Part shown: in pieces, positions 1-64,000 of the stretch
Position numbering within the stretch: the first letter of the stretch is position 1
Layout: the number at the start of each line of letters is the position of its first letter
Origin: Promineifilum sp.
GTDB taxonomy: Bacteria > Chloroflexota > Anaerolineae > Promineifilales > Promineifilaceae
DNA length: 64,000 nucleotides
NCBI GenBank assembly: GCA_018058545.1
Contig: JAGOZU010000007.1
Coordinates: forward strand, 1 to 64,000
Direction: 5' to 3'
Translations under genes and position numbers: made by a program
The notes under the pieces: generated by a model
Databases searched by the model: none
Told to the model about the DNA's origin: nothing
Seen by the model: the letters and a program-made list of their open reading frames with translations, nothing else

Positions 1-103
1 CAGGGGGGCAGGGGGGCAAGTCGCTCTCCCCGTCTCCTCTGCTCCTCTGCTCCTCTGCTCCTTATCTCCTCTGCACCTCATCTCCTCATCTCCTCTGCTC
101 CTC
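1..103. repeat. Octamer repeat array abutting a stop codon
   Basis: Bases 1-20 hold two copies of GCAGGGGG-type octamers. From about 35 to 103 the same family appears in the opposite orientation (TCCTCTGC, three near-perfect units, then degenerate ones). The array ends directly at the stop codon (104-106) of the minus-strand oxidoreductase gene. It belongs to the family also found at 1716-1779, 2217-2243 and 62893-62924. The left end of the array lies outside the window. Confidence 0.8.
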
Positions 104-1690
104 TTAGCGTGCGTCCTTCAACGCCTCGAGCGCTCCCAATCGACCTGGCGCGCCCATGATGCCGCCACCGGGATGGGTGCCGGAGCCGCACTGGTAATAG
201 CCCTTGATGGGCGTGCGATACTTGGCGTAACCGGCGGCCGGTCGCAGGAAGAAGAGCTGCGACAGGTTAAGCTCGCCGTGAAAGATGTTGCCCTGGGAGA
301 TGCCGGTTATTCGCTCCACATCGACCGGCGTCAGCACCTGCCGGTGGAGGATGACGTCCTTGATGTCGGGGAAAGCCGTCTCCAGCACGTTGACGACGGC
401 ATCGCCGAACGCCTCGCGCTTCTCGTCCGTCCATTCGCCGTCGACCAGTTTGTAGGGCGCGTACTGCACGAAGCAGGACATGACGTGCTTGCCGGGCGGG
501 GCCATATCGGGGTCGATCATCGACGGGATGATGACGTCCATGTAGGGACGACGCGAAAAATTACCGTACTTGGCGTCGTCGTAGGCCCGCTCGATGGTGT
601 CGAGATCGGGACTCATGGAGATGGCTCCGGCCAGATGGCGGCCGGGGCCGGGACGACAAGCCAGTTCGGGCAGACGATCCAGGGCCAGATTGACCTTGCC
701 TGATGAGCCGAGCGTCTGGAAACGGCGCACGGCTCCCACCAGATCATCGGGCAGCTGGTTTGGCTCGACGAGGTTGAGGAAGGTTTGCTTCGGGTCGAGG
801 CTGGACAGCACCAGCGGGGCATGGATTTCGTCGCCGTTTTCCAGCACGACGCCCGACGTGCGGCCGTTCTTGACCAGCACCTTGGCTACGCCGGTATTGC
901 AACGGATCTCGGCTCCCTGTGCTTCGGCCGCGCGAGCCAGCGTTTGCGCCAGCCCGCCCGTGCCGCCCTTGTGGAAGCCCCAGGCGCGATAGGCGCCGTC
1001 GATCTCGCCCATGTAGTGGTGCAGCAGGACGTAGGCCGTGCCCGGTGAGCGCGGGCCGAGGAAGGTGCCGATGATGCCGCTGGCCGAGAGCGTGGCCTTG
1101 AGCGGCTCCGACTCGAACCATTGCTCGACGAAATCGGCCGCGCTCATGGTCATCAGCTTGGCCAGGACGTATAGCTGGTCCTGGCTCAGGCCCAGGAAGT
1201 GCCGCGCCATGTCGACCAGCCCCATCATGTCCTTGGGATTGAACGTGGTCGGGTCGGGCGGGATGACGCCGAGGATGTAGCGCACGGCCTTGGCCATGAA
1301 GTACATGTAGCGGGCGTACTCGTCGTAGGCGTCGGCGTCGCGCTGGGAGAAGCGGGCGATGTTGCGCAATGTCTGATAATGGTCGCCGTCGCGATAGAGA
1401 TAATCGCGGCCGTCCAGCGTGGGCGTCAGGGTGCTTTCCAGGGGCAGGATCGTCAGGCCGTGGGCCGGCAGGTTGAGATCGCGGATGATCTCCGGCCGGA
1501 AGAGGCTGACGACATAGGAGAAGACGGTGAATTTAAAGCCGGGGAAGATCTCCTCGGTGACGGATGCGCCACCCACCAGATAGCGCTTTTCCAGGACCAG
1601 TGTCTTTTTGCCGGCGCGGGCCAGGTAGGCGGCGGCCACAAGCCCGTTGTGCCCGCCGCCTATGACGATGGCGTCGTAGTGAGTATTCAT
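104..1690 (-). CDS. Phytoene-desaturase-like FAD-dependent oxidoreductase
   Basis: A 528-residue flavoprotein of the phytoene desaturase/PYROXD2-type amine oxidase superfamily. The N-terminal Rossmann motif IVIGGGHNGLVAAAYLAR (residues 8-25) and a following LEK...GG segment bind FAD. The C-terminal segment with GSGTHPGGGIMGAPG (about 498-512) is the conserved second FAD contact of this family. The substrate cannot be read from sequence. It is the last gene of a minus-strand run containing a GcvT-like protein, an IclR regulator and an MttB-like methyltransferase, so oxidation of a methylated amine or its product is a reasonable inference, and carotenoid synthesis is less likely because no crt genes are near. 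No promoter was recognised in the repeat-filled gap upstream. Confidence 0.85.
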   Translation of the reverse strand: MNTHYDAIVIGGGHNGLVAAAYLARAGKKTLVLEKRYLVGGASVTEEIFPGFKFTVFSYVVSLFRPEIIRDLNLPAHGLTILPLESTLTPTLDGRDYLYRDGDHYQTLRNIARFSQRDADAYDEYARYMYFMAKAVRYILGVIPPDPTTFNPKDMMGLVDMARHFLGLSQDQLYVLAKLMTMSAADFVEQWFESEPLKATLSASGIIGTFLGPRSPGTAYVLLHHYMGEIDGAYRAWGFHKGGTGGLAQTLARAAEAQGAEIRCNTGVAKVLVKNGRTSGVVLENGDEIHAPLVLSSLDPKQTFLNLVEPNQLPDDLVGAVRRFQTLGSSGKVNLALDRLPELACRPGPGRHLAGAISMSPDLDTIERAYDDAKYGNFSRRPYMDVIIPSMIDPDMAPPGKHVMSCFVQYAPYKLVDGEWTDEKREAFGDAVVNVLETAFPDIKDVILHRQVLTPVDVERITGISQGNIFHGELNLSQLFFLRPAAGYAKYRTPIKGYYQCGSGTHPGGGIMGAPGRLGALEALKDAR

Positions 1691-1715
1691 TAGTTAATCA
1701 TTTCTCCAATTGGGT

Positions 1716-1779
1716 GCAGGGGAGCAGGGGTGCAGAGGTGCAGGGGAGCAGGGGTGCAGAGGAGCAGAGGCGCAGGGGA
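1716..1779. repeat. Eight tandem octamers, consensus GCAGRGGW
   Basis: Eight contiguous 8-bp units run without interruption: GCAGGGGA, GCAGGGGT, GCAGAGGT, GCAGGGGA, GCAGGGGT, GCAGAGGA, GCAGAGGC, GCAGGGGA. The array fills most of the gap between the start of the FAD oxidoreductase gene (1690) and the stop of the four-helix-bundle gene (1806). It is inverted relative to the arrays at 35-103 and 2217-2243. Confidence 0.9.
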
Positions 1780-1805
1780 GAGAGCGGGATTGGATCGTCA
1801 TGTGA

Positions 1806-2210
1806 TTACTTCTTGCTTCTCTGGAGTATCCAGGGTTCGGGTTTGGTGATCATATGGACCAGTTTGCCGAGGATGTGGTCATAAGACGTGTATAAATCTC
1901 GTCCCTGATCCCGGTCAATATAGCCACACTTGACGGCGAATTCCAACCATGCCTGAGTCTCGGCCGCTTCTGCTTCCGAATGACTGAGCGCCAGCACAAA
2001 CGCGGCCTCATAGCGACGCTTTCGCCATGCTTCAGCCAGATTGGCGCAAACAGACCGGGATGAACGACGTATCTGATCGGTCAGCGAATATCGTTCCTCT
2101 GATGGGAATGCCTTGCTTAATTCGAATATTTTCATCGCCGTCTCAAAGGCTATCTTGTAAACATCCAGCTCGTAGTGGTTCCGTATAACCTCTTTGTCCG
2201 TCGTCATCAC
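1806..2210 (-). CDS. Four-helix bundle protein (23S rRNA intervening-sequence family)
   Basis: A 134-residue protein matching the four-helix bundle/S23 family. Recognisable features are the opening YELDVYKIAFETAMKIFELS, the central LTDQIRRSSRSVCANLAEAW (about 44-63) and the YEAAFVLALSHSEAEAAETQ helix. Family members were first described as ORFs inside 23S rRNA intervening sequences, but many copies are free-standing and their cellular role is unknown. This copy is not in an rRNA gene. It sits inside a catabolic gene run and is bracketed by two octamer arrays of opposite orientation (1716-1779 and 2217-2243), which suggests it arrived together with repeat DNA. Start chosen at MMTTDKE; the second methionine is equally possible. 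Confidence 0.85.
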   Translation of the reverse strand: MMTTDKEVIRNHYELDVYKIAFETAMKIFELSKAFPSEERYSLTDQIRRSSRSVCANLAEAWRKRRYEAAFVLALSHSEAEAAETQAWLEFAVKCGYIDRDQGRDLYTSYDHILGKLVHMITKPEPWILQRSKK

Positions 2211-2216
2211 CTCTTC

Positions 2217-2243
2217 TCCTCTGCTCCCCTGCTCCTCCGCTCC
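2217..2243. repeat. Short octamer array between two genes
   Basis: TCCTCTGC, TCCCCTGC and TCCTCCGC follow one another and run directly into the stop codon (2244-2246) of the aminomethyltransferase gene. It is the same family as at 1716-1779 but in opposite orientation, so the small gene between them is flanked by inverted arrays. Confidence 0.8.
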
Positions 2244-3443
2244 TCACGCTTTCTTCCTCGGCGGATCGAAGAACGGGGTCGGCACAATCGTCGCCGGACA
2301 CAGCTTGCGCTTGAATTCGACGGTCACTTCTACATCGACCCTATCGCCGATGCGGGCGTGGGGATTGAGCAATGTGCCGATGCCGACGTACTGCTTCAGG
2401 ATGGGCGCGAAAGTGTGGCTGGTGATCTGGCCGATGTGATGCCCCTTGTTGCCCGACTCATAGACCGGCACGGCCGATCGCGAGGCGCGTCCGGCTACAT
2501 GCGGCGGCAAGTCCTCCTCGGCGAATAGCTGCTCCAGCGCGGCCCAGTCATACTGCACGCCGACGAAGCCCCAGGTGGAGCCTTTCGCGCGCTCCTGCGC
2601 CAGCGCGTGGCGGCCGATGAAATCCCCCTTGCGTGGCGAGACAGCCCAGCCCAGCCCGATCTCATAGGGCGATGACTTCTGGCTTTCGATGATGGCGTGC
2701 TGGCTGGAGATGTAGTCCACGGCGATCATGATTAGCCCGGCCTCGATTCGGGCGATGTCCAGGGCGATGATCCCCGCCGGCAGGATGCCGTGGCCCGTCC
2801 CGCGCTCCATCAGGCGATCCCACAGGCTCTCGGCATAATCCGGCCGCACCCAGAGTTCATAGCCCAGATCGCCCGTATAGCCGGTGCGGGTGATGGTGAT
2901 GGGGAAATCGTCGACGGTGCCGTGGGCGAGATGGAAGTAGGGCAATTTGGCGAAATCGATGCCGCTGACGACCTCTTGCAGGATGGCCCGACTGCGCGGC
3001 CCCTGGATGGCCAGCGCCGCCAGATCGTCGCTGACGTTGACGACCTGGGCGTTGAGACCATAGCCGACGTCCTGGAACCAGCGGCCGCTGGGATCGGCCG
3101 AGGTGATACGGAAGTGGTTGGTGTCCAGCCTCGACACGGTGCCGTCGTCGATGACCTTGCCGTGGGCGTCGCACCAGGGAGTGTAATAGACCTGGCCGAT
3201 TTTCTGTTTGGTGACATCGCGGGTGATGACCCGGTCGACGAGGCGGGCGGCGTCGGGGCCGGTGACCTCATACTTGAACAGGGGGGTGACGTCGATCAGC
3301 GCCGCGCTGTTGCGAATGGCGTAATATTCCCGGTCATGGGACATCTCGTAGATGCCCGCCGCCAGGTAGCCGGACCAGTTTCGCCATTCATAACTATCAC
3401 AGGCGGCCGACGTCCGGGTGTGGAACGGGGTCGGTAGGGGCAT
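2244..3443 (-). CDS. GcvT-family aminomethyltransferase
   Basis: A 399-residue protein of the glycine-cleavage T-protein/dimethylglycine and DMSP demethylase superfamily, whose members move a one-carbon unit to tetrahydrofolate. Visible family features include RNSAALIDVTPLFKYEVTGP near residue 45, a central RTGYTGDLGYELWV folate-domain motif (about 185-200) and a C-terminal barrel ending in the VEVTVEFKRK segment. Length fits the family. No other glycine-cleavage gene (gcvH, gcvP) is near, so a role in demethylation of a methylated amine or related compound fits better than glycine cleavage. It lies 67 bp downstream of the IclR gene on the same strand. The substrate is unknown; it could be an amine or a sulfonium compound. 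Confidence 0.85.
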   Translation of the reverse strand: MPLPTPFHTRTSAACDSYEWRNWSGYLAAGIYEMSHDREYYAIRNSAALIDVTPLFKYEVTGPDAARLVDRVITRDVTKQKIGQVYYTPWCDAHGKVIDDGTVSRLDTNHFRITSADPSGRWFQDVGYGLNAQVVNVSDDLAALAIQGPRSRAILQEVVSGIDFAKLPYFHLAHGTVDDFPITITRTGYTGDLGYELWVRPDYAESLWDRLMERGTGHGILPAGIIALDIARIEAGLIMIAVDYISSQHAIIESQKSSPYEIGLGWAVSPRKGDFIGRHALAQERAKGSTWGFVGVQYDWAALEQLFAEEDLPPHVAGRASRSAVPVYESGNKGHHIGQITSHTFAPILKQYVGIGTLLNPHARIGDRVDVEVTVEFKRKLCPATIVPTPFFDPPRKKA

Positions 3444-3510
3444 AAGCTCTCCTTAAGATAATTTAGCCGCGGATGTTGCGGTTAGCAGATTCAGGAAACA
3501 GGCAGTCTAT

Positions 3511-4317
3511 TTATCCTCTGTAGCCCAGCTTGTGTGAGACGCGCCCGGCGGCCTCGCGCACCAGTTCGCCGATTCGGAGCACGCGCTCCTCGGTCATTCG
3601 CGTCAATGTGCCGCCCAGGCTAATGGCGGCGACCGGGCGGCCGTTGGCATCCAGCAGCGGCGCTCCGACGGCCAGGAAGCCCATCTCTAGTTCCTCGGCG
3701 ACGACGGCGTACCCCTGCCGGCGAATCTCGGCCAGACGCTCCCGCAGGCGTCGGGGCGTGAGGGGCGGCCCCTGCTTCGTTCGCTCCGTCAGGGACGGCA
3801 ACGACCGGGGCAGGGCGGCGTCCAGTTCCCCGGGCGGCAGCCAGGCCAGAATGGCCTTGCCGGTTGAGGTGGCATAGACCGGCCAGCGGCTGCCGATGTG
3901 CTGGTTGCCGCTGGTGACATATTCACCGGGGATCTCCTCGATGATGACCATCTCGCCGCCCAGCATGATCTCCAGGGTTGCCGTCTCGCCCGTCTGCAAC
4001 GCCAGCGCTTCCAGTTCGGGCAGGGCGACGGCCCGCACCGAGTTGGCCCGCGCAGCCCTCGCGCCCAGGACGATTAGCCCCGAACCCAGTCGGTAGGTGT
4101 CGCCAGAGGGGTCGCGCACCACGTATTCGGCGCTCTCCAGAGCCGTCAGCAGGCGATAGGCCGTCGTCCGGTTTAGCCCGGTCACCTCGGCCAGCTCGCT
4201 GACGTTCCAGGACGGCCGCTCGTCGGTGAAGGCCTCCAGCATGGTCACGGCACGCCGAATGGATTGCGTGCCGGCCATCGGCTCGGCGACCTGGCTGGGG
4301 GATTGGTTCGGAGTCAT
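3511..4317 (-). CDS. IclR-family transcriptional regulator
   Basis: A 268-residue regulator. The N-terminal winged helix-turn-helix spans about residues 18-80 ([12 protein letters not shown], then [20 protein letters not shown]). The C-terminal IclR effector domain runs from about 95 to 265 and contains [11 protein letters not shown]. Its ATG lies inside the mttB-like stop codon (ATGA overlap, 4314-4317), so the two genes are translationally coupled and co-transcribed from the promoter at 5884-5912. The operators downstream of that promoter and of the yitT promoter are the obvious candidate targets. Autoregulation would follow. The effector is probably a substrate or product of the adjacent enzymes; that is inference. 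Confidence 0.93.
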
Positions 4318-5828
4318 CGGGCAAACCGCCGTTTGCGTCGCCGGTCATCGCCGGACGATTCGGTGGGCCGGGCGGGCGCGGGCACCATCGGCAGCGGCGC
4401 GACCTCGCTCATGCCGGCGATGATGATCTGCTGCATCTCATTGACGATCAGCGGGTCGGTTTCCAACGGTTCGTAGGCCGCCAGCCGCCGCTCGACCTCA
4501 TCGGTCGCCCGTCGCAGCAAATCCTTGCCGCCGGATTTGACCCAGTTCTCGCGATTGTCGCGGTCAGTCACCGGCGAGGGCATGTGGAGTTCATGTGGCC
4601 AGTGGGTCATGGTGTGTTCGGCGGTGATCAGATGTTGCTCGGCCATCACCTCGCGCGCCAGATCGATCGTCGGCAGGTCATCGACCGGTTTCACCTCGCG
4701 GACGAAATGTAACGCCTGCCCGCATAGATCGTCGTCGTAGACCAGCTTGGGCAGGCTGAAGGTCAGCACGAAGTCGAGCATTCCCGGCCCGGAGACGGAG
4801 TTGATGCCCGCCAACGCCGCCAGCAGCGCGCTGCCGAACGTCTCCGCCCCGGCCTGGGCGTCGAGGAATTTGGCGTCGCTGAGGGCCATGTAGGCCTGGG
4901 TGGGCAGCCTCAGCGCTTTGCCGATCTGGGCGTAGGCCACGTCCAGGCGCAGGGCCTGGATGCCCAGCATGGGGGAAGAGGCGGCGCGCATGTGGAACTC
5001 GGCCGGCGCGCCACCGAACAGCACCGGCGTGCCGGGTTTAACGATTTGGGCCATCACCACCCCGGCCAGCGTGTCGACGGTGTGGAAGACGGCCGCGCCC
5101 ACGAGCGACACCGGCGCGATGAGACCCATCAGCGTGACGGGGACGATCTCGACCGGGATGCCCGCCTCGATGCAATCCAGCATGTTCTGGCAGGAGTCCT
5201 CGCTATAGCGGAACATGCCGGTCGCGGTGATGGTGAAGATCGACATCGGCCGGGCGATGAGGTCGGCCCGGTCGTGGCGGAAGAGCTGCATCATCTCGGC
5301 CATGCGGCCGACGCCGTGCTCGGTGAACGCGCCGGAGACGACCGGCTTGCGCGAGTTTGTCAGGCAGAGATAGAGCCGCCAGGCGTCGGAGACCTGGGCC
5401 TCGATGTCCTCGTTGGTGGAGAAGGCCGTGGCCAGATAGTCGATGTTGGCCAGCCCGTCGCCCAGCCGGACGTACTCGACGAAATCGGCCGTGTTGGCCG
5501 GGCGGGTCTGGCCGGTGCGATGGTCGAGGATCTTGAGGCCGCTGGAGGCGGGGGTGAAGTGGACGTTGTCGCCGCCGATCTCGGCCTGGGGAACGCCGGC
5601 ACGGTCAAAGAGGGTGAAGGAGCGCGGGGCGGAGGCGACGGCACGCTCGACGATGTCGGGCGGGAAGAGGATGCGGCCGTCGTCGGTCTGCGGCAGACCG
5701 GCATCGAGCAATCGTTGTCTCAGCGCCGGGCCGCGCACTTCCATGCCGATCTCGGCCAGAATGCGGCCCGCCTCGGCCAGGATTTGTTGTATGAGTGTGT
5801 CGTCCAGAAGCTGGATTCGCGGCCGCAT
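4314..5828 (-). CDS. Non-pyrrolysine MttB-superfamily methyltransferase
   Basis: A 504-residue protein of the trimethylamine methyltransferase (MttB) superfamily. Characterised members demethylate quaternary or tertiary amines and pass the methyl group to a corrinoid protein. The family TIM-barrel body is complete: [20 protein letters not shown] (about residues 100-119), [10 protein letters not shown] (about 157-166) and [20 protein letters not shown] (about 314-333). The frame runs through without an internal TAG, so there is no pyrrolysine, as in glycine-betaine or carnitine-type MttB enzymes. A GGAGGAG ribosome site precedes the ATG. No corrinoid-binding (MttC-like) gene is in the window. 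The last roughly 30 residues are Arg/Pro-rich and look non-conserved. Substrate unknown. Confidence 0.88.
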
Positions 5829-5840
5829 GGCTCCTCCGTG

Positions 5841-5873
5841 TGTTCACAATGTGAATGATATGTTCATAAATAC
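5841..5873 (-). promoter_or_regulatory. Candidate IclR operator, mttB promoter
   Basis: TTCACA-A-TGTGAA forms a perfect 6-1-6 palindrome within 5841-5856. It is followed 20 bp later (start to start) by a second TGTTCAT half-site at 5861-5867. The same layout occurs at 6885-6911 ahead of the yitT-type gene. It lies just downstream of the -10 box at 5884-5889, a position suited to repression. Confidence 0.7.
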
Positions 5874-5883
5874 ATCTGCCCGC

Positions 5884-5912
5884 AGTGTAGCACGCCTGAA
5901 ACAGGATGGCAA
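5884..5912 (-). promoter_or_regulatory. Promoter of the mttB-iclR operon
   Basis: On the minus strand TTGCCA (5912-5907), a 17-bp spacer and TACACT (5889-5884) form a sigma-70-type promoter, with an extended -10 TGC in front. The predicted start near 5877 places the palindromic operator in the first few dozen transcribed bases. Confidence 0.65.
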
Positions 5913-5933
5913 TGAATGCACGGGGCGAGGAGG

Positions 5934-6869
5934 CTAAAACCCCTTTCGCAGGCTTCGGAAGCCTTCGCCCAGAATCTCCTGCGCCTGGCCAATGATGACG
6001 AAGGCGTCCGGGTCGGCTTCGTGGATGATGCTCTTGAGCAGCACCGTGTCGGCGCGGCTGACGGCGCACAGCAAGATATGGCGCTCCGTGCCGGTGTACA
6101 TGCCCCGCCCGGCCCATTCGGTGACGCCGCGCTCCATCTCGGCCAGGACGCGGTCGGCGACGGCTTGTGGCCGGGTGGTGATGATCGTGGCCACGCGCAT
6201 GATGTTTGGCCCGTTGAGCGTCACCTCGACCAAAACGCCGCCCACGTAAAGGGCGATGACCGCATAGAGGGCCAGCTCCCAGCCGAAGGTCATCCCGGCC
6301 AAAAAGACGACCAGCCCGTCGGTGTAGAGGTAGGCTTGCGACAGCGGCATGCCGATGCGACGTTCCAGGATGCGGGCCAGAATGTCGGTGCCGCCGCTGG
6401 TGGCCCGCGCGCGGAAGATCAGGCCGACGGCGACCCCGGCCGTCACACCACCATAGAGGGTGTTGAGCACCAGATCGTCGGTCAGTGTGGCCCCCGGCCA
6501 TGAGAATTGCAGGCCGTCGAGCACGATTGCAAACACGAATGAGGAGAAGATCGTCCGCGCCAGAAAGCGATAGCCGCCGAGATAGTACCAGCCGAGGGCG
6601 AAGAGGGGGATATTGAGGATGAACGACACCGTGCCGATGGGCCAGCCGGTGAAGTTGTTGATGAGCTGCGCCGTGCCGCTCAGCCCGCCGGCGACAAGCC
6701 GGTGGGGGATGAAGAAGAGGTGCATGCTGAGGGCCAGCATCACGCTGCCCAGGATGATCAGTAAGTAATCGCGAATGATGCGCCCGGCGGCCTCGCGTCG
6801 CCGGTTGGGGCGCATTTGCCGCAGCCGCTCCCCGGCCTGGGCCAGCCGATCTTTAATGGATGTCGTCAT
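5934..6869 (-). CDS. YitT-family membrane protein (DUF2179)
   Basis: A 311-residue integral membrane protein of the YitT family (five or six helices from about residue 30 to 215) with a C-terminal cytoplasmic DUF2179 domain (about 222-305: TIITTRPQAVADRVLAEMER, GRGMYTGTERHILLC, DAFVIIGQAQEILGEGF). Biochemical roles in this family are poorly known; a transporter function is commonly assumed. Because its promoter carries the same operator as the mttB-like gene, it is probably co-regulated with the catabolic cluster and could move the substrate or an associated ion. It ends 105 bp before the mttB-like start, with the mttB promoter in that gap. Confidence 0.9.
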   Translation of the reverse strand: MTTSIKDRLAQAGERLRQMRPNRRREAAGRIIRDYLLIILGSVMLALSMHLFFIPHRLVAGGLSGTAQLINNFTGWPIGTVSFILNIPLFALGWYYLGGYRFLARTIFSSFVFAIVLDGLQFSWPGATLTDDLVLNTLYGGVTAGVAVGLIFRARATSGGTDILARILERRIGMPLSQAYLYTDGLVVFLAGMTFGWELALYAVIALYVGGVLVEVTLNGPNIMRVATIITTRPQAVADRVLAEMERGVTEWAGRGMYTGTERHILLCAVSRADTVLLKSIIHEADPDAFVIIGQAQEILGEGFRSLRKGF

Positions 6870-6884
6870 GGTGTGTCCTTTGCC

Positions 6885-6911
6885 TGTTCATATTATGAAC
6901 AATATGTTCAT
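6885..6911 (-). promoter_or_regulatory. Candidate IclR operator, yitT promoter
   Basis: TGTTCATA-T-TATGAACA (6885-6901) is a perfect 8-1-8 palindrome. A third TGTTCAT half-site follows at 6905-6911, 20 bp from the first. The spacing and arrangement equal those at 5841-5867, and the sequence is shared, so one dimeric regulator, most likely the adjacent IclR protein, should bind both. Confidence 0.75.
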
Positions 6912-6919
6912 TTATGGAG

Positions 6920-6928
6920 ATTATACCA
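6920..6928 (-). promoter_or_regulatory. Extended -10 promoter of yitT-type gene
   Basis: TGGTATAAT on the minus strand is a perfect extended -10 element (TGn plus TATAAT). No good -35 box is visible 16-18 bp upstream. The predicted start falls at the edge of the operator 6885-6911, which suits repression. Confidence 0.6.
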
Positions 6929-7390
6929 GACAGATGAGGAGATTGGGAGATACGCCCTGGCCGCGGATCGATGCTTTTTCGAACTTCCTCCTGGCTGATC
7001 CAGCCGTGTGCAAATAACGATCATGAACGGCGGTTCGTTGGTTGGTTCACATTCGGGATGGGGTGAGATAGGGCGGGATCTGCAGGGTTATATTAAAGAG
7101 GAGGTAGTTCGGCCACCCTGTCCAATCCATACAATTTCTGATGGCCCGAATGATGGCATGGTTTGCGGAGGCCTATTGACTTTTGTCCTTTTAATATGCT
7201 AGACTGCATTTTTGATATACCTGTTCTTTGGAAGAGGCAGAGGTGCGTGGAGCAGCTATCCGTCGTCGACGAAACATGTTATCTGATTTTTATTGATGGC
7301 TGACCCCAATATCACATCACATTTCCGCGCATCTTTTGGGCATCGTATTGCCCCGAAAACCCGAGAAAAACCGCAAGGAATTATTGACCG
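6929..7390. other. Intergenic region ahead of rpoD
   Basis: This 462-bp stretch holds no convincing gene. It contains one sigma-70-type promoter candidate at 7176-7205, implying a leader of about 180 nt for the sigma factor mRNA, and an AAGGAA ribosome site at about 7374-7379. Short ORFs inside it lack family features. No clear terminator-like hairpin or tRNA-like fold was seen. Confidence 0.6.
7176..7205 (+). promoter_or_regulatory. Candidate rpoD promoter
   Basis: TTGACT (7176-7181), an 18-bp spacer and TAGACT (7200-7205) preceded by an extended -10 TGC. Predicted start near 7212, about 180 nt ahead of the rpoD ATG. Confidence 0.5.
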
Positions 7391-8641
7391 ATGACAGATC
7401 TGAACGATCCATTGTCCAATGAAATGGAAATTCTCAACGCGCTGCTTAACGAAGGAATTGAACAAAGATATCTGACTTACGACCAAATCCTGGAAGCGCT
7501 GCCCGAGATTGAGAATAATATTACCCTTCTGGAGACTTTGCTTGAAGAGGCCCAGACCCTCGGCCTGGCGATTTATGAGAACGAAGACGATATCGTAGCT
7601 GCAGCATTAGGCTCCAGTGATGAGGATGAGGACGGCGTCATCATTGAAGAGGAAATCATTGAAACCGTGGTACGCGTGCGGCCGGCTCGGGTTCGGTCTC
7701 ACGACGCCCCTCTGTTTGACTTGAGCAACGTGCCTATCGATGATTCCGTTGGCCTTTATTTTCGCGAGATGGGGCAGCAATCGTTGTTATCAGCCGAAGA
7801 AGAGGTACATCTGGCGATGGAGATCGAAGCCGGGCGCGAGGCGATTGAACGGCTCGATTCCGGCGAAGAGATCGATCTGGATGAGCGGGATCGCCTCGAC
7901 CGGCAACGCGAAGTCGGCGACGCTGCCCGCGCGCACCTGATTCGCGCCAACACCCGTCTGGTCGTCAGCATCGCCAAGAAGTATCGCGGCCGCGGCCTGC
8001 AATTCCTCGACCTGATTCAGGAAGGCAACGTCGGGCTGATGAAAGCGGTCGAGAAGTACGACTACCGACGTGGCAACCGGTTCAGCACCTATGCGACCTG
8101 GTGGATTCGCCAGGCCGTCACGCGCGCGTTGGCCAATCACGGCCGCACCATCCGCATTCCGGCCCATCTGGGCGGGCGCATCAGCAAGCTCTACCAGGTG
8201 GCTCAGGAACTGGAGCAGGAATACGGCCGCCAGCCCACGGCCGAGGAAATTGCCGAGAGCATGGAACTGCCGGCCGATCGCGTTCGCTGGATGTTGCGCA
8301 CCAGTCGCCAGCCCGTCCATCTCGAACGGCCGGTCGGCGACGAGTCCGACGCCGAACTGGGCGATTTCATCGAGGATATCGAAGCGCCGGCCCCGGCCGA
8401 ATCCGTGGCCCAAACGATGTTGACCGAGGAGATCGGCGACATTCTCGACCAGTTGACGCCGCGCGAGGCGCGCATTCTGCGCCTGCGCTATGGGCTGCAG
8501 GACGGCGAATCGCGCACCCTGAAAGAGGTCGGCGAGATGTTCGGCCTGTCCCGCGAGCGCATCCGCCAGCTGGAGAAGGAGGCGCTGCGCAAGTTGCGTC
8601 ATCCCAACTTTGCGGGCCACCTGCGGCAATATCTGAACTGA
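7391..8641 (+). CDS. rpoD: Housekeeping RNA polymerase sigma factor (sigma-70)
   Basis: A 416-residue primary-type sigma factor that directs RNA polymerase to -35/-10 promoters. The acidic N-terminal part (about 1-110) resembles region 1.1. Region 1.2 starts at D118 ([11 protein letters not shown]). Region 2 runs from about I184 ([52 protein letters not shown]). Region 4 carries the -35-binding helix [20 protein letters not shown] from G385. All core-binding and promoter-recognition segments are intact. The gene stands alone and ends at the terminator 8672-8697. Group 1 (essential) rather than group 2 status is inferred from region 1.1 and the conserved region 2.4. Confidence 0.95.
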
Positions 8642-8671
8642 TCGTCCTCGATCCCGAATATGCATAAAAAG

Positions 8672-8697
8672 ACACCCTCCTGGAAACGGGAGGGTGT
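8672..8697. terminator. Bidirectional rho-independent terminator
   Basis: A perfect 9-bp stem, ACACCCTCC paired with GGAGGGTGT around an 8-base loop. A T-rich stretch follows on the plus strand (TATTATTTT) and a CTTTTT run on the minus strand. It lies between the converging rpoD and methyltransferase genes and can end both transcripts. Confidence 0.88.
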
Positions 8698-8699
8698 TA

Positions 8700-9521
8700 T
8701 TATTTTCGGCAGATGAAGGCCATGTCTCTGAGCCTGATGTAGTAGCGAGGCGGGCGATCTTTGCTCATGTCGATGGGTGTGACAGTACTAAAGCCCGCGC
8801 CTATCATTTTCTCAACCACATCCATCCCATAGTGGCGCATGTGACCTGTGGAGTCCGGCTTGTCAAAATACCAGGTGTCATACTTATCAAAGTCACCGGG
8901 GATCGTGAACACGGCCAGCCCTTCCGGCATAAGAATCCGCGCACACTCCCGAAGGGCCTGATTGTCGTCAGGAATGTGTTCCAATACATGATTACACATG
9001 AGGAACGCAAAACGCCCGTCCTCGAAGCTCAATCGCTGGATATCCTCTCCGGGGAAATGCACGTCCGGTTTATTCAGATCCGTCGTCATCACTGATTCGG
9101 TGATCAGGCGCTCGAGCAAATTCATCATGGATGGTTCAGGAGCAAAAACCAGACCCGGGCCGGCGGGTTTGTCGCCCAGCACGTCGGGAAGCAGTAATGT
9201 CAGGCCTCGATGGCGTGACCGGGATTGGCAGCGTGGACACTTTGACTGCGCTTCAATGGAGCGCCAGGTACTCATATAAAGAAAGGCCGGGCCTTGCCAG
9301 CCACAGCAGGGGCATTCGACGTGAACCTGATTGCGTTTAACCTGGAAGTTCCATATGTTTATTGCCAGCCCCCGCGAGCGATTCCAGACAGTAGGCCAAT
9401 CACCCTGCGTCAGAAAGTGACCGATACGACGTGTCTCCGAGAGATAGCTGCGAAAGCCGGGGAAAGTCGAACCAGAGGTAGCGTTATTCGTTTTTCCTGC
9501 AGACAGGTTATTCAATTCCAT
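8700..9521 (-). CDS. SAM methyltransferase with N-terminal zinc-ribbon-like domain
   Basis: A 273-residue protein. Residues about 70-105 contain CPCCGWQG and CPRCQSRSRHR, four cysteines spaced as in a zinc ribbon. A class I methyltransferase fold follows. The first glycine-rich motif is degenerate (GLVFAPEPSM), but the later LMCNHVLEHIPDDNQALREC and MPEGLAVFTIPG segments are typical of the Methyltransf_11 group. The substrate is unknown. It is transcribed away from the adjacent glycan locus from the near-consensus promoter at 9585-9612, so it may belong functionally to that locus while being independently expressed. Confidence 0.8.
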   Translation of the reverse strand: MELNNLSAGKTNNATSGSTFPGFRSYLSETRRIGHFLTQGDWPTVWNRSRGLAINIWNFQVKRNQVHVECPCCGWQGPAFLYMSTWRSIEAQSKCPRCQSRSRHRGLTLLLPDVLGDKPAGPGLVFAPEPSMMNLLERLITESVMTTDLNKPDVHFPGEDIQRLSFEDGRFAFLMCNHVLEHIPDDNQALRECARILMPEGLAVFTIPGDFDKYDTWYFDKPDSTGHMRHYGMDVVEKMIGAGFSTVTPIDMSKDRPPRYYIRLRDMAFICRK

Positions 9522-9584
9522 CGATAGTGGCTCGAGTTCCTTGGTGGGGCCAGGAATTAGTAATCCGACTCATCTATGATAAGA

Positions 9585-9612
9585 ATTATAGGTTGCGGGA
9601 TTGAGCTGTCAA
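9585..9612 (-). promoter_or_regulatory. Near-consensus sigma-70 promoter
   Basis: On the minus strand a perfect TTGACA (9612-9607) and a perfect TATAAT (9590-9585) are 16 bp apart. It drives the methyltransferase gene ending at 8700, with a leader of roughly 57 nt. Confidence 0.8.
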
Positions 9613-9658
9613 TCGGCGGCTGAACCCTTTACGTATATTTCACCACGGTTTCACAAGC

Positions 9659-9687
9659 TGTTCATTTCTAATCCGGTCGGATATGAT
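9659..9687 (+). promoter_or_regulatory. Weak candidate promoter of the glycan locus
   Basis: TATGAT at 9682-9687 has a poor -35 (TGTTCA, 17 bp upstream). It is the best -10-like element ahead of the first plus-strand transport gene. If used, transcription would start near 9694. Confidence 0.35.
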
Positions 9688-9769
9688 AAGTTGGTAGATG
9701 GGAAGAAGTGGGTGCCGCGTTGCCCTGTCCGTCCAGTCTGGGTCATCGGATGGACACATGGAAGCAAAG

Positions 9770-10606
9770 ATGAAGTCAGAACAGATCGTGATCGAGCCGG
9801 TTAGCGGTTGGCAATTGGTCAACTGGCGGGAGTTGCGCGAATATCGCGATCTTTTCCGCTTTCTGATCGATCGCGACATCAAGGTGCTATACAAGCAGAC
9901 GGTATTGGGTTTTGGCTGGGCCATCTTGCGGCCGTTGCTGAGCATGGTTATCTTCACTGTCATCTTCGGCAATTTGGCCCGTGTGGACAGCGATGGCGTT
10001 CCCTACGCTATCTTCAGCTACGTCGCTCTTGTTCCCTGGTTATACTTTTCCACGGCGTTATCGGCATCCGCACTGAGCCTTGTTTCCAATACCGACATGC
10101 TGACCAAGATCTATTTTCCCCGATTGGTGTTCCCGATAACGCCGATATTCTCCAAGCTTGTTGATTTTGCCATCTCCTTCGTCATCGTGTTTGTGCTGAT
10201 GGCCTGGTTTCGCATCATGCCTACGGCGCGGGTAATCTATTTACCGCTGCTCATCCTCCTGATGATGTTGACGGCCGCCGGCATGGGGTTGTGGTTCGCG
10301 GCGATGTCGGTGCAGTATCGCGATGTGAAGCACGCCATGCCGTTCCTGACTCAGGTACTGATGTATGCCGCGCCGGTCGTGTGGTCGGGCACGCTCATCG
10401 CTGGACGTTTTGGCCAGACAGGGCGAATCCTCTTTGGCCTCTACCCGATGGTGGGCGTGATCGAGGGTTTCCGTTCGACACTGCTCGACACCGGCCCGAT
10501 GCCATGGGACATGCTCGGCGTGGGGGCGGCTTCGGCGCTGGTTATTTTTACCACCGGGTTGTTCTATTTTAAGCGAATGGAAGCCACGTTCGCGGATGTA
10601 GCCTAA
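9770..10606 (+). CDS. Polysaccharide ABC exporter permease (Wzm/TagG type)
   Basis: A membrane permease of the ABC-2 family that exports lipid-linked polysaccharide. The signature opening GW...LRELREYRDLFRFLIDRD is followed by IKVLYKQTVLGFGWAILRP (about residues 39-57) and about six membrane helices, as in Wzm and TagG. I chose the ATG at 9770 (278 aa) because it has GGAAG 5 bp upstream and gives the usual short lead before the GW motif. ATGs at 9758 and 9698 are in frame (282 and 302 aa), and the 9698 start would be nearly leaderless behind the -10 at 9682. The partner ATPase gene begins 22 bp downstream. Confidence 0.92.
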   Translation: MKSEQIVIEPVSGWQLVNWRELREYRDLFRFLIDRDIKVLYKQTVLGFGWAILRPLLSMVIFTVIFGNLARVDSDGVPYAIFSYVALVPWLYFSTALSASALSLVSNTDMLTKIYFPRLVFPITPIFSKLVDFAISFVIVFVLMAWFRIMPTARVIYLPLLILLMMLTAAGMGLWFAAMSVQYRDVKHAMPFLTQVLMYAAPVVWSGTLIAGRFGQTGRILFGLYPMVGVIEGFRSTLLDTGPMPWDMLGVGAASALVIFTTGLFYFKRMEATFADVA

Positions 10607-10628
10607 ACAGAAGATTATATTGATAGAG

Positions 10629-11909
10629 ATGAGCAGTAACGGACAGACGGCCGATAAGGCTATCATCGTCGAAGGCGTGGGCAAGCAGTACCACATCGGC
10701 CTGAAGGAAGACCGGCATGATACCTTGCTGAAGTCGGCCGGGGCTTGGCTGGTATCGCCGGCCAAAAACTTCCGCCAATTGCGCCGCCTAAGTGCCCATG
10801 ATGATACAGAAGCCGAAGATGTCATTTGGGCCTTGTGCGATGTGTCGTTCAGCGTCGATCGCGGCGAGGTGGTCGGCATCATCGGCCGCAACGGCGCGGG
10901 CAAAAGCACCCTGCTCAAGATCCTGTCGCGTATCACCCCGCCGGCCGAGGGTCGCGTCATCCTCAATGGTCGTGTCTCCAGTCTGCTGGAAGTCGGCACT
11001 GGCTTCCATCCGGAACTAACCGGCCGCGAGAACGTCTATCTGAATGGCACGATCCTGGGTATGCGCAAGAGCGAGGTTGATCGGGCTTTTGACGAAATTG
11101 TCGCCTTTGCAGAGGTGGAGAAATTCATCGATACACCGGTGAAGCGGTATTCCAGCGGTATGCGCATGAGGTTGGCCTTCGCCGTGTCGGCTCATCTGCA
11201 ATCGGAGATACTGCTTGTCGATGAGGTGTTGGCCGTAGGGGACGCCGCGTTCCAGGAGAAGTGTCTGACCAAGATGGAGGGCGTTACCAAAATAGGCCGT
11301 ACGGTGCTGCTGGTCAGCCACAACATGCAGGTGATCCAACGGCTGTGCCACCGCGCATTATTGTTGCAGAAGGGTCGGCTTGTGGCCGAGGGAGCGCCGG
11401 CGGCCATCGTCGGCCGCTATCTAAGTGACGCCCTGGCTGCAACGACGTTGAAGCCGGTGGAACTGGGGGGGCAGGTGCGCATAAACCGGCTGACCGTGAC
11501 CCAGGATGGGGTTCCGGCCGGGGAATACCTGGACAGCGAGCGCCCGTTTGAGGTACATGTCCACTACGATATCCTGGAACCGGCGCGCAACCTGTTGCTT
11601 GGCTTCAACGTTGTTGCCGGGGATGGCATAGCCCTCTTCCGCACCTACGACATGCTGACTTACGGCCTGGATGAGCGCGCACCCGGCGCTTATGAATCTG
11701 TTTTCCAGCTCCCGGGCAAGCTGCTTCCCGCTGGGCATTATTTCTTTGAAGTTGTCGTCGGCATACACCGGTTGCGGTGGCTCAGTAAGGGGGAAATCCG
11801 TCTGCGGCTGAATTTGGGCGGCACGCGCGAGACCGATGTCGATTTCCCCGGCGTAATGTCGCCAGTAGGTTCCTGGGCTGTCTATCGCAACGGCGACCAC
11901 GAGCATTGA
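10629..11909 (+). CDS. Polysaccharide ABC exporter ATPase with Wzt C-terminal domain
   Basis: The ATPase partner of the preceding permease. Walker A GRNGAGKS is at about residues 86-93, the signature YSSGMRMRLAFAVSAHL at about 174-190 and Walker B LLVDEVLAVGD follows. Beyond residue 270 a beta-rich Wzt C-terminal domain (RINRLTVTQDG through the end) matches the part that in Wzt recognises the modified end of the glycan before export. That implies the chains carry a terminal mark, and several methyltransferases follow. I start at ATG 10629; a TTG at 10620 would add three residues. Confidence 0.93.
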   Translation: MSSNGQTADKAIIVEGVGKQYHIGLKEDRHDTLLKSAGAWLVSPAKNFRQLRRLSAHDDTEAEDVIWALCDVSFSVDRGEVVGIIGRNGAGKSTLLKILSRITPPAEGRVILNGRVSSLLEVGTGFHPELTGRENVYLNGTILGMRKSEVDRAFDEIVAFAEVEKFIDTPVKRYSSGMRMRLAFAVSAHLQSEILLVDEVLAVGDAAFQEKCLTKMEGVTKIGRTVLLVSHNMQVIQRLCHRALLLQKGRLVAEGAPAAIVGRYLSDALAATTLKPVELGGQVRINRLTVTQDGVPAGEYLDSERPFEVHVHYDILEPARNLLLGFNVVAGDGIALFRTYDMLTYGLDERAPGAYESVFQLPGKLLPAGHYFFEVVVGIHRLRWLSKGEIRLRLNLGGTRETDVDFPGVMSPVGSWAVYRNGDHEH

Positions 11910-11911
11910 TC

Positions 11912-12715
11912 ATGTCACATTTCTACTGGCTCTCACATCGTCGTTATATTGACAATGGCCGAATGCGATGGCATGCCGAGCAAGCCAACGAAGCATTCTG
12001 GGCGGACTATTGGCGCGAGCGTGTGACCCTGTCCTATTTCCGCAAGGCAGCCGATGCCGATCTGTCGACCGACGAGATGGGGCGGGTGCTGCTGGCTGAA
12101 ATGCCCATCGAAGGACGACATCTGGAGGCGGGTTGCGGCGCGGGATATTGGGTGGCCGCGTTGCGATCCGCCGGCTACGACGTTGAGGGGATCGAGTATG
12201 CCCGCGACCTGGTTGAGTTGGTCAACGAGGTATGCCCCGAGTTGCCGGTGCGCTTTGGCGATGCGCTGGCTATCGACCGCCCCGACAATACTTATGCATC
12301 TTATTTGTCCTTCGGCGTGGTGGAGCATCGGCAGGCCGGCCCTGAGCCGTTTTTGACCGAAGCTTATCGGGTGTTGGTTCCCGGCGGCAAGTTGATTATC
12401 ACCGTGCCTTATCTCGGCCCGGTGCGCCGGCTGCGCGCCCGGTTCGGCCGCTATGAGGCGCTTCCGCCCGCGCCGCCATTCTTTCAATACGGCTTCCGAT
12501 CCGGAGAATTCGCCGGGTTGGTGGCTGGGGCCGGTTTCGTCGTCGAGGCAACACGCCCGCTGTTTTTCCATCGCATGTTGATGGAAGAGAATGTCACCTA
12601 TCGCTGGCTCTATGACAGGCGTTATGGCGTGTTGTTGCGGCGCGCCTTGTCAGGATTATTTGACGGTCGCGACGGCCATATGCTCATGGTGATCGCCCAC
12701 AAGCCAACCGGCTAG
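11912..12715 (+). CDS. Class I SAM-dependent methyltransferase
   Basis: A 267-residue methyltransferase. Motif I is HLEAGCGAGYWVAALRSAGY (about residues 68-87), followed by the acidic loop VEGIEYARDL and a C-terminal LVPGGKLIITVPYLGP strand. The ATG lies 2 bp after the Wzt stop; a TTG at 11906 would overlap it. Immediate linkage to Wzm/Wzt suggests it modifies the exported glycan or its lipid-linked precursor, possibly as a chain-terminating methylation. That link is inference. Confidence 0.85.
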   Translation: MSHFYWLSHRRYIDNGRMRWHAEQANEAFWADYWRERVTLSYFRKAADADLSTDEMGRVLLAEMPIEGRHLEAGCGAGYWVAALRSAGYDVEGIEYARDLVELVNEVCPELPVRFGDALAIDRPDNTYASYLSFGVVEHRQAGPEPFLTEAYRVLVPGGKLIITVPYLGPVRRLRARFGRYEALPPAPPFFQYGFRSGEFAGLVAGAGFVVEATRPLFFHRMLMEENVTYRWLYDRRYGVLLRRALSGLFDGRDGHMLMVIAHKPTG

Positions 12716-12740
12716 TTGGGAGAGGCAAGGTTAACACGAC

Positions 12741-14612
12741 ATGTGCGGCATTTGCGGCGAACTGCAATTCCATGATGGCCCAGCCCGCGATGGGGAGACG
12801 ATCACGCGCCTGAGCGAGATGATGGCCCGCCGTGGTCCCGACGATGCCGGTCTTTGGCGTGACGAGAGCCGGGCATGGCTGGCTTTTCGCCGTCTGGCTA
12901 TTCTCGATCTGTCGCCGGCCAGCCACCAGCCGATGTTGTCAGCCGATGGCCGTTTTGCCCTGGTGTTTAATGGCGAAATATACAATTTCGCCGAACTGCG
13001 CGATCAACTCGAGCGATTAGGCGCGAGGTTCCGTTCCCGTGGCGACACTGAGGTGGTATTGCAGGCACTGATCCATTGGGGCACGACGGCGCTGGAGCGC
13101 TTTAACGGCATGTTCGCGCTCGCGTTCTATGATCGGCAGAAGCGTGAACTGCTGTTGGCTCGTGACCATGCCGGAATCAAACCGCTCTATTATTTCCTCG
13201 ACCAGCGGGGACTATTCTTTGCCTCGCAGTACGATCAGATTATGGCCCATCCCTGGTGTGTCGAATTGCCGATTTCGACCGACGGGCTGGCTCTCTATCT
13301 GCGATTGGGTTATATCCCTGCGCCCTATGCCACCCTGGAGCGCACTAACATGCTTGAGCCAGGCTCTTGGCTCTGCCTCAGCGCCGAGGGGCGGGTTAGC
13401 CGCGGCACTTATTACACCTTCCCGATGCGCGGCACGCCTGGCCTGACCGGCCAGGAAGCTTGGGAGGCGGTCGACGCCGCCGTGGGTGACGCCGTTCGCC
13501 GCCAAATGGTCAGCGATGTACCGCTGGGCGCGTTCCTGTCCGGCGGTATCGATTCACCGCTTGTCGTCGCCAAGATGCAAGCCGCATCGAGCCGCCCCGT
13601 GCAAGCATACACAATCGGCAGCGCGGGCAGCATGCATGATGAATCGGAGGACGCGTCGGACTATGCGCGCCAGTTAAATGTCACGCATGTGCTCGAACAA
13701 TTCACGCCTGACAAGGTACTCGATTGGCTTGACGATGCTGTGGCCGCATGTGGCGAGCCTTTCGCTGATTTCTCAATATTCCCAACCCTGATGGTCTCCA
13801 ACCTGGCGCGTCGTGATATGACGGTGATGCTCGCCGGCGACGGCGGCGACGAGTTATTCTGGGGATATCCCGAGCGTTTTGGGTCTGTTCTCAAACTCGC
13901 CTCTGATTTTCGCCGGCCACATTGGCACCGCTCGACTCGTTGGGCGATACATCGAATGACGGGACTGGACAAAAACGCTCAGCCGAACCTGCGCTGGCCT
14001 ACAATAGGCCACTGGTACCGGCAAAAGCACACATGGTTTTCATCGGTTGCTTTGACGGCGATTTTCCCCACACTGCCGGCCTGGCCCGATGAGTTCACCC
14101 TCTATGATTACGACGGCTGGGATCTGGATGAGACGGCGCAATGGTTGCGCTGGAATGAGTTCACGGGCCACTTGGCAATGGTGTTGTTGAAAGTCGACCG
14201 AGCCAGCATGTATAACTCGCTTGAAGTGCGGGTCCCCTTGCTTGATCGGGAGGTAATCGAGGTGGCCACGCGTGTTGATTGGCGGTCTTGCCTGGACCTG
14301 GAGACGGATACCGGCAAAATCCCGTTACGCCGATCGTTGGAACGTCATATTTCGCACCAGACGAAGGCCAAACGAGGCTTTGCCATCCCCATGGCTGATT
14401 GGTTGCGAGGCCCTTTACAGGATGTGTTTATTGACCGGGTTCTATCTCGCCCTGAGATAGCAGGCCTGGCTATCGATCGAGCCGCATTAGAGAAATTATT
14501 GGCCGACCACGTGAGCGGCCGTGCCGACTATCACCGCAGTTTGTGGCTGCTACTAAGCCTGGTCATGTGGCGTGATAAACACTTCCAACCAACGGCTTTG
14601 CAGATTGCCTGA
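12741..14612 (+). CDS. asnB: Glutamine-hydrolysing asparagine synthase family protein
   Basis: A 623-residue class II amidotransferase of the AsnB family. Cys2 (MCGICGE) is the glutaminase nucleophile. RGPDD and the FNGEIYN segment (about residues 76-82) complete the N-terminal domain. The synthetase domain has the PP-loop LSGGIDSP (266-273) and AGDGGDE (365-371). All catalytic elements look intact. Location between glycan methyltransferases suggests amidation of a sugar acid, as by WbpS-type enzymes, but ordinary asparagine synthesis cannot be excluded. A GGGAGAGG ribosome site lies 5' of the ATG. Confidence 0.92.
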   Translation: MCGICGELQFHDGPARDGETITRLSEMMARRGPDDAGLWRDESRAWLAFRRLAILDLSPASHQPMLSADGRFALVFNGEIYNFAELRDQLERLGARFRSRGDTEVVLQALIHWGTTALERFNGMFALAFYDRQKRELLLARDHAGIKPLYYFLDQRGLFFASQYDQIMAHPWCVELPISTDGLALYLRLGYIPAPYATLERTNMLEPGSWLCLSAEGRVSRGTYYTFPMRGTPGLTGQEAWEAVDAAVGDAVRRQMVSDVPLGAFLSGGIDSPLVVAKMQAASSRPVQAYTIGSAGSMHDESEDASDYARQLNVTHVLEQFTPDKVLDWLDDAVAACGEPFADFSIFPTLMVSNLARRDMTVMLAGDGGDELFWGYPERFGSVLKLASDFRRPHWHRSTRWAIHRMTGLDKNAQPNLRWPTIGHWYRQKHTWFSSVALTAIFPTLPAWPDEFTLYDYDGWDLDETAQWLRWNEFTGHLAMVLLKVDRASMYNSLEVRVPLLDREVIEVATRVDWRSCLDLETDTGKIPLRRSLERHISHQTKAKRGFAIPMADWLRGPLQDVFIDRVLSRPEIAGLAIDRAALEKLLADHVSGRADYHRSLWLLLSLVMWRDKHFQPTALQIA

Positions 14613-14658
14613 TGGTTCAGCATCGACATTGGCAGGACGAAAAAGAAATTGGAATGAT

Positions 14659-15492
14659 ATGAAGACCACAAAAGATTTCCAGCGGATGGGGGACGAATGG
14701 CGAAATGTGGCGGGATCGATTTATCGCGCGATTCGACCGACGGCATCCATGACCTTATTAGGCGAGACATACCGGGTGCGTAGCGAGGCACGGGGGGGAG
14801 GTGAAGACCGGGATTACGCGGTCCTCAAGAGCCTGGCCCGCGGCAAACGATGTATTTTTGATGTTGGGGCAAATGTCGGCCGCACTGCCCTGGTTATGGG
14901 CAACAATTCGATGGCTGACAACGGTCAAATCTATGCCTTTGAGGCCTCGGAAGCGGCTTGTCGTCTTATCCGGGATAATGTTGCCCTCAACGGCCTTGAT
15001 GAACGAGTCACGGTTGTCAACGCGCTCATTGCCGAGAGATCGGGACTGACGCTTGATTTCTATGCCGATGCAGCCTCGGGCAGTTCATCGATCATCCCCG
15101 GATATCTGGACCATCACCGGCCCATGCAGAAGGTTACCTTGGCGTTAGATGATTTTGTGCTCGCTACCGATTGCGTGCCGGATCTGATTAAGATAGACGT
15201 GGAGGGTGCAGAATTACGTGTGTTAGCCGGCCTGACTCAAGCCATGCAAACGGCTCGACCGTTAATCTTTGTCGAGTTACATAGCTGGGGAGATATACTG
15301 CTTGTCGAACAGGCCAGAGGCGCATTGGAGCTGCTGGAACCGCTGGATTATGGTCTGATTTACTTGCGCACGAAGGAGGTTGTAGCCGACCCCGCTGTAT
15401 TCGCCGGACGCGGCCGCTGTCATGTTGTAGTCTGCCCTAATGATTCATCTTGTTTGAATGAAGTGATGGAGCTTGACACGACGGGATTATAG
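14659..15492 (+). CDS. FkbM-family methyltransferase
   Basis: A 277-residue FkbM-type SAM methyltransferase. Motif I is CIFDVGANVGRTALVMG (about residues 65-81), followed by YAFEASEAACRLI, VTVVNALIAE and PDLIKIDVEGAELRVLAGL, all typical of the family. FkbM enzymes are O-methyltransferases and occur often in glycan clusters. The longer frame from 14572 overlaps asnB by 41 bp and starts with non-family residues; the ATG at 14659 has GGA just upstream and is preferred. Confidence 0.88.
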   Translation: MKTTKDFQRMGDEWRNVAGSIYRAIRPTASMTLLGETYRVRSEARGGGEDRDYAVLKSLARGKRCIFDVGANVGRTALVMGNNSMADNGQIYAFEASEAACRLIRDNVALNGLDERVTVVNALIAERSGLTLDFYADAASGSSSIIPGYLDHHRPMQKVTLALDDFVLATDCVPDLIKIDVEGAELRVLAGLTQAMQTARPLIFVELHSWGDILLVEQARGALELLEPLDYGLIYLRTKEVVADPAVFAGRGRCHVVVCPNDSSCLNEVMELDTTGL

Positions 15493-15497
15493 AGGGA

Positions 15498-16745
15498 ATG
15501 AACGATCACGATTGGTATCGGATGCAAAGCCCACCGCCCCAGGTGGAGGGTGACGCCCACCTGGAGAAACCTACCCCTTCGTTGAGTCGGTGGGTTGTCG
15601 CTGCGCTCCTGCTCGGGGTTGTCGTTCTCTTGCTCCGAATCGTCGCCGTCCACGATAATCTTCTCGATAGAGCGGCCAATCCTTCTTTGCTGAAGGCCGC
15701 GATGCAAGTTGTGGCGGATCCTTCCACGACTGCGAACCTGCCCGATCGCTTGTTTGCAGACGGAGTGCCCTCCGGTTTGAGCGCCCGTGCCATGAGCGTC
15801 ATCGCTCTGGCTTCGGGCCAACCCTTGTCGGCAGAACGGTGGCTTACTTATGGCTTGGCCGATCCTTCATCATCCTATTTGTCGCAATTTGAATTATGCC
15901 TACTCTACTGGAATGAGGGACAACGGGCCAAGGCACGAGAGGTGTGCCGTGGCACCAGGGCTTCTGCCCCCTACTGGCTAAGTCGGGGTTATCGCTTTGA
16001 TGACCTGAAGCAGCCGGAAGAAGCGCTGGCATATTACGATATTGCCACGGCCATCGATCCGGACTCTGCCAAGGCATGGTATGTGATGGGACGAACCTTG
16101 GTCGGCCTGAATCGCTACGAGGAGGCGATTGCCGCCTACGAGCGCATGATGGTCCTTAACCCAACGCCGCCGTTCGATGTTTATGAGGCTTTGGGTCGGT
16201 CTTATTTGAAGCTGGACAACCTGCAGCTCGCGCGAGATGTTCTTAATCGGGGGCTGCTGGTATTTCCGAATCAACGAACCTTTTACCTGACAATGGCCGA
16301 CACCTATCGCGCAGAGGCCGATTATCGCGCGGCTGATAGTTGGTATGCTCGTATGTTGCAACGCTGGCCGGATGATGTTCAGGCATGGTCAGGGCGGGGG
16401 GATATGGCTGTCGCCAACGATCAGTTGTCTGATGCCATCCGATATTATAAAAAAGCCGTAGAATACCGGCCGCAAGGGTTCGAGTATTGGTTAAATCTTG
16501 CAACGACCGCCCGGGCAAGAGGAGATGTGGTGTTGGCTGATGAAGCCTATCGGCAAGTCTTGTTGCTTCAGCCGGATAACACCTCGATCTTGCTCCATAT
16601 AGGGCAGTTCTACGCGGAGACAGAACGGGCGGAAGAGGCCAGGACAGTTTTTGAACACGTTCTGCAGCTGCAGCCCGATAATCGTGAAGCGACCGATCAA
16701 TTGGCAGCCATCAGCGAACCTTTAGAACTGCCGAACGAGCAGTGA
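15498..16745 (+). CDS. Membrane-anchored TPR protein
   Basis: A 415-residue protein with a cytoplasmic N-terminus, one membrane helix (about residues 32-52, VAALLLGVVVLLLRIVAV) and an extracytoplasmic region of about ten tetratricopeptide repeats from residue 140 on. Repeats with the AWYxMGRTLVGLNRYEEAIA and ILLHIGQFYAETERAEEART patterns are clear. TPR proteins scaffold protein complexes. In this setting a role in assembling the glycan export or polymerisation machinery is likely but unproven. Confidence 0.85.
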   Translation: MNDHDWYRMQSPPPQVEGDAHLEKPTPSLSRWVVAALLLGVVVLLLRIVAVHDNLLDRAANPSLLKAAMQVVADPSTTANLPDRLFADGVPSGLSARAMSVIALASGQPLSAERWLTYGLADPSSSYLSQFELCLLYWNEGQRAKAREVCRGTRASAPYWLSRGYRFDDLKQPEEALAYYDIATAIDPDSAKAWYVMGRTLVGLNRYEEAIAAYERMMVLNPTPPFDVYEALGRSYLKLDNLQLARDVLNRGLLVFPNQRTFYLTMADTYRAEADYRAADSWYARMLQRWPDDVQAWSGRGDMAVANDQLSDAIRYYKKAVEYRPQGFEYWLNLATTARARGDVVLADEAYRQVLLLQPDNTSILLHIGQFYAETERAEEARTVFEHVLQLQPDNREATDQLAAISEPLELPNEQ

Positions 16746-16754
16746 ACGCCCATC

Positions 16755-18614
16755 ATGAGTAGCGATATCCTGGATCGATTCGCCATAGTAGCGCCAACGG
16801 AAGATTCATCCCGTGATGGCGCTCAGCCAATTACCTGTCTTGGTGATTGGCTCGTCTATAACGGTGATATTTCAATCCCACTGCCTTGTCGCACGCCCCA
16901 GGATCGCTGGCAGATGGGGGAGCAAGCAATAGGTTGGCGTTGGATGTCGACAAGCGAATCTAATGAATGGCGCGGCTCGCCTGCCTCTCTTGTGCGAACG
17001 AGTGACTGGGCGGCATGGCTGATCGGGGAGTTATACGGTATTTCGAATCCGGCCCAGGCCGTCATCGACATGCTGAAGGGTCAGGCGCCCGCGGATGGGT
17101 TGAACGGGCATTTCCTGTTGGTCGCCCTGGATAAACGTGCCGGCGAGTTACACGTCTGGACAGAACGCCACGCGACTCTCCATGCCTACCTGGCCACAGA
17201 CGGCGCCCGAACGGCTGTCGGCAGCTTTATGCCTGCAGTGGCCGCCGCAACCGGTCGCGTGGATTTGGATTGGGAAGGGCTGACCAGTTTCTTTGGTTTT
17301 GGCTTTTTCGCCGCCGACCGGACCCATTTCACCGGGGTGCGAATCCTTCGCCCGGCCACGCATTACCGGTTTGACGGACGTGGCCGCTTGCTGGCCGAGG
17401 AGCGCTACTGGCGATGGCATCATGCGCCCGATGTCTCGCGTTCCTACGACGAGACAGTGGAGGAGTTCGCCGGACTGTTTGCTTCCGTGATGAGAGACAT
17501 GGTGGTGGGCGGGCGGATCGCCTTCCCTATTTCCGGCGGCCTGGATTCGCGTTCCACAATTGCCACGATCCCCGCCGGACATTCCGACCTCAGTCGCTTT
17601 TGGTCTTTCTCCTACGGATATGGTCACGATTCTATCGAGACGGAGATCGCCGGCCGTGTCGCTGCGGCCCGTTCCCTGCCGTACACCCAATTTACCATCG
17701 AGCCTTACCTCTTCGATCGCCTGGATCAGATCCTGGGTGCTGTTGAGGGATTTCAGGATGTAACCATGGCGCGTCAGGCGGCCATCACCGACGCGATTCA
17801 TTGCAATGCCGACCGTGTAATTGCCGCCCATTGGGGCGATGTTTTTCTCGATGACATGGGTTTGACTGCCTATCCCCCCGGCTCAATGGCTCAAGACCAA
17901 CTGGTCGATAAAGTGCTGGCCAAGTTTTGCAAACCCTACGGTAGATTGCTGGACATTCTGTGCCGCCCGCGTCTAGGTGGATCCAATCCCGAGCAGGTTC
18001 TGCGCGGCTTTATTTCCGACGAAATGAACCGGCTGAAGGTTATCGCGGAACCGGACTTTTTTGTCAAGGCCTTCAAGACAGAGCAGTGGTCAGCTCGCTG
18101 GACAACGGCCAGCATCCGCATGTACCAGGCCGGTGCGTTCCCGCGATTGCCGTTTTATGATACGCGGATCTCTGACTTCTTTTCCACAGTTCCCACGGAG
18201 TTCGTTGCCGGGCGACGACTTCAAATCGACTATCTCAAACGGTATGCTCCTGATCTGGCGGCTGTGGCCTGGCAAGAGACGGGATCGAACCTGTTCAAAG
18301 TGGGGCAGCGCGATCCCTTGGCGCTCGCGCGTCGCGCCTTCAATAAAGGTCGCCGCATGGTAAGCGGCCGCCGGGTCATCGAGCGCAATTGGGAAGTACA
18401 GTTCCTGAATCCAAACGGCCGTCGTAGCCTTGAGCGCTGGTTGTTGCAACCGGGCCTTTTGCTCCATGACTTCATTTCCCCGAAACGATTGGCTGATGAG
18501 CTTGAAGCGTTTTATGCATCGCCTTGGGCAGATGTTAACCGGAGCTACCCGACCTCCATGTTGCTGACTTTTTCCGCGTGGCTGGAAGGACAAATCGGGG
18601 CGGCCAGGCGATGA
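16755..18614 (+). CDS. Asparagine synthase-like protein lacking the glutaminase cysteine
   Basis: A 619-residue protein with an AsnB layout. The PP-loop ISGGLDSR is intact at about 259-266. The N-terminal glutaminase-like domain is degenerate: the protein begins MSSDILDRF with no Cys2, and the NGxIYN-type motif is replaced by VYNGDIS. The usual GDGGDE motif is also replaced (AAHWGDVFLDDMG). It probably adenylates a carboxylate and uses another nitrogen donor, free ammonia, or forms an amide with a different amine. It is the second such gene in 4 kb. It starts 9 bp after the TPR gene and overlaps the next glycosyltransferase by 4 bp. Confidence 0.82.
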   Translation: MSSDILDRFAIVAPTEDSSRDGAQPITCLGDWLVYNGDISIPLPCRTPQDRWQMGEQAIGWRWMSTSESNEWRGSPASLVRTSDWAAWLIGELYGISNPAQAVIDMLKGQAPADGLNGHFLLVALDKRAGELHVWTERHATLHAYLATDGARTAVGSFMPAVAAATGRVDLDWEGLTSFFGFGFFAADRTHFTGVRILRPATHYRFDGRGRLLAEERYWRWHHAPDVSRSYDETVEEFAGLFASVMRDMVVGGRIAFPISGGLDSRSTIATIPAGHSDLSRFWSFSYGYGHDSIETEIAGRVAAARSLPYTQFTIEPYLFDRLDQILGAVEGFQDVTMARQAAITDAIHCNADRVIAAHWGDVFLDDMGLTAYPPGSMAQDQLVDKVLAKFCKPYGRLLDILCRPRLGGSNPEQVLRGFISDEMNRLKVIAEPDFFVKAFKTEQWSARWTTASIRMYQAGAFPRLPFYDTRISDFFSTVPTEFVAGRRLQIDYLKRYAPDLAAVAWQETGSNLFKVGQRDPLALARRAFNKGRRMVSGRRVIERNWEVQFLNPNGRRSLERWLLQPGLLLHDFISPKRLADELEAFYASPWADVNRSYPTSMLLTFSAWLEGQIGAARR

Positions 18615-19822
18615 CGATCAGTCAATCGACTCCGTTGCGGTTGCTTGTGATCGGCGTCTCCTGGCCGCCGGAGACATTCCTGAACAGATTATTTAAGCGG
18701 ATTGCGACCCGAGGTATCCACGTGACCCTGGTTACGTCGGACAAGCCTCGGCAAAACACCGACCTCGCTCCGAATGTCGATATCTGGTATTTACCGGGGT
18801 GGGACCACAAACCGGTTCAACGACCGGTGCGCCTCGGTCGCCGATTGGTCGGCGGCACCCTCCGGTCGATGGTGGATACCCGTCATTTTTTTTCTGCGGC
18901 ACGCTCGACCGGTGCAGGAGTTGAATCTCTGGCACAACTCTACTGTTGGTTGCCTTTTGCCGGACGGCATTGGGATGTGTGCTACATTCCCTGGAACTCA
19001 ACGGCCATCGATTACCTGCCCTTAATAGATCTCTGGCCCTCGGTCATCAGTTGTAGAGGGTCACAAATCAATATCGCTCCTCTTAATCCACTGCGAACGA
19101 GCCTGCGTGAAGGGTTGTCGATTTCCTTCGATAAGGCCTCCGCCGTTCATTGCGTTTCCGAGGCGATCCGCGATGAGGCCATGCGATATGGCCTGGACAA
19201 AGCCAAATCAGCCGTCATCCATCCAGCCGTCGATCCGGACATGTTTCGACCACTCCCAGTCGGTTCGCGACCGGATGAGGACATTTTACGGGTTATCTCC
19301 ACGGGATCAGTAAACTGGCGCAAGGGTTATGGATATGCATTGTCGGCCATTCGCCGGTTGGTCGATCGCGGCGTGCCTGTGCAGTACGATCTCATCGGGG
19401 ATGGGCCTGAACAGCAACGGTTGCTCTACACTATTCAGGACCTGGAGCTGGGCGATCATGTCGTCCGGCACGGCAAGTTGCCGCCCGATAAGGTACTGGC
19501 GCGGCTGCAAGAGGCCGACGTGTTTCTGCTGTCCAGCCTCAGCGAAGGGATCTCCAACGCAGTTCTGGAAGGGATGGCTTGCGGATTGCCCGTGGTGACT
19601 ACTGACGTGGGGGGGATGTCGGAGGCCGTCACCGATGGCGTCGAGGGCTTTTTGACGCCACCTCTTGACAGCGTCTCCCTGGCCGACGCTCTGGAGGAGT
19701 TGTGGCGCGCGCCGGAATTGCGTCAGAGGATGGGCGCGGCCGGTCGGGCTCGTGTGTTGCGCGACTTTAGTCTGGATGATCAGGCAGATGCTTTCGTCGA
19801 GCTATTTCGGAGCGTGGCCTGA
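18611..19822 (+). CDS. GT4-family glycosyltransferase
   Basis: A 403-residue retaining glycosyltransferase of the GT-B fold. The C-terminal donor-site segment EGISNAVLEGMACGLPVVTT (about residues 312-331) carries the family E-x7-E motif, and DVGGMSEAVTDGVEGFL follows. The ATG overlaps the previous stop (ATGA); the longer frame from 18578 is unlikely. Donor and acceptor cannot be predicted. It forms a pair with the next gene, which has a similar C-terminal half. Confidence 0.9.
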   Translation: MTISQSTPLRLLVIGVSWPPETFLNRLFKRIATRGIHVTLVTSDKPRQNTDLAPNVDIWYLPGWDHKPVQRPVRLGRRLVGGTLRSMVDTRHFFSAARSTGAGVESLAQLYCWLPFAGRHWDVCYIPWNSTAIDYLPLIDLWPSVISCRGSQINIAPLNPLRTSLREGLSISFDKASAVHCVSEAIRDEAMRYGLDKAKSAVIHPAVDPDMFRPLPVGSRPDEDILRVISTGSVNWRKGYGYALSAIRRLVDRGVPVQYDLIGDGPEQQRLLYTIQDLELGDHVVRHGKLPPDKVLARLQEADVFLLSSLSEGISNAVLEGMACGLPVVTTDVGGMSEAVTDGVEGFLTPPLDSVSLADALEELWRAPELRQRMGAAGRARVLRDFSLDDQADAFVELFRSVA

Positions 19823-19824
19823 CC

Positions 19825-21054
19825 ATGAGGATCGTGCTGATCGTCCCCCGTTTTCCGCGCGTCTCCGAGACGTTCATCGTCAACAAGTTCGTTGGCCTGG
19901 TCGATGCCGGCCGGGATGTCCACATCGTTTGTGGGGAATCTTCAAAAGACTGGAATTCCTTCCCGGCATTGGCTGGCCGGTCGGACATACGGCGGCGAGT
20001 GCACAGCCAATGGCCCCATAATCCACGTTGGATGACAGCCTTGCTCTGGTTGCCCGCCCTTCTTTCCACGATGGTTCGCGCACCACGAATGACTGGTCAC
20101 TACTGGCGTATAGCCTGGAAGCAGCACGGGTGGCGGGTGTTCAAACAGTTTTATTTGGATGCGGCTATCATCTCTCTGTCGCCCGATATTCTCCATTTTG
20201 AGTTCGGGGCGGTGGCTGTTGGCCGGACATATCTGAAGCAGACCCTTGGCTGCCGTCTCATCGTCAGCTTCCGCGGGTATGACATTAATTATAGTGGCCT
20301 GCAACACCCGGATTATTACGGCCAGATATGGGAAGCGGCCGATGCTGTCCACGTATTGGGCCGAGGGCTGTGGCATCAGGCGCTAAGGCGCGGTTGTCCG
20401 CCCGACAAGCCCCACGCCATGATTTCACCGGCTATTGATACCGCTTACTTTAATCCGGACAAAACCGCACGTCGAGCTGGCCCAATTTCGACGGAGCGGC
20501 CGTTGCGTATCCTGAGCGTCGGCCGCCTGGGATGGGAGAAAGGGTATGAATATGCCCTGAGCGCCGTCCGATTATTGGCCGACCGGGGCATCCCTTTCGA
20601 ATATCGCATCATTGGCGGTGGCGATTATCTGGAGCCGCTGGCTTTTCTCCGGCACAAGATGGCGCTGGCGGACAAGATAAATTTTCTGGGCAGTCAACCC
20701 CATCCCGTTGTGATGGCCGAGATGAATCAGGCCGATGTCTTTCTGCATGCCGCGGTATCGGAGGGATTCTGCAACGCAGTGCTGGAGGCTCAGGCGATGC
20801 AATTGCCTGTCGTCGCCAGCGATGCCGGAGGCTTGCCAGAGAATGTAGCCGATGGACAGACCGGTTTTGTTGTGCCGCGACGCGACCCGGTTGCCTTGGC
20901 CGACAAGCTGGCGCTATTAGCCGGAGATGATGTGCTGCGGCAGAAAATGGGTGTCGCCGGCCGCCAACGGGTGGCGAATTGTTTTCAATTGCCTGACCAA
21001 ATTGAGGCCTTTGGCCGATTCTATCGGGAACTGGTGGTGGATCATGCGCATTGA
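19825..21054 (+). CDS. GT4-family glycosyltransferase
   Basis: A 409-residue glycosyltransferase of the GT4 group. The N-terminus VPRFPRVSETFIVNKFVGL (residues 7-25) is typical of colanic-acid/WcaL-like enzymes. The donor motif SEGFCNAVLEAQAMQLPVVA is near residue 313. Both it and the previous protein share the GYEYALSAVR-type stretch, which suggests gene duplication followed by divergence. It starts 2 bp after its neighbour and is overlapped by the next gene by 11 bp. Confidence 0.9.
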   Translation: MRIVLIVPRFPRVSETFIVNKFVGLVDAGRDVHIVCGESSKDWNSFPALAGRSDIRRRVHSQWPHNPRWMTALLWLPALLSTMVRAPRMTGHYWRIAWKQHGWRVFKQFYLDAAIISLSPDILHFEFGAVAVGRTYLKQTLGCRLIVSFRGYDINYSGLQHPDYYGQIWEAADAVHVLGRGLWHQALRRGCPPDKPHAMISPAIDTAYFNPDKTARRAGPISTERPLRILSVGRLGWEKGYEYALSAVRLLADRGIPFEYRIIGGGDYLEPLAFLRHKMALADKINFLGSQPHPVVMAEMNQADVFLHAAVSEGFCNAVLEAQAMQLPVVASDAGGLPENVADGQTGFVVPRRDPVALADKLALLAGDDVLRQKMGVAGRQRVANCFQLPDQIEAFGRFYRELVVDHAH

Positions 21055-22708
21055 TCTATACTGGGTCAATGCCATGCTTGGTGGTCCCCCACCTCGCTGG
21101 TCTCTGGGACGGGTTTACCCGACCGGCGGTCGCCCGCGAGATGTAGCCGAGGCACTTTCTGCTCGTGAACCCGGGGCGGATTATATTTATTTCCGGGACG
21201 CTACTCTGGGTGTGCCCGATGAAGCCTATATCGCGGCACTGGCGCAAACACCCGGCGACGTACGGCATGCGGGGTTGGCGTTGGGGATGGGCGGGTTGCC
21301 CCACTTGATCGACTATGTCGATCCGGTCTGGCGCTTCAATCGCGATCCCGCTCCCGACAAGGTGGCGACATCATGGCGGCTCTCTTTGCGGGCCTGCCTG
21401 ACGCGGGCGGTTGTGGTGGAGAAACTGGGTGGCCCGGACCCGCATTTCGAGACGTTGGCGGCCGCGTCGCTGGAGATGGGCCATCGCTGGATCCAGGCCG
21501 GAGCGCTCATGCGCCACATAGCCGAGCTGGTTACGCCGGGCGCTCAGGCGACGGAGCGGCCGTCGTTGCCACTTGACGACGAGATGCGGTTCTTGCGGCT
21601 GCGCTACGGTCGTATGTGGACGGCTTGGGCTTGCTGGCGAAATTGGCGGCGCGGAGGTGGTTTGGCGGACACGGTTCGCGCCTTTAACCGGCCACAACCG
21701 CCAGGTGTCCCGATGCCGGACAGCTTCGTCCACGCGCCCGATCCCGTGTCGCCACCGGAGACGCCAGGCCGGGATGAAACGCCGACGGTGTCGGTCCTGA
21801 TCCCCACGCTGGATCGCTACCCTCATTTGTTCAACCTGCTGGCTCAATTGCGCGAGCAAACCATCCCGCCATTGGAGATCATCGTCATTGACCAGACCCA
21901 GGGGGACGGCCATGACCCGAACTGGCCGGCGACTTTCACCGACCTGCCGCTGCGCGTCATCTGGCGTGACCAGGCCGGGCAGTGCTCCTCGCGCAATGCC
22001 GGTTTGGAGGCGGCTCGCGGCGACGCGATCCTGTTCCTCGATGATGATGACGAGATCGAGTCTGATCTCATCGCCCGCCACCTGTCGTTCATGGACCGGT
22101 TCGATGTTGATGCGTCGTGTGGGGTGGCCGAAGAAACAGGCATGGGCGCGCTGCCGCCGTCGTTTCATCTGATTCGCGAGAGCGATGTCTTTCCGACCAA
22201 CAACACCCTCCTCAAAACGGCCGCTCTGAAGGGATCCGGACTGTTCGACCTGGCCTATGAAAAAGGCGAGCGAGCCGACCATGATCTGGGCATGCGTCTC
22301 TATCTGTCGGGTGCCCGCCTGGCGCTCAATCCCGGGGCATCCGTGGTTCATCTGCACGCGCCCCGCGGCGGCTTGCGACAGCACAAGGCCCGGGTGGTCA
22401 CCCGGGCCTCCAGCAGAGCCTCTATTTGGGGTCGCCAATTCCTGGCCCCGACGGAGGGATATCTTTGGTATCGCTATTTCAGCCCGGCTCAGGCGCACGA
22501 GGCTTTGCTCATTCGGACGCTCGGCACGTTGCGCGGATCGCAGACTGGTGCAAGACATATCGCCAGGATCATGGCGATGACTCTGTTACTGCCGTTTACA
22601 AGGCGTAAAAATTTCGACAATCTGATAATTGGCCGCGAAAAGCTGGTAGACTATCCACAGATACCGAACTACACACCGGCTTCGGCCGGGGAGGCAGCAG
22701 CCTTATGA
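21044..22708 (+). CDS. GT2 glycosyltransferase with extra N-terminal domain
   Basis: A 554-residue protein. The C-terminal half (from about residue 245) is a canonical inverting GT2 domain: TVSVLIPTLDRYPHLFNLLA, the nucleotide-binding VIDQTQ strand, the LFLDDDDEIE metal-binding loop and YEKGERADHDLGMRL. The first roughly 230 residues (MRIDLYWVNAM onward) look like a degenerate GT-A fold with no clear DxD and have no firm assignment. The ATG at 21044 is chosen; the longer open frame from 20927 is in the shadow of the preceding gene. Confidence 0.85.
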   Translation: MRIDLYWVNAMLGGPPPRWSLGRVYPTGGRPRDVAEALSAREPGADYIYFRDATLGVPDEAYIAALAQTPGDVRHAGLALGMGGLPHLIDYVDPVWRFNRDPAPDKVATSWRLSLRACLTRAVVVEKLGGPDPHFETLAAASLEMGHRWIQAGALMRHIAELVTPGAQATERPSLPLDDEMRFLRLRYGRMWTAWACWRNWRRGGGLADTVRAFNRPQPPGVPMPDSFVHAPDPVSPPETPGRDETPTVSVLIPTLDRYPHLFNLLAQLREQTIPPLEIIVIDQTQGDGHDPNWPATFTDLPLRVIWRDQAGQCSSRNAGLEAARGDAILFLDDDDEIESDLIARHLSFMDRFDVDASCGVAEETGMGALPPSFHLIRESDVFPTNNTLLKTAALKGSGLFDLAYEKGERADHDLGMRLYLSGARLALNPGASVVHLHAPRGGLRQHKARVVTRASSRASIWGRQFLAPTEGYLWYRYFSPAQAHEALLIRTLGTLRGSQTGARHIARIMAMTLLLPFTRRKNFDNLIIGREKLVDYPQIPNYTPASAGEAAAL

Positions 22709-24168
22709 GACTATCCTCATACTCATCAGAACCCACGCCCGCCGATTCGCCCGCCAGGCTGACGGGTAACCCCGCGCGAGATCTGGCTAATTCATTCAAT
22801 ATGCGGGTTATCCTTTTCCTGGTTCTCCATATTCCTTTGGGGCTGATAGCGAATATGTCGCCCTGGGCCAGCACGGCCTACGCGCTGGTGGTGCTGTTGT
22901 TTGGTCTTAGAGCCGCCCTTCTTGGCCGCACGTCGCAAGTAATTTACGCTGTGGGCTATATCGCCACCGGAGAAGTGTTGTGGCGCATGACCCAATCCCA
23001 CCTCTTTTGGGAATACGCCAAATATGCGGCTGTCGTGATCTTCTTCGTCGCTATCGTTGTCGAGTGGGGTCAGAATCCATCAAACCGACGCCTGCGCAGC
23101 GCTATGCCTCTTTTGCTTATGGCCACGTTAGTGCCGGCTGTAGCCTACACAGTCCTGCAGCTTGGTATCGTGGAGGCACGCGATCCGCTCAGTTTCAGTC
23201 TGTCCAGTTATCTGATGATCGGCCTGTTTGCCCTCTACATCTGGGCTAGGCCGATAAATTACGAGACGACTATTCGCCTGTTACTTTCTATACTGGCACC
23301 CATCGTGTCCGTCACCTTCCTGGCCATCTATTTCATGATCACGGATCTGGATGCCCTGGTATTTGTCGGTGAATCCAACTTTATTACCAGCGGCGGCTTC
23401 GGGCCAAATCAGGTATCGAGTGTCATGGGGTTTGGCGCATTCATCGCCGTCATGCTTCTAATCATCATTCCTCGTGCGTCGGGCGCGCGGGCCTTGATCC
23501 TGTTGGTGATGGTGACCATGTTGATTCAGGGGCTGCTGACTTTTTCACGTGGCGGTGTTTACAGCTTTGTTCTGGCATTAGGGGTTTTCAGTTTTCATCT
23601 GATGAGTACGCCTAAGGCTCGCGGCCGCCTGGTGGTTCTGTTCGCAGTATTTTCGATCTTGCTGGTGACTGTTGTTTATCCAGTTCTGGAGCAGTTCACT
23701 GCGGGAGGCTTGTCCGAGCGTTTCACTGATCTGGATACAACCGGCCGTTTTGAAGCCGCGGAAGGCGATTTAAAGGCGTTCTACGATAATCCGTTCCTCG
23801 GCGTCGGAGTGGGACAGGCGGATGTCTACCGATATGAATATCTGGGCATATATGCGGCTGCCCATACCGAATATACCCGCCTTTTGGGAGAACATGGGTT
23901 GTTCGGCATATTTGCTCTGGCGATTATGCTCTGGATGCTTCTTAAGCAATATCTGGCAAATGAACCGGGGATTGGCCGCGCACTTACCGCCGGGCTGGCG
24001 GCCTGGGCGTTATCGACGATGCTCCATGCCGCAACCCGATTGGCAATCGTTCCTCTGGCCCTCTCGCTGGCACTTGCCCTCTGGCAAATCAAGGAAGTCG
24101 CCAAGCCCATGGAACCGGAACCCGGTCAGCAATTGCCGATTTGGCCGGAACGGCGGATGCCGCGGTAG
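22705..24168 (+). CDS. O-antigen ligase/polymerase family membrane protein
   Basis: A 487-residue polytopic protein with about 11-12 hydrophobic helices. The large loop near residue 355 contains the Wzy_C signature (YDNPFLGVGVGQAD, then AAHTEYTRLLGEHGLFGIFA). Members polymerise lipid-linked repeat units (Wzy) or ligate chains to an acceptor (WaaL); which one cannot be told from sequence. It overlaps the preceding GT2 gene by 4 bp (ATGA). Confidence 0.87.
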   Translation: MRLSSYSSEPTPADSPARLTGNPARDLANSFNMRVILFLVLHIPLGLIANMSPWASTAYALVVLLFGLRAALLGRTSQVIYAVGYIATGEVLWRMTQSHLFWEYAKYAAVVIFFVAIVVEWGQNPSNRRLRSAMPLLLMATLVPAVAYTVLQLGIVEARDPLSFSLSSYLMIGLFALYIWARPINYETTIRLLLSILAPIVSVTFLAIYFMITDLDALVFVGESNFITSGGFGPNQVSSVMGFGAFIAVMLLIIIPRASGARALILLVMVTMLIQGLLTFSRGGVYSFVLALGVFSFHLMSTPKARGRLVVLFAVFSILLVTVVYPVLEQFTAGGLSERFTDLDTTGRFEAAEGDLKAFYDNPFLGVGVGQADVYRYEYLGIYAAAHTEYTRLLGEHGLFGIFALAIMLWMLLKQYLANEPGIGRALTAGLAAWALSTMLHAATRLAIVPLALSLALALWQIKEVAKPMEPEPGQQLPIWPERRMPR

Positions 24169-25382
24169 AGTCTGACGTGCCGGCAAGAGCGATTGAATCC
24201 CACGACCCGCCGGATTGCCGGCCGCGCTTGTTGCTGCTGAGCAGCGAATTCCCGCCAGGCCCGGGCGGAATAGGCACCCACGCCTTCCAATTGGCTCTCC
24301 ACCTGACTCGATTTAGCTGGAACGTAATGGTCCTCTCGCCCCAAGCCTATATATCGGCCGTCGAGCGCGATACCTTCAACGCCCGCCAGCCCTTTTCTGT
24401 CGCGCCATTAGTGGAGAGAGAAGCTGGATTCGGTTGGTGGGTCGGTCGTCTGAAAGAAATCAACGACGCAATGCGCACATTCCGTCCTGATATCCTCGTG
24501 GCCACGGGTCGACGCGCCTTGTTGACGGCCGCCGTCATACACGCGATCTATCGTACTCCCTGGGTGGCTGTCGGGCACGGGACCGAATTTGTCAATCATA
24601 CGTCTGCCGCCCGATTACTGACCCGCCGGGCTATCGCCGGCGCTGCGACAGTGATCGCCGTCAGCCAGTATACCGCAGGCTTGATTCGTGAGGCCGCCCA
24701 GCTACGACGCCTGATTGTGATCCCCAACGCTGCTGATGGGGAGCGCTTTCATCCCAACCTGGACGCGGCCGCCTGGCGACAGAAGTGGGTTGCCGGCGAT
24801 GGGCCGATCTTGCTGACAGTCGGACAGGTGAGCGAGAGGAAGGCGCAGGACGTGGTTATCCGCGCCTTGCCGCGCATTCTGGCCGGCCGACCGGATACCC
24901 ACTATATCATCGCCGGATTGCCCAGCCGGAGAGAGGAGTTCGCGGCGCTGGCCCATGAACTGGGGATCGCCGATCGGGTACATTTCACCGGGCTGGTGGC
25001 CGCTGCCGACCTGCCTATGATCTACAATGCGGCCGATCTGTTTGTGTTGGTCAGCCGGCGCGCGGCCGATGGCGACGTTGAAGGGTACGGGATTGTCGTT
25101 CAGGAGGCCGCGTTGTCAGGTCTGCCGGCCGTCGTCAGCCGGGATTGCGGGTTGACGGAGGCGATTCGCGAGGGCGAGACGGGGCTCAGCGTGCCGCAAG
25201 ACGATCCCGACGCGACGGCCGAGGCTATCCTGTCCTTGCTGAATGACGAGGATCGTCGTCGGGAGATGGGGCAACGCGCGCGCCAACTGGCCATGCTATC
25301 CACCTGGTCGGAGCGAATTGCCGAATACGACCGTGTGTTGCGAGAGCTTATACCTTCACATTCCGAACCCACGCGCTCGTGA
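24141..25382 (+). CDS. GT4-family glycosyltransferase
   Basis: A 413-residue GT-B glycosyltransferase. The N-terminal acceptor domain has the glycine loop FPPGPGGIGTHAFQLALHL (about 36-54). The donor domain has the EGYGIVVQEAALSGLPAVVS E-x7-E motif near residue 315. The frame opens with TTG at 24141, overlapping the previous gene by 28 bp; a GTG at 24177, just after that gene's stop, is an equally plausible start because the first 25 residues are not conserved-looking. Confidence 0.87.
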   Translation: MAGTADAAVESDVPARAIESHDPPDCRPRLLLLSSEFPPGPGGIGTHAFQLALHLTRFSWNVMVLSPQAYISAVERDTFNARQPFSVAPLVEREAGFGWWVGRLKEINDAMRTFRPDILVATGRRALLTAAVIHAIYRTPWVAVGHGTEFVNHTSAARLLTRRAIAGAATVIAVSQYTAGLIREAAQLRRLIVIPNAADGERFHPNLDAAAWRQKWVAGDGPILLTVGQVSERKAQDVVIRALPRILAGRPDTHYIIAGLPSRREEFAALAHELGIADRVHFTGLVAAADLPMIYNAADLFVLVSRRAADGDVEGYGIVVQEAALSGLPAVVSRDCGLTEAIREGETGLSVPQDDPDATAEAILSLLNDEDRRREMGQRARQLAMLSTWSERIAEYDRVLRELIPSHSEPTRS

Positions 25383-25395
25383 TGAGATGTGACTC

Positions 25396-26568
25396 ATGCG
25401 TTTGTTGATTGTGTCCCACACGGAGCATTACCGGAAAGACGGCCGCTATGCGGGCTGGGGAGCAACTGTGCGCGAACTGGACTACCTGGCTGAGTTGTTC
25501 GACGAGGTCGTCCACATTGCTGTCCTCTATCCGGAGGTGCCTCCGGCAAGCGCATTGCCCTATTCGGCCAGGAATATCCGACTGCGACCGGTTGCTCCGG
25601 CTGGAGGCATCACCTTGACCGACAAGCTGCGCATTCTTGCTGCTTATCCTGAATACGCGCAGGTGATCCGGGAAGAGATGGCCCAGGCCGACGCAGTTCA
25701 TGTTCGCTGTCCGGCCAATATCAGCCTGCTAGCGTTATTGCAATTGAGATGCGCGGAGCGGCCGCCCTATCGCTGGGTGAAGTATGCCGGTAATTGGCAA
25801 CCCGATGGTGGCGATTCCTGGTCATATGCCCTGCAACGACGTTGGCTGCGGGCCAACCATCATCGCGGTGTGGTGACCATCAACGGTCATTGGCCTGTCC
25901 AACCCGCCCATATCCATACCTTCGACAACCCTTCCCTGACGGATGAAGAACTTTCGCAAGGGCGAGAGGCCGCGGAGGGCAAACGGCTGACGTTTCCGGT
26001 TGAACTTCTGTTTGTCGGGGCGCTCAATGACGCCAAGGGGGTCAGCCGTGTCCTGCAAATTGGCCTGGAGCTACAGCGGCGTGATGTGCCTTTCCGGCTC
26101 TGTTTGGTGGGCGATGGGCCGGATCGGGCGCGTTATGAGGCGTGGGTGAAGGATCACCAGTTGCAGAACGTGGTCTTTCTTGGATGGCGACCACCGGTCG
26201 AGGTGGCTGAATTCGGTGCGGCAGCCCACTTCATTTTATTGCCGACCTCCTCGGAGGGCTGGCCCAAGGTGCTGAGCGAAGCCATGTCCAGAGGTGTGGT
26301 ACCAATCACAAGCTCGGTGTCAAGTATTCCACAAGTACTGGCTGAGATCGGTGCAGGAGTGGCCTTGGCCCCTGATGATATTCAGGGAGCGGCCGATGCC
26401 ATTGTTCGCTATCTGGACGATCCCAATGGCTGGCTGGCGGCCAGTCGAGCCGGAGCGGCCGCAGCGTACCGCTTCACCTATCGCGCCTATCAGTCGGCCG
26501 TGGCGAAATTGTTTGCCGAGGCCTGGAATGTAAATTTGCCCGTTTCAAAGGCGGGAAACGCTCTTTAA
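25396..26568 (+). CDS. GT4-family glycosyltransferase
   Basis: A 390-residue retaining glycosyltransferase. LLFVGALNDAKGVSRVLQIG (about 200-219) is the start of the donor domain, and SSEGWPKVLSEAMSRGVVPI (near 285) carries the E-x7-E signature. The acceptor domain lacks an obvious glycine loop. It sits 13 bp after another GT4 gene. Confidence 0.88.
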   Translation: MRLLIVSHTEHYRKDGRYAGWGATVRELDYLAELFDEVVHIAVLYPEVPPASALPYSARNIRLRPVAPAGGITLTDKLRILAAYPEYAQVIREEMAQADAVHVRCPANISLLALLQLRCAERPPYRWVKYAGNWQPDGGDSWSYALQRRWLRANHHRGVVTINGHWPVQPAHIHTFDNPSLTDEELSQGREAAEGKRLTFPVELLFVGALNDAKGVSRVLQIGLELQRRDVPFRLCLVGDGPDRARYEAWVKDHQLQNVVFLGWRPPVEVAEFGAAAHFILLPTSSEGWPKVLSEAMSRGVVPITSSVSSIPQVLAEIGAGVALAPDDIQGAADAIVRYLDDPNGWLAASRAGAAAAYRFTYRAYQSAVAKLFAEAWNVNLPVSKAGNAL

Positions 26569-26580
26569 CGGAAATCGAGG

Positions 26581-27669
26581 ATGGTCAATACCGGGACGGT
26601 AGCTCCCTCAACTTCGACTGCATCCGCCACTTCCTTGCGGCTCTGCGTTGTCGGGCCCATGCTTGGCGTCAATCCCGGGTGGGTGACGACACAAGGAGAG
26701 GTGTTGGCCAATGCCCTGATTAGCGAAGGCTATCCGGTTCGGACCACTTCCCATATTCCGGCCCGCTTGTCGCGCTTGGTCGATACCTTGCGGTCGATCT
26801 ACGCCTGGCGGCATGAGATCGATCTCGTCATCCATCAGGTTTTCAGTGGCCCGGCTTTCGTCATCAATGATGCAGCCAGCTTACTGTGCCGATCATTGGG
26901 CCTGCGGCAGGTTTACGTTTTGCATGGCGGCTCTCTGCCGGAGTTCGCCATGTCCCGCAGGGGTTGGGTGCGGCGGGTGATGCGGCGGGCAGATGCTATC
27001 GTCGCGCCGTCGAGGTATCTGTCAGGCCTGGTCGAAGGGATTCCGGGGATCACCGGCCGGATTCGGGTTATCCCCAATATCCTGGCCATCGAGGAGTATC
27101 CTTATCGCCACCGGCGCGAAGTTCAGCCGCGGCTTCTGTGGATGCGAACCTTTCACCCCATTTACCATCCGGAGATGGCCGTCGATGTATTGGCGAATCT
27201 GCGGCAGACCCATCCCGTGGCGACGCTGATGATGGCCGGGCAAGAGAAGGGCTTGCATGCTCAGGTTCAGGAGAAGGCGCGGCAGATGGGTTTGGGCGAT
27301 GCGATACGTTTTCCCGGCTTTCTGGGGCCTGAGGACAAGGCGCGTGAGTTTGGGGTGCACGATATCTATCTGAACACTAACCACGTGGATAATATGCCGG
27401 TCAGCGTTGTGGAGGCGGCGGCGTTCGGTCTGCCAATCGTAGCCACCCGTGTCGGCGGTATCCCCTATTTGCTCTCCGACGACGAGACGGCTCTGTTAAC
27501 GCCTGACGGGGACGCCGAGGCGATGGCGGTGGCTGTCCGGCGACTGTTGAACGAACCGGGTCTGGCGGCGCGATTGTCGGCCAACGGCCGCGCGCTGGCT
27601 GAGAATTGCGCCTGGGAACAGGTCAAGGCACAATGGGAAGCCTTATTTCAGGAGCTGGCTGATGCCTGA
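26581..27669 (+). CDS. GT4-family glycosyltransferase
   Basis: A 362-residue glycosyltransferase with an early glycine-rich acceptor loop (VGPMLGVNPGWVTTQGEVLA) and a donor domain with the variant signature NMPVSVVEAAAFGLPIVATR near residue 272. The first 20 residues are Ser/Thr-rich and may be dispensable. It overlaps the following CapK-like gene by 8 bp, so the two are probably co-translated. Confidence 0.87.
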   Translation: MVNTGTVAPSTSTASATSLRLCVVGPMLGVNPGWVTTQGEVLANALISEGYPVRTTSHIPARLSRLVDTLRSIYAWRHEIDLVIHQVFSGPAFVINDAASLLCRSLGLRQVYVLHGGSLPEFAMSRRGWVRRVMRRADAIVAPSRYLSGLVEGIPGITGRIRVIPNILAIEEYPYRHRREVQPRLLWMRTFHPIYHPEMAVDVLANLRQTHPVATLMMAGQEKGLHAQVQEKARQMGLGDAIRFPGFLGPEDKAREFGVHDIYLNTNHVDNMPVSVVEAAAFGLPIVATRVGGIPYLLSDDETALLTPDGDAEAMAVAVRRLLNEPGLAARLSANGRALAENCAWEQVKAQWEALFQELADA

Positions 27670-29062
27670 TTGGTTCAAGATATACCATCGATTGCCCTAT
27701 CCCATGAAGGCTCTGGCCGCCAGCGCCCGTGGCCGCTATCTCAGTCGCTGGCGTTATGGCGTGGCTACTGAGTCGATGGCCGACGAATTCCTGTCGCACG
27801 AAAAGTGGAGCGACGAACAGTGGCGAGTGTGGTATGAGGAACGATTGGCCTTTGTCCTGCAACGGGCAGCCAAGGATGTGCCCTATTATCGGGAGCAATG
27901 GGCACGGCGACGGGCGGCAGGGGATCGAGTCTCTGTTGAGTATCTGGAGAACTGGCCGGTGCTGACCAAGGAAGCTCTTCGGACCGCGCCACGTGCTTTT
28001 CTGGCTGACGGCTGCGACCCCGGGGCGATGTTTTACGAGCATACCAGTGGTACGACAGGCAAGCCGCTCCATATCTGGCTGAGTCGGGAGACGGTGCAGG
28101 CCTGGTTCGCGCTTTTCGAGGCGAGGGCGCGGCGCTGGTATGGCGTGGATCGTCATACCTCGTGGGGCATTCTCGGCGGTCAGCTCATCGCGCCGGTTGA
28201 GCGCGACAAACCGCCGTTCTGGGTGTGGAACAAAGGCCTCAACCAGCTCTATCTCTCGGCCTATCACCTTGCGCCGGAGAACATCGCCGCCTATGTGGCC
28301 GCGATCAGGAAGCACGAGATCCGCTATCTGCTTGGCTATCCGTCCGCCCTCTACCGATTGGCGCGAGAACTCCTCGATCAGGGGTTGGATGCGCCACGGA
28401 TGCAGGTAGCTATCGGCAATGCCGAGCCGCTACTCGATCACCAACGGGAGGTTATTGCTGCGGCCTTCGATTGCCCGGCCCGTGAAACCTATGGCATGGC
28501 CGAGATCGCTGCTGCGGCAAGCGATTGCGAGCAAGGACGACTCCACGTCTGGCCGGAGGCGGGCTACATCGAGATTTTCGCCGATACGGCTGATGAGCTT
28601 GTTTCCGTCGGGCGATCGGGGCGGCTCGTCGCCACTGGCCTGATGAACGCCGACATGCCGCTGATTCGTTATGAGACGGGCGACCGGGCGACGATGGCTG
28701 CCGAGGCGTGTGCCTGTGGCCGCTCGTTGCCGGTCTTGCAAGCCATCGAGGGACGCGTCGATGATGTCGTTGTCACTCGTGACGGCCGGCATATCGGCCG
28801 CCTCGATCCCGTTTTTAAGGCCGACCTGCCCATTATTGAGGCCCAGATCATTCAGGAAGATTTGGACACGTTGCGTGTGCTCTACGTGCCCACCGCGACT
28901 TATTCCGAGACGGATGGCGCGTCGCTGGTACAGCGTATCCACGATCGAACCGGCGACGATATGCGCGTCATCCTGGAGGCGGTCGAGGCTGTGCCGCGGA
29001 CGGCAAACGGCAAGTTTCGCGCCGTCATCTCGCTCGTCGACCGCGAGGAGGAGGTGTCATGA
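27662..29062 (+). CDS. Phenylacetate-CoA ligase/CapK-like adenylate-forming protein
   Basis: A 466-residue protein of the PaaK/CapK branch of the ANL superfamily. The P-loop-like motif EHTSGTTGKPLHIWLS lies at about residues 127-142. RETYGMAEIAAAA (about 277-289) is the adenylation A5-type motif, and a C-terminal lid with VPRTANGKFRAVI follows. True PaaK enzymes act in aromatic degradation; CapK-type relatives are common in capsule and exopolysaccharide clusters, with unknown substrates. The neighbours argue for the second role, perhaps activation of an acyl or amino-acid substituent for the glycan. Confidence 0.85.
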   Translation: MPDWFKIYHRLPYPMKALAASARGRYLSRWRYGVATESMADEFLSHEKWSDEQWRVWYEERLAFVLQRAAKDVPYYREQWARRRAAGDRVSVEYLENWPVLTKEALRTAPRAFLADGCDPGAMFYEHTSGTTGKPLHIWLSRETVQAWFALFEARARRWYGVDRHTSWGILGGQLIAPVERDKPPFWVWNKGLNQLYLSAYHLAPENIAAYVAAIRKHEIRYLLGYPSALYRLARELLDQGLDAPRMQVAIGNAEPLLDHQREVIAAAFDCPARETYGMAEIAAAASDCEQGRLHVWPEAGYIEIFADTADELVSVGRSGRLVATGLMNADMPLIRYETGDRATMAAEACACGRSLPVLQAIEGRVDDVVVTRDGRHIGRLDPVFKADLPIIEAQIIQEDLDTLRVLYVPTATYSETDGASLVQRIHDRTGDDMRVILEAVEAVPRTANGKFRAVISLVDREEEVS

Positions 29063-30345
29063 GCCGGAGACGCGAATGCCTGCTGGTTGTGGGGTTGTTT
29101 GTCATCACGGTGATCGTATCGGCTGTGTTCTGGGCTGCCTTGCCGACCGAGTACCGCGCGAACCAGAGCACTGACTATCTATATGTCTACGAGCCGGTGG
29201 CTCGGTCGATTGCCGCGGGCAACGGCATCATCCTTGATGGCGAGATCGCCACCCGCTATCCGCCAGGCTTCTCAATCTTGCTGGCTGGTGTTTTCCGGTT
29301 GGGAAATGCGCTGCATGTGGCTGACGAGACAATGCTGTTGACTTTTCGGCTGGTGTGTGTCGGGCTGGCGGTCGTGCTGGTCTACGGGCTGGGGCGTTTG
29401 GTCTGGTCGCCCCGCGCGGCCCTGATCCCTGCCCTGACCTGGATGACGTATCCGTTTTCGCTGTGGCTGGCCAAACAGCCCAATAGTGAGGTGCCGTTTG
29501 TGCCGGCGCTCTATGCGGCGCTATGGCTCTTTTGGCTGGCCTTGTTGCGTGGCCGTGGGGGAGTTCGAAGCTGGGCGCTCTTCCTGATCGCCGGGGCATT
29601 GACCGGCGCGGCGATGCTCATCCGACCGGCGGCAATTGGGTTGAGCATCATGATGGCTCTCACAATCCTGTTATTCGCCACCCATAGAACCGCACTGCGA
29701 ACAAGACTGGGCTATGGCGCGTTGGTCGTGCTAGGCAGTATTCTGGTTGTATTACCCTGGGAGGCAGCTGTCCATGCCCGCACGAGCGAGATCATCCCCC
29801 TAAGTAGCGGCGGGGCGATGACCATCCACGATGGCCTCACCTTTCTGGTCGCCCTCAAGGAGTATCGGCGCGAGGTTAACGTGCCTGATGATGTGGCCGA
29901 CATGATGTGGGCCATTCACGAGCGGCGGAACGAGACAACAACGACCGGAGGCGTGTTTCGGGTCGTGGCTGAAGAGGCACGCGCTGCGCCAATTGCGTTC
30001 GGCAAGCTGATGCTCATAAAGCTGGCGCGAAGCTGGTACGGTATCGACAGCCGCATGCTGGAATTGCCGACGCTTCTGATTCAGGGCGTATATCTCGTAT
30101 TCATCGTTTGGGGAACGGTCTACTGCTGGCGGCAAGGCGGGGCGCTGCGCCGGATGATCGGCGGCAACTGGCTCATCGTCGGTTATTTCTGGGGGATGAC
30201 GTCCCTGGTTGTGCCGCTGTTGCGCTATATGGCCCCGGTTATGGGGCTGCTGATGCTGACGTTGCCCGGTGTCTACTACTCTCTGGCTACACGGCGACGG
30301 AGGCATACCACCTCCACCACCGCCTCAGCCTCAAACGATTTCTGA
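29059..30345 (+). CDS. GT39-like membrane glycosyltransferase
   Basis: A 428-residue polytopic protein with roughly ten helices, of the GT-C fold (ArnT/PMT-like). The extracytoplasmic loop after the first helix has TDYLYVYEPVARSIAAGNG and ATRYPPGFSILLAGVF, where the acidic residues and YPPG resemble the conserved first loop of these enzymes. They use polyprenyl-phosphate-linked sugars outside the membrane. A 4-bp overlap with the CapK-like gene links them in one transcript. Confidence 0.8.
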   Translation: MSRRRECLLVVGLFVITVIVSAVFWAALPTEYRANQSTDYLYVYEPVARSIAAGNGIILDGEIATRYPPGFSILLAGVFRLGNALHVADETMLLTFRLVCVGLAVVLVYGLGRLVWSPRAALIPALTWMTYPFSLWLAKQPNSEVPFVPALYAALWLFWLALLRGRGGVRSWALFLIAGALTGAAMLIRPAAIGLSIMMALTILLFATHRTALRTRLGYGALVVLGSILVVLPWEAAVHARTSEIIPLSSGGAMTIHDGLTFLVALKEYRREVNVPDDVADMMWAIHERRNETTTTGGVFRVVAEEARAAPIAFGKLMLIKLARSWYGIDSRMLELPTLLIQGVYLVFIVWGTVYCWRQGGALRRMIGGNWLIVGYFWGMTSLVVPLLRYMAPVMGLLMLTLPGVYYSLATRRRRHTTSTTASASNDF

Positions 30346-30411
30346 TCTTGTCACAAGGCCTTCACGCAAATTCCACGTTGGGTGGCCTATATCGCGCGTA
30401 CACTTGTTATT

Positions 30412-31449
30412 ATGGATAGCCTGCCTCTGGTTTCAGTCATCATGCCCGTCCGCGACGAGGCGGCCTATATTGAGCACAGCCTTGGATCGGTGCTGACGCA
30501 GGATTATCCGGTCGATCGGTTGGAAATCCTCGTCGTCGACGGCATGTCGATTGACGGCACGCGGGAGTATGTGACCGCCACGCAAGCCACACGGCCCAAT
30601 CTTCGGCTGCTTGATAATCCGCAAGGCATTGTTTCGCCGGGCCTCAATATCGGCATCGCTGAGGCGCGGGGAGATATCATCGTTCGTGTGGATGGTCACT
30701 GCGAGATTGCGCCCGATTATGTGCGGCGCTGCGTGGAACATTTATTGGCTGATGATGCGGAAGCTGTTGGCGGACCGATCGAGACAATCGGCGAGACGGA
30801 CGAGGCACAGGCCATTGCTTTGGCCATGAGTTCATGGTTTGGCGTAGGAGGGTCGGCCTTTCGCACGATCAACGATCGGCCGATGCTGGTGGAGACGGTG
30901 GCCTTCCCGGCCTACAGGCGAGTGACTTTGGAGCGCCTGGGTCCTTTCGACGAACAACTCGTGCGCAACCAGGACGATGAATATAACTATCGCCTGCTTA
31001 AGAGCGGCGGGCGTATTCTGCTTTCACCCGACATTCGCTCGCGCTATTACAGCCGCGGCAGTCTGCGCAAGCTGTGGCGGCAGTATTATCAGTACGGTTT
31101 CTGGAAGGTGCGTGTCATGCAGAAGCACCCGCGTCAGATGCGTTGGCGACAATTTGTGCCACCGGCATTCGTCGCAAGTATGATAGGCTCGTCGATCATG
31201 GGCTTGTTTCTTCGGCCGTTTCGCTTGCTCGGCGCGTTGATTGCCGGACTCTATCTGGCGGCAAATTTATTGGCGTCGTTATCGCTGGGCCGCGAATACG
31301 GTCGTGGGTATATCCCTCGCTTGCTCATCATTCATCCTATCCTCCATCTTAGCTACGGCTTGGGTTTTCTGGCTGGATTGTTCAATTTTTCAAGACTGCG
31401 CCGTCCGGAGACGCTGCCGGACAAGGAACCTCGATCACCGGCCGGATAA
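30412..31449 (+). CDS. GT2 glycosyltransferase, ExoA-like
   Basis: A 345-residue inverting glycosyltransferase. SVIMPVRDEAAYIEHSLGSV begins the GT-A fold, followed by EILVVDGMSIDGT and the metal-site loop VRVDGHCEI. The C-terminus has two or three membrane helices (after about residue 245), as in succinoglycan ExoA-type enzymes. I start at ATG 30412; a GTG at 30382 would add ten residues. It follows the GT39-like gene after 66 bp. Confidence 0.88.
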   Translation: MDSLPLVSVIMPVRDEAAYIEHSLGSVLTQDYPVDRLEILVVDGMSIDGTREYVTATQATRPNLRLLDNPQGIVSPGLNIGIAEARGDIIVRVDGHCEIAPDYVRRCVEHLLADDAEAVGGPIETIGETDEAQAIALAMSSWFGVGGSAFRTINDRPMLVETVAFPAYRRVTLERLGPFDEQLVRNQDDEYNYRLLKSGGRILLSPDIRSRYYSRGSLRKLWRQYYQYGFWKVRVMQKHPRQMRWRQFVPPAFVASMIGSSIMGLFLRPFRLLGALIAGLYLAANLLASLSLGREYGRGYIPRLLIIHPILHLSYGLGFLAGLFNFSRLRRPETLPDKEPRSPAG

Positions 31450-31461
31450 GGGAAGTCGAAT

Positions 31462-33387
31462 ATGAAGAACATGGATAACGAAAATAAAGCCGGACAGATC
31501 AGTCGACGGCAGTTTTTGCAAGGCTCAGCGGCCATCGTGGGCGGAGTCGCTTTGGGACGTATCTTGCCAGTGATAGCCGCGCCACCCCTGCGGCCGATGC
31601 AAAAGCCGTCAGTGATCAGCGTCATGGATCCGGTCTTTGGGGCGAAAGGAGATGGGGCAACTAACGACCGCGACGCCTTCCAGGCAGCCATCGATGCCGC
31701 TGTGAAAGCCGAAGTGCCGCTCTATGTCCCCCGACCGCCCCAGTTCTACCGCATTGGGTTGGATCCAAACCATGACCGGCTGCTTGTCCCCGGAGACCTG
31801 GCCATTATGGGTGATGGGCGCCTGACGACAACCTTGCGCTTCACCGTGAGCACGACGACCAGCGGCAAGAACTATTTCGCTTTCTTCGTGCCGGGTGGGG
31901 TCGACTTTCACATCGCAAATCTACGACTGGAAGAGGATCTCCACCAACCGGTTGAGCAATTCGAATTCATGGGCATATTTTTGCAGCCGTCCAAGGCTGA
32001 CAACATATGTGTCGTGGAATCAGTCGATATCGACGGCTTCACCCATTGTCTCTACTCTCCCTCGTCTGGTGACGATAGCAGCGATGGCGAATTGTTTCTG
32101 ACTGTGCGCGATTGTGATTTGCATCCGTGGTGGACATTTTGTATCGGCTTGTGGACTGTGGCGGGCGGGCACAAGCGCTTGCATATTTACGACAGCTATC
32201 TCCACGACAACCAGAACGGGCATCTGGTATACACCCACCCCCACAACTCGGTCTATGTCGAGAACACGCGTTTCGATGGAGCCAGCTCGTGGGCGTTTCA
32301 CTTCCAGGGGACGGAGGTGGCCGGGAATCCTGAGTACCAGCGCTTCGTCGGCTGCTGGTTTGGCCCGCGTAATAGTCGCGCGTTGATCACGCAGGATCGC
32401 GAGGCGGTAGCCATTCAGGTCGAAGTGTATAACTGTATCTTTGAGGCGGCTCCAGCCATTCAGATCCGCTCGGATATTATCATCGATGGATGTTATTTCA
32501 CCTCGGCGAAAGGACTATCCAGCACCTCCGGATATGTGGCGGCTTACAGTAACTCTCCCTGGCGAGCCACCCTCCGTAATTGCATCTTTGCGCCAAAGAG
32601 TAATGCTTTACCGCAAGTCGATCTTCGCCTGGAAAGTATCGGGGTCGATATTGAAAATTGCCAGTTTTATAACCAGGGCACGGGGACAATCCTAAGCCTG
32701 GGGACGGGTGGGTCCAATCGTTATACAGTCAAGGATTGCCTCTTTTATAATCGGGCGGACAATGCTTCATACTCCATTTCGGTCGAGATCGATAACGGTC
32801 AGGCATTGATCGAGAGATGCCGTTTTATCGGTCGCACAACCGGAGATCGTGGCGTCTTTCTTTGCGGCAGCAAGGATGGCGGGCCGTCGGCTGAATCGTT
32901 CCTGCAGGTTGACAACTGCACGTTCCAGGATATTAGTGGCGGCACACTTTTCCATGTCATGCAGCCCACCAACCCCGGCTGGAGTGGCCGAATAGTCGGC
33001 AGCAACAATCGGATCAACAATTTCCTGAGCGGCAAGCCGTTGCTGGTAGCCGAGTCCCCCGTACCGATCATTGGTCGCCTGACACCCATAAGCGGTTGGG
33101 CGCCGACCCCCGTGCCGGCCGGGCCGACCCTGGTTGTTTCAAGCAATTACGATTCGTTCGATATTCTCGGTACAGCTGATGTTGCCAATATCCATTGGTG
33201 GACAGCCGATGGCCTCTCCAACACAATCTTCACCGGCGCGATTACGCTGGTGGCTACTGTGTCGTTCTCGCTCGTTACCGGCGGGAACATCCTGTTGGCC
33301 GGTGGCGCGTCACGCCGTGACGTACCGGCCGCGGGATCGGTGAGGCTGGTATACGATCCGGCACAGGGCTATTGGAGCGAGGGCTAG
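31462..33387 (+). CDS. Tat-exported pectate-lyase-like beta-helix protein
   Basis: A 641-residue protein. The N-terminus has a twin-arginine signal (SRRQFLQG at about 14-21, hydrophobic stretch to about 40). SVMDPVFGAKGDGATNDRDA (about 50-69) is the hallmark opening of the Pectate_lyase_3 superfamily, and right-handed beta-helix repeats follow to about residue 540. The last 100 residues look like a separate beta-rich domain. Catalytic residues cannot be assigned. In polysaccharide loci such proteins often trim or release the polymer, but it could be a structural glycan-binding protein. A GGGAAG ribosome site precedes the start. Confidence 0.83.
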   Translation: MKNMDNENKAGQISRRQFLQGSAAIVGGVALGRILPVIAAPPLRPMQKPSVISVMDPVFGAKGDGATNDRDAFQAAIDAAVKAEVPLYVPRPPQFYRIGLDPNHDRLLVPGDLAIMGDGRLTTTLRFTVSTTTSGKNYFAFFVPGGVDFHIANLRLEEDLHQPVEQFEFMGIFLQPSKADNICVVESVDIDGFTHCLYSPSSGDDSSDGELFLTVRDCDLHPWWTFCIGLWTVAGGHKRLHIYDSYLHDNQNGHLVYTHPHNSVYVENTRFDGASSWAFHFQGTEVAGNPEYQRFVGCWFGPRNSRALITQDREAVAIQVEVYNCIFEAAPAIQIRSDIIIDGCYFTSAKGLSSTSGYVAAYSNSPWRATLRNCIFAPKSNALPQVDLRLESIGVDIENCQFYNQGTGTILSLGTGGSNRYTVKDCLFYNRADNASYSISVEIDNGQALIERCRFIGRTTGDRGVFLCGSKDGGPSAESFLQVDNCTFQDISGGTLFHVMQPTNPGWSGRIVGSNNRINNFLSGKPLLVAESPVPIIGRLTPISGWAPTPVPAGPTLVVSSNYDSFDILGTADVANIHWWTADGLSNTIFTGAITLVATVSFSLVTGGNILLAGGASRRDVPAAGSVRLVYDPAQGYWSEG

Positions 33388-34110
33388 ATGAGCGGCTCGG
33401 ATACGGGGTCTGAGTCCACGTCTGAAGCTGCCCGTATTCGCGAAGCTTACAGCGGCCGCCTGGCTCGCATGACGGAGGCCGGGGCTTATTCGCCGGCAAA
33501 CCCGGCCTACCTGTTTGCGATTCAGGGTAGACAACGGGCCATCCTGTCCGGCTTGCGTCAGGAGGGATTGTTTCCCCTTGGCGACAAGGACATTCTCGAA
33601 GTCGGTTGCGGTTCGGGGGGTGTCCTCCAGGAGCTGCTTGGCTACGGCGCCGATCCTCGCCGTTTGTTTGGGGTCGATCTCCTCCCCGAACGTTTGGCTC
33701 AGGCCCGCGCGCGCTTGCCTCATCTGCCGGTGAGTTGCGCTTCGGGAACAGACTTGCCTTACCCCACTAATTCATTTGACCTTCTCTTACAATTCACGGT
33801 GTTTTCATCGATTTTGGATCGAGGCATCTGCTATACTGTCGCTAGTGAAATGCTTCGAGTGTTGCGTCCCGGTGGCGCAATCCTTTGGTACGATTTCTGG
33901 ATCAACCCGATTAACAAGCAGACGCGAGGGATTAAACCAGCGGAGATCAAGGATTATTTTCGAGGATGCCGGTTCACATTTAAACGGATCACCCTGGCCC
34001 CGCCACTGGCGCGACGGCTTGTGCCATTGACCTGGATCGGCGGATTATTTCTGGAGAAGCTGAAATTTCTTAACACCCACTACCTGGCCATTATTCGACC
34101 AAACGAGTGA
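33388..34110 (+). CDS. Class I SAM-dependent methyltransferase
   Basis: A 240-residue methyltransferase with motif I ILEVGCGSGGVLQELLGYGA (about residues 70-89), GVDLLPERLAQARAR and RPGGAILWYDFW. Its ATG follows the stop of the beta-helix gene directly (no spacer), with GGAGCGAGG in front. Its place next to the sugar-phosphate transferase suggests glycan or lipid-intermediate methylation. Confidence 0.85.
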   Translation: MSGSDTGSESTSEAARIREAYSGRLARMTEAGAYSPANPAYLFAIQGRQRAILSGLRQEGLFPLGDKDILEVGCGSGGVLQELLGYGADPRRLFGVDLLPERLAQARARLPHLPVSCASGTDLPYPTNSFDLLLQFTVFSSILDRGICYTVASEMLRVLRPGGAILWYDFWINPINKQTRGIKPAEIKDYFRGCRFTFKRITLAPPLARRLVPLTWIGGLFLEKLKFLNTHYLAIIRPNE

Positions 34111-34113
34111 GAC

Positions 34114-35832
34114 ATGAACGAAAGCATCGCCCAACGGCCTCATAAAAACGATGTCAAACTCACAGCCGGGTTTTCTGAACTCGCCGGACTGGTCGATAGT
34201 TTCGCCCGCCGGACGCTCGATATCGTCATCTCCGGATTGGGCATTATCATCCTGGCTCCCGCCTTTTTACTGATCGCCATTTTGATCAAACGTGACTCTC
34301 CCGGCCCCATCTGCTACTGGGGCGATCGAGTGGGGCGGGGCGGCCGACCGTTTCGTATCCTCAAATTTCGGACGATGTACGAGACGGCCGACAGCTATCG
34401 CGGCCCCAAGGTCACCGGCCAGAACGATTCGCGCATCACCCCGCTGGGGCAATGGTTGCGCGATACAAAAATCAACGAGCTGCCACAATTGTGGAATGTC
34501 CTGCGAGGCGATATGAGCCTGGTGGGGCCGCGACCGGAAGACCTGGATTTTGTGGCTCACTGGCCCGATGACGTTCGTCAGGTTTTACTCTCCGTGCGCC
34601 CCGGAATCACCAGCCCGGCATCGGTCCTCTATCGTAACGAGGAAAGCATGCTGCAGGCGGGTAATGTGGTCGACCAATATTTGAAGGTCATCCTGCCCAG
34701 CAAGCTTCGTCTGGATTTGCTGTACGTTCACCATCGCTCGTTCCTGACGGATCTGGATGTAATCTTCTGGACTTTATTGGCCCTGTTGCCGGCGTTGAAG
34801 TCGCGACGTGTGCCCGAACATCTGTTATTCTGGGGTCCGCTGGCGAGGTTCATCAGCCGTTATTTTTCCTGGTTCATTCTCGATGGGCTGGTAGCTTTCG
34901 TGGCCGTGGCCGTCACAGGATTGCTGTGGCGCAGCAATGGGCCGCTGGAACTGGGCTGGGGCATCGCCGTGGGGGTGGCATTTGCCATCTCCGTCATTTT
35001 CAGCGCGGTGAACGCCCTGCTGGGTATCGGTCGTGTGGTCTGGTCGTGGGCCGATTTTAACGATGCGTTCTCGCTGGCCGCCTCTTCGGGACTGACGACG
35101 CTGATCCTGCTGGTGGCCAATCTGGTGTGGCAGCCGCGCGATATTTATGTCCCCTACCTGGGTTATCGCTTGCTGCCGTCCGGCCTCATCATGGTCAGTG
35201 GTGTCCTCGCTTTTGCCGGGTTTGTCCTCTTGCGCTACCGCATGCGCATCATCACCGGCCTGTCGGAACATTGGATCACGTTGCGAGGTGCGTCTTCGAT
35301 CGTCGGCGAGCGCGTGCTCATCGTCGGGGCAGGAGAGGTCGGCAATCTGGGCGTCTATCTTCTGCGCAAGGCGGAGTTGGGTCAGGTTTTTTCCATCGTC
35401 GGCATGGTCGATGATTCTCCCCGCAAACAAGGGGCGAGGATCGGCGGCATACAGGTTCTCGGCCGCACGGAAGAAATCCCGCAGCTGGTCAGCCTCCATG
35501 ATATCGGGCTGATCCTGTTTGCCATCGAAAACATCCGGCGGCCGCAACGGGATTCTATCCTGCAGGCCTGCCGCAATACGGGCGTGCAGACGGTCGTTCT
35601 GCCCGATATGCTGGAAGCCTTGCGCGAGCAGTTGTCTGCCCACGATGGGCGAGGACTATCATCCAACGGCATCTACGCGGTCCGAACGCCAGGTGGGGCC
35701 GGGCAGATCAATCGCAGCGGGCCACAACTCGATCAATGGCTGATGGAGATGGATCGTCTGATGGAGGCCGGGGAATGGGACGAAGCCCATGCCCGGGTCC
35801 TGGCTATGCAGAACAGGATGGAAACGCGCTAA
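34114..35832 (+). CDS. Sugar-phosphate transferase with permuted domain order
   Basis: A 572-residue fusion. The N-terminal catalytic domain is a bacterial sugar transferase that attaches sugar-1-phosphate to undecaprenyl phosphate: membrane helix 33-58, RDSPGP at 60-65, KFRTMYE at 84-90 and GDMSLVGPRPE at 132-142. Four hydrophobic helices follow (about 250-376), then a Rossmann CoA_binding_3-like domain starting VLIVGAGEVGNLG at 401. In usual WcaJ/WbaP proteins the helices and Rossmann domain come first and the transferase last, so this one is in reverse order. It begins 3 bp after the methyltransferase stop. Probably the initiating enzyme for glycan repeat synthesis. Confidence 0.85.
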   Translation: MNESIAQRPHKNDVKLTAGFSELAGLVDSFARRTLDIVISGLGIIILAPAFLLIAILIKRDSPGPICYWGDRVGRGGRPFRILKFRTMYETADSYRGPKVTGQNDSRITPLGQWLRDTKINELPQLWNVLRGDMSLVGPRPEDLDFVAHWPDDVRQVLLSVRPGITSPASVLYRNEESMLQAGNVVDQYLKVILPSKLRLDLLYVHHRSFLTDLDVIFWTLLALLPALKSRRVPEHLLFWGPLARFISRYFSWFILDGLVAFVAVAVTGLLWRSNGPLELGWGIAVGVAFAISVIFSAVNALLGIGRVVWSWADFNDAFSLAASSGLTTLILLVANLVWQPRDIYVPYLGYRLLPSGLIMVSGVLAFAGFVLLRYRMRIITGLSEHWITLRGASSIVGERVLIVGAGEVGNLGVYLLRKAELGQVFSIVGMVDDSPRKQGARIGGIQVLGRTEEIPQLVSLHDIGLILFAIENIRRPQRDSILQACRNTGVQTVVLPDMLEALREQLSAHDGRGLSSNGIYAVRTPGGAGQINRSGPQLDQWLMEMDRLMEAGEWDEAHARVLAMQNRMETR

Positions 35833-35841
35833 ATCTTCCCA

Positions 35842-35895
35842 TCTTCCGTCGGGTAATCCCGGATGAAGACGCCCGGCTTTCATCCGATCGATCGG
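35842..35895 (+). other. Possible leader hairpin between sugar transferase and dehydratase genes
   Basis: In a 91-bp gap, TCTTCCGTCGGG (35842-35853) pairs imperfectly with CCCGGATGAAGA (35858-35869), and a palindrome CCGATCGATCGG lies at 35884-35895. No T-run follows, so it is not a standard terminator. Confidence 0.35.
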
Positions 35896-35923
35896 AAAAT
35901 TAAACTGGAGTATTTCAACCGAG

Positions 35924-36916
35924 ATGAGTGAGTGGAGCGGCAAACGCGTTCTGGTGACGGGTGCGGGCGGTTTTATCGGCAGTCAACTGGTCGAGTCGCT
36001 GGTGCTGGACGGCGCCGACGTTCGCGCTTTCGTGCGCTATAACTCGCGGGGTGATGCCGGATTGCTGCGCCAATTGCCGGTCGGCGTCATTCGCGAATTG
36101 GACGTCGTGGCCGGGGACTTGCGCGATACGGCCGCCATCGACCGGGCTGTCCGTGGCATCGATTTCGTTTTTCATCTGGGCGCGATCATCTCCATTCCCT
36201 ACTCCTACAAACATCCGATGGAGACGGCCGAGACCAACTTTATGGGCACGCTTAACGTCCTGATGGCCTGCCTGACCCACGGCGTCGAGCGACTGATCCA
36301 TACATCGACCAGCGAGGTCTACGGCACTGCCCAATTCACGCCAATGGATGAGAGCCATCCCCTGCAGGGACAATCGCCTTATTCGGCCAGCAAGATCGGG
36401 GCCGACAAATTGGTGGAGAGTTTCTATCGCTCCTATAACCTCCCGGCCGTCACCGTTAGGCCTTTCAATACCTACGGCCCGCGTCAGTCAGCTCGCGCCG
36501 TCATCCCGACCATCATTACCCAGGCCCTGACTGAAGAATGTATCCATCTGGGTAATCTGGATTCACGACGGGATTTTACCTACGTGCGCGATACCGTGTC
36601 TGGATTCATTCGCGCCGCCCAGGCCGAGGATGTCCTTGGCCAGGAGTTGAATCTGGGTACAGGGACGGATATCAGCATCGGCGAATTGGCCGACCGGATC
36701 ATCCGTCTGGTCGATCGACCGGTTGAGATAATCACCGAGTCGGAGAGAATGCGGCCGGAAAAATCCGAGGTGATGCGTCTGATGTCGGACAACGGTTTGG
36801 CCCGGCACGCGCTGGGCTGGGAACCGGCCTATTCATTGGAAGACGGTCTGCGCGAGACTATCAGCTGGATAGGCGACCATATCGATTTTTATCATGTCGG
36901 ACGGTATGAGATTTAG
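35924..36916 (+). CDS. NAD-dependent sugar epimerase/dehydratase (SDR, LegB-like)
   Basis: A 330-residue extended SDR enzyme. NAD-binding TGAGGFIG is at residues 12-19, the catalytic Tyr153 and Lys157 are in YSASK, and HTSTSEVYG gives the catalytic Ser/Thr strand. The HLGAIISIPYSYKHP and RPFNTYGPRQSARAVIPTII stretches resemble LegB-type NDP-sugar 4,6-dehydratases. With the nucleotidyltransferase and the PLP aminotransferase that follow, it would make an NDP-4-keto-6-deoxy sugar and then an amino sugar. The base nucleotide and sugar are uncertain, and no sialic-acid synthase gene is present. Confidence 0.88.
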   Translation: MSEWSGKRVLVTGAGGFIGSQLVESLVLDGADVRAFVRYNSRGDAGLLRQLPVGVIRELDVVAGDLRDTAAIDRAVRGIDFVFHLGAIISIPYSYKHPMETAETNFMGTLNVLMACLTHGVERLIHTSTSEVYGTAQFTPMDESHPLQGQSPYSASKIGADKLVESFYRSYNLPAVTVRPFNTYGPRQSARAVIPTIITQALTEECIHLGNLDSRRDFTYVRDTVSGFIRAAQAEDVLGQELNLGTGTDISIGELADRIIRLVDRPVEIITESERMRPEKSEVMRLMSDNGLARHALGWEPAYSLEDGLRETISWIGDHIDFYHVGRYEI

Positions 36917-36946
36917 AGCGCCGGATTAAGGACGAGGGACAAGACC

Positions 36947-37711
36947 ATGAAAGCCGTCATTTTGGCCGGGGGCAAGGGCACGAGGCTCAAACCCTACACA
37001 ACGATTTTACCGAAGCCGCTGATGCCCATCGGTGATATGCCGATTCTGGAGATTTTGCTGCGGCAGATGAAACGCGCCGGAATCAATGAGGCGGTCCTGA
37101 CGGTGGGACATCTGGCCGAGATGCTGCGGCTCTTCTTCCAGGATGGCCGGAAACTCGGCATGAATATCACCTATAGCTATGAAGAGGCTCCTCTGGGGAC
37201 GGCCGGCCCTCTGTCGCTGATCGACGGACTGGACGAAACCTTCATGGTCGCCAACGGTGATGTATTGACGACCTTGCCTCTGACCAGCCTGCTGGATCAT
37301 CACCGACTCAGTGGCGCGGCGGCCACCATCGCCATGCACCACCGCAAGGTCCACATCGATCTGGGTGTGATCGAGCAAAATGACGACGGCCACGTGACCG
37401 GCTACATCGAAAAGCCGACCTATGATTTCATGGTCAGCATGGGCATCTATGTGTTCGAGCCGCGCGTGCTGGATTTCATCCCGCGCAATCAATATCTTGA
37501 TTTTCCCGACCTGGTCAAACGACTGATCGCCGCGGGCGAGATCGTCGCCGGTTTCCCCTTCGACGGCTACTGGCAAGACCTGGGTCGGGCGGACGATTAC
37601 GAACGGGCGGTTGAGGACTTCGATCGGATGCGGTCGCTATTTCTGCCGCCCGACAAACCGGCTATTTTGTCGACCAACGGCTCCGGCAAGCATATTCAAC
37701 CGGTGGGGTGA
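36947..37711 (+). CDS. Sugar-phosphate nucleotidyltransferase
   Basis: A 254-residue enzyme that charges a sugar-1-phosphate with a nucleotide. LAGGKGTRLKPYTTILPKPL (residues 6-25) is the complete nucleotidyltransferase signature. ANGDVLT and YIEKPTYDF are the metal and sugar contacts. There is no C-terminal hexapeptide acetyltransferase domain. Similarity to mannose-1-phosphate guanylyltransferases is apparent, but the nucleotide is not certain. It lies 30 bp after the dehydratase gene. Confidence 0.88.
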   Translation: MKAVILAGGKGTRLKPYTTILPKPLMPIGDMPILEILLRQMKRAGINEAVLTVGHLAEMLRLFFQDGRKLGMNITYSYEEAPLGTAGPLSLIDGLDETFMVANGDVLTTLPLTSLLDHHRLSGAAATIAMHHRKVHIDLGVIEQNDDGHVTGYIEKPTYDFMVSMGIYVFEPRVLDFIPRNQYLDFPDLVKRLIAAGEIVAGFPFDGYWQDLGRADDYERAVEDFDRMRSLFLPPDKPAILSTNGSGKHIQPVG

Positions 37712-37718
37712 CTGAGAA

Positions 37719-38921
37719 ATGGAAGCGATGAAACCTGTGTGGCGAATCCCGCTGGCCGACATCGACCTTGGCCCTGAAGAAGAGGCGGCCGTCCTCGAGG
37801 TGCTGCGACGGCGCTGGCTGTCGATGGGCGAGGTGACGGCCGCTTTTGAGGCTGATTTTTCGGCGCTCACCGGCGCGCGACACGCACTGGCCGTCACCAA
37901 TTGCACGGCCGCGCTCCATCTGGCCGGGCTGGCTTTGGATTGGAAGCAGGGAGATGAGGTTATTGTGCCGTCGCTGACCTTCGTCGCCACGGCTAATGCC
38001 GTTCGCTACACCGGGGCCACGCCTGTCTTCGCCGACGTGACCGGCGAGAATGACTTCAGCCTGTCGGCCGCGGATGTGGCCGAGCGCATCACGCCGCACA
38101 CGCGAGCGATCATCGTCGTTCATTATGCCGGGCACGCGGCCAATATGCCGGCTATCATGGCTCTGGCGGAGCGGCACGGCCTGGATGTCGTTGAGGATGT
38201 GGCCCACGCGCCCGGAGCAAGCTTGGATGGTCAAGCTCTGGGAACGTGGGGCCGGATCGGCTGCTTCAGCTTCTTCGCCAATAAAAACATGACCACCGGC
38301 GAAGGCGGCATGCTGATGACGGATGACGACGGGTTGGCCGAGCGACTGCGGTTACTCCGCTCACACGGCATGACCAGCCTGACCTGGGATCGCCACAAGG
38401 GGCATGCCTGGAGCTATGATGTCGTCGCGCCCGGCTATAACTATCGGCTCGACGAGATTCGCGCCGCCATCGGCCGCGTCCAACTGGCCAAACTGGAGAA
38501 TGCCAATTCACGTCGCCGCACGCTCGATGCTCTATATCGTGAATTTTTACCGGCGGCCGCTCCCTCAATCGGTATACCCTATTCCACTACTCGGGGTATC
38601 CCTTCCTGCCATTTACGGCCGGTGCTATTGCCGAAGGGGACGGATCGGACGCAGTTTATGGCTGCGATGAAGGCCCAGGGTATCCAAACGAGTATTCATT
38701 ATCCGCCGGTGCATGGCTTTAGCTATTACCGGCAAGTGGGTGGGCCGTCGCTGCCCGTCACCGAAGAGGTCGGTGCGCGGGAGGTTACATTACCGCTATA
38801 TCCGGCCATGACACCGGCCGATGTCGAGAGCGTCGTCGCGGCCGTGGCCGGGTCGCTGACAGAAGTGCAGCATCAATTTAACGGCCGTCAGACAGAACGT
38901 CAGTTGCCTCAGGTTAAATAA
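37719..38921 (+). CDS. DegT/DnrJ/EryC1/StrS sugar aminotransferase
   Basis: A 400-residue PLP enzyme that aminates NDP-keto-sugars. The PLP lysine is K189 in FFANKNMTTGEGGML. EDVAHAPGA and the opening IPLADIDLGPEEEAAVLEVL are standard for the family. It completes a three-gene set with the dehydratase and nucleotidyltransferase for an amino-deoxy sugar precursor. An in-frame ATG at 37728 is an alternative start. Confidence 0.9.
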   Translation: MEAMKPVWRIPLADIDLGPEEEAAVLEVLRRRWLSMGEVTAAFEADFSALTGARHALAVTNCTAALHLAGLALDWKQGDEVIVPSLTFVATANAVRYTGATPVFADVTGENDFSLSAADVAERITPHTRAIIVVHYAGHAANMPAIMALAERHGLDVVEDVAHAPGASLDGQALGTWGRIGCFSFFANKNMTTGEGGMLMTDDDGLAERLRLLRSHGMTSLTWDRHKGHAWSYDVVAPGYNYRLDEIRAAIGRVQLAKLENANSRRRTLDALYREFLPAAAPSIGIPYSTTRGIPSCHLRPVLLPKGTDRTQFMAAMKAQGIQTSIHYPPVHGFSYYRQVGGPSLPVTEEVGAREVTLPLYPAMTPADVESVVAAVAGSLTEVQHQFNGRQTERQLPQVK

Positions 38922-39000
38922 TATCACCTTGGGTTTGGAAATAAGGATTGCAGTCGCTGGACAGACACATCGTCAGTGAGTTGTAAGGGTAGGTAGCAAC

Positions 39001-40929
39001 ATGGAACTAAAATTAATCGGACAGATGCTTCGACGGTGGTCCTGGCTATTGGTGATCGGCATTCTGATAGGTGGCGGCGCCGGTTATGCCATCAGCATCT
39101 ATCAAACGCCGGAATACATGGTCCGGACGAAATTGCTTGTGATGGAGCCGCTCGGCACCAATGTCAATAAGGCCAACAATCTAAACGATAAAGCGCTGGC
39201 TGAAACCTATATGGAGCTATTGCGGACGCAACCGATCCTTGAGTCGGCCAGCCAGAAAGTCGGCAAGACGATCAAGAGCGAGAACATCAAAGTCTCCCGC
39301 GTGAGAGAGACCGGCATGCTGGAAGTGACTGTGCGTGATACCGATCCGCAGGTCGCGGCGCTGATGGCCAATGTCCTGGTTGAGGTACTCATTGAGTATA
39401 ACGAGGCGCTGCAGATGTCGCGGTTCTCCTCCTCGGAGCAGAGCCTTCAGCTCCAGGTCAGTGAAATCGAAAGCGAGCTGGGGCGGCTGGAGGCCAACAT
39501 CGCGCAACGTTCCGAATCCAATGTGGAGGAACTGCGTCGCGCGGTTGATGAACAGAAAGCCGATCTGGAGCAGAAAATCTTCGCAGTTCAAGGCGAAATC
39601 GCCCGCCTGGAACAAGATATCGACGATTTGACCCCCAAATCGCTGCCGAATGAGTTGCCACCACCGCTAACGTTGGAGCAACGCAACCTGCTGAACGAAA
39701 AGCGCACACAACTTTCCCAGAAGCAGTTCTTGCTCGATCTGTATAAGCAGACCTATTTCAAGCTGGTATTGGAGGATAATCCCGCGGCAGTGAGTACAAC
39801 CACCGGCCTGGAGAATATGGAGCAGGCCAATCTGAACCTCTACCGCCAGCTCTATTCCACTCTGCAGAGCAACTACGAGGCGGCCCGCTTGGCACGCCTG
39901 CAAAATACGCCCAATGTGGTTCAAGTGGAGCGCGCTACCCCGCCGACCGCGCCCATCCAGGCCGGTCCGCTGCGCTTTATCGCTCTGGGTGCGATCATCG
40001 GCCTTCTCGTCACCGGCCTGATCGCCTTTATCCTTGAGTACATGGATGATACCCTCAAGACGCCGCAGGACATCACCAATGTCCTGGGGTTGCCGGTCAT
40101 CGGTTCCGTGGTCAATGAATCGGGGATGGTGAAGCAGGAGGGGACGCCCTATGTATCAGTCCATCCGCGTTCGCCGATGGCGGAGACGTTCCGCACGCTG
40201 CGCACCAATCTCGAATTCGCCAGCGTCGATAAGCCGTTGAAGACGATTCTCATCACCAGCCCCGGCATGAGCGAAGGCAAGACGACCGTCGCCTCGAACC
40301 TGGCGGCAGTGATGGCCCAGGCCAATAAGCGGGTGATTTTGCTGGAAGGCGACCTGCGGCGGCCGCGGATTCATACCGCTTTGGGTATGTCGAATCAGGT
40401 CGGTCTGAGCGATGTCTTCCGTGGCCAGATGGATATTCGTGACGTAGCTCGCTACTCCAAGGTGAAGGACCTGGCGGTTATCACGAGCGGCGCGTTGCCG
40501 CCGAATCCGGCTGAGTTGTTGGGGTCGGTCCGTATGACTCAGATTCTGGCCCGGCTGGTCGAATCCGCTTCGGTGGTCATCATAGACAGCCCGCCCTTTG
40601 TGGTCACTGATTCGACGGTCCTGGCCTCCAAGGTCGACGGGGTGCTGCTGGTCATCCAACCGGGCAAGACCCATGCCGAGGCGGCGCGCACCATGCTGGC
40701 TCAACTCAATCGCGCCGGCGCCAATGTCGTCGGCGTGGTCCTCAATCGCGTCTCGCGCAAGGCAGCCGGGAACTACTATGGTTACTATCGCTATGAAAGC
40801 GAGCCGGTTGTTGTTACCGATCCGGTATCGACTGAGCGAGTCGCGACCAGCCCTCGTAAAGGTTTGGCCACGATGTTTAGCGGTAATGGCAAGAAGGTTG
40901 CCGGAGATGTCAGTGAGGAAGTCGCCTGA
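39001..40929 (+). CDS. Wzz/BY-kinase fusion (chain-length regulator and tyrosine autokinase)
   Basis: A 642-residue protein combining a Wzz chain-length domain (helix 16-34, periplasmic coiled-coil region about 130-300, second helix about 325-345) with a cytoplasmic CapB-type tyrosine kinase. Walker A is SPGMSEGKTT at 420-429. Walker A' reads LLEGDLRRP from 448, with Glu in place of the first usual Asp. Walker B is VVIIDSPP. A tyrosine-rich stretch (YYGYYRY, 592-598) lies near but not at the C-terminus. BY-kinases control polymerisation and chain length in Wzy-type systems. It begins 79 bp after the aminotransferase gene. Confidence 0.92.
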   Translation: MELKLIGQMLRRWSWLLVIGILIGGGAGYAISIYQTPEYMVRTKLLVMEPLGTNVNKANNLNDKALAETYMELLRTQPILESASQKVGKTIKSENIKVSRVRETGMLEVTVRDTDPQVAALMANVLVEVLIEYNEALQMSRFSSSEQSLQLQVSEIESELGRLEANIAQRSESNVEELRRAVDEQKADLEQKIFAVQGEIARLEQDIDDLTPKSLPNELPPPLTLEQRNLLNEKRTQLSQKQFLLDLYKQTYFKLVLEDNPAAVSTTTGLENMEQANLNLYRQLYSTLQSNYEAARLARLQNTPNVVQVERATPPTAPIQAGPLRFIALGAIIGLLVTGLIAFILEYMDDTLKTPQDITNVLGLPVIGSVVNESGMVKQEGTPYVSVHPRSPMAETFRTLRTNLEFASVDKPLKTILITSPGMSEGKTTVASNLAAVMAQANKRVILLEGDLRRPRIHTALGMSNQVGLSDVFRGQMDIRDVARYSKVKDLAVITSGALPPNPAELLGSVRMTQILARLVESASVVIIDSPPFVVTDSTVLASKVDGVLLVIQPGKTHAEAARTMLAQLNRAGANVVGVVLNRVSRKAAGNYYGYYRYESEPVVVTDPVSTERVATSPRKGLATMFSGNGKKVAGDVSEEVA

Positions 40930-41013
40930 TCGGTAAGGACAACCGTCGGTAACGAGTGAGCGGTTAGCGGTTTTTTCACGGCTCCTTCACCTCGTTTCCA
41001 TTCTAACCCCACG

Positions 41014-41056
41014 GAACGGTTGGTATGATTCGATGAGAGAGTAATACCAACCGTTC
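41014..41056. other. Perfect 13-bp inverted repeat upstream of the LysM gene
   Basis: GAACGGTTGGTAT (41014-41026) and ATACCAACCGTTC (41044-41056) form perfect 13-bp arms around a 17-base loop. No T-run follows on either strand, so it is more likely an operator or mRNA hairpin than a terminator. It is in the 197-bp gap between the BY-kinase and LysM genes. Confidence 0.7.
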
Positions 41057-41126
41057 TTCGTAAATAATTCGATGGTATATCGGCCGGATCGTCCGATTCG
41101 ATATTCCTCAGGCAGATTGTGTAATT

Positions 41127-42509
41127 TTGGATACGCAACCCAAAGAGGCAGCGCAGTCACAACATAGTAATCAGGGATTGGAGAAGGAAGCGCCAGGCCA
41201 ATTTGTCCATTGCCCCTTTCTCGGCACGGAGACCAATCCAAGCATGGCTCATCCCTTTGCTACGGATGAAAATCGGTGTTTCAGCGCTGCCTTCGCAGTC
41301 CCTGTCAGCACGATCCATCAGCAAAAATACTGCCTGACCGCCCAATACGATCTCTGCCCTGTGTATCGCCAGGCAACAGGGAAAGCATCTTTATCCAAGG
41401 CTAAGGCTACTCCTGTCTCTGTACCCTCCGCAACGCGTGCCGCGCAGGTTCCGGCGAAGGAAGCTACCTCAGTCCCTGTCGGAGAACGGGTCACCTGGCT
41501 GGATGCGGACGACGAGACATTGCGGGAAATGAATGCCCTGTTTGGCGTGAAAACCGCCTTGCCTCCGTCTTCAGAATCAGGCTACTATGCCTCTCCGAAG
41601 TTGCCGATAGCGGAACAAACCCACCCGGACTTTACCGCCAGCCAGGGAATTTATCTTCCCCCTCAGCCGTTTTACCAAAATGACAAGTTTCGCCGCCTTG
41701 TGTTGATTCTGTTGCTGTTGGCACTCGTCCCGGTGGCCTGGTGGCTATTTGCCAATGCCCCTGAACGTCCCGGATTCCTGCAGGCCAACAGTCCGATTCA
41801 AGGATCAGTTGCCATGCCGACGGTTGTTGCTCCACCGCCAACAAACGGTGGGAGTGGAGATGTCGACAGCGGTGCAATCAATGGCGGCTCGGTAGTAGCT
41901 GCCGGCGTAAGTGGCGCAACCGAAACGACGGCCACCCCCGCGGCCGAAGCAACCCTGACAGACCTGGAGCGAATTGCCGTGACTGCCACAGCCTTATTTG
42001 CAAATGCTACCACGGAGATGGAATGTATAGCGCCATCGACATGGGAGAGTTATACCATTGAAAAGGGGGATACGATCGATGGATTGGCCCGGTCGCGAGG
42101 CGTGCAGCGGGAGTTGCTGATCGTCGCCAACTGTCTGTCTCAGTCCGATCTGGAAGTCGGCCGAACGATATTCTTGCCGCCGATTGGAGCCGTCGCTATC
42201 GAGACGGCCGAGGCGACGCTCACACCGACGGTTATCATTCCGGCCGCCCCTACCCGGGCGCCGATTTTCTTTCCGACGGTCGCGCCGATTCAATTTCCGA
42301 CGCCGACGGTAGTGATCATTATTTACCCAACGGCGCCGCCGCCGGTTGTCCCGCCAACGGCCGTGCCGCCAACATCCGCCCCGCCGCCTGAATCGCCGAC
42401 TCAGGTACCACCTGAGCCTACATCAGTTCCAACAGTCGCGGCGACAGCACCACCGCCGCCGCCGCCGCCGTCCGAACCTACTGCGGCTCCTCCACCGGGG
42501 GAACCATGA
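41127..42509 (+). CDS. Membrane-anchored LysM protein with cysteine-rich head
   Basis: A 460-residue protein in four parts. Residues about 29-82 form a cysteine-rich module (CPFLG, NRCF, YCLTAQYDLCPVY). A membrane helix follows at about 190-210. A LysM domain starts at Y309 (YTIEKGDTIDGLARSRG) and binds peptidoglycan or related glycans. The last 90 residues are a long Pro/Thr/Ser-rich tail. The head is cytoplasmic if the topology is type II. I use TTG 41127 because the first cysteine lies upstream of any ATG; no good ribosome site is visible. It is between chain-length and polymerase-like genes, so it may tether the glycan machinery to the wall. Confidence 0.8.
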   Translation: MDTQPKEAAQSQHSNQGLEKEAPGQFVHCPFLGTETNPSMAHPFATDENRCFSAAFAVPVSTIHQQKYCLTAQYDLCPVYRQATGKASLSKAKATPVSVPSATRAAQVPAKEATSVPVGERVTWLDADDETLREMNALFGVKTALPPSSESGYYASPKLPIAEQTHPDFTASQGIYLPPQPFYQNDKFRRLVLILLLLALVPVAWWLFANAPERPGFLQANSPIQGSVAMPTVVAPPPTNGGSGDVDSGAINGGSVVAAGVSGATETTATPAAEATLTDLERIAVTATALFANATTEMECIAPSTWESYTIEKGDTIDGLARSRGVQRELLIVANCLSQSDLEVGRTIFLPPIGAVAIETAEATLTPTVIIPAAPTRAPIFFPTVAPIQFPTPTVVIIIYPTAPPPVVPPTAVPPTSAPPPESPTQVPPEPTSVPTVAATAPPPPPPPSEPTAAPPPGEP

Positions 42510-42602
42510 GAAACGACGCCTTCGTTCAACTGATTCGACGTCAGGGTTTTCGGCCAATAGCCGGATAGATTACCATTTGAACCGTCAGCCGGGAGATATG
42601 AT

Positions 42603-44618
42603 ATGAGCAACCATCCCGGTAGCGACAAGGCAGGCGAATCGATGGAAAAGACGATCGCTGGAGTACATAGCCCCTATATGAGCCTGGACCGCCTGGATGT
42701 GGCTGTCTTGTTGATGACCACTCCATTTTTACTGGCTCCCAGCTTCTTTCCTGCTACGCTGTCTGTCCTGGCTCTATTGCTGCTGCTGACGCCTCCTTTC
42801 ATCCGATATTCGCGTGACGAACGAGTGACACGCCCGACGGCCGCCAACTTGCCGATCGCTGTGTTAGGGTTGGTCTTCTTGCCGCTGGCCTTTCTGTTGA
42901 GTCCCGCACCCTGGGCAATCACTTGGGTGCGAATCACCACTCTGGCGTGGTCAATTGCATTGTTCTTCGCCGTCGTGAATGGTACCCCGATAGGGCAGGG
43001 CAGGAAACTACGCGCTCTGGCGGCTCGCCCCACTCAAATATACCTGGCCTTGGGCGTGCTGACGGCCGTAATTGGCCTGGTAGGCATGCGCAGTGTGGAC
43101 AAGCTCTTTTATATTCCCCAGACGGGAATGTTGGCCGATGCACTGGGCTGGAAGAATGGCTTGCCGACGAACGAGATCGCCGGCGTACTGACGTTGTTCA
43201 TTCCTTTCATCATCGCTCTGATCTACGGTTGCTGGATAGCCGGCAACCGTCGCCCTCTTCTGTTGCTTCTGCCGGCGATGTTGCTGATGGCGGGCACGAT
43301 GGTTCTGTCTCAGTCGCGTACCGCCCTGGTGGCCACGGCAATCGGCACAGTTTTGGGTCTGTTAGTATCCGGGGCTATCGGCCGAAAACGGATCCTGGGC
43401 GGGCTGGCCACCATCATAGTGGCGGCGGTGATCATCTCCCAGACCCCCTTGATGAACCGCTTTGTTTTTGCCGGCGCGAATTCGTGGGAGAGTGTCATTG
43501 GGCCTCGCTTGGGGGTATGGACTCAGGCCATCATGGGTATTCGCGATCATCCGCTTTGGGGCATGGGTTTTGGTATATTTGGCCCGGTATCCCGGCTGGT
43601 CTATCCTCTCGTCTCGCCTGAATTTGGCGTGCTTCTTGAAGACGCCCACGACTTGTATCTGCAAACTGCCCTGGACTTCGGTCTGGCGGGACTGTTGGTG
43701 TTTCTGGTCATCGGTCTGGTTGTATTCATCTCGGTAATCCGTCTCATGCGGGAGCAGCCACGGCGTTCCCTCGACCGGCTATGGGCGGCCGGGTTGTTAG
43801 GGGCGCTGATTGCGCATGCTCTCTACAGCCTGACTGATGCGGTCTCGCTAGGGACGTTGGCCGGGATTCCCCTGTGGTTTTTGTTTGGGCTTGTTATGAG
43901 CGCGCCGCATTCTAACTTGCGCCTCTCCTGGACAAGGAACGCCCAATATGCGTTTGTTTTAAGCTTGCTGTTGGTAATCATCGCGACCTTCACCGCCTAT
44001 CCGGTCAATCGCGCCGGTCAATTGACCGTTCGCGCTCTGGCCGATCCGGCGGCACACTCACAGGAGACGACGGCTGAAATCAGCCGTTTGGCCGATAGCC
44101 AGTGCCGTGCCGGGTGGTACGAGGGCCTGTCCTTCCACATGGCTGGTGACTCGGCAGGCCGAGCCGCTGCCTGGGGGAAGTTGCTGGGATGCACGACCGA
44201 CTATACCGTCTTTATGTCTGCTCTGGCCGCCGGAGACGAAGAGTTAGCGCGACTGGCGATCACGTCCCAACCGGAAGACGCCACGGGTTACTTCTGGCTG
44301 GCCGAGCTGATGGCTCAGGAATCACCGGATGACGCCGTCATGCTCTATGAGCATGGGTTGAGCCTCGAACCGGAAAACGGTCAACAATGGATCGCCCTGG
44401 CCAGGTTGTTGCAGCCAACAGATGAGGCTGCCGCGCTTAATGCCTATCTGCAAGCGTGTCTGAACGGCGATCCCGGGGCCAACGGTTGCCTGAATGCCGG
44501 TAACCTGGCCTGGAGTCGTGGCGACACGCAACAGGCGATCGATTATTATCGCCTCTCCCATTATCCCGAGGCCAGAGCCAGAGCGGACGAGATTGAGCGA
44601 CAACTCGCCGGGCAATAG
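42603..44618 (+). CDS. O-antigen ligase/polymerase-like protein with C-terminal TPRs
   Basis: A 671-residue protein. The first 450 residues hold about 12 helices with a Wzy_C-type loop near 314 (DHPLWGMGFGIFGPVSRL, then EDAHDLYLQTALDFGLAGLL). The remaining about 200 residues are soluble and TPR-like (WLAELMAQESPDDAVMLYEH, ALARLLQPTDEAAALNAYLQ). Wzy/WaaL proteins with TPR tails are known in several phyla; the tail likely sits outside and binds the acceptor or a partner protein. It is the second enzyme of this type in the locus. GGGAG precedes the start. Confidence 0.87.
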   Translation: MSNHPGSDKAGESMEKTIAGVHSPYMSLDRLDVAVLLMTTPFLLAPSFFPATLSVLALLLLLTPPFIRYSRDERVTRPTAANLPIAVLGLVFLPLAFLLSPAPWAITWVRITTLAWSIALFFAVVNGTPIGQGRKLRALAARPTQIYLALGVLTAVIGLVGMRSVDKLFYIPQTGMLADALGWKNGLPTNEIAGVLTLFIPFIIALIYGCWIAGNRRPLLLLLPAMLLMAGTMVLSQSRTALVATAIGTVLGLLVSGAIGRKRILGGLATIIVAAVIISQTPLMNRFVFAGANSWESVIGPRLGVWTQAIMGIRDHPLWGMGFGIFGPVSRLVYPLVSPEFGVLLEDAHDLYLQTALDFGLAGLLVFLVIGLVVFISVIRLMREQPRRSLDRLWAAGLLGALIAHALYSLTDAVSLGTLAGIPLWFLFGLVMSAPHSNLRLSWTRNAQYAFVLSLLLVIIATFTAYPVNRAGQLTVRALADPAAHSQETTAEISRLADSQCRAGWYEGLSFHMAGDSAGRAAAWGKLLGCTTDYTVFMSALAAGDEELARLAITSQPEDATGYFWLAELMAQESPDDAVMLYEHGLSLEPENGQQWIALARLLQPTDEAAALNAYLQACLNGDPGANGCLNAGNLAWSRGDTQQAIDYYRLSHYPEARARADEIERQLAGQ

Positions 44619-44699
44619 CCGCCGGGGTTGTGGATATCGGCAAACTGACGCGGGACTAACCGCTTTTCGTCCTGCCTCCCCCGTCCGGTCAACTGACGC

Positions 44700-44705
44700 T
44701 ATAAT
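44700..44705 (+). promoter_or_regulatory. -10 box giving a leaderless ABC-F mRNA
   Basis: A perfect TATAAT lies only 8 bases before the ATG at 44714, so transcription should begin at or next to the start codon. No -35 match and no ribosome site are visible. Confidence 0.6.
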
Positions 44706-44713
44706 CAGACCTC

Positions 44714-46777
44714 ATGGCGGTATTATCGGCATCTAACGTCGGCCAATCATTCGGCGAGTACGACGTCTTTGGGGGAGTGAACGTCAGCATCCCCAGCGAC
44801 GGCAAAATCGGGCTGGTGGGGCCAAACGGCATCGGCAAGACGACGCTGTTGCTCATTTTGGCCGGCAAGGCTCAGCCTTCGAGCGGGCAGGTTCACTTGT
44901 CCAGAGGCGGCCGCATCGGCTATCTTTCCCAGGCATCATCCGATATCTTCATCGGTTCGGCCGGCGAACAAACTATCCATGACGAGATGTTGTCGGTCTT
45001 CCAACCGATTCTTGATATGGAGGACCGCCTGCGGCAGCTGGAGATCGAGATGGCTTCGGAAGAGGCGACGGATGAGTTGCTGGCGGAATATTCCCGCCTG
45101 CAAGCGCAGCACGAGATCGCCGGCGGTTATGATTATGAAACCCGCATTCAAATGGTGCTGACCGGCCTTGGCTTTGGGCCATCGTCATGGAACCAGCCAT
45201 TGAACCAGCTGAGTGGCGGCCAGAAGACCCGTATATCGCTTGGCCGTCTGTTGCTCGAATCACCCGACCTGCTCATCCTCGACGAGCCGACCAATCATCT
45301 CGACGTTCAGGCCATCGAATGGCTGGAGAACACGCTGAACAGTTGGCCGGGGGCCGTGCTGGTCGTCAGCCATGATCGCTACTTCCTCGACCGGGTGGCC
45401 AACACCATCTGGGAGATGAATCGGACGGGGGTTGAGGTCTATCGTGGCAATTACAGCGCCTATGTAAATCAGCGACAGGAGCGATGGGAGCGGCTGCAGC
45501 GGGAATATGACGCCTTCCAGGAACGTGTCGTCAGGGAACTGGATTTCATCCGCCGAAACATCGCCGGGCAACGTACCCAGATGGCCTGGGGACGTCTGTC
45601 GCGCCTCAGTCGCGAGATCGAGGCGGTACGCGTCGGCGGGTTAGGCGTCATTGCCGATCTGAGCGGCAAGGGCTGGAGCCGCATCGCCACCGAGCTGGAT
45701 CTGCGCCGGCCGGCGGCGACGCTGGCCGAGTTGCAAGAGGCGATCGCCGCCCTGCCGGCGCCAACGCGGCCGCCAGTGCTCAATATGCGTCTTAGTTCCG
45801 CCTATCGCAGCGGCAATATTATATTGCGCGCATCCGATCTGACTGTGGGCTACCCGGGACGGCCGCTATTCACCGTGGATGAGCTGGAGTTGCGGCGGCT
45901 GGAGACGGCCGCGTTTATCGGTCCCAACGGCACGGGCAAGACGACTTTTCTGAAAGTTATCATGGGACAGGTGGAGCCGTTATCGGGCAGCCTGACGCTT
46001 GGCGCAAGCCTCAAGGTGGGTTATTTCGCTCAAACCCAGGGGGCACTCAATCCGGAGGCCACCGTGCTGGATGAACTGCTGCGCCACAAGGATATGACCA
46101 TCAGCGAGGCGCGCAACTATCTGGCTCGCTATCTCTTCCGCGGCGATGATGTCTTCAGCCAGGTCAGCACGTTGAGTGGCGGAGAACGGGCACGCCTGGC
46201 GTTGTCGATCCTGGTGCTGGAAGAAGCCAACTTCCTGTTGCTCGATGAGCCGACCAATCATCTCGATATCCCGTCGCAAGAGGTCTTGCAGTCGGCGCTG
46301 GAGTCGTTCGACGGGACGATCTTGCTGGTAACGCACGATCGCTATCTGAGCGATCGTCTGGCGACTCAAGTATGGGAGTTGCGCCCGGCCAGAAGCGGCG
46401 GCGAGGCGATGGAGCTGGATCTGTTCCACGGGTCCTATCAGGATTATCTGGCGGCCCGGGCGACCAAACCGACGGCCGAGGTCGTGGAAGCTCCGGCGAC
46501 AAACGACACAGCAACGGCCGATCTCCCCTTGAGCAAGAACGAACAGCGTCGACGAGCCGAAGCTCTGGCCACGCTGGAGGATGATATCACGGCAACCGAA
46601 GCGGCTCTGCTATCGTTGGGCAATGCCTTGCAGGATGCGGCGGAAGCCCAGGATTTCACCGAGTTACAACGCATGACGGCCGATTATGAGGCCGCCGAGG
46701 ACAGGCTGGAAGATTTATTCACGCGATGGGAGGAGATGACGCATGAGCCGGCGAATCATCATCGGGTTAACGGGTAA
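44714..46777 (+). CDS. ABC-F family ATP-binding protein
   Basis: A 687-residue soluble protein with two ABC domains and no membrane segments. Walker A motifs are GPNGIGKTT (from 36) and GPNGTGKTT (from 403). LSGGQKTRISLGRLL and LSGGERARLALSILV are the signatures, and both Walker B motifs read DEPTNHLD. A charged linker lies between the domains and a C-terminal helical region follows residue 580, as in Uup-type members. ABC-F proteins act on ribosomes in translation or antibiotic protection. Probably housekeeping; no drug-resistance role can be read from it. It overlaps coaE by 35 bp. Confidence 0.93.
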   Translation: MAVLSASNVGQSFGEYDVFGGVNVSIPSDGKIGLVGPNGIGKTTLLLILAGKAQPSSGQVHLSRGGRIGYLSQASSDIFIGSAGEQTIHDEMLSVFQPILDMEDRLRQLEIEMASEEATDELLAEYSRLQAQHEIAGGYDYETRIQMVLTGLGFGPSSWNQPLNQLSGGQKTRISLGRLLLESPDLLILDEPTNHLDVQAIEWLENTLNSWPGAVLVVSHDRYFLDRVANTIWEMNRTGVEVYRGNYSAYVNQRQERWERLQREYDAFQERVVRELDFIRRNIAGQRTQMAWGRLSRLSREIEAVRVGGLGVIADLSGKGWSRIATELDLRRPAATLAELQEAIAALPAPTRPPVLNMRLSSAYRSGNIILRASDLTVGYPGRPLFTVDELELRRLETAAFIGPNGTGKTTFLKVIMGQVEPLSGSLTLGASLKVGYFAQTQGALNPEATVLDELLRHKDMTISEARNYLARYLFRGDDVFSQVSTLSGGERARLALSILVLEEANFLLLDEPTNHLDIPSQEVLQSALESFDGTILLVTHDRYLSDRLATQVWELRPARSGGEAMELDLFHGSYQDYLAARATKPTAEVVEAPATNDTATADLPLSKNEQRRRAEALATLEDDITATEAALLSLGNALQDAAEAQDFTELQRMTADYEAAEDRLEDLFTRWEEMTHEPANHHRVNG

Positions 46778-47342
46778 TATCGCCACCGGCAAATCGGCCG
46801 TCATGCGGCTGGCGGCTGAGCGTGGAGCGCAAGTTATTGATGCCGATCGGGTGGTGCACGAGCTGCTCCAGAACGACGAAGATATTCAGACAGCCGTTGT
46901 GACCGCGTTTGGGCCGGGCGCGCGGACACCCGACGGCCGCATCGATCGTGCCGCTCTGGGCCGGATCGTCTTCGGCGATGACCAACTGCTGCGACAGCTG
47001 GAAGACTTGCTGCATCCCGCTGTGCGCGAGGAGATCGCCCGCCGCGTGGCCGCAAGCGACGCGCCGGTGACGATGATCGAGGCCATCAAGCTTATTGGAG
47101 GGCCACTTGCGGCCGTGTGCGATCAGATCTGGGTGACGACCTGTTCTCGCGAGACTCAACTGGAGCGGCTGCGAGTGTGTCGGGGTATGGATGTTGAGTC
47201 GGCCGTGGCCCGGGTCGAGGCCCAACCCTCGCAGGAGGAAAAGATCGCCCGCGCCGATGTCGTCATTCATACCGATGGGCTGATGACCGTGACCCAGGAG
47301 CAGTTCGAGAGGGCGTGGGCCGGCCTTTCACAGGCGAAATAG
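46743..47342 (+). CDS. coaE: Dephospho-CoA kinase
   Basis: A 199-residue CoaE, the last step of coenzyme A synthesis. The P-loop GLTGNIATGKSAV is at residues 8-20, followed by VIDADRVVHELL and the DLLHPAVREEI segment typical of the family. The later lid and CoA-binding region (VTTCSRETQLERL) is complete. It starts inside the end of the ABC-F gene, so the two are probably co-translated. Confidence 0.95.
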   Translation: MSRRIIIGLTGNIATGKSAVMRLAAERGAQVIDADRVVHELLQNDEDIQTAVVTAFGPGARTPDGRIDRAALGRIVFGDDQLLRQLEDLLHPAVREEIARRVAASDAPVTMIEAIKLIGGPLAAVCDQIWVTTCSRETQLERLRVCRGMDVESAVARVEAQPSQEEKIARADVVIHTDGLMTVTQEQFERAWAGLSQAK

Positions 47343-47419
47343 GGCGTCGCGTGGGCCGATCGACGGGTTAACGTTTGCCCAAATCGGCCGTTCTCCTGTG
47401 CAAACGTCGCGTAAACCGT

Positions 47420-47425
47420 TATAGT
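47420..47425 (+). promoter_or_regulatory. -10 box giving a leaderless small-protein mRNA
   Basis: TATAGT lies 9 bases before the ATG at 47435, predicting a leaderless or nearly leaderless transcript. An 8-bp inverted repeat (ACGTTTGC 47371-47378, GCAAACGT 47400-47407) sits directly upstream and could be an operator. Confidence 0.5.
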
Positions 47426-47434
47426 TAGGCCATC

Positions 47435-47692
47435 ATGCAAGCTATTAAACAGTGGATTCTCAATCATCCTCATTTGACCGCGTGGATCGTCCTGGCTGTG
47501 GGCATGAACGCCATCCTGATCTATGAGGCGCGAGCCATTGGTTTGCTTCCCATGCAGTGGTTCTGGTTGATCCTGATCACGACACTGGTCGCGGGCGCGT
47601 GCATCTGGATCGTCAGCTGGGGAGATGACGATGACGCCGCAGCCGAGGCGAATGATCTCAAGCCTGGCGATGACCGGGCAAAAAACTCCTGA
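47435..47692 (+). CDS. Small two-helix membrane protein, unknown function
   Basis: An 85-residue protein with two hydrophobic helices (about 15-33 and 41-61) and an acidic tail (DDDDAAAEAND). I do not recognise the family. It has its own -10 element and no ribosome site, and it is followed 20 bp later by the site-2 protease gene, so it could be a partner of that membrane protease or simply co-transcribed. Confidence 0.65.
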   Translation: MQAIKQWILNHPHLTAWIVLAVGMNAILIYEARAIGLLPMQWFWLILITTLVAGACIWIVSWGDDDDAAAEANDLKPGDDRAKNS

Positions 47693-47712
47693 TCGCACAT
47701 ACAAGACAGAAT

Positions 47713-48840
47713 ATGTCAGATTTCCAGCCGCCAGTGGCCACAGAGATGTTTCAGCATGTCGAGGCGCTGCGTCGCGAGGTCGCTGATCTGTTTATTGTCT
47801 TCGACACGACGCTTGACTATCCGGGGAAGGGCCATTTTCGTTTTCGCGGCCGATTCCTTCAGGACCCGGCGGATTGCTACGGAGAGCTTCGACGACGATT
47901 CGAGCGGCACGGCTTCACGCCGACGGTGAGCGAGGAAGGCGGGCAAGTTGAAGTGGTGGCTCTGCCGGTGGTGTTCGATCACCCCCGGTCGCGCTGGATC
48001 ATCAACCTGGTTCTGTTCATTGCCACCGTCCTTTCCACCTTGTTCGTTGGCGCAATGTACGGGGCCGAAACGACTGAGCAAGCGTACCAGATATGGCGCG
48101 GCTGGCCGTTTGCGACCAGCATCCTGCTCATCCTGGGAGCGCATGAGTTGGGCCACTACTTTGCCGCCCGGCATCACAACGTGCCGGTGACCTTGCCCTA
48201 CTTCATTCCTATGCCGCTGTCGATATTCGGCACGTTCGGTGCGTTCATCCGGCTGCAAGGGCCGGTCAACAACCGGCGGGCGCTGTTCGATGTAGGCGCG
48301 GCCGGGCCGCTGGCCGGACTGGTGTTCGCCTTGCCGATTTTGTTCATCGGACTGGCGACGTCGAAAGTCGCGCATGTCCTGCCCGGCGGCATATTCGAGG
48401 GCAACTCATTGCTCTATCTGTTGGCCAAACTCGCCGTTTACGGGCGAATTTTGCCCTCCGGTGGCGAGGACGTGATGCTGAATCAGGTCGCCTGGGCCGG
48501 TTGGGTGGGGTTGTTCGTCACCGGGTTGAACCTGATCCCCGTGGGGCAACTGGATGGCGGCCACGTGGCCTACGCGCTCTTTGGCAAGCGTGCGCAGATG
48601 TTCTTTTGGCCATCTATCGTCGGATTGGGGTTGATCGTGCTGTATTCCTATTTGCAGGGCGCTTTCGTGCCGACATGGCTGCTGTGGATATTTCTGCTAT
48701 GGGCGTTTGGCCGTGTGCACGCCAGACCGCTGGAAGACATCACCGAGCTTGATCCGCGCCGCCGTGTGCTAGCCATTTTCACCCTGGCGCTGTTCTTCCT
48801 CACGTTTGTCCCCTTGCCGCTGGCCGGCCTTTCGGGTTAG
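47713..48840 (+). CDS. Site-2 protease family membrane metalloprotease (M50)
   Basis: A 375-residue intramembrane zinc protease. The active site HELGH is at 144-148 within a membrane helix, and the third ligand Asp281 lies in NLIPVGQLDGGH. About six helices are present. The N-terminal 90 residues are a soluble domain typical of the S2P group without PDZ. Such enzymes cleave membrane-bound regulators, for example anti-sigma factors, but none is encoded next to it. It begins 20 bp after the small membrane protein gene, without a clear ribosome site. Confidence 0.93.
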   Translation: MSDFQPPVATEMFQHVEALRREVADLFIVFDTTLDYPGKGHFRFRGRFLQDPADCYGELRRRFERHGFTPTVSEEGGQVEVVALPVVFDHPRSRWIINLVLFIATVLSTLFVGAMYGAETTEQAYQIWRGWPFATSILLILGAHELGHYFAARHHNVPVTLPYFIPMPLSIFGTFGAFIRLQGPVNNRRALFDVGAAGPLAGLVFALPILFIGLATSKVAHVLPGGIFEGNSLLYLLAKLAVYGRILPSGGEDVMLNQVAWAGWVGLFVTGLNLIPVGQLDGGHVAYALFGKRAQMFFWPSIVGLGLIVLYSYLQGAFVPTWLLWIFLLWAFGRVHARPLEDITELDPRRRVLAIFTLALFFLTFVPLPLAGLSG

Positions 48841-48879
48841 CTCGTTCTGAGAGACGATACCCGCGGCAGCCGCGCCGAT

Positions 48880-48908
48880 TTGCCCGCCGGATGGTCTGAC
48901 CTTATAAT
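48880..48908 (+). promoter_or_regulatory. Promoter of the Calx-beta surface protein gene
   Basis: TTGCCC (48880-48885), 17 bp, TATAAT (48903-48908). The same hexamer pair and spacing occur at the tRNA-Pro promoter. Predicted leader about 35 nt, with GAGAAG ahead of the ATG at 48950. Confidence 0.75.
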
Positions 48909-48949
48909 CGGTTCGTTCGCGTGGCTCCATATGGCCATGCGAGAAGCCA

Positions 48950-50806
48950 ATGCACAGGCACATGATAAATCCTTTCACTCGTGCGCGGGTTCGGGGGCAC
49001 CTCCTCCTTATATTACTGGGTTTGACAGTGGCATTTGCCTATCTGGGTTCCGGCTCGCGTCCGGAGCCGGTCGGCGCCATCCCCGCCCAGCAAACGAACC
49101 CCACGGTTGGCTTCGTCAATTCCGTCTATACCGTTAACGAGAATCAAGGTCCGGCGGTCATCACCGTCAGCGTCTCGGCCGCTCCAGCCCCGGGCAGGGA
49201 TGTCGTCGTCACCTATCTGACTGTCCAAGGCACAGCCCAGGAAGGCTCCCCCGGCGGCGACTTCGTTACCACATCCGGCACTCTGACCTTCACCAGCAGC
49301 ACCCAGACGACCCAATCCTTTCAGGTCGTGATCGTCAACGATAATATCATCAATGAGCCGGATGAGACGGTCAACCTGATTCTGCAACTCCAGACGCCGA
49401 ACACAGCGGTGCTGGGCCGCTCGGTTGCCACCTTGTTCATCATTGATGATGATTCAGCCACGGCCACCCCACGGCCGACGGCCGCCACCGGCACGCCCAT
49501 CTTCGTCGATCTATCGGAGCCGAATGATTCGTTCAACGACGCCTATCAGATTCAGCCCGGCGCGGCCGCTACCTGCCAGCTAACCCTTTGGCCTCCCGGC
49601 GACCAGGACTTCTTCTCGTTTGCGGTCAAAAACGGCACCTATTACCGGATAGCCACAGACCAGCTCTCTCCGGGGCTGGATACGGTGCTGACGATCTTCG
49701 ATCAGGCCGGCCGCGCCATCGCCGAAAATGACGACAGCGGCCTGCCCGGGGAGTTCCAATCGGAGGTCATCGTCCAGGCCGGCTCGAACGGCTTTTACTT
49801 CGCTCGGGTGGTGAATAAAAGTCCGGCCGATGCCGCCAACAAAACCTATTGCCTGTCCGTTGTGGCGATGGAGCAGCCGACAGCGACTCCCACACCGACT
49901 TTGCTTCCCACGCGAATCGGCTCCGATGCCTGCGAGCCAAACGGCACGATTGGGCTGGCCTGTCTTTTCGGCGAGAACCAGTCGCAACAGTTCAACTTCG
50001 TCCCGCCTTTCCGCGAGGGGCCGGACCAGGATTTCTATCGCATCTGGGTCAAGCCAGGGGTGACGATTACGTGCGAGACAACGGAGCTGTCCAGTGTGAC
50101 CGACACCAATATGATCTTCCTGGATCACAACGGCGGTGACTTCAACCCGCAATTGGGCAATGATGACAAAGCCCCGGGCGACAGGGGCAGCCGGTTGACA
50201 TATGTCTCGACCTACACCGGCTGGCTCCATGTGCTGGTCGGCCCGGTCAACCCCGTGCCGTTGGCCCAAGCGGACCAATTCACCTATACCATGGCCTGCA
50301 CGTCGAGCGTGCCACCAACGGCGACGGCTACCTTGCCTGTATCGCCCGGCGGTGGCGGGAACGGCGGCTTCGTGCCCATCGCGCCGACCATTACCCCCTT
50401 CCCGACCCCGACCCCGATCGACCTGTCCGCGATTCTGACTCCGCCGCCGATCGTCATCCCGCAGGTCACGATCCAACCCTTGCCGACGGCCACACCGGCC
50501 GCAGGGCAGCAGAACGTCGCCACAATCAACGTGACTGTCTTTTACGACAGCAATTTTAACTTCACCCCGGAGGTCAACGAGGGCATTATCGACGTCGCCG
50601 TGGCGCTCTATGACAATACCAACGGCCGTCTGCTGGCCTTTGGCTATACCAACCAGGCCGGGGCGGTGCGCTTTGAAGCGATCCCCAGCAGCGGATCGAT
50701 TCGCGTGCACGTTCCGTTGCTCAATTTCAGCCAGAGTGTCGGCTCGGGCGAATCCAATATTTCCGTGCGCGTGGCTCCGCTGCCGCTACCTATCGGGATC
50801 CCATAG
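48950..50806 (+). CDS. Secreted Calx-beta/PPC-like modular surface protein
   Basis: A 618-residue exported protein. A Sec-type signal sequence (hydrophobic at about 17-33) is followed by a Calx-beta domain (about 50-165; DEPDETVNLIL and DDDSATATP near its end), two domains resembling bacterial pre-peptidase C-terminal modules (about 180-305 and 320-450; EPNDSFNDAYQI, GDQDFFSFAV), Pro/Thr-rich linkers, and a C-terminal SdrD-B-like beta domain (about 520-610). No catalytic domain, membrane anchor or sorting motif is visible at the C-terminus. Likely a cell-surface or matrix adhesin. An in-frame ATG at 48962 is an alternative start. Confidence 0.85.
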   Translation: MHRHMINPFTRARVRGHLLLILLGLTVAFAYLGSGSRPEPVGAIPAQQTNPTVGFVNSVYTVNENQGPAVITVSVSAAPAPGRDVVVTYLTVQGTAQEGSPGGDFVTTSGTLTFTSSTQTTQSFQVVIVNDNIINEPDETVNLILQLQTPNTAVLGRSVATLFIIDDDSATATPRPTAATGTPIFVDLSEPNDSFNDAYQIQPGAAATCQLTLWPPGDQDFFSFAVKNGTYYRIATDQLSPGLDTVLTIFDQAGRAIAENDDSGLPGEFQSEVIVQAGSNGFYFARVVNKSPADAANKTYCLSVVAMEQPTATPTPTLLPTRIGSDACEPNGTIGLACLFGENQSQQFNFVPPFREGPDQDFYRIWVKPGVTITCETTELSSVTDTNMIFLDHNGGDFNPQLGNDDKAPGDRGSRLTYVSTYTGWLHVLVGPVNPVPLAQADQFTYTMACTSSVPPTATATLPVSPGGGGNGGFVPIAPTITPFPTPTPIDLSAILTPPPIVIPQVTIQPLPTATPAAGQQNVATINVTVFYDSNFNFTPEVNEGIIDVAVALYDNTNGRLLAFGYTNQAGAVRFEAIPSSGSIRVHVPLLNFSQSVGSGESNISVRVAPLPLPIGIP

Positions 50807-50851
50807 GGAACGGGATCATAACGATACGTTAGTACCCTGACCATCAAAATT

Positions 50852-52231
50852 ATGTCGGCCGATCCGCAGCCACCTCCAAGTTCCGTCCAACGACTCACCG
50901 GCAACCCGGCTCTGTTGTTATTGGGCATCGTGGCCGTGGTGGCTCTTCTGGCCGCCTGCATCATGGGTTTCCTGCTGTTGCGGCCGTTGATTGGTGGCCT
51001 GGGCGACAATGCCGCCGGCACGCCCGGAGCCGGCCAGCCCACGCCCTTTCCTCAGATGACGCAACAACCGGCCGGGGAACCCGTCATCATCGGCATCAGC
51101 GATACGGGCACGTTTTCGGTGACGCTGGACGCGCCGGCAACGTTGAGTGTGCTCGATAGCCAATGGGCGATCCAGCCGCAGAATATCGGCGCGGACGGGC
51201 TATGGAATCCTCAGATTGAGGGAGACACGGCCGCCTGGATCAATGGCACGATCGTCAACTACGTGTTTGGCTTGGCTGATACCGACTCCAATCGCGCCTT
51301 GCTGGAGAGGCTGGCGCCGGGTGACACGATGCTTGTCTCCACGAGGCAAGGGGTAACCCATACCTTCACCTTTGACAGCCGTAGCCAAGTGCCCAGCAGC
51401 GATCGCAGCGTCTATAACCAGCAGTCCCCCGGCATCACCCTCATTTTGTTCGGCGGCGACACGGCCGAACGGCTGGTGGTGCGCGGCCGGTATGAGGTGG
51501 CGGCGTCCAGTCCGTCATCAAGCGGCAACGTCATCCAGCTTGGCGAATCGGCCCAACTGGGTGATGTCCAGATCAATCCCCAGGCGAATTCGTTTCTGAC
51601 CAACCGGCCCGAAGCGCCGGCCGGATTCGGCTTCTTCCTGATCGACTTCATCATGCATAACGTCGGCGTGTCGGCGGTTGATAGCGCCGCCTATCGCTTC
51701 ACCTTGTCGGATGAAATCGGGAACCAGTACGCCCTCAACCCCATCGCCAGCCGGTTGGGCAACTACCCGCCATTGGGTGGCTTTATCAATGCCGGACAGT
51801 CAGTCTCGGCGACGGCCGGCTATCAGATTCCCGCCGGGCTGGTCAGCGCCAATCTAACCTGGACGGTGATCGCGCCCGATGGCTCGCAGGTGCAGGCCGT
51901 GTTTCCTTTCACCGCAGGTGGCGCGGCGGGACAAAACGCGATTGTCTCCTTGCAGCAGGCGACCATCACCGCCGATCTGAACAACCTCATCATCGTGGGG
52001 CAGATCACCAACGTGGGGGCGCAGCCGATCATCATTGCGCCGGAGGATATCTCCTTGCGCACGGCTACCGGCTCCGATTACTTGCTCCTGGCTACCAACC
52101 CGCCGTTCCCGTGGACGGTGCCGCCCAACCAGACGCTCCAGTTTGCCGTCACCTATCAGCGCCCTATCAGCGACCCATCGGCGGTGTTTACTTTGCTGGG
52201 CCAGCCGTTCGAATTAAGCGGGTTGCAATAG
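50852..52231 (+). CDS. Membrane-anchored extracellular beta-rich protein
   Basis: A 459-residue protein with one N-terminal helix (about 19-50, LLLLGIVAVVALLAACIMGF) and a large outer region. Residues about 75-230 are a beta-rich domain with no family I can name. Residues about 235-455 look like two immunoglobulin-type folds of the DUF4352 kind (FFLIDFIMHNVGVSAV; LIIVGQITNVGAQPI). It follows the surface protein gene by 45 bp on the same strand and may be co-transcribed. Function unknown. Confidence 0.78.
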   Translation: MSADPQPPPSSVQRLTGNPALLLLGIVAVVALLAACIMGFLLLRPLIGGLGDNAAGTPGAGQPTPFPQMTQQPAGEPVIIGISDTGTFSVTLDAPATLSVLDSQWAIQPQNIGADGLWNPQIEGDTAAWINGTIVNYVFGLADTDSNRALLERLAPGDTMLVSTRQGVTHTFTFDSRSQVPSSDRSVYNQQSPGITLILFGGDTAERLVVRGRYEVAASSPSSSGNVIQLGESAQLGDVQINPQANSFLTNRPEAPAGFGFFLIDFIMHNVGVSAVDSAAYRFTLSDEIGNQYALNPIASRLGNYPPLGGFINAGQSVSATAGYQIPAGLVSANLTWTVIAPDGSQVQAVFPFTAGGAAGQNAIVSLQQATITADLNNLIIVGQITNVGAQPIIIAPEDISLRTATGSDYLLLATNPPFPWTVPPNQTLQFAVTYQRPISDPSAVFTLLGQPFELSGLQ

Positions 52232-52254
52232 CGCGGCCGTTTCCGACCGGTAGC

Positions 52255-52734
52255 CTATTCCCTTTTGCCGTTGAGAATAAATTCCAGTGAGGATGCCGGA
52301 CGCTGCCTCCGGCTGGTGTAGTAGAGGAGGATGCCGGCCACCAGCACGATCAGCCCCAATATCAGGCCGGTCGATTGAAGCGGCCCCATAAACGGCCGTT
52401 CGAAGTCAGGCTGAATGTGCGTTCCGATATGGATCAGGTCGGCGAACCCGCTCACGTAACACAGCACCAGACCTGTCAGAGACAGGCGGATGCCGATATC
52501 GGCTTGCAGGGAGCGAGGGGAACCGGACGGCCGCGGCTCCATCAGGTAGAGATAGACGGCAATAGTCAGCAAGGTGACGCCGATTAGAAAAGCCAGCGTT
52601 TGCAACACGCCGAATCCGGGGGTCAGATCAAGGCCGATGAGATCGGCCACGATAGCGCCGACGACCAGCAAGGCTCCCAGTCCGACCAGTATCCACATAA
52701 CCGCGCGACGGACGCGGCGCACACGATTTCCCAT
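52255..52734 (-). CDS. Four-helix membrane protein, unknown function
   Basis: A 159-residue polytopic protein with four hydrophobic segments (about 11-34, 38-62, 83-107 and 122-142) and basic ends. I do not recognise a named family. It converges on the preceding plus-strand gene with only 23 bp between stops and no clear terminator. No ribosome site is visible at its ATG. Confidence 0.7.
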   Translation of the reverse strand: MGNRVRRVRRAVMWILVGLGALLVVGAIVADLIGLDLTPGFGVLQTLAFLIGVTLLTIAVYLYLMEPRPSGSPRSLQADIGIRLSLTGLVLCYVSGFADLIHIGTHIQPDFERPFMGPLQSTGLILGLIVLVAGILLYYTSRRQRPASSLEFILNGKRE

Positions 52735-52770
52735 ATATTAACCTGATGTTATCTTGCGCCGGAAAACAAA

Positions 52771-52799
52771 AGACGCTGCGCCGGTTAAGCGCAGCGTCT
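52771..52799 (-). terminator. Rho-independent terminator of tRNA-Pro
   Basis: AGACGCTGCG and CGCAGCGTCT form a perfect 10-bp stem with a 9-base loop. On the minus strand it is followed by TTTTGTTTT. It lies 8 bp beyond the 3' end of the tRNA. Confidence 0.88.
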
Positions 52800-52807
52800 T
52801 CGAGTGT

Positions 52808-52880
52808 CGGGGCAGCGGGACTCGAACCCACGACCTCTTCAACCCCATTGAAGCGCGCTACCAAGCTGCGCCATGCCCCG
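52808..52880 (-). tRNA. tRNA-Pro (anticodon GGG)
   Basis: A 73-base cloverleaf on the minus strand. The acceptor stem CGGGGCA pairs with TGCCCCG, the D arm is GCGC-loop-GCGC, the anticodon stem CTTCA pairs with TGAAG around ATGGGGT (anticodon GGG at 52846-52844), and the T arm GTGGG-TTCGAGT-CCCGC is complete. The CCA end is not encoded. The first base pair is C-G, as is usual for bacterial tRNA-Pro. Confidence 0.96.
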
Positions 52881-52892
52881 ACTGCATGGCGG

Positions 52893-52921
52893 ATTATAGC
52901 AGTCAACGGGCGGATGGGCAA
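52893..52921 (-). promoter_or_regulatory. Promoter of tRNA-Pro
   Basis: On the minus strand TTGCCC (52921-52916), 17 bp, TATAAT (52898-52893), with transcription expected to start a few bases before the mature 5' end at 52880. Confidence 0.8.
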
Positions 52922-52986
52922 ACGGCGCGGAGTTGTCTTTTCGCCTGATTATCCTTTGTTAGGACTTATTATCGTTCGATCCGCGG

Positions 52987-52992
52987 TATAAT
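52987..52992 (+). promoter_or_regulatory. -10 box of hpt
   Basis: A perfect TATAAT lies 30 bases before the ATG; the -35 is weak. AAGGAG at 53012-53017 is a good ribosome site. Confidence 0.6.
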
Positions 52993-53022
52993 AGGAGCAT
53001 CGCAAATCTGCAAGGAGCCGTT

Positions 53023-53580
53023 ATGTCATACCTTCACCCTGACCTGAAGCAGATACTTGTCTCAGAGGATATGATTCGTGGCCGTGTGGATGAGATCGCA
53101 CAGCAAATTGCTCGTGATTATGTCGGGGCGGATCAAATCATCCTCGCCGGTGTTCTGAAGGGAGCATTCATCTTTTTGGCTGACCTCTCGCGAGCGCTGA
53201 CCCAAATCGAGGACGCGCCCCCACATATCGTCGATTTTATAGCCGTGTCAAGTTACGGCCGCTCCTCGGTATCCGGCGAAGTGCGACTGGTCATGGATTT
53301 GCGCGAACCGATCACCGGCAGCCATGTCATCCTGGTTGAGGATATTGTTGATTCGGGCCAGACGATTAGCTACCTGATGCACTCCCTGGGCGGTCGCGAG
53401 CCGGCGTCGCTGCGGAGCTGTGCCCTGGTTCGCAAGGATCGCCCCGGTCCAGCCTTTGAAGTCGACTATCTGGGTTTTACGATCCCCGACGTCTGGGTGG
53501 TCGGTTATGGGCTGGATTTTGCGGAGCGTTTCCGCACGTTGCCGTTTATTGCCGAGCTAAAACCGGAGGCTTATCAATAG
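53023..53580 (+). CDS. hpt: Hypoxanthine phosphoribosyltransferase
   Basis: A 185-residue purine salvage enzyme converting hypoxanthine or guanine plus PRPP to IMP or GMP. The PRPP-binding motif VILVEDIVDSGQT (about residues 105-117) is exact for the family. AGVLKGAFIFLADL and FAERFRTLPFIAELK are also typical. The end of the gene overlaps the end of the converging CPBP gene by 24 bp. Confidence 0.95.
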   Translation: MSYLHPDLKQILVSEDMIRGRVDEIAQQIARDYVGADQIILAGVLKGAFIFLADLSRALTQIEDAPPHIVDFIAVSSYGRSSVSGEVRLVMDLREPITGSHVILVEDIVDSGQTISYLMHSLGGREPASLRSCALVRKDRPGPAFEVDYLGFTIPDVWVVGYGLDFAERFRTLPFIAELKPEAYQ

Positions 53581-54585
53581 CGAAGTGGCCGTTTCCTCAA
53601 TGAACGGTTGCAGGTAGACGGCCAACAAGCTCACCAAGCCGAGCGTGAAGTTATAGCCGGCGTGGACGATGATGGCCACGGTGGTGTTGTGGCGCTTGCG
53701 GATGATACCCAGGACGACGCTGAGCAGGAAGATGGCCAGTGTTGCCGGGGTAAGTCCATATTGGACATGGGAGACGGCAAAGATGATCGAGGTGGGGACG
53801 ATGCCGAAGATGGGTTGCAGCGCGCCGCGAAAAAGCAGCTCCTCGCCTAGTCCGGCGGCCGCGGCCAACAAAAACCACTCCCAAATCGTGTCGAAGCTGC
53901 CCAGCATGGTTTTGTTGATGCCGCTCAATTGTTCCACCTGGGCTGAGTCGAACAGCGTCCATGTAAAGCTGATGCAGCCTTGCAGGAAGACGAAGAAGAG
54001 CATCCAGCCCATGCCGCCCAGGAGTTGACGCGCCGTCGGCCGAACCAGCCCCAAGCGTTGCCGGAGAGACAAACCGTCTCGCCGTGACAGAAACCCCACA
54101 CCCAGAAAAGCAGCGGCGACGAACAGGAACTGCTGGGATAGCACGTCGAGCAACGTGACTTCCAGTCCGGCCTCGGCCAGAGCGTCCAGTGCGCCGGGAG
54201 CCAGCGAAAAGGCTGCGTTGCCCATGAGATAGCCGATGGCTACAAAGGCCAGGGTGTGGACAGGGGATTCGGGGTCAAACGCAGGCACCGCGCGCGCCAA
54301 TCCCTGCCGGATCGGCTTCAGACAAGTCAGCATGCCCCACAAGCCCATCAAGACTAGCGAAGCAGCCGCAGACGCGCTCTCCGGTATTAACCCGGCTAGT
54401 ACCGACGTTTCCAACGATTCGACAGGCAGGAATCTCAAGGCAAGCCCGGCGATGACGAGCAAGCTGTTGGCCAGGAATAACAGCAAATTGAACGTCAGTC
54501 GCGCGCCGTGGCCGCCGCGATCGGCGATCAGGTTGGCAATGTAGATGACGGCCAGCACTGGCAGGCCAACGAGGAAAATCGGCAT
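53557..54585 (-). CDS. CPBP-family intramembrane glutamic protease
   Basis: A 342-residue membrane protein with about eight to nine helices. The CPBP (Abi, Rce1-like) motifs are present: GLGEELLFRGALQPIFG (about 241-257) with the catalytic Glu pair and Arg, FAVSHVQYG (about 268-276) with the essential His, and a last motif AIIVHAGYNFTLGLV. Substrate unknown. A perfect 12-bp hairpin sits directly upstream of the start. Confidence 0.88.
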   Translation of the reverse strand: MPIFLVGLPVLAVIYIANLIADRGGHGARLTFNLLLFLANSLLVIAGLALRFLPVESLETSVLAGLIPESASAAASLVLMGLWGMLTCLKPIRQGLARAVPAFDPESPVHTLAFVAIGYLMGNAAFSLAPGALDALAEAGLEVTLLDVLSQQFLFVAAAFLGVGFLSRRDGLSLRQRLGLVRPTARQLLGGMGWMLFFVFLQGCISFTWTLFDSAQVEQLSGINKTMLGSFDTIWEWFLLAAAAGLGEELLFRGALQPIFGIVPTSIIFAVSHVQYGLTPATLAIFLLSVVLGIIRKRHNTTVAIIVHAGYNFTLGLVSLLAVYLQPFIEETATSLLISLRF

Positions 54586-54593
54586 TGGGGTAG

Positions 54594-54627
54594 CGCCGGA
54601 CCGCCTGACAGGAGAGGCGGTCCGGCG
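54594..54627 (-). other. Perfect 12-bp hairpin ahead of the CPBP gene
   Basis: CGCCGGACCGCC (54594-54605) and GGCGGTCCGGCG (54616-54627) form a very stable stem with a 10-base loop. It ends 8 bases before the CPBP start codon and lies 8 bases beyond the lipoprotein gene stop. No T-run follows on the minus strand, so it could limit translation or mark the 3' end of the upstream mRNA. Confidence 0.7.
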
Positions 54628-54635
54628 AGTTCAGA

Positions 54636-55274
54636 CTAGGGTTCTATCAGAACTGTGTCGTAGAAAATACCCACGTTGGGCAAATTCATGAAGCCCTCGC
54701 CCCGGTACGGGAAGTAGTGTTCGGCCAGGTCGTTGAGGCTCTGTCCGCTTGGGATCTCGCCAATGCCAATACCGATGCGATTGCCCGCCACCAGCCCGGA
54801 GACGGGAATGGAGAAACGGCCGCTGCTGTCGCTACGCCCGGCTCCTAACAGGCTGCCGTTGTAGGTGACGTCCATGATGGCCAGGGAGGTATCGGGTGGG
54901 GCCTGCCCGGTGATGATCGCCGTCGCGGCCGTTATGGGCGTGTCAAAGCGGAAGCGCGGCTCCTGGAAAGTCTCTGCGGCAGGGGGGTAGTCCCCCGGCG
55001 GATTGGCGGGCGGCGGTGCTGCCTCGCCCGCGCCCGGATATGGTTCTACACCTTCGACAACGGCCGCCGGAGGAGGATAGGCCTCGCCGACGGATGCGGG
55101 CGGCGCGGTCGGAACGGCCGCGGTGTCGGTCGTCGCCACGACTGCCGGAGCACTCTCCAGAGAGGGCGTGGTCCCGCCTGTAGATGGCCCACATGCGGCC
55201 AGTAACAAGAGGGCTGAAACGGTGAACAGGAACAGGATGGATTTTTGAAGGGTTCTCGATCGCATAGGCCACAT
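54636..55274 (-). CDS. Proline-rich lipoprotein with C-terminal Ig-like domain
   Basis: A 212-residue lipoprotein. The signal ends in a lipobox LLLLAAC with Cys28. Residues about 30-105 are a low-complexity Pro/Ala/Thr region rich in tyrosine-proline pairs (YPPP, YPGAG). Residues about 110-212 form a beta-rich domain resembling bacterial Ig-like folds (ITGQAPPDTSLAIMDVTYNG, SDSSGRFSIPVSGL). An ATG three codons further in (55265) is an equally good start. Likely anchored on the outer face of the membrane; function unknown. Confidence 0.8.
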   Translation of the reverse strand: MWPMRSRTLQKSILFLFTVSALLLLAACGPSTGGTTPSLESAPAVVATTDTAAVPTAPPASVGEAYPPPAAVVEGVEPYPGAGEAAPPPANPPGDYPPAAETFQEPRFRFDTPITAATAIITGQAPPDTSLAIMDVTYNGSLLGAGRSDSSGRFSIPVSGLVAGNRIGIGIGEIPSGQSLNDLAEHYFPYRGEGFMNLPNVGIFYDTVLIEP

Positions 55275-55291
55275 TCTACACGCAACGTCAA

Positions 55292-55327
55292 AAAAATAGA
55301 AGCCACCCTAAGGTGGCTTCTATTTTT
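55292..55327 (-). terminator. Rho-independent terminator of the repeat-module protein gene
   Basis: A 16-bp perfect stem (positions 55292-55307 with 55312-55327, loop CTAA) flanked by an A tract and a T tract. It ends the transcript of the gene that stops at 55351. The symmetric tracts would allow it to work on both strands. Confidence 0.92.
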
Positions 55328-55350
55328 GTTACTCGTAGTGAACTATGGGC

Positions 55351-56745
55351 TTACTGGTTGAAACCCTCGTAGTTCTTGGTGTCCTGACCACTCGCGCCCG
55401 CGCCGAAGCTTGATTCGTTAGCGATAGCTACGATAGGCTGGCCAGCCGAAAGGGATACGCCACCGAAGGTGTTGCCCAGTGAAGCGATACCGAAGAAGGT
55501 ATAGCTGGCGCCGGGCTGGATGGTCGCGGAGGTGACATTCACCGCGGCGCCACCGGTCGGGGAGTAGGTGGCCTGGACAGTCGTCGGGGCAGCGCCGACG
55601 TTCTGGACCTGGATACCGGTCGTATTGCCACCGAAGGTCTCCTTGTAGAGCGGCAGAACTACGTTCGTGGTAGCGCCACTGGCAGCGAAGCAGGAGTAGG
55701 TGGTAACACGGGTCGGGTTGACGGCCGGGTTGAACGCGCGGTCATTGACGACTACAGCGATGTTGCCGCCGCCATCACCGGTCACAGTGGCCGAACCCAG
55801 GGCACCGGCCGGCAGACCATAGGTCCCATCGGCACTGAAGAAGGTGAAGGACTCACCAACCGCCAGGGACGGGCTGGTCGCGCTATCGGTCTGCAGCGCG
55901 CCGCCGCCGACGGAGTAGGAATATTCAACGGTAACCGTTTGCGGAGCAGCGCCGACGTTCTGGGCCTGGATACCGGTGGTCTGCTTGTTGGCGGTGTGGC
56001 CGTTGCGGACCAGCGGGCAGTAAGCCTCTGTGTCATAGTCGTTGGGCGTGAAAGCCTTGGAGGCTTGCAGGTTCTGGGCGACGGCCGCGGAAGCTTCGTG
56101 CTCCAGCGAGGTGCCGGCCAGCGGCTGCGTGCCGGTGACGGTCAAGCTGCCGACGGAGTTGGCGGCGATGGCCGGGCTGGCGTCGGCCGGGCTAATCACG
56201 ACCATGGCGTTGCCGGGGACGGCATTGAAGACCTTGGTGTGGGTGGCCGCGCCGATACGGAAGGTGGCGGTGATGTTGTTGGGGTTGCCGCTGGCGTTCT
56301 GCACATAGAAGGTGGTCGTACGACCGCCGAAGGCGTTCTTGACCAGCGGGAAGGCGATCGTCGTCGCCACATCGGCGCCGTCGGTGCCGCGATACTGGCC
56401 GGCGGCCGCGCCGACGCCACGGTTATTGACGTTGACGATGGCCGCGATGGGCTGATCGGCGCTAACGACGGCCGAGCCGACGAAACCGGCCGGAACGGTG
56501 GTGCAGTGAACATCGGTCAGGAAGTTGACCGAAGCGCCGGGGGCGGCCGATTGATTACCGCAAGGGTAAGCCACGCCACTGCCGTCATACGCCTGGAAAA
56601 CGATCGAGGCGTTGGCCGAGCCGACGTTCTGAATCTGCTGGCCGGACTTCCAGCCCGAGCCGGGCAGTTGCTGCGCCGCCACCAGGCTGGCGCTGATCAG
56701 AACAACGATCAAAACAGCAAATACTGACAGGGTTTTCTTGGTCAT
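55351..56745 (-). CDS. Secreted protein of four repeated beta modules
   Basis: A 464-residue exported protein with a Sec signal peptide (about 1-24, cut after VAAQ or nearby). The rest is four divergent copies of a module of about 100-110 residues. Each contains a VQNVGAAPxTVxxTYS-type strand, a PGxSxTFF stretch and a GQPIxAIxN-type end, the last two modules being closest. The composition is rich in Ala, Gly, Thr and Val and poor in Lys, as in surface-layer or fibre proteins. No anchor is visible. It has its own near-consensus promoter, a GAGGAG ribosome site and a strong terminator, which suggests a monocistronic, abundant product. Confidence 0.8.
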   Translation of the reverse strand: MTKKTLSVFAVLIVVLISASLVAAQQLPGSGWKSGQQIQNVGSANASIVFQAYDGSGVAYPCGNQSAAPGASVNFLTDVHCTTVPAGFVGSAVVSADQPIAAIVNVNNRGVGAAAGQYRGTDGADVATTIAFPLVKNAFGGRTTTFYVQNASGNPNNITATFRIGAATHTKVFNAVPGNAMVVISPADASPAIAANSVGSLTVTGTQPLAGTSLEHEASAAVAQNLQASKAFTPNDYDTEAYCPLVRNGHTANKQTTGIQAQNVGAAPQTVTVEYSYSVGGGALQTDSATSPSLAVGESFTFFSADGTYGLPAGALGSATVTGDGGGNIAVVVNDRAFNPAVNPTRVTTYSCFAASGATTNVVLPLYKETFGGNTTGIQVQNVGAAPTTVQATYSPTGGAAVNVTSATIQPGASYTFFGIASLGNTFGGVSLSAGQPIVAIANESSFGAGASGQDTKNYEGFNQ

Positions 56746-56792
56746 GTGTATCTCCTCAATATAGATCGACTACGAGTTATGCTACGATTGGT

Positions 56793-56821
56793 AGTATAGG
56801 CTTCCCCGGAGGGCAATTCAA
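56793..56821 (-). promoter_or_regulatory. Promoter of the repeat-module protein gene
   Basis: On the minus strand TTGAAT (56821-56816), 17 bp, TATACT (56798-56793). An inverted repeat AATCACCC/GGGTGATT (56820-56827 and 56854-56861) overlaps the -35 edge and could be an activator or repressor site. Confidence 0.75.
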
Positions 56822-56890
56822 TCACCCTTTTGGAGTATTTAGAGGGTATTGACGGGTGATTTTTGGCCGATCGCGCGAAATATCCCCTGT

Positions 56891-57814
56891 TTAGTCCGGC
56901 CGCTTGCGAAACAGGGCTTCAATGTTGGAGATGATCAGATCGTCAAAGGTCTGTGTCTTGCTCTTGAAGCAAGTGGGGTGACGGGCGATTAAATCAACGT
57001 CGTCGGCGTTGTAGATCTCATGGTAGACAACGCGCTCCATGCGATTTTCATAGCGCTGCCACAGATCACGGTAGCGGGACAGAGGCCATTCATTCATCCA
57101 GAAGTAGCCCATCAGCTTGATGTTGTTGGCGGCGGCGTACTCCGTGAGAGTCTCTTTGGTGAACAGGCATTCGACGTAAGGCACGGAGATCGTCTGGAAC
57201 TGGTGGGCCCCCTTGGGCGATAGCCATACCGGCCCGAAATCGAGATAAAGGTATCCACCCGGTCGCAACACGCGCAATGCCTCGCGCAGCACCTGCTCGG
57301 GATCGGGAAAGTGTTCAAAGGAGTTGAAAGAGAATACGAAATCGAAAGATTCGTCGACGAAGCCTAACGATCCGGCGTCCATCGCTGCGAAACCCGCTCC
57401 ACTGTCGATGGCCCGGCGATCCAGCCCCTCAACACGGATATCGATGCCTGTGGCCGACTTGCCCATCTCTCGCAGTACGCAACAGGTCATCCCGTCCCAC
57501 ATGCCCAGGTCGAGGAAACGATAGGGTTGATTGGGTTGATGGCGGATGAGGTCGAGCATGGTTTGCGCACGCTCGCGGCCGCGCGCCTCCAGGCTATCCA
57601 AATCATATTTATAGACGGGCGGCTCGACCGGATAGGCGTGTTGCAGTTCATCAAGTTCGGTCATGCCCAACCAGGCGGGTGAGTCCCCGGCCTCCTCAAA
57701 GATGCGCCGCGCCGAACCGGCTTTTAGTCGGCAATAGGCGGCCCAGGTATTGACCAATGGGCCTTTGGGGATGATTCGTTTGGCCCATTGGCGTAGTTGT
57801 CGTTGCTTTGTCAT
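56891..57814 (-). CDS. Class I SAM-dependent methyltransferase
   Basis: A 307-residue methyltransferase. RFLDLGMWDGMTCCVLREMG (about residues 93-112) is motif I, followed by ATGIDIRVEGLDRRA, FDFVFSFNSFEHFPDPEQVL and VLRPGGYLYLDFGPVWLSPK. The N-terminal 90 residues are basic and helical. It leads away from the flippase gene by 55 bp on the same strand, in the second glycan block, so it probably methylates a glycan or lipid-linked precursor. No ribosome site is visible. Confidence 0.85.
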   Translation of the reverse strand: MTKQRQLRQWAKRIIPKGPLVNTWAAYCRLKAGSARRIFEEAGDSPAWLGMTELDELQHAYPVEPPVYKYDLDSLEARGRERAQTMLDLIRHQPNQPYRFLDLGMWDGMTCCVLREMGKSATGIDIRVEGLDRRAIDSGAGFAAMDAGSLGFVDESFDFVFSFNSFEHFPDPEQVLREALRVLRPGGYLYLDFGPVWLSPKGAHQFQTISVPYVECLFTKETLTEYAAANNIKLMGYFWMNEWPLSRYRDLWQRYENRMERVVYHEIYNADDVDLIARHPTCFKSKTQTFDDLIISNIEALFRKRPD

Positions 57815-57869
57815 AAGGTGATTTGATTACAATTTATGATATTGTCTCGATCCTTGCGGTCGGCCGGCT

Positions 57870-59333
57870 TCAGGCTGATCGTCGCCAAGCTTGCCGCCAG
57901 TATACCAGGTCCTCCGCGGGTACGACCCGAAGCAGGAGGGCCGCCGTCATATAGCTCGCCGCGCCGGCGATTAGCGGCACGATCATGGGAAAATCGCGCA
58001 ACGCCCATATCACCAAAGCCATCAGCGCCGTGGCCAGCATCGGCCGCGGCAGCAAGGGCAGGAAACTGCCGCGTAGGATATTGGCCCGCACGTAGAGATG
58101 GATGCTGAGGAAGAAGATGGCCGAGGCCAGAACCCGCGCCATCGCCGATCCGATGATGCCCAACAGCGGGATGAGGATGAGATTGGCGACGATGTTGACC
58201 GTCATGCTGATACCGGTCAGCCAGGCCGCGGCTCCCTGCCGATTGTCGACCAGCAGCAGTCGGGCGTTGGGGACGTTGATCAACAAAAAGACGGCCGCCC
58301 AGACCGAGATCTGCAAGACCGGGACGGCCGGGCCGAATTCCTCGCCAAAGATAAGCCGGATGATGGGTTGAGCCAACAGGCAGACGGCCGCGGCGATGGG
58401 CAGCGCCAAAGCCAGGAGATATTGGTTGGCCTTGGTATAGAGCAGCGCCAGCTTGTCGGGCGCCTCATGGGCATAGCGCGACATGACGGGATAGATGGCG
58501 GCCCGGACGGCGAACGACATCAGGGAGATGGCCAGGGTGATGGTTAATGCCGCGCTGTAGTAGCCCAGGTCCGTCTCTGTCAGCATCAGCGAGATCAGGA
58601 AGGCATCGGTCTGATAGTCGAGGACGGAGAAGAGGTGGATGGTGAAGAAGCCGGGCGTCTGGCGCAACTGGGACAGGCTGAATCCCAGTTCGGGTCGGGC
58701 ACGGCCGTGTTGTGGCGACCTGCGGAGGAGCCTGATCAATGCTGGAGGATAGATGAGAATGCCGGCTACACCGGCAAAGACCATTAGCCAGGCGATTGCC
58801 GCTACCGGATCGGTATTCGCTATGTTCGCGCCGTCTCGCAACAGCCAGAAGCCGCCGAAGAGTTTGATGGCGGCGTTGACGATGGCCACTATCGCCGGCA
58901 CCGCCAGTTGCTCATGGGCCTCGAACAACGCGCCGCAAATGGTGGAAACCGCCTCCGGCAGCGCCGCCAGAGCCAGGATGAGCACAACCTGTGTTGTTTG
59001 CGGGCTATAGGGCTGGAAGAACCACAGACCGAGCACCAGCAGAAAATAGCTCACCAGCGCGAAAACGAGGCGCAGGGCCATATAGTTGATGAGATAGCGA
59101 GCGCTTTCGCCGCGCCGTGGGGCGACTTCGCGCACGAGCAATTCGTGCAGCCCCAGCGCCGACAGACCGAAGATGATGGTGAAGTAGGTCGTGCCCAGGC
59201 TGAAGACGCCGGAATCGGTCGGACCAAGGGCGCGGCCGATCAGGATGAACAGTAGGGTGGTGCCGGCCCGGGTGACGACGTTGGCGACGAAGGCCAGCGC
59301 CGTGTTACTGAGCAGCCGTTGGATGGTGTTCAT
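57870..59333 (-). CDS. Wzx-like polysaccharide flippase (MOP superfamily)
   Basis: A 487-residue membrane protein with 12-14 helices, of the polysaccharide biosynthesis/Wzx group. TLLFILIGRALGPTDSGVFS (about 26-45) and GLHELLVREVAPRRGESARY (about 61-80) are typical opening segments. It flips lipid-linked oligosaccharides across the membrane, which would supply the Wzy-like enzymes of the main locus. It overlaps the methyltransferase gene upstream by 29 bp. Confidence 0.92.
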   Translation of the reverse strand: MNTIQRLLSNTALAFVANVVTRAGTTLLFILIGRALGPTDSGVFSLGTTYFTIIFGLSALGLHELLVREVAPRRGESARYLINYMALRLVFALVSYFLLVLGLWFFQPYSPQTTQVVLILALAALPEAVSTICGALFEAHEQLAVPAIVAIVNAAIKLFGGFWLLRDGANIANTDPVAAIAWLMVFAGVAGILIYPPALIRLLRRSPQHGRARPELGFSLSQLRQTPGFFTIHLFSVLDYQTDAFLISLMLTETDLGYYSAALTITLAISLMSFAVRAAIYPVMSRYAHEAPDKLALLYTKANQYLLALALPIAAAVCLLAQPIIRLIFGEEFGPAVPVLQISVWAAVFLLINVPNARLLLVDNRQGAAAWLTGISMTVNIVANLILIPLLGIIGSAMARVLASAIFFLSIHLYVRANILRGSFLPLLPRPMLATALMALVIWALRDFPMIVPLIAGAASYMTAALLLRVVPAEDLVYWRQAWRRSA

Positions 59334-60072
59334 CAGGCGGCATTTTCTCGGCGACCACCGACCAGCCCAGCGTGTGATCCTTCACCGGATCGAGCCGATC
59401 CAGATAGTAGAACAGGATTGGCAGGAGGAGGAAGAAGACGAACTGCACCGGCAGCACGAACGGCAGCATCAGCAGATAGCGCAGGTCGCTCTCCGGTCGG
59501 GGAAAGAGCCGGTCGTGCATCAGTTGCAGATTGAAAGAAAGGAACCAGAAGTAGCCGCCCCAGGGTTGCATGTCGATGACGCGCATGCCGTTTTGTTCCA
59601 GCAGATAGCGGAAGCCGAAAGAGGTATAGCGAAAGAAGTCATGGGGTTTCTGATGCTGGTGCCACATCATCGGTGCGGAGAGATAGAGACGGCCGCCGTC
59701 GCGCAACACGCGGGCGATCTCGCCGATGACTTGTTTGGGTTCGTTGACATGCTCCAGGGTTTGGATGCAAACGGCCGCGTCGAAGCTGCCATCGGGGAAG
59801 GGCAATTGCTTCAGGTCGGCCTGGGCGTCGATGCCGGTGTAATCCCATTGGGCGTCGCCGACAGCCAGATCGACGCCGACATAGTTGGTGTGGCCGAAAT
59901 GATGGCGAAATTGGCCCTCACCGCTGCCGGCGTCAAGCAGACGGGCGCCGCCGGGCGTCTCGCGTTCGGCCCGCTCCAGCAGGCGATAAGTCCAGTAGCG
60001 ATTGATCTCGATCTTGTCGCTGATCCATTTGGGCAGCAGTTCAAGCTGTCTCGCGCGTCCGAGTCGTAACAT
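59305..60072 (-). CDS. SAM methyltransferase with C-terminal hydrophobic hairpin
   Basis: A 255-residue methyltransferase. GARLLDAGSGEGQFRHHFGH (about 42-61) is motif I, followed by FDAAVCIQTLEHVNEPKQVI and LRDGGRLYLSAPMMWHQHQK. The C-terminus has a hydrophobic hairpin (about 205-228, FVLPVQFVFFLLLPILFYYL), so the enzyme should sit on the membrane near lipid-linked glycan. It overlaps the flippase gene by 29 bp. Confidence 0.88.
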   Translation of the reverse strand: MLRLGRARQLELLPKWISDKIEINRYWTYRLLERAERETPGGARLLDAGSGEGQFRHHFGHTNYVGVDLAVGDAQWDYTGIDAQADLKQLPFPDGSFDAAVCIQTLEHVNEPKQVIGEIARVLRDGGRLYLSAPMMWHQHQKPHDFFRYTSFGFRYLLEQNGMRVIDMQPWGGYFWFLSFNLQLMHDRLFPRPESDLRYLLMLPFVLPVQFVFFLLLPILFYYLDRLDPVKDHTLGWSVVAEKMPPDEHHPTAAQ

Positions 60073-60208
60073 AGTGTGGTGATCCTATCGGTTCGTCGCT
60101 TCTTTGCCAACCGTACCGTGGCCATCCCCGGCCGAGGGTGAGAATCGTGATTCGGGATGGCCGGTTAACAGAACCTCATCTCATATGGAATACAAAGGCT
60201 TCGCTCCG

Positions 60209-61123
60209 TTATGGCGGGGTTGTGGCTCGGCCGGTGCGCCAGCCGATGAGCAGGCCATGCCAATAGGCGCGCAGGGCATCGCGCTTGCCTGCCGCCAGCA
60301 GCCGCGCGGTCATCTTGATCGCGCTCGCCAGCCGGAAGGGGATGATGAGCAGCATGCGCGGGCCGCGGCCATGCTTGCGAAAGTAGCGGCCGCTGCTTTG
60401 GGCCATCCAGTAGCGCTCCATCGGGCTGTCGCGGCCGCCGCTGCTGGCGCTGACGTCGTGGAGGACGCGGGCGGAGGGGCAAAGCCGGATGCGCCAGCCG
60501 GCCGCCTTGGCCCGGCGGCAATAATCCATATCTTCATAATAAAGGAAGAACTCCTCGTCCAGCAGTCCTGCCTGTTCGATCACTTCCCGCCGGATGAGCA
60601 TGGCGCAAAAGGGAGCGAAGTCGATATCGCGCGGGCTGTCCCACTGCCCCGCGTCTGTCTGTCCCGCGCCGCCATCTTTCAGATCGAGAAAGATGTTGAA
60701 ATTCGCGCCGACTGTCCAGATGCGTCGCGGTTCGGCGGCGTAATAAATTTTGGCCGTCACCAACCCCACATCGGCCGACTGCTCGATCTCCGCCACCTGT
60801 TGGGTCAATGCATCCGGTTCCAGCAGTGTGTCGTTGTTCAGCAACAGAAAATAACAGCTGTCGCTTTCCATACCATGTCGCAATCCGGCATTATAACCGC
60901 CGGCAAATCCCAAATTGGCGGGCAGTCGCAGCGTGGCGACGTCGGGGAAGCGAGCGGTGATCGCCTTCGCCAACGGCGGATCGCTGCCGTTATCGACCAG
61001 CAGGATGCGGAAATCGGGGTAATCGAGGGCGGTGACCGTCTCCAGACAATCCAGCGTCTTTTCCAGCTGATTCCAGGCGACGATGATGACGGTGACGGGA
61101 GACATATCAGGGTTGTGTGGCAA
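60209..61123 (-). CDS. GT2 glycosyltransferase, rhamnosyltransferase-like
   Basis: A 304-residue inverting glycosyltransferase. TVIIVAWNQLEKTLDCLETV (residues 7-26), ILLVDNGSDPP, LLNNDTLLEPDAL and DMDYCRRAKAAGWRI give the WbbL/rhamnosyltransferase pattern. It overlaps the next GT2 gene by 17 bp. A 136-bp gap to the methyltransferase gene downstream has no gene. Confidence 0.9.
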   Translation of the reverse strand: MPHNPDMSPVTVIIVAWNQLEKTLDCLETVTALDYPDFRILLVDNGSDPPLAKAITARFPDVATLRLPANLGFAGGYNAGLRHGMESDSCYFLLLNNDTLLEPDALTQQVAEIEQSADVGLVTAKIYYAAEPRRIWTVGANFNIFLDLKDGGAGQTDAGQWDSPRDIDFAPFCAMLIRREVIEQAGLLDEEFFLYYEDMDYCRRAKAAGWRIRLCPSARVLHDVSASSGGRDSPMERYWMAQSSGRYFRKHGRGPRMLLIIPFRLASAIKMTARLLAAGKRDALRAYWHGLLIGWRTGRATTPP

Positions 61124-61982
61124 AGCCGCTGTCGATGGCCTTCGCCGCGCCGAGGCAGTAGATGATCTTGGTCACATAGACGACCGGCAGGCTGGCCCAA
61201 TAGCGCCAAAGCGGCCGCTTGGCATAGACTCCCGCCGTCACGCCTGCGGCGATGATCGGCGAAAACAGCCGCCACCACCAGGCGTGTCGCGCCCCGTTTG
61301 GCGTGTTGAATTCATCGGCATAACGCAGTCGCACGCGAATGGCATTGTGACCCAGGTTGCGCCAATGGCGGGCCACGTCGCGAGGCATGGTCCGGGCCGG
61401 GCTATGGGCAACGACGGCCGACGGATCGAACCACAAGCGATGGCCCGCCTGGCGGATTCGTACCGTCCAGTCGGCATCCTCGGCCGCCGCGCCGGGAAAT
61501 GATTCATCCATCCCGCCCACCGTCTCGTAGACCTCGCGCCTCAGGCTCAGATTTAGCGTCGGCAACAGAAATCGCGGCCCGGCCGGAAGTTGGGCAACGA
61601 AATCATGGAACATGGATACATTATCGCTCTGCGCCCAGTAGTTGCTGCCTTGCAAGGCCACCGCCCCGCCTGTGACCGTTTCCCCGGCGTCGTGGCTTGC
61701 CCGATGGCGGACCAACCAGTCCGGCGAGGGGATGCAATCGGAATCGAGCAACAGGAACAGGTCGCCCGAGGCGGCGGCCATGCCCAGATTGCGCGCTCGG
61801 GCGGCGCAAACCGGCGCGCCGGTGTCGATGAAGCTGACGGAGGGATGGTCTTGAAGCGTGCCTGTTTCATCGCGGCCGACAACGATGACCTCATGCGGCA
61901 GCTCCGATTGAGCGGCGACGGCCGCCAATGTACGGGCCAGCGTCGGCGCGTTCAGACTGGGGATGATGACCGATACGCGCAT
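61107..61982 (-). CDS. GT2 glycosyltransferase
   Basis: A 291-residue GT2 enzyme. SVIIPSLNAPTLARTLAAVA (residues 4-23) opens the fold, LLLDSDCIPSPDWLV is the DxD loop and AEDADWTVRIRQAGHRLWFD is the acceptor-side motif. One or two hydrophobic segments near the C-terminus suggest membrane contact. It overlaps the other GT2 gene by 17 bp and abuts the start of the rRNA methyltransferase stop codon region at 61982. Confidence 0.88.
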   Translation of the reverse strand: MRVSVIIPSLNAPTLARTLAAVAAQSELPHEVIVVGRDETGTLQDHPSVSFIDTGAPVCAARARNLGMAAASGDLFLLLDSDCIPSPDWLVRHRASHDAGETVTGGAVALQGSNYWAQSDNVSMFHDFVAQLPAGPRFLLPTLNLSLRREVYETVGGMDESFPGAAAEDADWTVRIRQAGHRLWFDPSAVVAHSPARTMPRDVARHWRNLGHNAIRVRLRYADEFNTPNGARHAWWWRLFSPIIAAGVTAGVYAKRPLWRYWASLPVVYVTKIIYCLGAAKAIDSGFATQP

Positions 61983-63250
61983 TAAATGACCCGGCAGAGC
62001 AAGCCCTTCAGATAGGCCGATTCGGGAAAGGAGAGCAGCACGGGATGATCGGCCGACTGGCCCAGGTGCTGCAGGATCTGCACGTCACGCCCGGCATCGA
62101 CGGCGGCGCCAAAGACGACCTTTTGGAACAGGTCGGCGCTGACAAGGCCGGAGCAGGAGAACGTGATCAGCAACCCGTTCGGCCGCAGCAGTCGCAACGC
62201 CAGCCAGTTGAGGTCCTTGTAGCCTCGCGTTGCTCGTTCGAGTTGTCCCTGGCTATGGGCGAACTTGGGCGGGTCGAGGATGACGGCATCGAATTGGCGG
62301 CCTTCCTCGCGAAAATAGCGCAGCACCTCGAAGGCGTCCCCGGCGATGTACTCGTCCGTCTCTTTGTTCAACCCGTTGAGTTGCATGTTCCGCTCGGCCG
62401 TCTCCAATGCGGGGGTCGAGCTGTCGATTTGGGTGATCTGTCGCGCGCCGGCGGCCGCGGCGTAGACACCGAATGCGCCGGTGTAGGCGAAGACATTCAA
62501 TATATCACGCCCTTTCATGAGAGCGAGACGGCCGACGGCGGCGCGGTTGTCGCGCTGGTCGAGATAGAAGCCGGTCTTGTGCCCGTGGTGGAGATCAACC
62601 AGAAACTCGAAGCCATTTTCGCGGATGGTCAGTTCAGCCGGCGAGGCCTCGCCAAACAGAGTCTGGACCACCGGCTTCAGCCCCTCCTTGCCGCGCACGT
62701 CCACGTCCGACCGCTCCAGGATGCCCGCCGGATGTAGCAGTTCCGCCAGCAATGACGTCAGCATCTCCTTGCGCCGATCGATGCCCAGCGTCAGGCATTG
62801 CATGACGAGGTAATCGCCATAGCGGTCGACGACCAGCCCCGGCAGCCCGTCGGCTTCGGCGTTGACCAGGCGACAGGCGGTGGTTGCCGGAGGCAGGGGA
62901 GCAGGGGAGCCGGAGAGCGGAGGAGTCCCCCCTTCATTCGTCATTCGTAATTCGTCATTCGTAATTAAGTCTCGCCCGGCAATGGCCTGCGTCAATCGCT
63001 CGCGCCAGAACGCTTCGTCGATCGCCTCGGTCGGGTTCCAGGAGAGGATGCGGCCCTGAATCTGCGATTTGGCGTTGTAGTAGGCCGTCGCCAGCGGAGT
63101 GCCCTTGTGATCGGCGATGGTGACAAGGTCACCCGGCGCAGGTCGTCCCATCACGCGATCGATGGCCCCGGAGAAGACCCACGGGTGGCGGTTATGGACG
63201 GGTTTGGAACGTCCTTGCTTTAAGGTGAGGGTGGCGGTTGGTTGATCCAT
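61982..63250 (-). CDS. rlmI: RlmI-like rRNA cytosine methyltransferase with repeat insertion
   Basis: A 422-residue class I SAM methyltransferase of the RlmI/RlmK group, which makes m5C in 23S rRNA. An N-terminal PUA-type RNA-binding domain (about 1-80, NRHPWVFSGAIDRV) is followed by the EEHE-type linker and a Rossmann domain with DILNVFAYTGAFGVYAAAAG (about 248-267), DAVILDPPKF and SCSG containing the likely catalytic cysteine. Residues about 95-124 (ITNDELRMTNEGG then PPLSGSPAPLPPATT) are encoded by repeat DNA (62880-62970) and are absent from the usual family layout, yet the frame is intact. The PUA and catalytic parts look otherwise normal. Confidence 0.85.
   Translation of the reverse strand: MDQPTATLTLKQGRSKPVHNRHPWVFSGAIDRVMGRPAPGDLVTIADHKGTPLATAYYNAKSQIQGRILSWNPTEAIDEAFWRERLTQAIAGRDLITNDELRMTNEGGTPPLSGSPAPLPPATTACRLVNAEADGLPGLVVDRYGDYLVMQCLTLGIDRRKEMLTSLLAELLHPAGILERSDVDVRGKEGLKPVVQTLFGEASPAELTIRENGFEFLVDLHHGHKTGFYLDQRDNRAAVGRLALMKGRDILNVFAYTGAFGVYAAAAGARQITQIDSSTPALETAERNMQLNGLNKETDEYIAGDAFEVLRYFREEGRQFDAVILDPPKFAHSQGQLERATRGYKDLNWLALRLLRPNGLLITFSCSGLVSADLFQKVVFGAAVDAGRDVQILQHLGQSADHPVLLSFPESAYLKGLLCRVI
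62893..62924. repeat. Four octamer units inside a coding sequence
   Basis: GCAGGGGA, GCAGGGGA, GCCGGAGA and GCGGAGGA are contiguous 8-bp units of the same family as at 1-103, 1716-1779 and 2217-2243. Here they lie in the rRNA methyltransferase gene and encode part of a Pro/Ser-rich insert. Confidence 0.85.
62933..62967. repeat. TCATTCG/TAAT interspersed repeat inside a coding sequence
   Basis: The units TCATTCG, TCATTCGTAAT, TCGTCATTCGTAAT follow one another and encode ITNDELRMTNE on the minus strand. Short repeats of this kind are scattered through many cyanobacterial and Chloroflexota genomes. It adjoins the octamer array, so the two probably entered as one insert. Confidence 0.8.
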
Positions 63251-63301
63251 GATGAGTCATCAGTATCCGGTATTCAGTGACCGGCGGCAACCTGTCGTCT
63301 C

Positions 63302-64000
63302 TTAATGGACTATCTCCGCCGCCGCATCCTCCGATCGGCCGCCAAGTTGCGAGATGAGGATACCGGTCAGCATGAGTCCGCAACCGAGGAGCGCACGCAT
63401 TGACAATTGTTCACCCAGTAATAGCCAACCGCCGATGACGGCGAAGACGGCTTCCAGACTGAGGATAATGGCCGTATCGGCCGGGCGGGCGTGAGCCTGG
63501 GCCATGGTTTGCAGGGTGTAGCCTACGCCGACGGACATGATCCCGGTATACAGGATGGGTATCAACGCCGCTCGCAGGGCGACGGCCGTTGTCGTTTCCG
63601 TCGGCAGGGCGACGATCCCGCTGAGAGCGGCGCAGACGACGAACTGCAGAAAGGCCAGTTTAACCGTATCGGTTGCCGGCGACAGGCGGCCGAGCAGCAG
63701 CACATGGCAGGCCCATAATACCGCCCCCATCAGCACCAACAGATCGCCCCAAGCCATGCGAAAACCGCCCTGGATCGACAAAAAGTAGAGGCCAATGGCG
63801 GCCAGCACGGCCCCAACCCACATCGCCCCTGATGTGCGATGCCCCAACGCCAGCCCCAGCAGCGGCACGAGCACCACATAGAGGCTGGTGATGAACCCCG
63901 CCTTACCGGCTGTGGTGAAGACGATACCCATTTGTTGCAGGCTGGCCGCGGCAAAGAGCACCACTCCGGTCAGCGTCCCGCCGACCAGCAACGTCCGGTT
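63302..64000 (-). CDS. DMT-family (EamA) transporter, partial
   Basis: The C-terminal 230 or so residues of a drug/metabolite transporter. About seven membrane helices are visible, with AGKAGFITSLYVVLVPLLGL typical of EamA proteins and the second EamA repeat ending IGGWLLLGEQLSMRALLGC. The frame stays open to the right edge, so the start and the first helices lie outside the window; an internal TTG at 63991 is not a credible start. Substrate unknown. Confidence 0.88.
   Translation of the reverse strand, partial: NRTLLVGGTLTGVVLFAAASLQQMGIVFTTAGKAGFITSLYVVLVPLLGLALGHRTSGAMWVGAVLAAIGLYFLSIQGGFRMAWGDLLVLMGAVLWACHVLLLGRLSPATDTVKLAFLQFVVCAALSGIVALPTETTTAVALRAALIPILYTGIMSVGVGYTLQTMAQAHARPADTAIILSLEAVFAVIGGWLLLGEQLSMRALLGCGLMLTGILISQLGGRSEDAAAEIVH

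Follow-up and report, generated by a model that had tools for sequence, protein, structure and literature searches.

Operators of three boxes are an established feature of the IclR family, described for PcaU, PobR and HmgR and for 32 predicted orthologous groups, and the external half-site is required for binding by PcaU (Suvorova and Gelfand, 2021, PMC8222616). On the enzymatic side, the described system nearest to the locus studied here is glycine betaine demethylation by MtgB and MtgC (PMC12478193).

Here we describe two three-box sites in a 64,000-nucleotide stretch of DNA from Promineifilum sp. (hereafter the window), one before an mttB-like operon and one before a yitT gene. As in the surveyed three-box operators, the boxes alternate in direction, and the IclR-family palindrome with an external half-site in direct repeat is shared with PcaU, PobR and HmgR of Acinetobacter and Pseudomonas; the box sequence differs, and the targets of those regulators belong to aromatic catabolism. 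The third box follows the palindrome after 3 bp, whereas the third repeat of PcaU lies farther away, after a 10-bp gap. Because three-box operators are established in the family, the architecture is not new. The new elements are the regulon itself, which combines mttB-type demethylation with YitT, and how strongly the comparison of genomes supports it; the freshest lead is that YitT recurs as a regulon member. In the literature examined here we found no earlier report of an mttB/yitT regulon. Such a regulon would be a clean case from a little-studied phylum, and it would tie YitT-family membrane proteins to methylated-amine metabolism. Judging from the sequence, we consider it highly likely that both sites are operators of the IclR protein encoded in the mttB-like operon, with predicted auto-repression just downstream of the -10 that a ligand of the methylated amine or betaine type would relieve.

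Two sites, their promoters and their genes

The preliminary description of this DNA held that both promoters carry a palindrome followed by a further half-site, and this is true to the base. A single pattern, TGTTCAyAnTrTGAAyr-ATA-TGTTCAT, fits 5841-5867 and 6885-6911 with zero mismatches and has 0 matches in 100 dinucleotide shuffles (Table 1). The yitT copy is the perfect 8-1-8 palindrome it was said to be, the mttB copy differs at two bases in box 2, and at both sites the third half-site does start exactly 20 bp from the start of the first. Box 3 repeats box 1 directly, so that box 2 pairs with either neighbour as an inverted repeat; these two repeats overlap, and a distance of 10 bp, one helical turn, separates their centres. 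The first pair, as TGTTCATATTATGAACA, fits TGTYCRYW3RYGRACA, the TGT-11-ACA subgroup of group 1 (GKTYCRYW3-4RYGRAMC), with two deviations in box 2 of the mttB copy; this subgroup stands at 0% for Chloroflexi in the table of the survey, whereas our site lies in Chloroflexota (PMC8222616). The second pair keeps the core spacing of group 2 (TGRAACAN1-2TGTTYCA), with the TGR and YCA cores 9 bp apart (TGA-N9-TCA, N1), and differs in the outer letters.

Table 1. Positions of the candidate operators, predicted promoter elements and genes in the window
Feature	Position	Strand	Remarks
Three-box operator, mttB-like operon	5841..5867	+	TGTTCACAATGTGAATGATATGTTCAT; boxes 5841-5848, 5850-5857 (inverted), 5861-5867 (direct)
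Three-box operator, yitT	6885..6911	+	TGTTCATATTATGAACAATATGTTCAT; palindrome 6885-6901, third box 6905-6911
Predicted mttB promoter	5884..5912	-	-35 TTGCCA 5912-5907, 17-bp spacer, -10 TACACT 5889-5884; promoter scan
Predicted yitT extended -10	6920..6928	-	TGGTATAAT; read from sequence and genus comparison
MttB-superfamily methyltransferase (mttB-like)	4314..5828	-	nearest solved: glycine betaine methyltransferase 9yce, 2qne
IclR-family regulator (HTH_IclR + IclR_C)	3511..4317	-	candidate binder of both operators; nearest solved: IclR proteins
GcvT-like folate-dependent aminomethyltransferase	2244..3443	-	third operon gene
FAD-dependent oxidoreductase (CrtO/amine-oxidase-like)	104..1690	-	linked to iclR-gcvT in relatives
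YitT-family membrane protein (PF02588 + DUF2179)	5934..6869	-	predicted second regulon member; operator upstream

Both operators are flanked by a predicted -10 on one side and, on the other, by the start codon of a gene on the minus strand. The claim that both lie just downstream of a good -10 agrees with the promoter scan at mttB and with the extended -10 TGGTATAAT at yitT, the operators starting 16 bp and 8 bp downstream, respectively. Most of the conserved operators in the genus have a -10 directly upstream. The mttB -10 (TACACT or TAAACT) is kept; in five relatives it lies 3–4 bp away from the operator, here 16 bp, and the yitT -10 (TATAAT) lies at 8–12 bp. At mttB in G004 and G006 the -10 elements are less clear.

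The iclR gene is encoded in the mttB-like operon, as had been proposed, and overlaps the mttB-like gene by 4 bp. Its product scores 53.4 bits for HTH_IclR and 133.1 bits for IclR_C (Pfam cut-offs 22 and 24), which places it in the IclR family, and it is the only IclR_C protein of the genome. Against the PcaR/PcaU/PobR model TIGR02431 it reaches 153.3 bits, below the cut-off of 284.75. We therefore call it a relative of PcaR/PcaU/PobR, not a member: an IclR-family protein that would work like them.

An operator downstream of the -10 normally gives repression, and it has this position at every genus site with a recognised -10. This argues against a regulator that binds both sites as an activator, or acts sometimes as activator and sometimes as repressor, like PcaU and PobR. 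We hold such a mode of action to be quite improbable, even though the regulator does match TIGR02431 below its cut-off and PcaU/PobR-type regulators are the best-known users of three-box operators (PMC8222616).

The genome encodes a single MTTB protein, the mttB-like product, which shares its superfamily with the methyltransferase of the MtgB/MtgC system. It scores 263.8 bits against the curated cut-off of 525 for the pyrrolysine-type model TIGR02369, and its frame of 504 amino acids is uninterrupted, whereas that type expects an in-frame amber codon. The nearest solved structures to the GcvT-like protein are trimethylamine N-oxide demethylase (its C-terminal half) and aminomethyltransferases. 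The MtgC-like corrinoid gene is not beside mttB but on contig C48 (L189, 431-3302), between AcsV/RamA-like activase and betaine-homocysteine S-methyltransferase-like genes, and no recognisable operator was found at that locus. Its product is the probable partner of the window's MttB. The structural relatives of MttB and GcvT, together with this corrinoid locus, make plausible a demethylation pathway whose putative substrate is a methylated amine or betaine. Downstream of gcvT and before the gene for the FAD oxidoreductase, the window has a small ORF of the PF05635 23S rRNA intervening-sequence type, a four-helix protein (1806-2210, minus strand); in several genus members the gap from gcvT to the oxidoreductase gene is only about 25–100 bp.

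Occurrence in the genome, the genus and the class

In the whole genome assembly (3.6 Mb in 185 contigs, 98% complete), a scan for the 27-bp pattern that tolerated 3 mismatches returned only the two sites and one decayed copy. A search for just the 17-bp palindrome, tolerating 2 mismatches, led to the same three places, all of which precede mttB, yitT or a yitT fragment. A genome-wide motif scan had been called for as a check on the proposed regulon, and its outcome is that the motif is confined to three places rather than scattered at random. The third copy (C107:13194-13220) precedes a yitT fragment (MTTSIKDRLAQAGER...) that ends after about 15 codons. We rejected it as a new regulon member, as it belongs to a 131-bp stretch, 88% identical, in which the promoter and start of yitT were duplicated and beyond which the sequence is unrelated. 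Since the third copy fronts a broken yitT duplicate, this genome holds two working candidate sites and one relic. The duplicate lies near a contig end, at 1457-1586 of L003 (G000:C107:11694-13546), and just downstream, from about 1768, is a frame that has a Cys-pair motif and resembles the N-terminus of a transposase. A match from a relaxed scan, C167:9353-9385, falls inside a large open frame and was taken as chance.

Within Promineifilum the operator precedes mttB in all eight genomes examined (8/8). Before yitT it is present in four, this one, G001, G003 and G006, and in the genus comparison it was absent or unrecognisable in G002, G004 and G005. The incomplete distribution at yitT, the fact that yitT neighbours mttB in most genus members and the partial yitT duplicate in this genome could all be explained if the yitT operator were a passive copy, left by local duplication of the adjacent promoter, and yitT were not a working member of the regulon. 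In G001, however, the two operators are about 31 kb apart, and so are not kept together by neighbourhood, yet the yitT operator is a perfect consensus. Outside the genus, locus L135 has an operator between divergent yitT and iclR. We consequently regard a passive copy as unlikely and keep yitT as a predicted target.

Across the class, most matches with 3 mismatches look like chance, and mirror-pattern controls also match a few times. Two genomes of other families have the operator with 1 mismatch, G355 before an iclR of 47% identity and G052 before an mttB that adjoins an IclR of 50% identity.

Operator and recognition helix in IclR relatives

We collected 80 IclR relatives from genomes of Chloroflexota, Gemmatimonadota, Acidobacteriota and others and searched up to 300 bp upstream of iclR for the palindrome TTCAYANTRTGAA, matching at 11 or more of 13 positions. 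It was found for 47 of the 80, compared with 2.4 in shuffles and 2.3 in other windows of the same loci. The remaining 33 had no such palindrome upstream of iclR, partly because iclR lies inside an operon. A third half-site follows at exactly 20 bp in 35 of the 47 palindrome-bearing relatives, compared with 0–6 at each of fifteen other offsets. Because the third box played no part in finding the palindromes, this comparison shows that, at the level of sequence, the three-box operator is tied to this IclR subfamily and that the 20-bp spacing has been selected. It is strong comparative evidence for selection on a third IclR operator box at a fixed spacing. The mttB and yitT targets also recur in other arrangements, as mttB and iclR-gcvT diverge from one operator at L129, and yitT and iclR-gcvT do so at L135.

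The second residue of the NRTT/NKTT motif in the recognition helix, IclR position 50, is Arg or Lys, and the tree implies at least five changes between the two; the regulator in the window has Arg50 (NRTTAYRLL). Among regulators with scored iclR-upstream sites, boxes with an outer TGT occur for 5 of 9 with Arg and 0 of 36 with Lys (p = 1e-4, in a test framed after the data had been seen). With clades collapsed by eye and the genus and G052 sites added, the counts are 5/8 for Arg and 0/15–24 for Lys (p = 2e-3 to 3e-4). A version restricted to G/T is weaker (p = 0.024), and there are exceptions to the TGT rule among Arg regulators. In the survey, the same alignment position, TtgV Arg47 and PobR Arg56 as equated with position 50 through our own alignment, correlates with an outer operator base (PMC8222616). 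In about five separate lineages, one residue of the recognition helix would thereby be linked to such a base.

Since many regulator families use palindromes of this size, the sites could be bound by another regulator encoded elsewhere, for example of the GntR, MarR or TetR type, with the operon's IclR acting at other sites. Such a regulator would have to account for a palindrome that lies upstream of iclR itself in more than half of the relatives, from several phyla, mostly with the third box, and for a box sequence that varies with a residue of the IclR recognition helix; we think this very improbable. The genome scan, the conservation in the genus, the iclR-upstream operators of distant relatives, the covariation of residue and box and the single IclR_C protein all support the IclR as the predicted binder of both operators, in line with the small three-half-site regulon first suggested for this DNA.

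Predicted regulation and related arrangements

In the regulation that we propose, IclR without ligand would probably occupy the full three-box site a short way past the -10 and hinder initiation or early elongation. The repressed units would be mttB-iclR-gcvT, probably with the FAD enzyme, and yitT; autoregulation would follow from the position of iclR inside the repressed operon. Release would probably be brought about by a methylated amine, a betaine or a demethylation intermediate. The third box may take up another dimer or allow a dimer to bind in a different frame, and alternative dimerisation has been raised for IclR operators (PMC8222616).

A work on the related YczE group treats the function of these membrane proteins as unknown (PMC4944035). 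As a tentative idea, unlikely as it stands, YitT/DUF2179 might act alongside MttB-type demethylation by carrying or sensing a methylated amine or betaine, with IclR choosing between two overlapping dimer frames.

Comparable arrangements were seen near more distant IclR proteins. Upstream of one with 37% identity (L097, G036:C27) the three-box geometry is alike and the box differs (TATGCAACcatGTTGCGTATTATGCAAC). On G363:C81 (L104/L030, about 1516-1562), divergent proline-dehydrogenase-like and amine-oxidase-like genes flank nested copies of the palindrome, about 3.7 kb from an IclR of 38% identity.

Follow-up and report, generated by a model that had tools for sequence, protein, structure and literature searches.

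A Chloroflexota clade of monotopic PGT homologues with Asn in the catalytic dyad and a PglF-like membrane-Rossmann module

Gene content and conservation of the locus

The window, i.e. the whole stretch of 64,000 nucleotides analysed here, contains a glycan locus in which one gene encodes a PGT domain, predicted membrane helices and a Rossmann domain in a single chain (Table 1), called the fusion protein in the following. Its reading frame starts three bases past the methyltransferase gene, and 91 bases separate it from the SDR gene. Further proteins encoded in the cluster are a Wzm/Wzt-type ABC transporter, Wzy_C proteins and a number of glycosyltransferases. The product of the operon-encoded pathway would be an NDP-4-amino-4,6-dideoxy sugar.

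Some additional genes of the locus can be mentioned here. Just upstream, at 31462-33387, lies the gene for a beta-helix protein with a TAT-like signal, which occurs in the same place only in same-genus loci. Moreover, two asparagine-synthase-like proteins (12741-14612 and 16755-18614, the second match being weak) and an AMP-binding-like protein (27662-29062; weak Pfam match under the cut-off) are encoded in the window; relatives of the latter occur in many of the clusters under comparison.

Table 1. Features of the fusion gene and its neighbours in the window
Feature	Position	Strand	Evidence
SAM methyltransferase, directly upstream	33388..34110	+	PF08241
PGT-TM-Rossmann fusion protein, 572 aa, ATG start, TAA stop	34114..35832	+	
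Monotopic PGT domain, about aa 28-229	34195..34800	+	PF02397; PDB sequence matches to WbaP and PglC; predicted fold
Re-entrant helix motif D-X12-P (D36...P49)	34219..34260	+	34/34 members
E90, clade-specific carboxylate right behind KFRTMY	34381..34383	+	33/34 members, 0/13 nearest DE relatives
N121 (AAC), site of Asp in the Asp-Glu dyad	34474..34476	+	N in 34/34 members; alignment to WbaP
E122, dyad Glu, kept	34477..34479	+	34/34 members
Four predicted membrane helices, about aa 247-377	34819..35245	+	Hydropathy; grouping with PglF-type modules by HMM and tree
Rossmann domain, CoA_binding_3 type, about aa 395-510	35296..35643	+	PF13727; PDB 3nkl match, E 5.7e-6
LegB-like soluble SDR 4,6-dehydratase	35924..36916	+	TIGR04180, 414 bits, below cut-off of 475
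Sugar-1-phosphate nucleotidyltransferase, conserved neighbour	36947..37711	+	PF00483; best NCBIfam match mannose-1-phosphate guanylyltransferase, far under cut-off
DegT-family sugar aminotransferase (PseC/LegC-like), conserved neighbour	37719..38921	+	PF01041; PseC, 337 bits, under cut-off
Wzz/Wzc-type chain-length determinant and tyrosine autokinase	39001..40929	+	PF02706; TIGR01007, 165 bits, above cut-off

The separate SDR dehydratase gene behind the fusion gene, which the original prediction had already pointed out, holds its position well beyond the window. A LegB-like SDR follows the gene immediately or almost immediately in 30 of the 34 loci, namely in 26 of the 29 other member loci, three of the four loci added later and the window itself, and these SDRs are 59-88% identical to that of the window. 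At locus L256, only an SDR with 28% likeness follows. The nucleotidyltransferase, the DegT aminotransferase and the Wzc-type protein come next in the majority of the loci; several of the contigs are truncated. None of the 33 other member loci that were fetched with flanks contains a second PGT ORF, and the fusion ORF is the sole PF02397 match on the window contig, with seven others on the other contigs of the genome. In the phylum sample, all 19 genomes with a member carry at least one PGT motif with the Asp-Glu dyad (DE) elsewhere in the genome. Among the DE-type PGTs, long proteins with a GT2-like N-terminal extra part, as judged by eye, were seen at L003 (own genome of the window, contig C87), L029, L035 and L104.

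Domain architecture

Pfam places Bac_transf (PF02397) on aa 32-225 with 191 bits (E 1.3e-56) and CoA_binding_3 (PF13727) on aa 367-497 with 25.6 bits, which is barely above the cut-off of 25. Between both domains, hydropathy reveals hydrophobic segments at about aa 247-274, 276-310, 317-339 and 352-377. An SDR (Polysacc_synt_2) catalytic domain is absent from the 572-aa protein according to Pfam and HMM searches, and the module appended to the PGT carries no catalytic domain. The helix bundle and CoA_binding_3 are located C-terminal to the PGT domain, which is the opposite of large monotopic PGTs. Two separate parts of the protein match the model TIGR03025 (EPS_sugtrans); the strongest match is that of the C-terminal part of the model (positions 246-439) to aa 20-225. 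Hence, the order proposed from the sequence, with the catalytic domain first and the helices and Rossmann domain after it, is confirmed by the Pfam search suggested at that time and by hydropathy, and it is found family-wide in 34 members. The altered membrane topology that had been considered as well is not indicated, since the DX12P motif is kept and the four helices would return the chain to the same side.

Distribution

The reversed order of PGT, helices and Rossmann domain is common to 34 distinct members from different assemblies. Four families of the class are represented among them, together with one MAG that bears the label Herpetosiphon. Identical sequences and fragments were left out of the trees, the last of which contained these 34 members, and the long-branch rows L032 and L108 were dropped from the careful PGT tree. 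The genome of the window is a 185-contig assembly; its nearest named relative is the MAG Promineifilum sp. (L009) with 81% identity. A colinear copy occurs in all eight same-genus genomes, the window's own genome counted, and also in G013 and G022 from the same family.

In a sample of 400 phylum genomes, 20 loci in 19 genomes align near full length with at least 541 bits to an 11-row alignment (A1). Beneath them, only G226 (340 bits) and partial or fused matches were found. The G226 sequence (L060) was considered as a reversed DE protein without dehydratase and rejected, as its ORF is cut by the contig end (L089) and may belong to a truncated fusion; it is counted neither among the dehydratase-less members nor among the five full fusions described below. 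Among 366 class genomes, 28 gave matches at E<=1e-90, and 25 of these hold 26 loci of the window type, while the other three have a longer frame of 853-933 aa. The family f119 was first met in this class-wide search. The member from the MAG labelled Herpetosiphon (L010) sits deep in the clade beside L043, which comes from another class by label; this may reflect a transfer or a mislabelled bin.

Beyond the phylum, the scope comprised plasmids, viral contigs and one genome-contig scan. The plasmid search yielded 1007 matching records, all with less than 60% identity; the best three places are L112 and L113, each with two adjacent genes for a PGT and then a dehydratase, and L111, a record without annotation. 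No relative was found in the viral contigs scanned with the family alignment. The genome-contig scan returned two loci, both labelled Chloroflexota or Promineifilum.

Independent of this family, some unusual architectures came up during the searches. On the IMG/VR contig 3300037195_001204, which is classed as viral, a PGT (L136) and a PglF-type dehydratase (L236) are encoded close together. Furthermore, L102:2148-6413 (minus strand) encodes a PglF-type dehydratase of 1422 aa with approximately 770 additional C-terminal residues, and L103:5667-8447 (minus strand) a large PGT of 927 aa, the N-terminal region of which includes an SDR-like stretch.

Origin of the two halves

The two halves of the fusion protein group with different proteins. 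In the PGT trees, the front half clusters with small PGTs. In the module tree (53 rows), the back half falls inside the PglF group (SH-aLRT 95), and the modules of large PGTs stand apart (91). The helix-Rossmann HMM scored 38-144 bits on 10 PglF-type modules versus 18-47 bits on 10 N-termini of large PGTs, with overlapping low ends. The original prediction was thus right that the back half resembles the front half of FlaA1/PglF and not that of WcaJ, but in place of the rearranged WcaJ/WbaP protein that it envisaged there is a small PGT joined to the N-terminal half of a PglF-type dehydratase.

Possible intermediates of such a fusion exist. A small PGT gene is situated immediately before a PglF-type gene at L026, L062, L064 and L110 as well as in Rhizobium (L112) and Deinococcus (L113), and full fusions with the order PGT-helices-Rossmann-SDR are present at L021, L024, L260, L261 and L262. 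In the concatenated tree, the 34 rows with Asn-Glu (NE) form one clade (100/100), which is nested among the fused or adjacent DE sets of PGT and PglF. All 34 proteins without SDR domain are NE, and all five full fusions with SDR domain are DE. Because of the adjacent pairs, the full fusions and the module tree, we regard the fusion protein as the product of two neighbouring genes that very probably fused, one for a small monotopic PGT and one for a PglF-type dehydratase, and as having lost the catalytic domain of the latter afterwards. A combined alignment (A6), which put PglF modules onto the PGT part, was not folded.

Regarding the fusions that keep the dehydratase, no such LegB gene was found in the fetched parts around L260, L261 and L262, an absence that weighs little because L260 and L262 are cut. 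Relatives of the DegT and Wzc proteins are present in the L261 locus. The DE fusion L260, which belongs to family f119 and has the dehydratase, is preceded by a GT2 gene of the type that also precedes many NE members.

Replacement of the dyad Asp by Asn

The dyad Asp is the attacking nucleophile in monotopic PGTs, and D-to-N mutants of PglC and WbaP are reportedly dead. The motifs of the window protein had been described as intact, which is correct for KFRTM and GPRPE, but the stretch that is LDELPQ in the remaining PGTs reads INELPQ, and N121 takes the place of the dyad Asp in the alignment to WbaP. Asn was found at this position in 30/30 members of alignment A2 and in the four added later, i.e. 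in 34/34. In contrast, Asp occupies it in the 43 other PGT domains aligned and in all five fusions retaining the dehydratase. The 43 were scored by alignment column and include L008, in which the search pattern could read no dyad motif and which was counted for neither state in the trees. The change of the dyad state maps once, with the NE sequences forming one side of a 100/100 branch even with the dyad column masked.

An independent DNA search with the pattern N-E-hydrophobic-P-Q-hydrophobic-x-N-hydrophobic gave 22 matches in 20 of the 400 phylum genomes, 20 of the matches being member loci, and the Asp version of the pattern has matches in 329 of the 400. The two extra NE matches (L125 and L133) are not PGTs. 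Both Asn codons are used by the 30 members (AAC 19, AAT 11), therefore it is the amino acid and not the base that is kept.

In PglC numbering, the active site of monotopic PGTs comprises the dyad D93-E94 together with K59, R88 and R111 (excerpts of PMC12802240). According to the accessible text of PMC10519829, the dyad is present in every superfamily member and catalysis proceeds via a covalent intermediate; covalent catalysis is attributed to DE in excerpts of PMC10653937, and those of PMC12802240 likewise call the Asp-Glu dyad universal and link it to covalent catalysis. With N121-E122, the window protein departs from the Asp-Glu dyad of the superfamily, although both the Bac_transf domain (191 bits) and the monotopic PGT fold (Z 18.4-20.7 to PglC and WbaP) are present. 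As a homologue of monotopic PGTs with one defining feature missing, it is therefore not a certified member by function.

Constraint and predicted fold of the PGT domain

Among 30 members, the mean pairwise identity amounts to 62% in the PGT domain, 40% in the TM helices and 44% in the Rossmann domain. The dN/dS ratio of the PGT part ranges from 0.05 to 0.26 in nine pairs, four of them with dS >1, which indicates purifying selection. Unchanged in all 34 members are D36 and P49 of the DX12P motif, the equivalents of PglC K59, R88, R111 and D168 (K84, R116, R140 and D213), and also M88 and E122; the residue list is that of PMC12802240 in excerpt, and the PglC numbers were placed on the window protein by motif. 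On the same branch as N121, E90 (33/34), W150 (34/34) and D215 (34/34) became fixed, and they are missing at those places in the 13 nearest DE relatives. However, the PGT from the viral contig (L136) combines an intact DE dyad with a Glu at the E90-like place, therefore E90 is not specific for the loss of the Asp.

An AlphaFold2 model of the PGT part, calculated with 28 sequences, reached pLDDT 91.0 and pTM 0.84. A full-length model from three sequences had a pLDDT of 40.5 and was set aside. Foldseek found four matches to the PGT model at E<=0.001, which are PglC chains and WbaP. In the VIA comparison, solely PglC and WbaP appeared above Z 3.0, with Z values between 18.4 for the lowest and 20.7 for WbaP 8t53 (rmsd 6.6, 170 aligned residues); PglC 8e37 gave Z 19.0 (rmsd 2.9, 179 aligned). 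The predicted structure thus indicates that the PGT fold is kept in the fusion protein, but a shared fold is no proof of activity.

Possible function and alternative explanations

With regard to the history of the protein, it is very probable that a small monotopic PGT gene fused with the PglF-type membrane dehydratase gene behind it, that the dehydratase catalytic domain was then lost in the lineage, leaving the PGT, four helices and the Rossmann domain, and that dehydration was handed to the separate LegB-like enzyme of the adjacent gene. The branch on which the dyad Asp turned into Asn also saw the fixation of E90, W150 and D215. The resulting protein would be placed in the membrane like an initiating PGT, with the operon-made NDP-4-amino-4,6-dideoxy-type sugar, Mg2+ and undecaprenyl phosphate as ligands, and would carry out or gate the first membrane step. 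It would manage without the usual aspartyl-phosphosugar intermediate, in that the sugar phosphate is transferred directly or another carboxylate, E122 or the newly fixed E90, stands in for the lost Asp. The Rossmann domain could act as a nucleotide sensor. Such a function has been proposed for the Rossmann domain of WbaP, which belongs to the same family, and WbaP is inhibited by UMP (apparent IC50 4.1 uM; accessible text of PMC10942596). By analogy, the domain of the fusion protein may sense uridine nucleotides.

Judging from sequence, we assign a probability of about 0.45 to the assumption that the fusion protein still carries out or gates the initial membrane step of a surface-glycan pathway, using an altered chemistry. 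We favour activity because the PGT is the best conserved part of the protein, no other PGT was found in its cluster and new invariant residues were acquired. Against this stand the established mechanism and the DE motifs elsewhere in all 19 member genomes of the phylum sample, which make initiation in trans possible. The more detailed picture remains tentative and is rated somewhat lower, namely that of an initiating sugar-phosphate transferase clade that abandoned the covalent-dyad Asp for other chemistry (either direct transfer or relocation of the carboxylate to E90 or E122), possibly with its sugar supply switched from a fused PglF-type dehydratase to the LegB-nucleotidyltransferase-aminotransferase operon.

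Altered chemistry is ranked just ahead of its closest competitor, a double pseudoenzyme, which we consider a serious alternative albeit one that we would not bet on. It assumes that a bifunctional PGT-dehydratase ancestor lost both activities and became a scaffold or sensor that binds NDP-sugar and undecaprenyl phosphate. Such a protein would hold the enzymes of the LegB-aminotransferase pathway to the membrane or regulate a DE PGT that acts in trans. The Asn is near-isosteric with Asp, and such a site would bind without turnover. The loss of the Asp in 34/34 members together with the dehydratase domain on the same branch fits well to this idea, as do the DE motifs elsewhere in the 19 genomes and the sensor function proposed for the WbaP Rossmann domain (PMC10942596, in its accessible text). 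However, it is difficult to reconcile with a PGT domain that is the most conserved part of the protein and in which all other catalytic residues compared are invariant, that is the sole PGT in its cluster at every locus fetched, and in which new invariant residues arrived with the change of the Asp.

Other explanations are much less probable. If N121 was deamidated to Asp in the folded protein, the ordinary covalent mechanism would be restored in a site that is otherwise standard as far as compared. But Asp is only one base change away, and Asn has nevertheless been retained with both codons. Moreover, deamidation of Asn is favoured by Gly as the next residue in the chain, whereas N121 is followed by Glu, so that we consider this improbable. 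A circular permutation of a large PGT, in which the WcaJ/WbaP domains were swapped, would explain the same Pfam domains in opposite order and the two-stretch match of TIGR03025, but appears still a little less probable in view of the clustering of the front half with small PGTs, the position of the back half in the PglF group apart from the large-PGT modules, and the HMM scores despite their low-end overlap. Finally, a join error in assembly or sequencing, which had been named as the finding that would overturn the original prediction, can practically be dismissed: no point in its favour was found, and the identical order occurs in 34 distinct sequences from different assemblies, colinear in 8/8 same-genus genomes and at the 20 loci of the phylum sample.

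Relation to known systems and significance

Compared with the small monotopic PGTs such as Campylobacter PglC and Bacillus subtilis EpsL, the front domain of the window protein is homologous, has the same predicted fold and shares DX12P and the equivalents of K59, R88, E94, R111 and D168, but it has Asn for the dyad Asp and a membrane-Rossmann module fused behind it. With the large monotopic PGTs (WcaJ, WbaP, EpsZ), it shares the kinds of domains, whereas their order is opposite, the PGT and TM-Rossmann lineages are others and the dyad is broken. The membrane dehydratases of the PglF/FlaA1/EpsC type have helices and a Rossmann domain homologous to its back half; unlike them, the window protein is devoid of the SDR catalytic domain, and the separate LegB-like gene supplies the dehydratase. 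The five full fusions, which are placed around the clade in the tree, have the same order of PGT, helices and Rossmann domain but retain the SDR domain and the DE dyad. The bifunctional monotopic PGTs (Bi-PGTs) described in the accessible text of PMC10942596 carry an extra domain on the N- or C-terminus of the PGT. The window protein likewise has a domain fused to its PGT, but the fused part, which may have a ligand-sensing role, lacks a catalytic domain, and the dyad is broken. The same part of this source remarks on the helix-Rossmann module shared with PglF; neither the dehydratase-less reversed order nor an NE dyad is described there. A literature search for pseudo-PGTs, PGT-dehydratase fusions, this domain order and D93N gave no recognisable description; the 2021 PNAS survey of the superfamily was outside its scope, so that absence from print is not established.

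A natural clade in which the Asp is replaced and all else compared is kept provides a ready-made test of whether the covalent intermediate is obligatory. If it is dead, the fusion protein would be a PGT pseudoenzyme. Furthermore, the series from gene pair to fusion with dehydratase and to fusion without dehydratase bears on the question, raised in the accessible text of PMC10942596, of why the helix-Rossmann module is common to PGTs and dehydratases.
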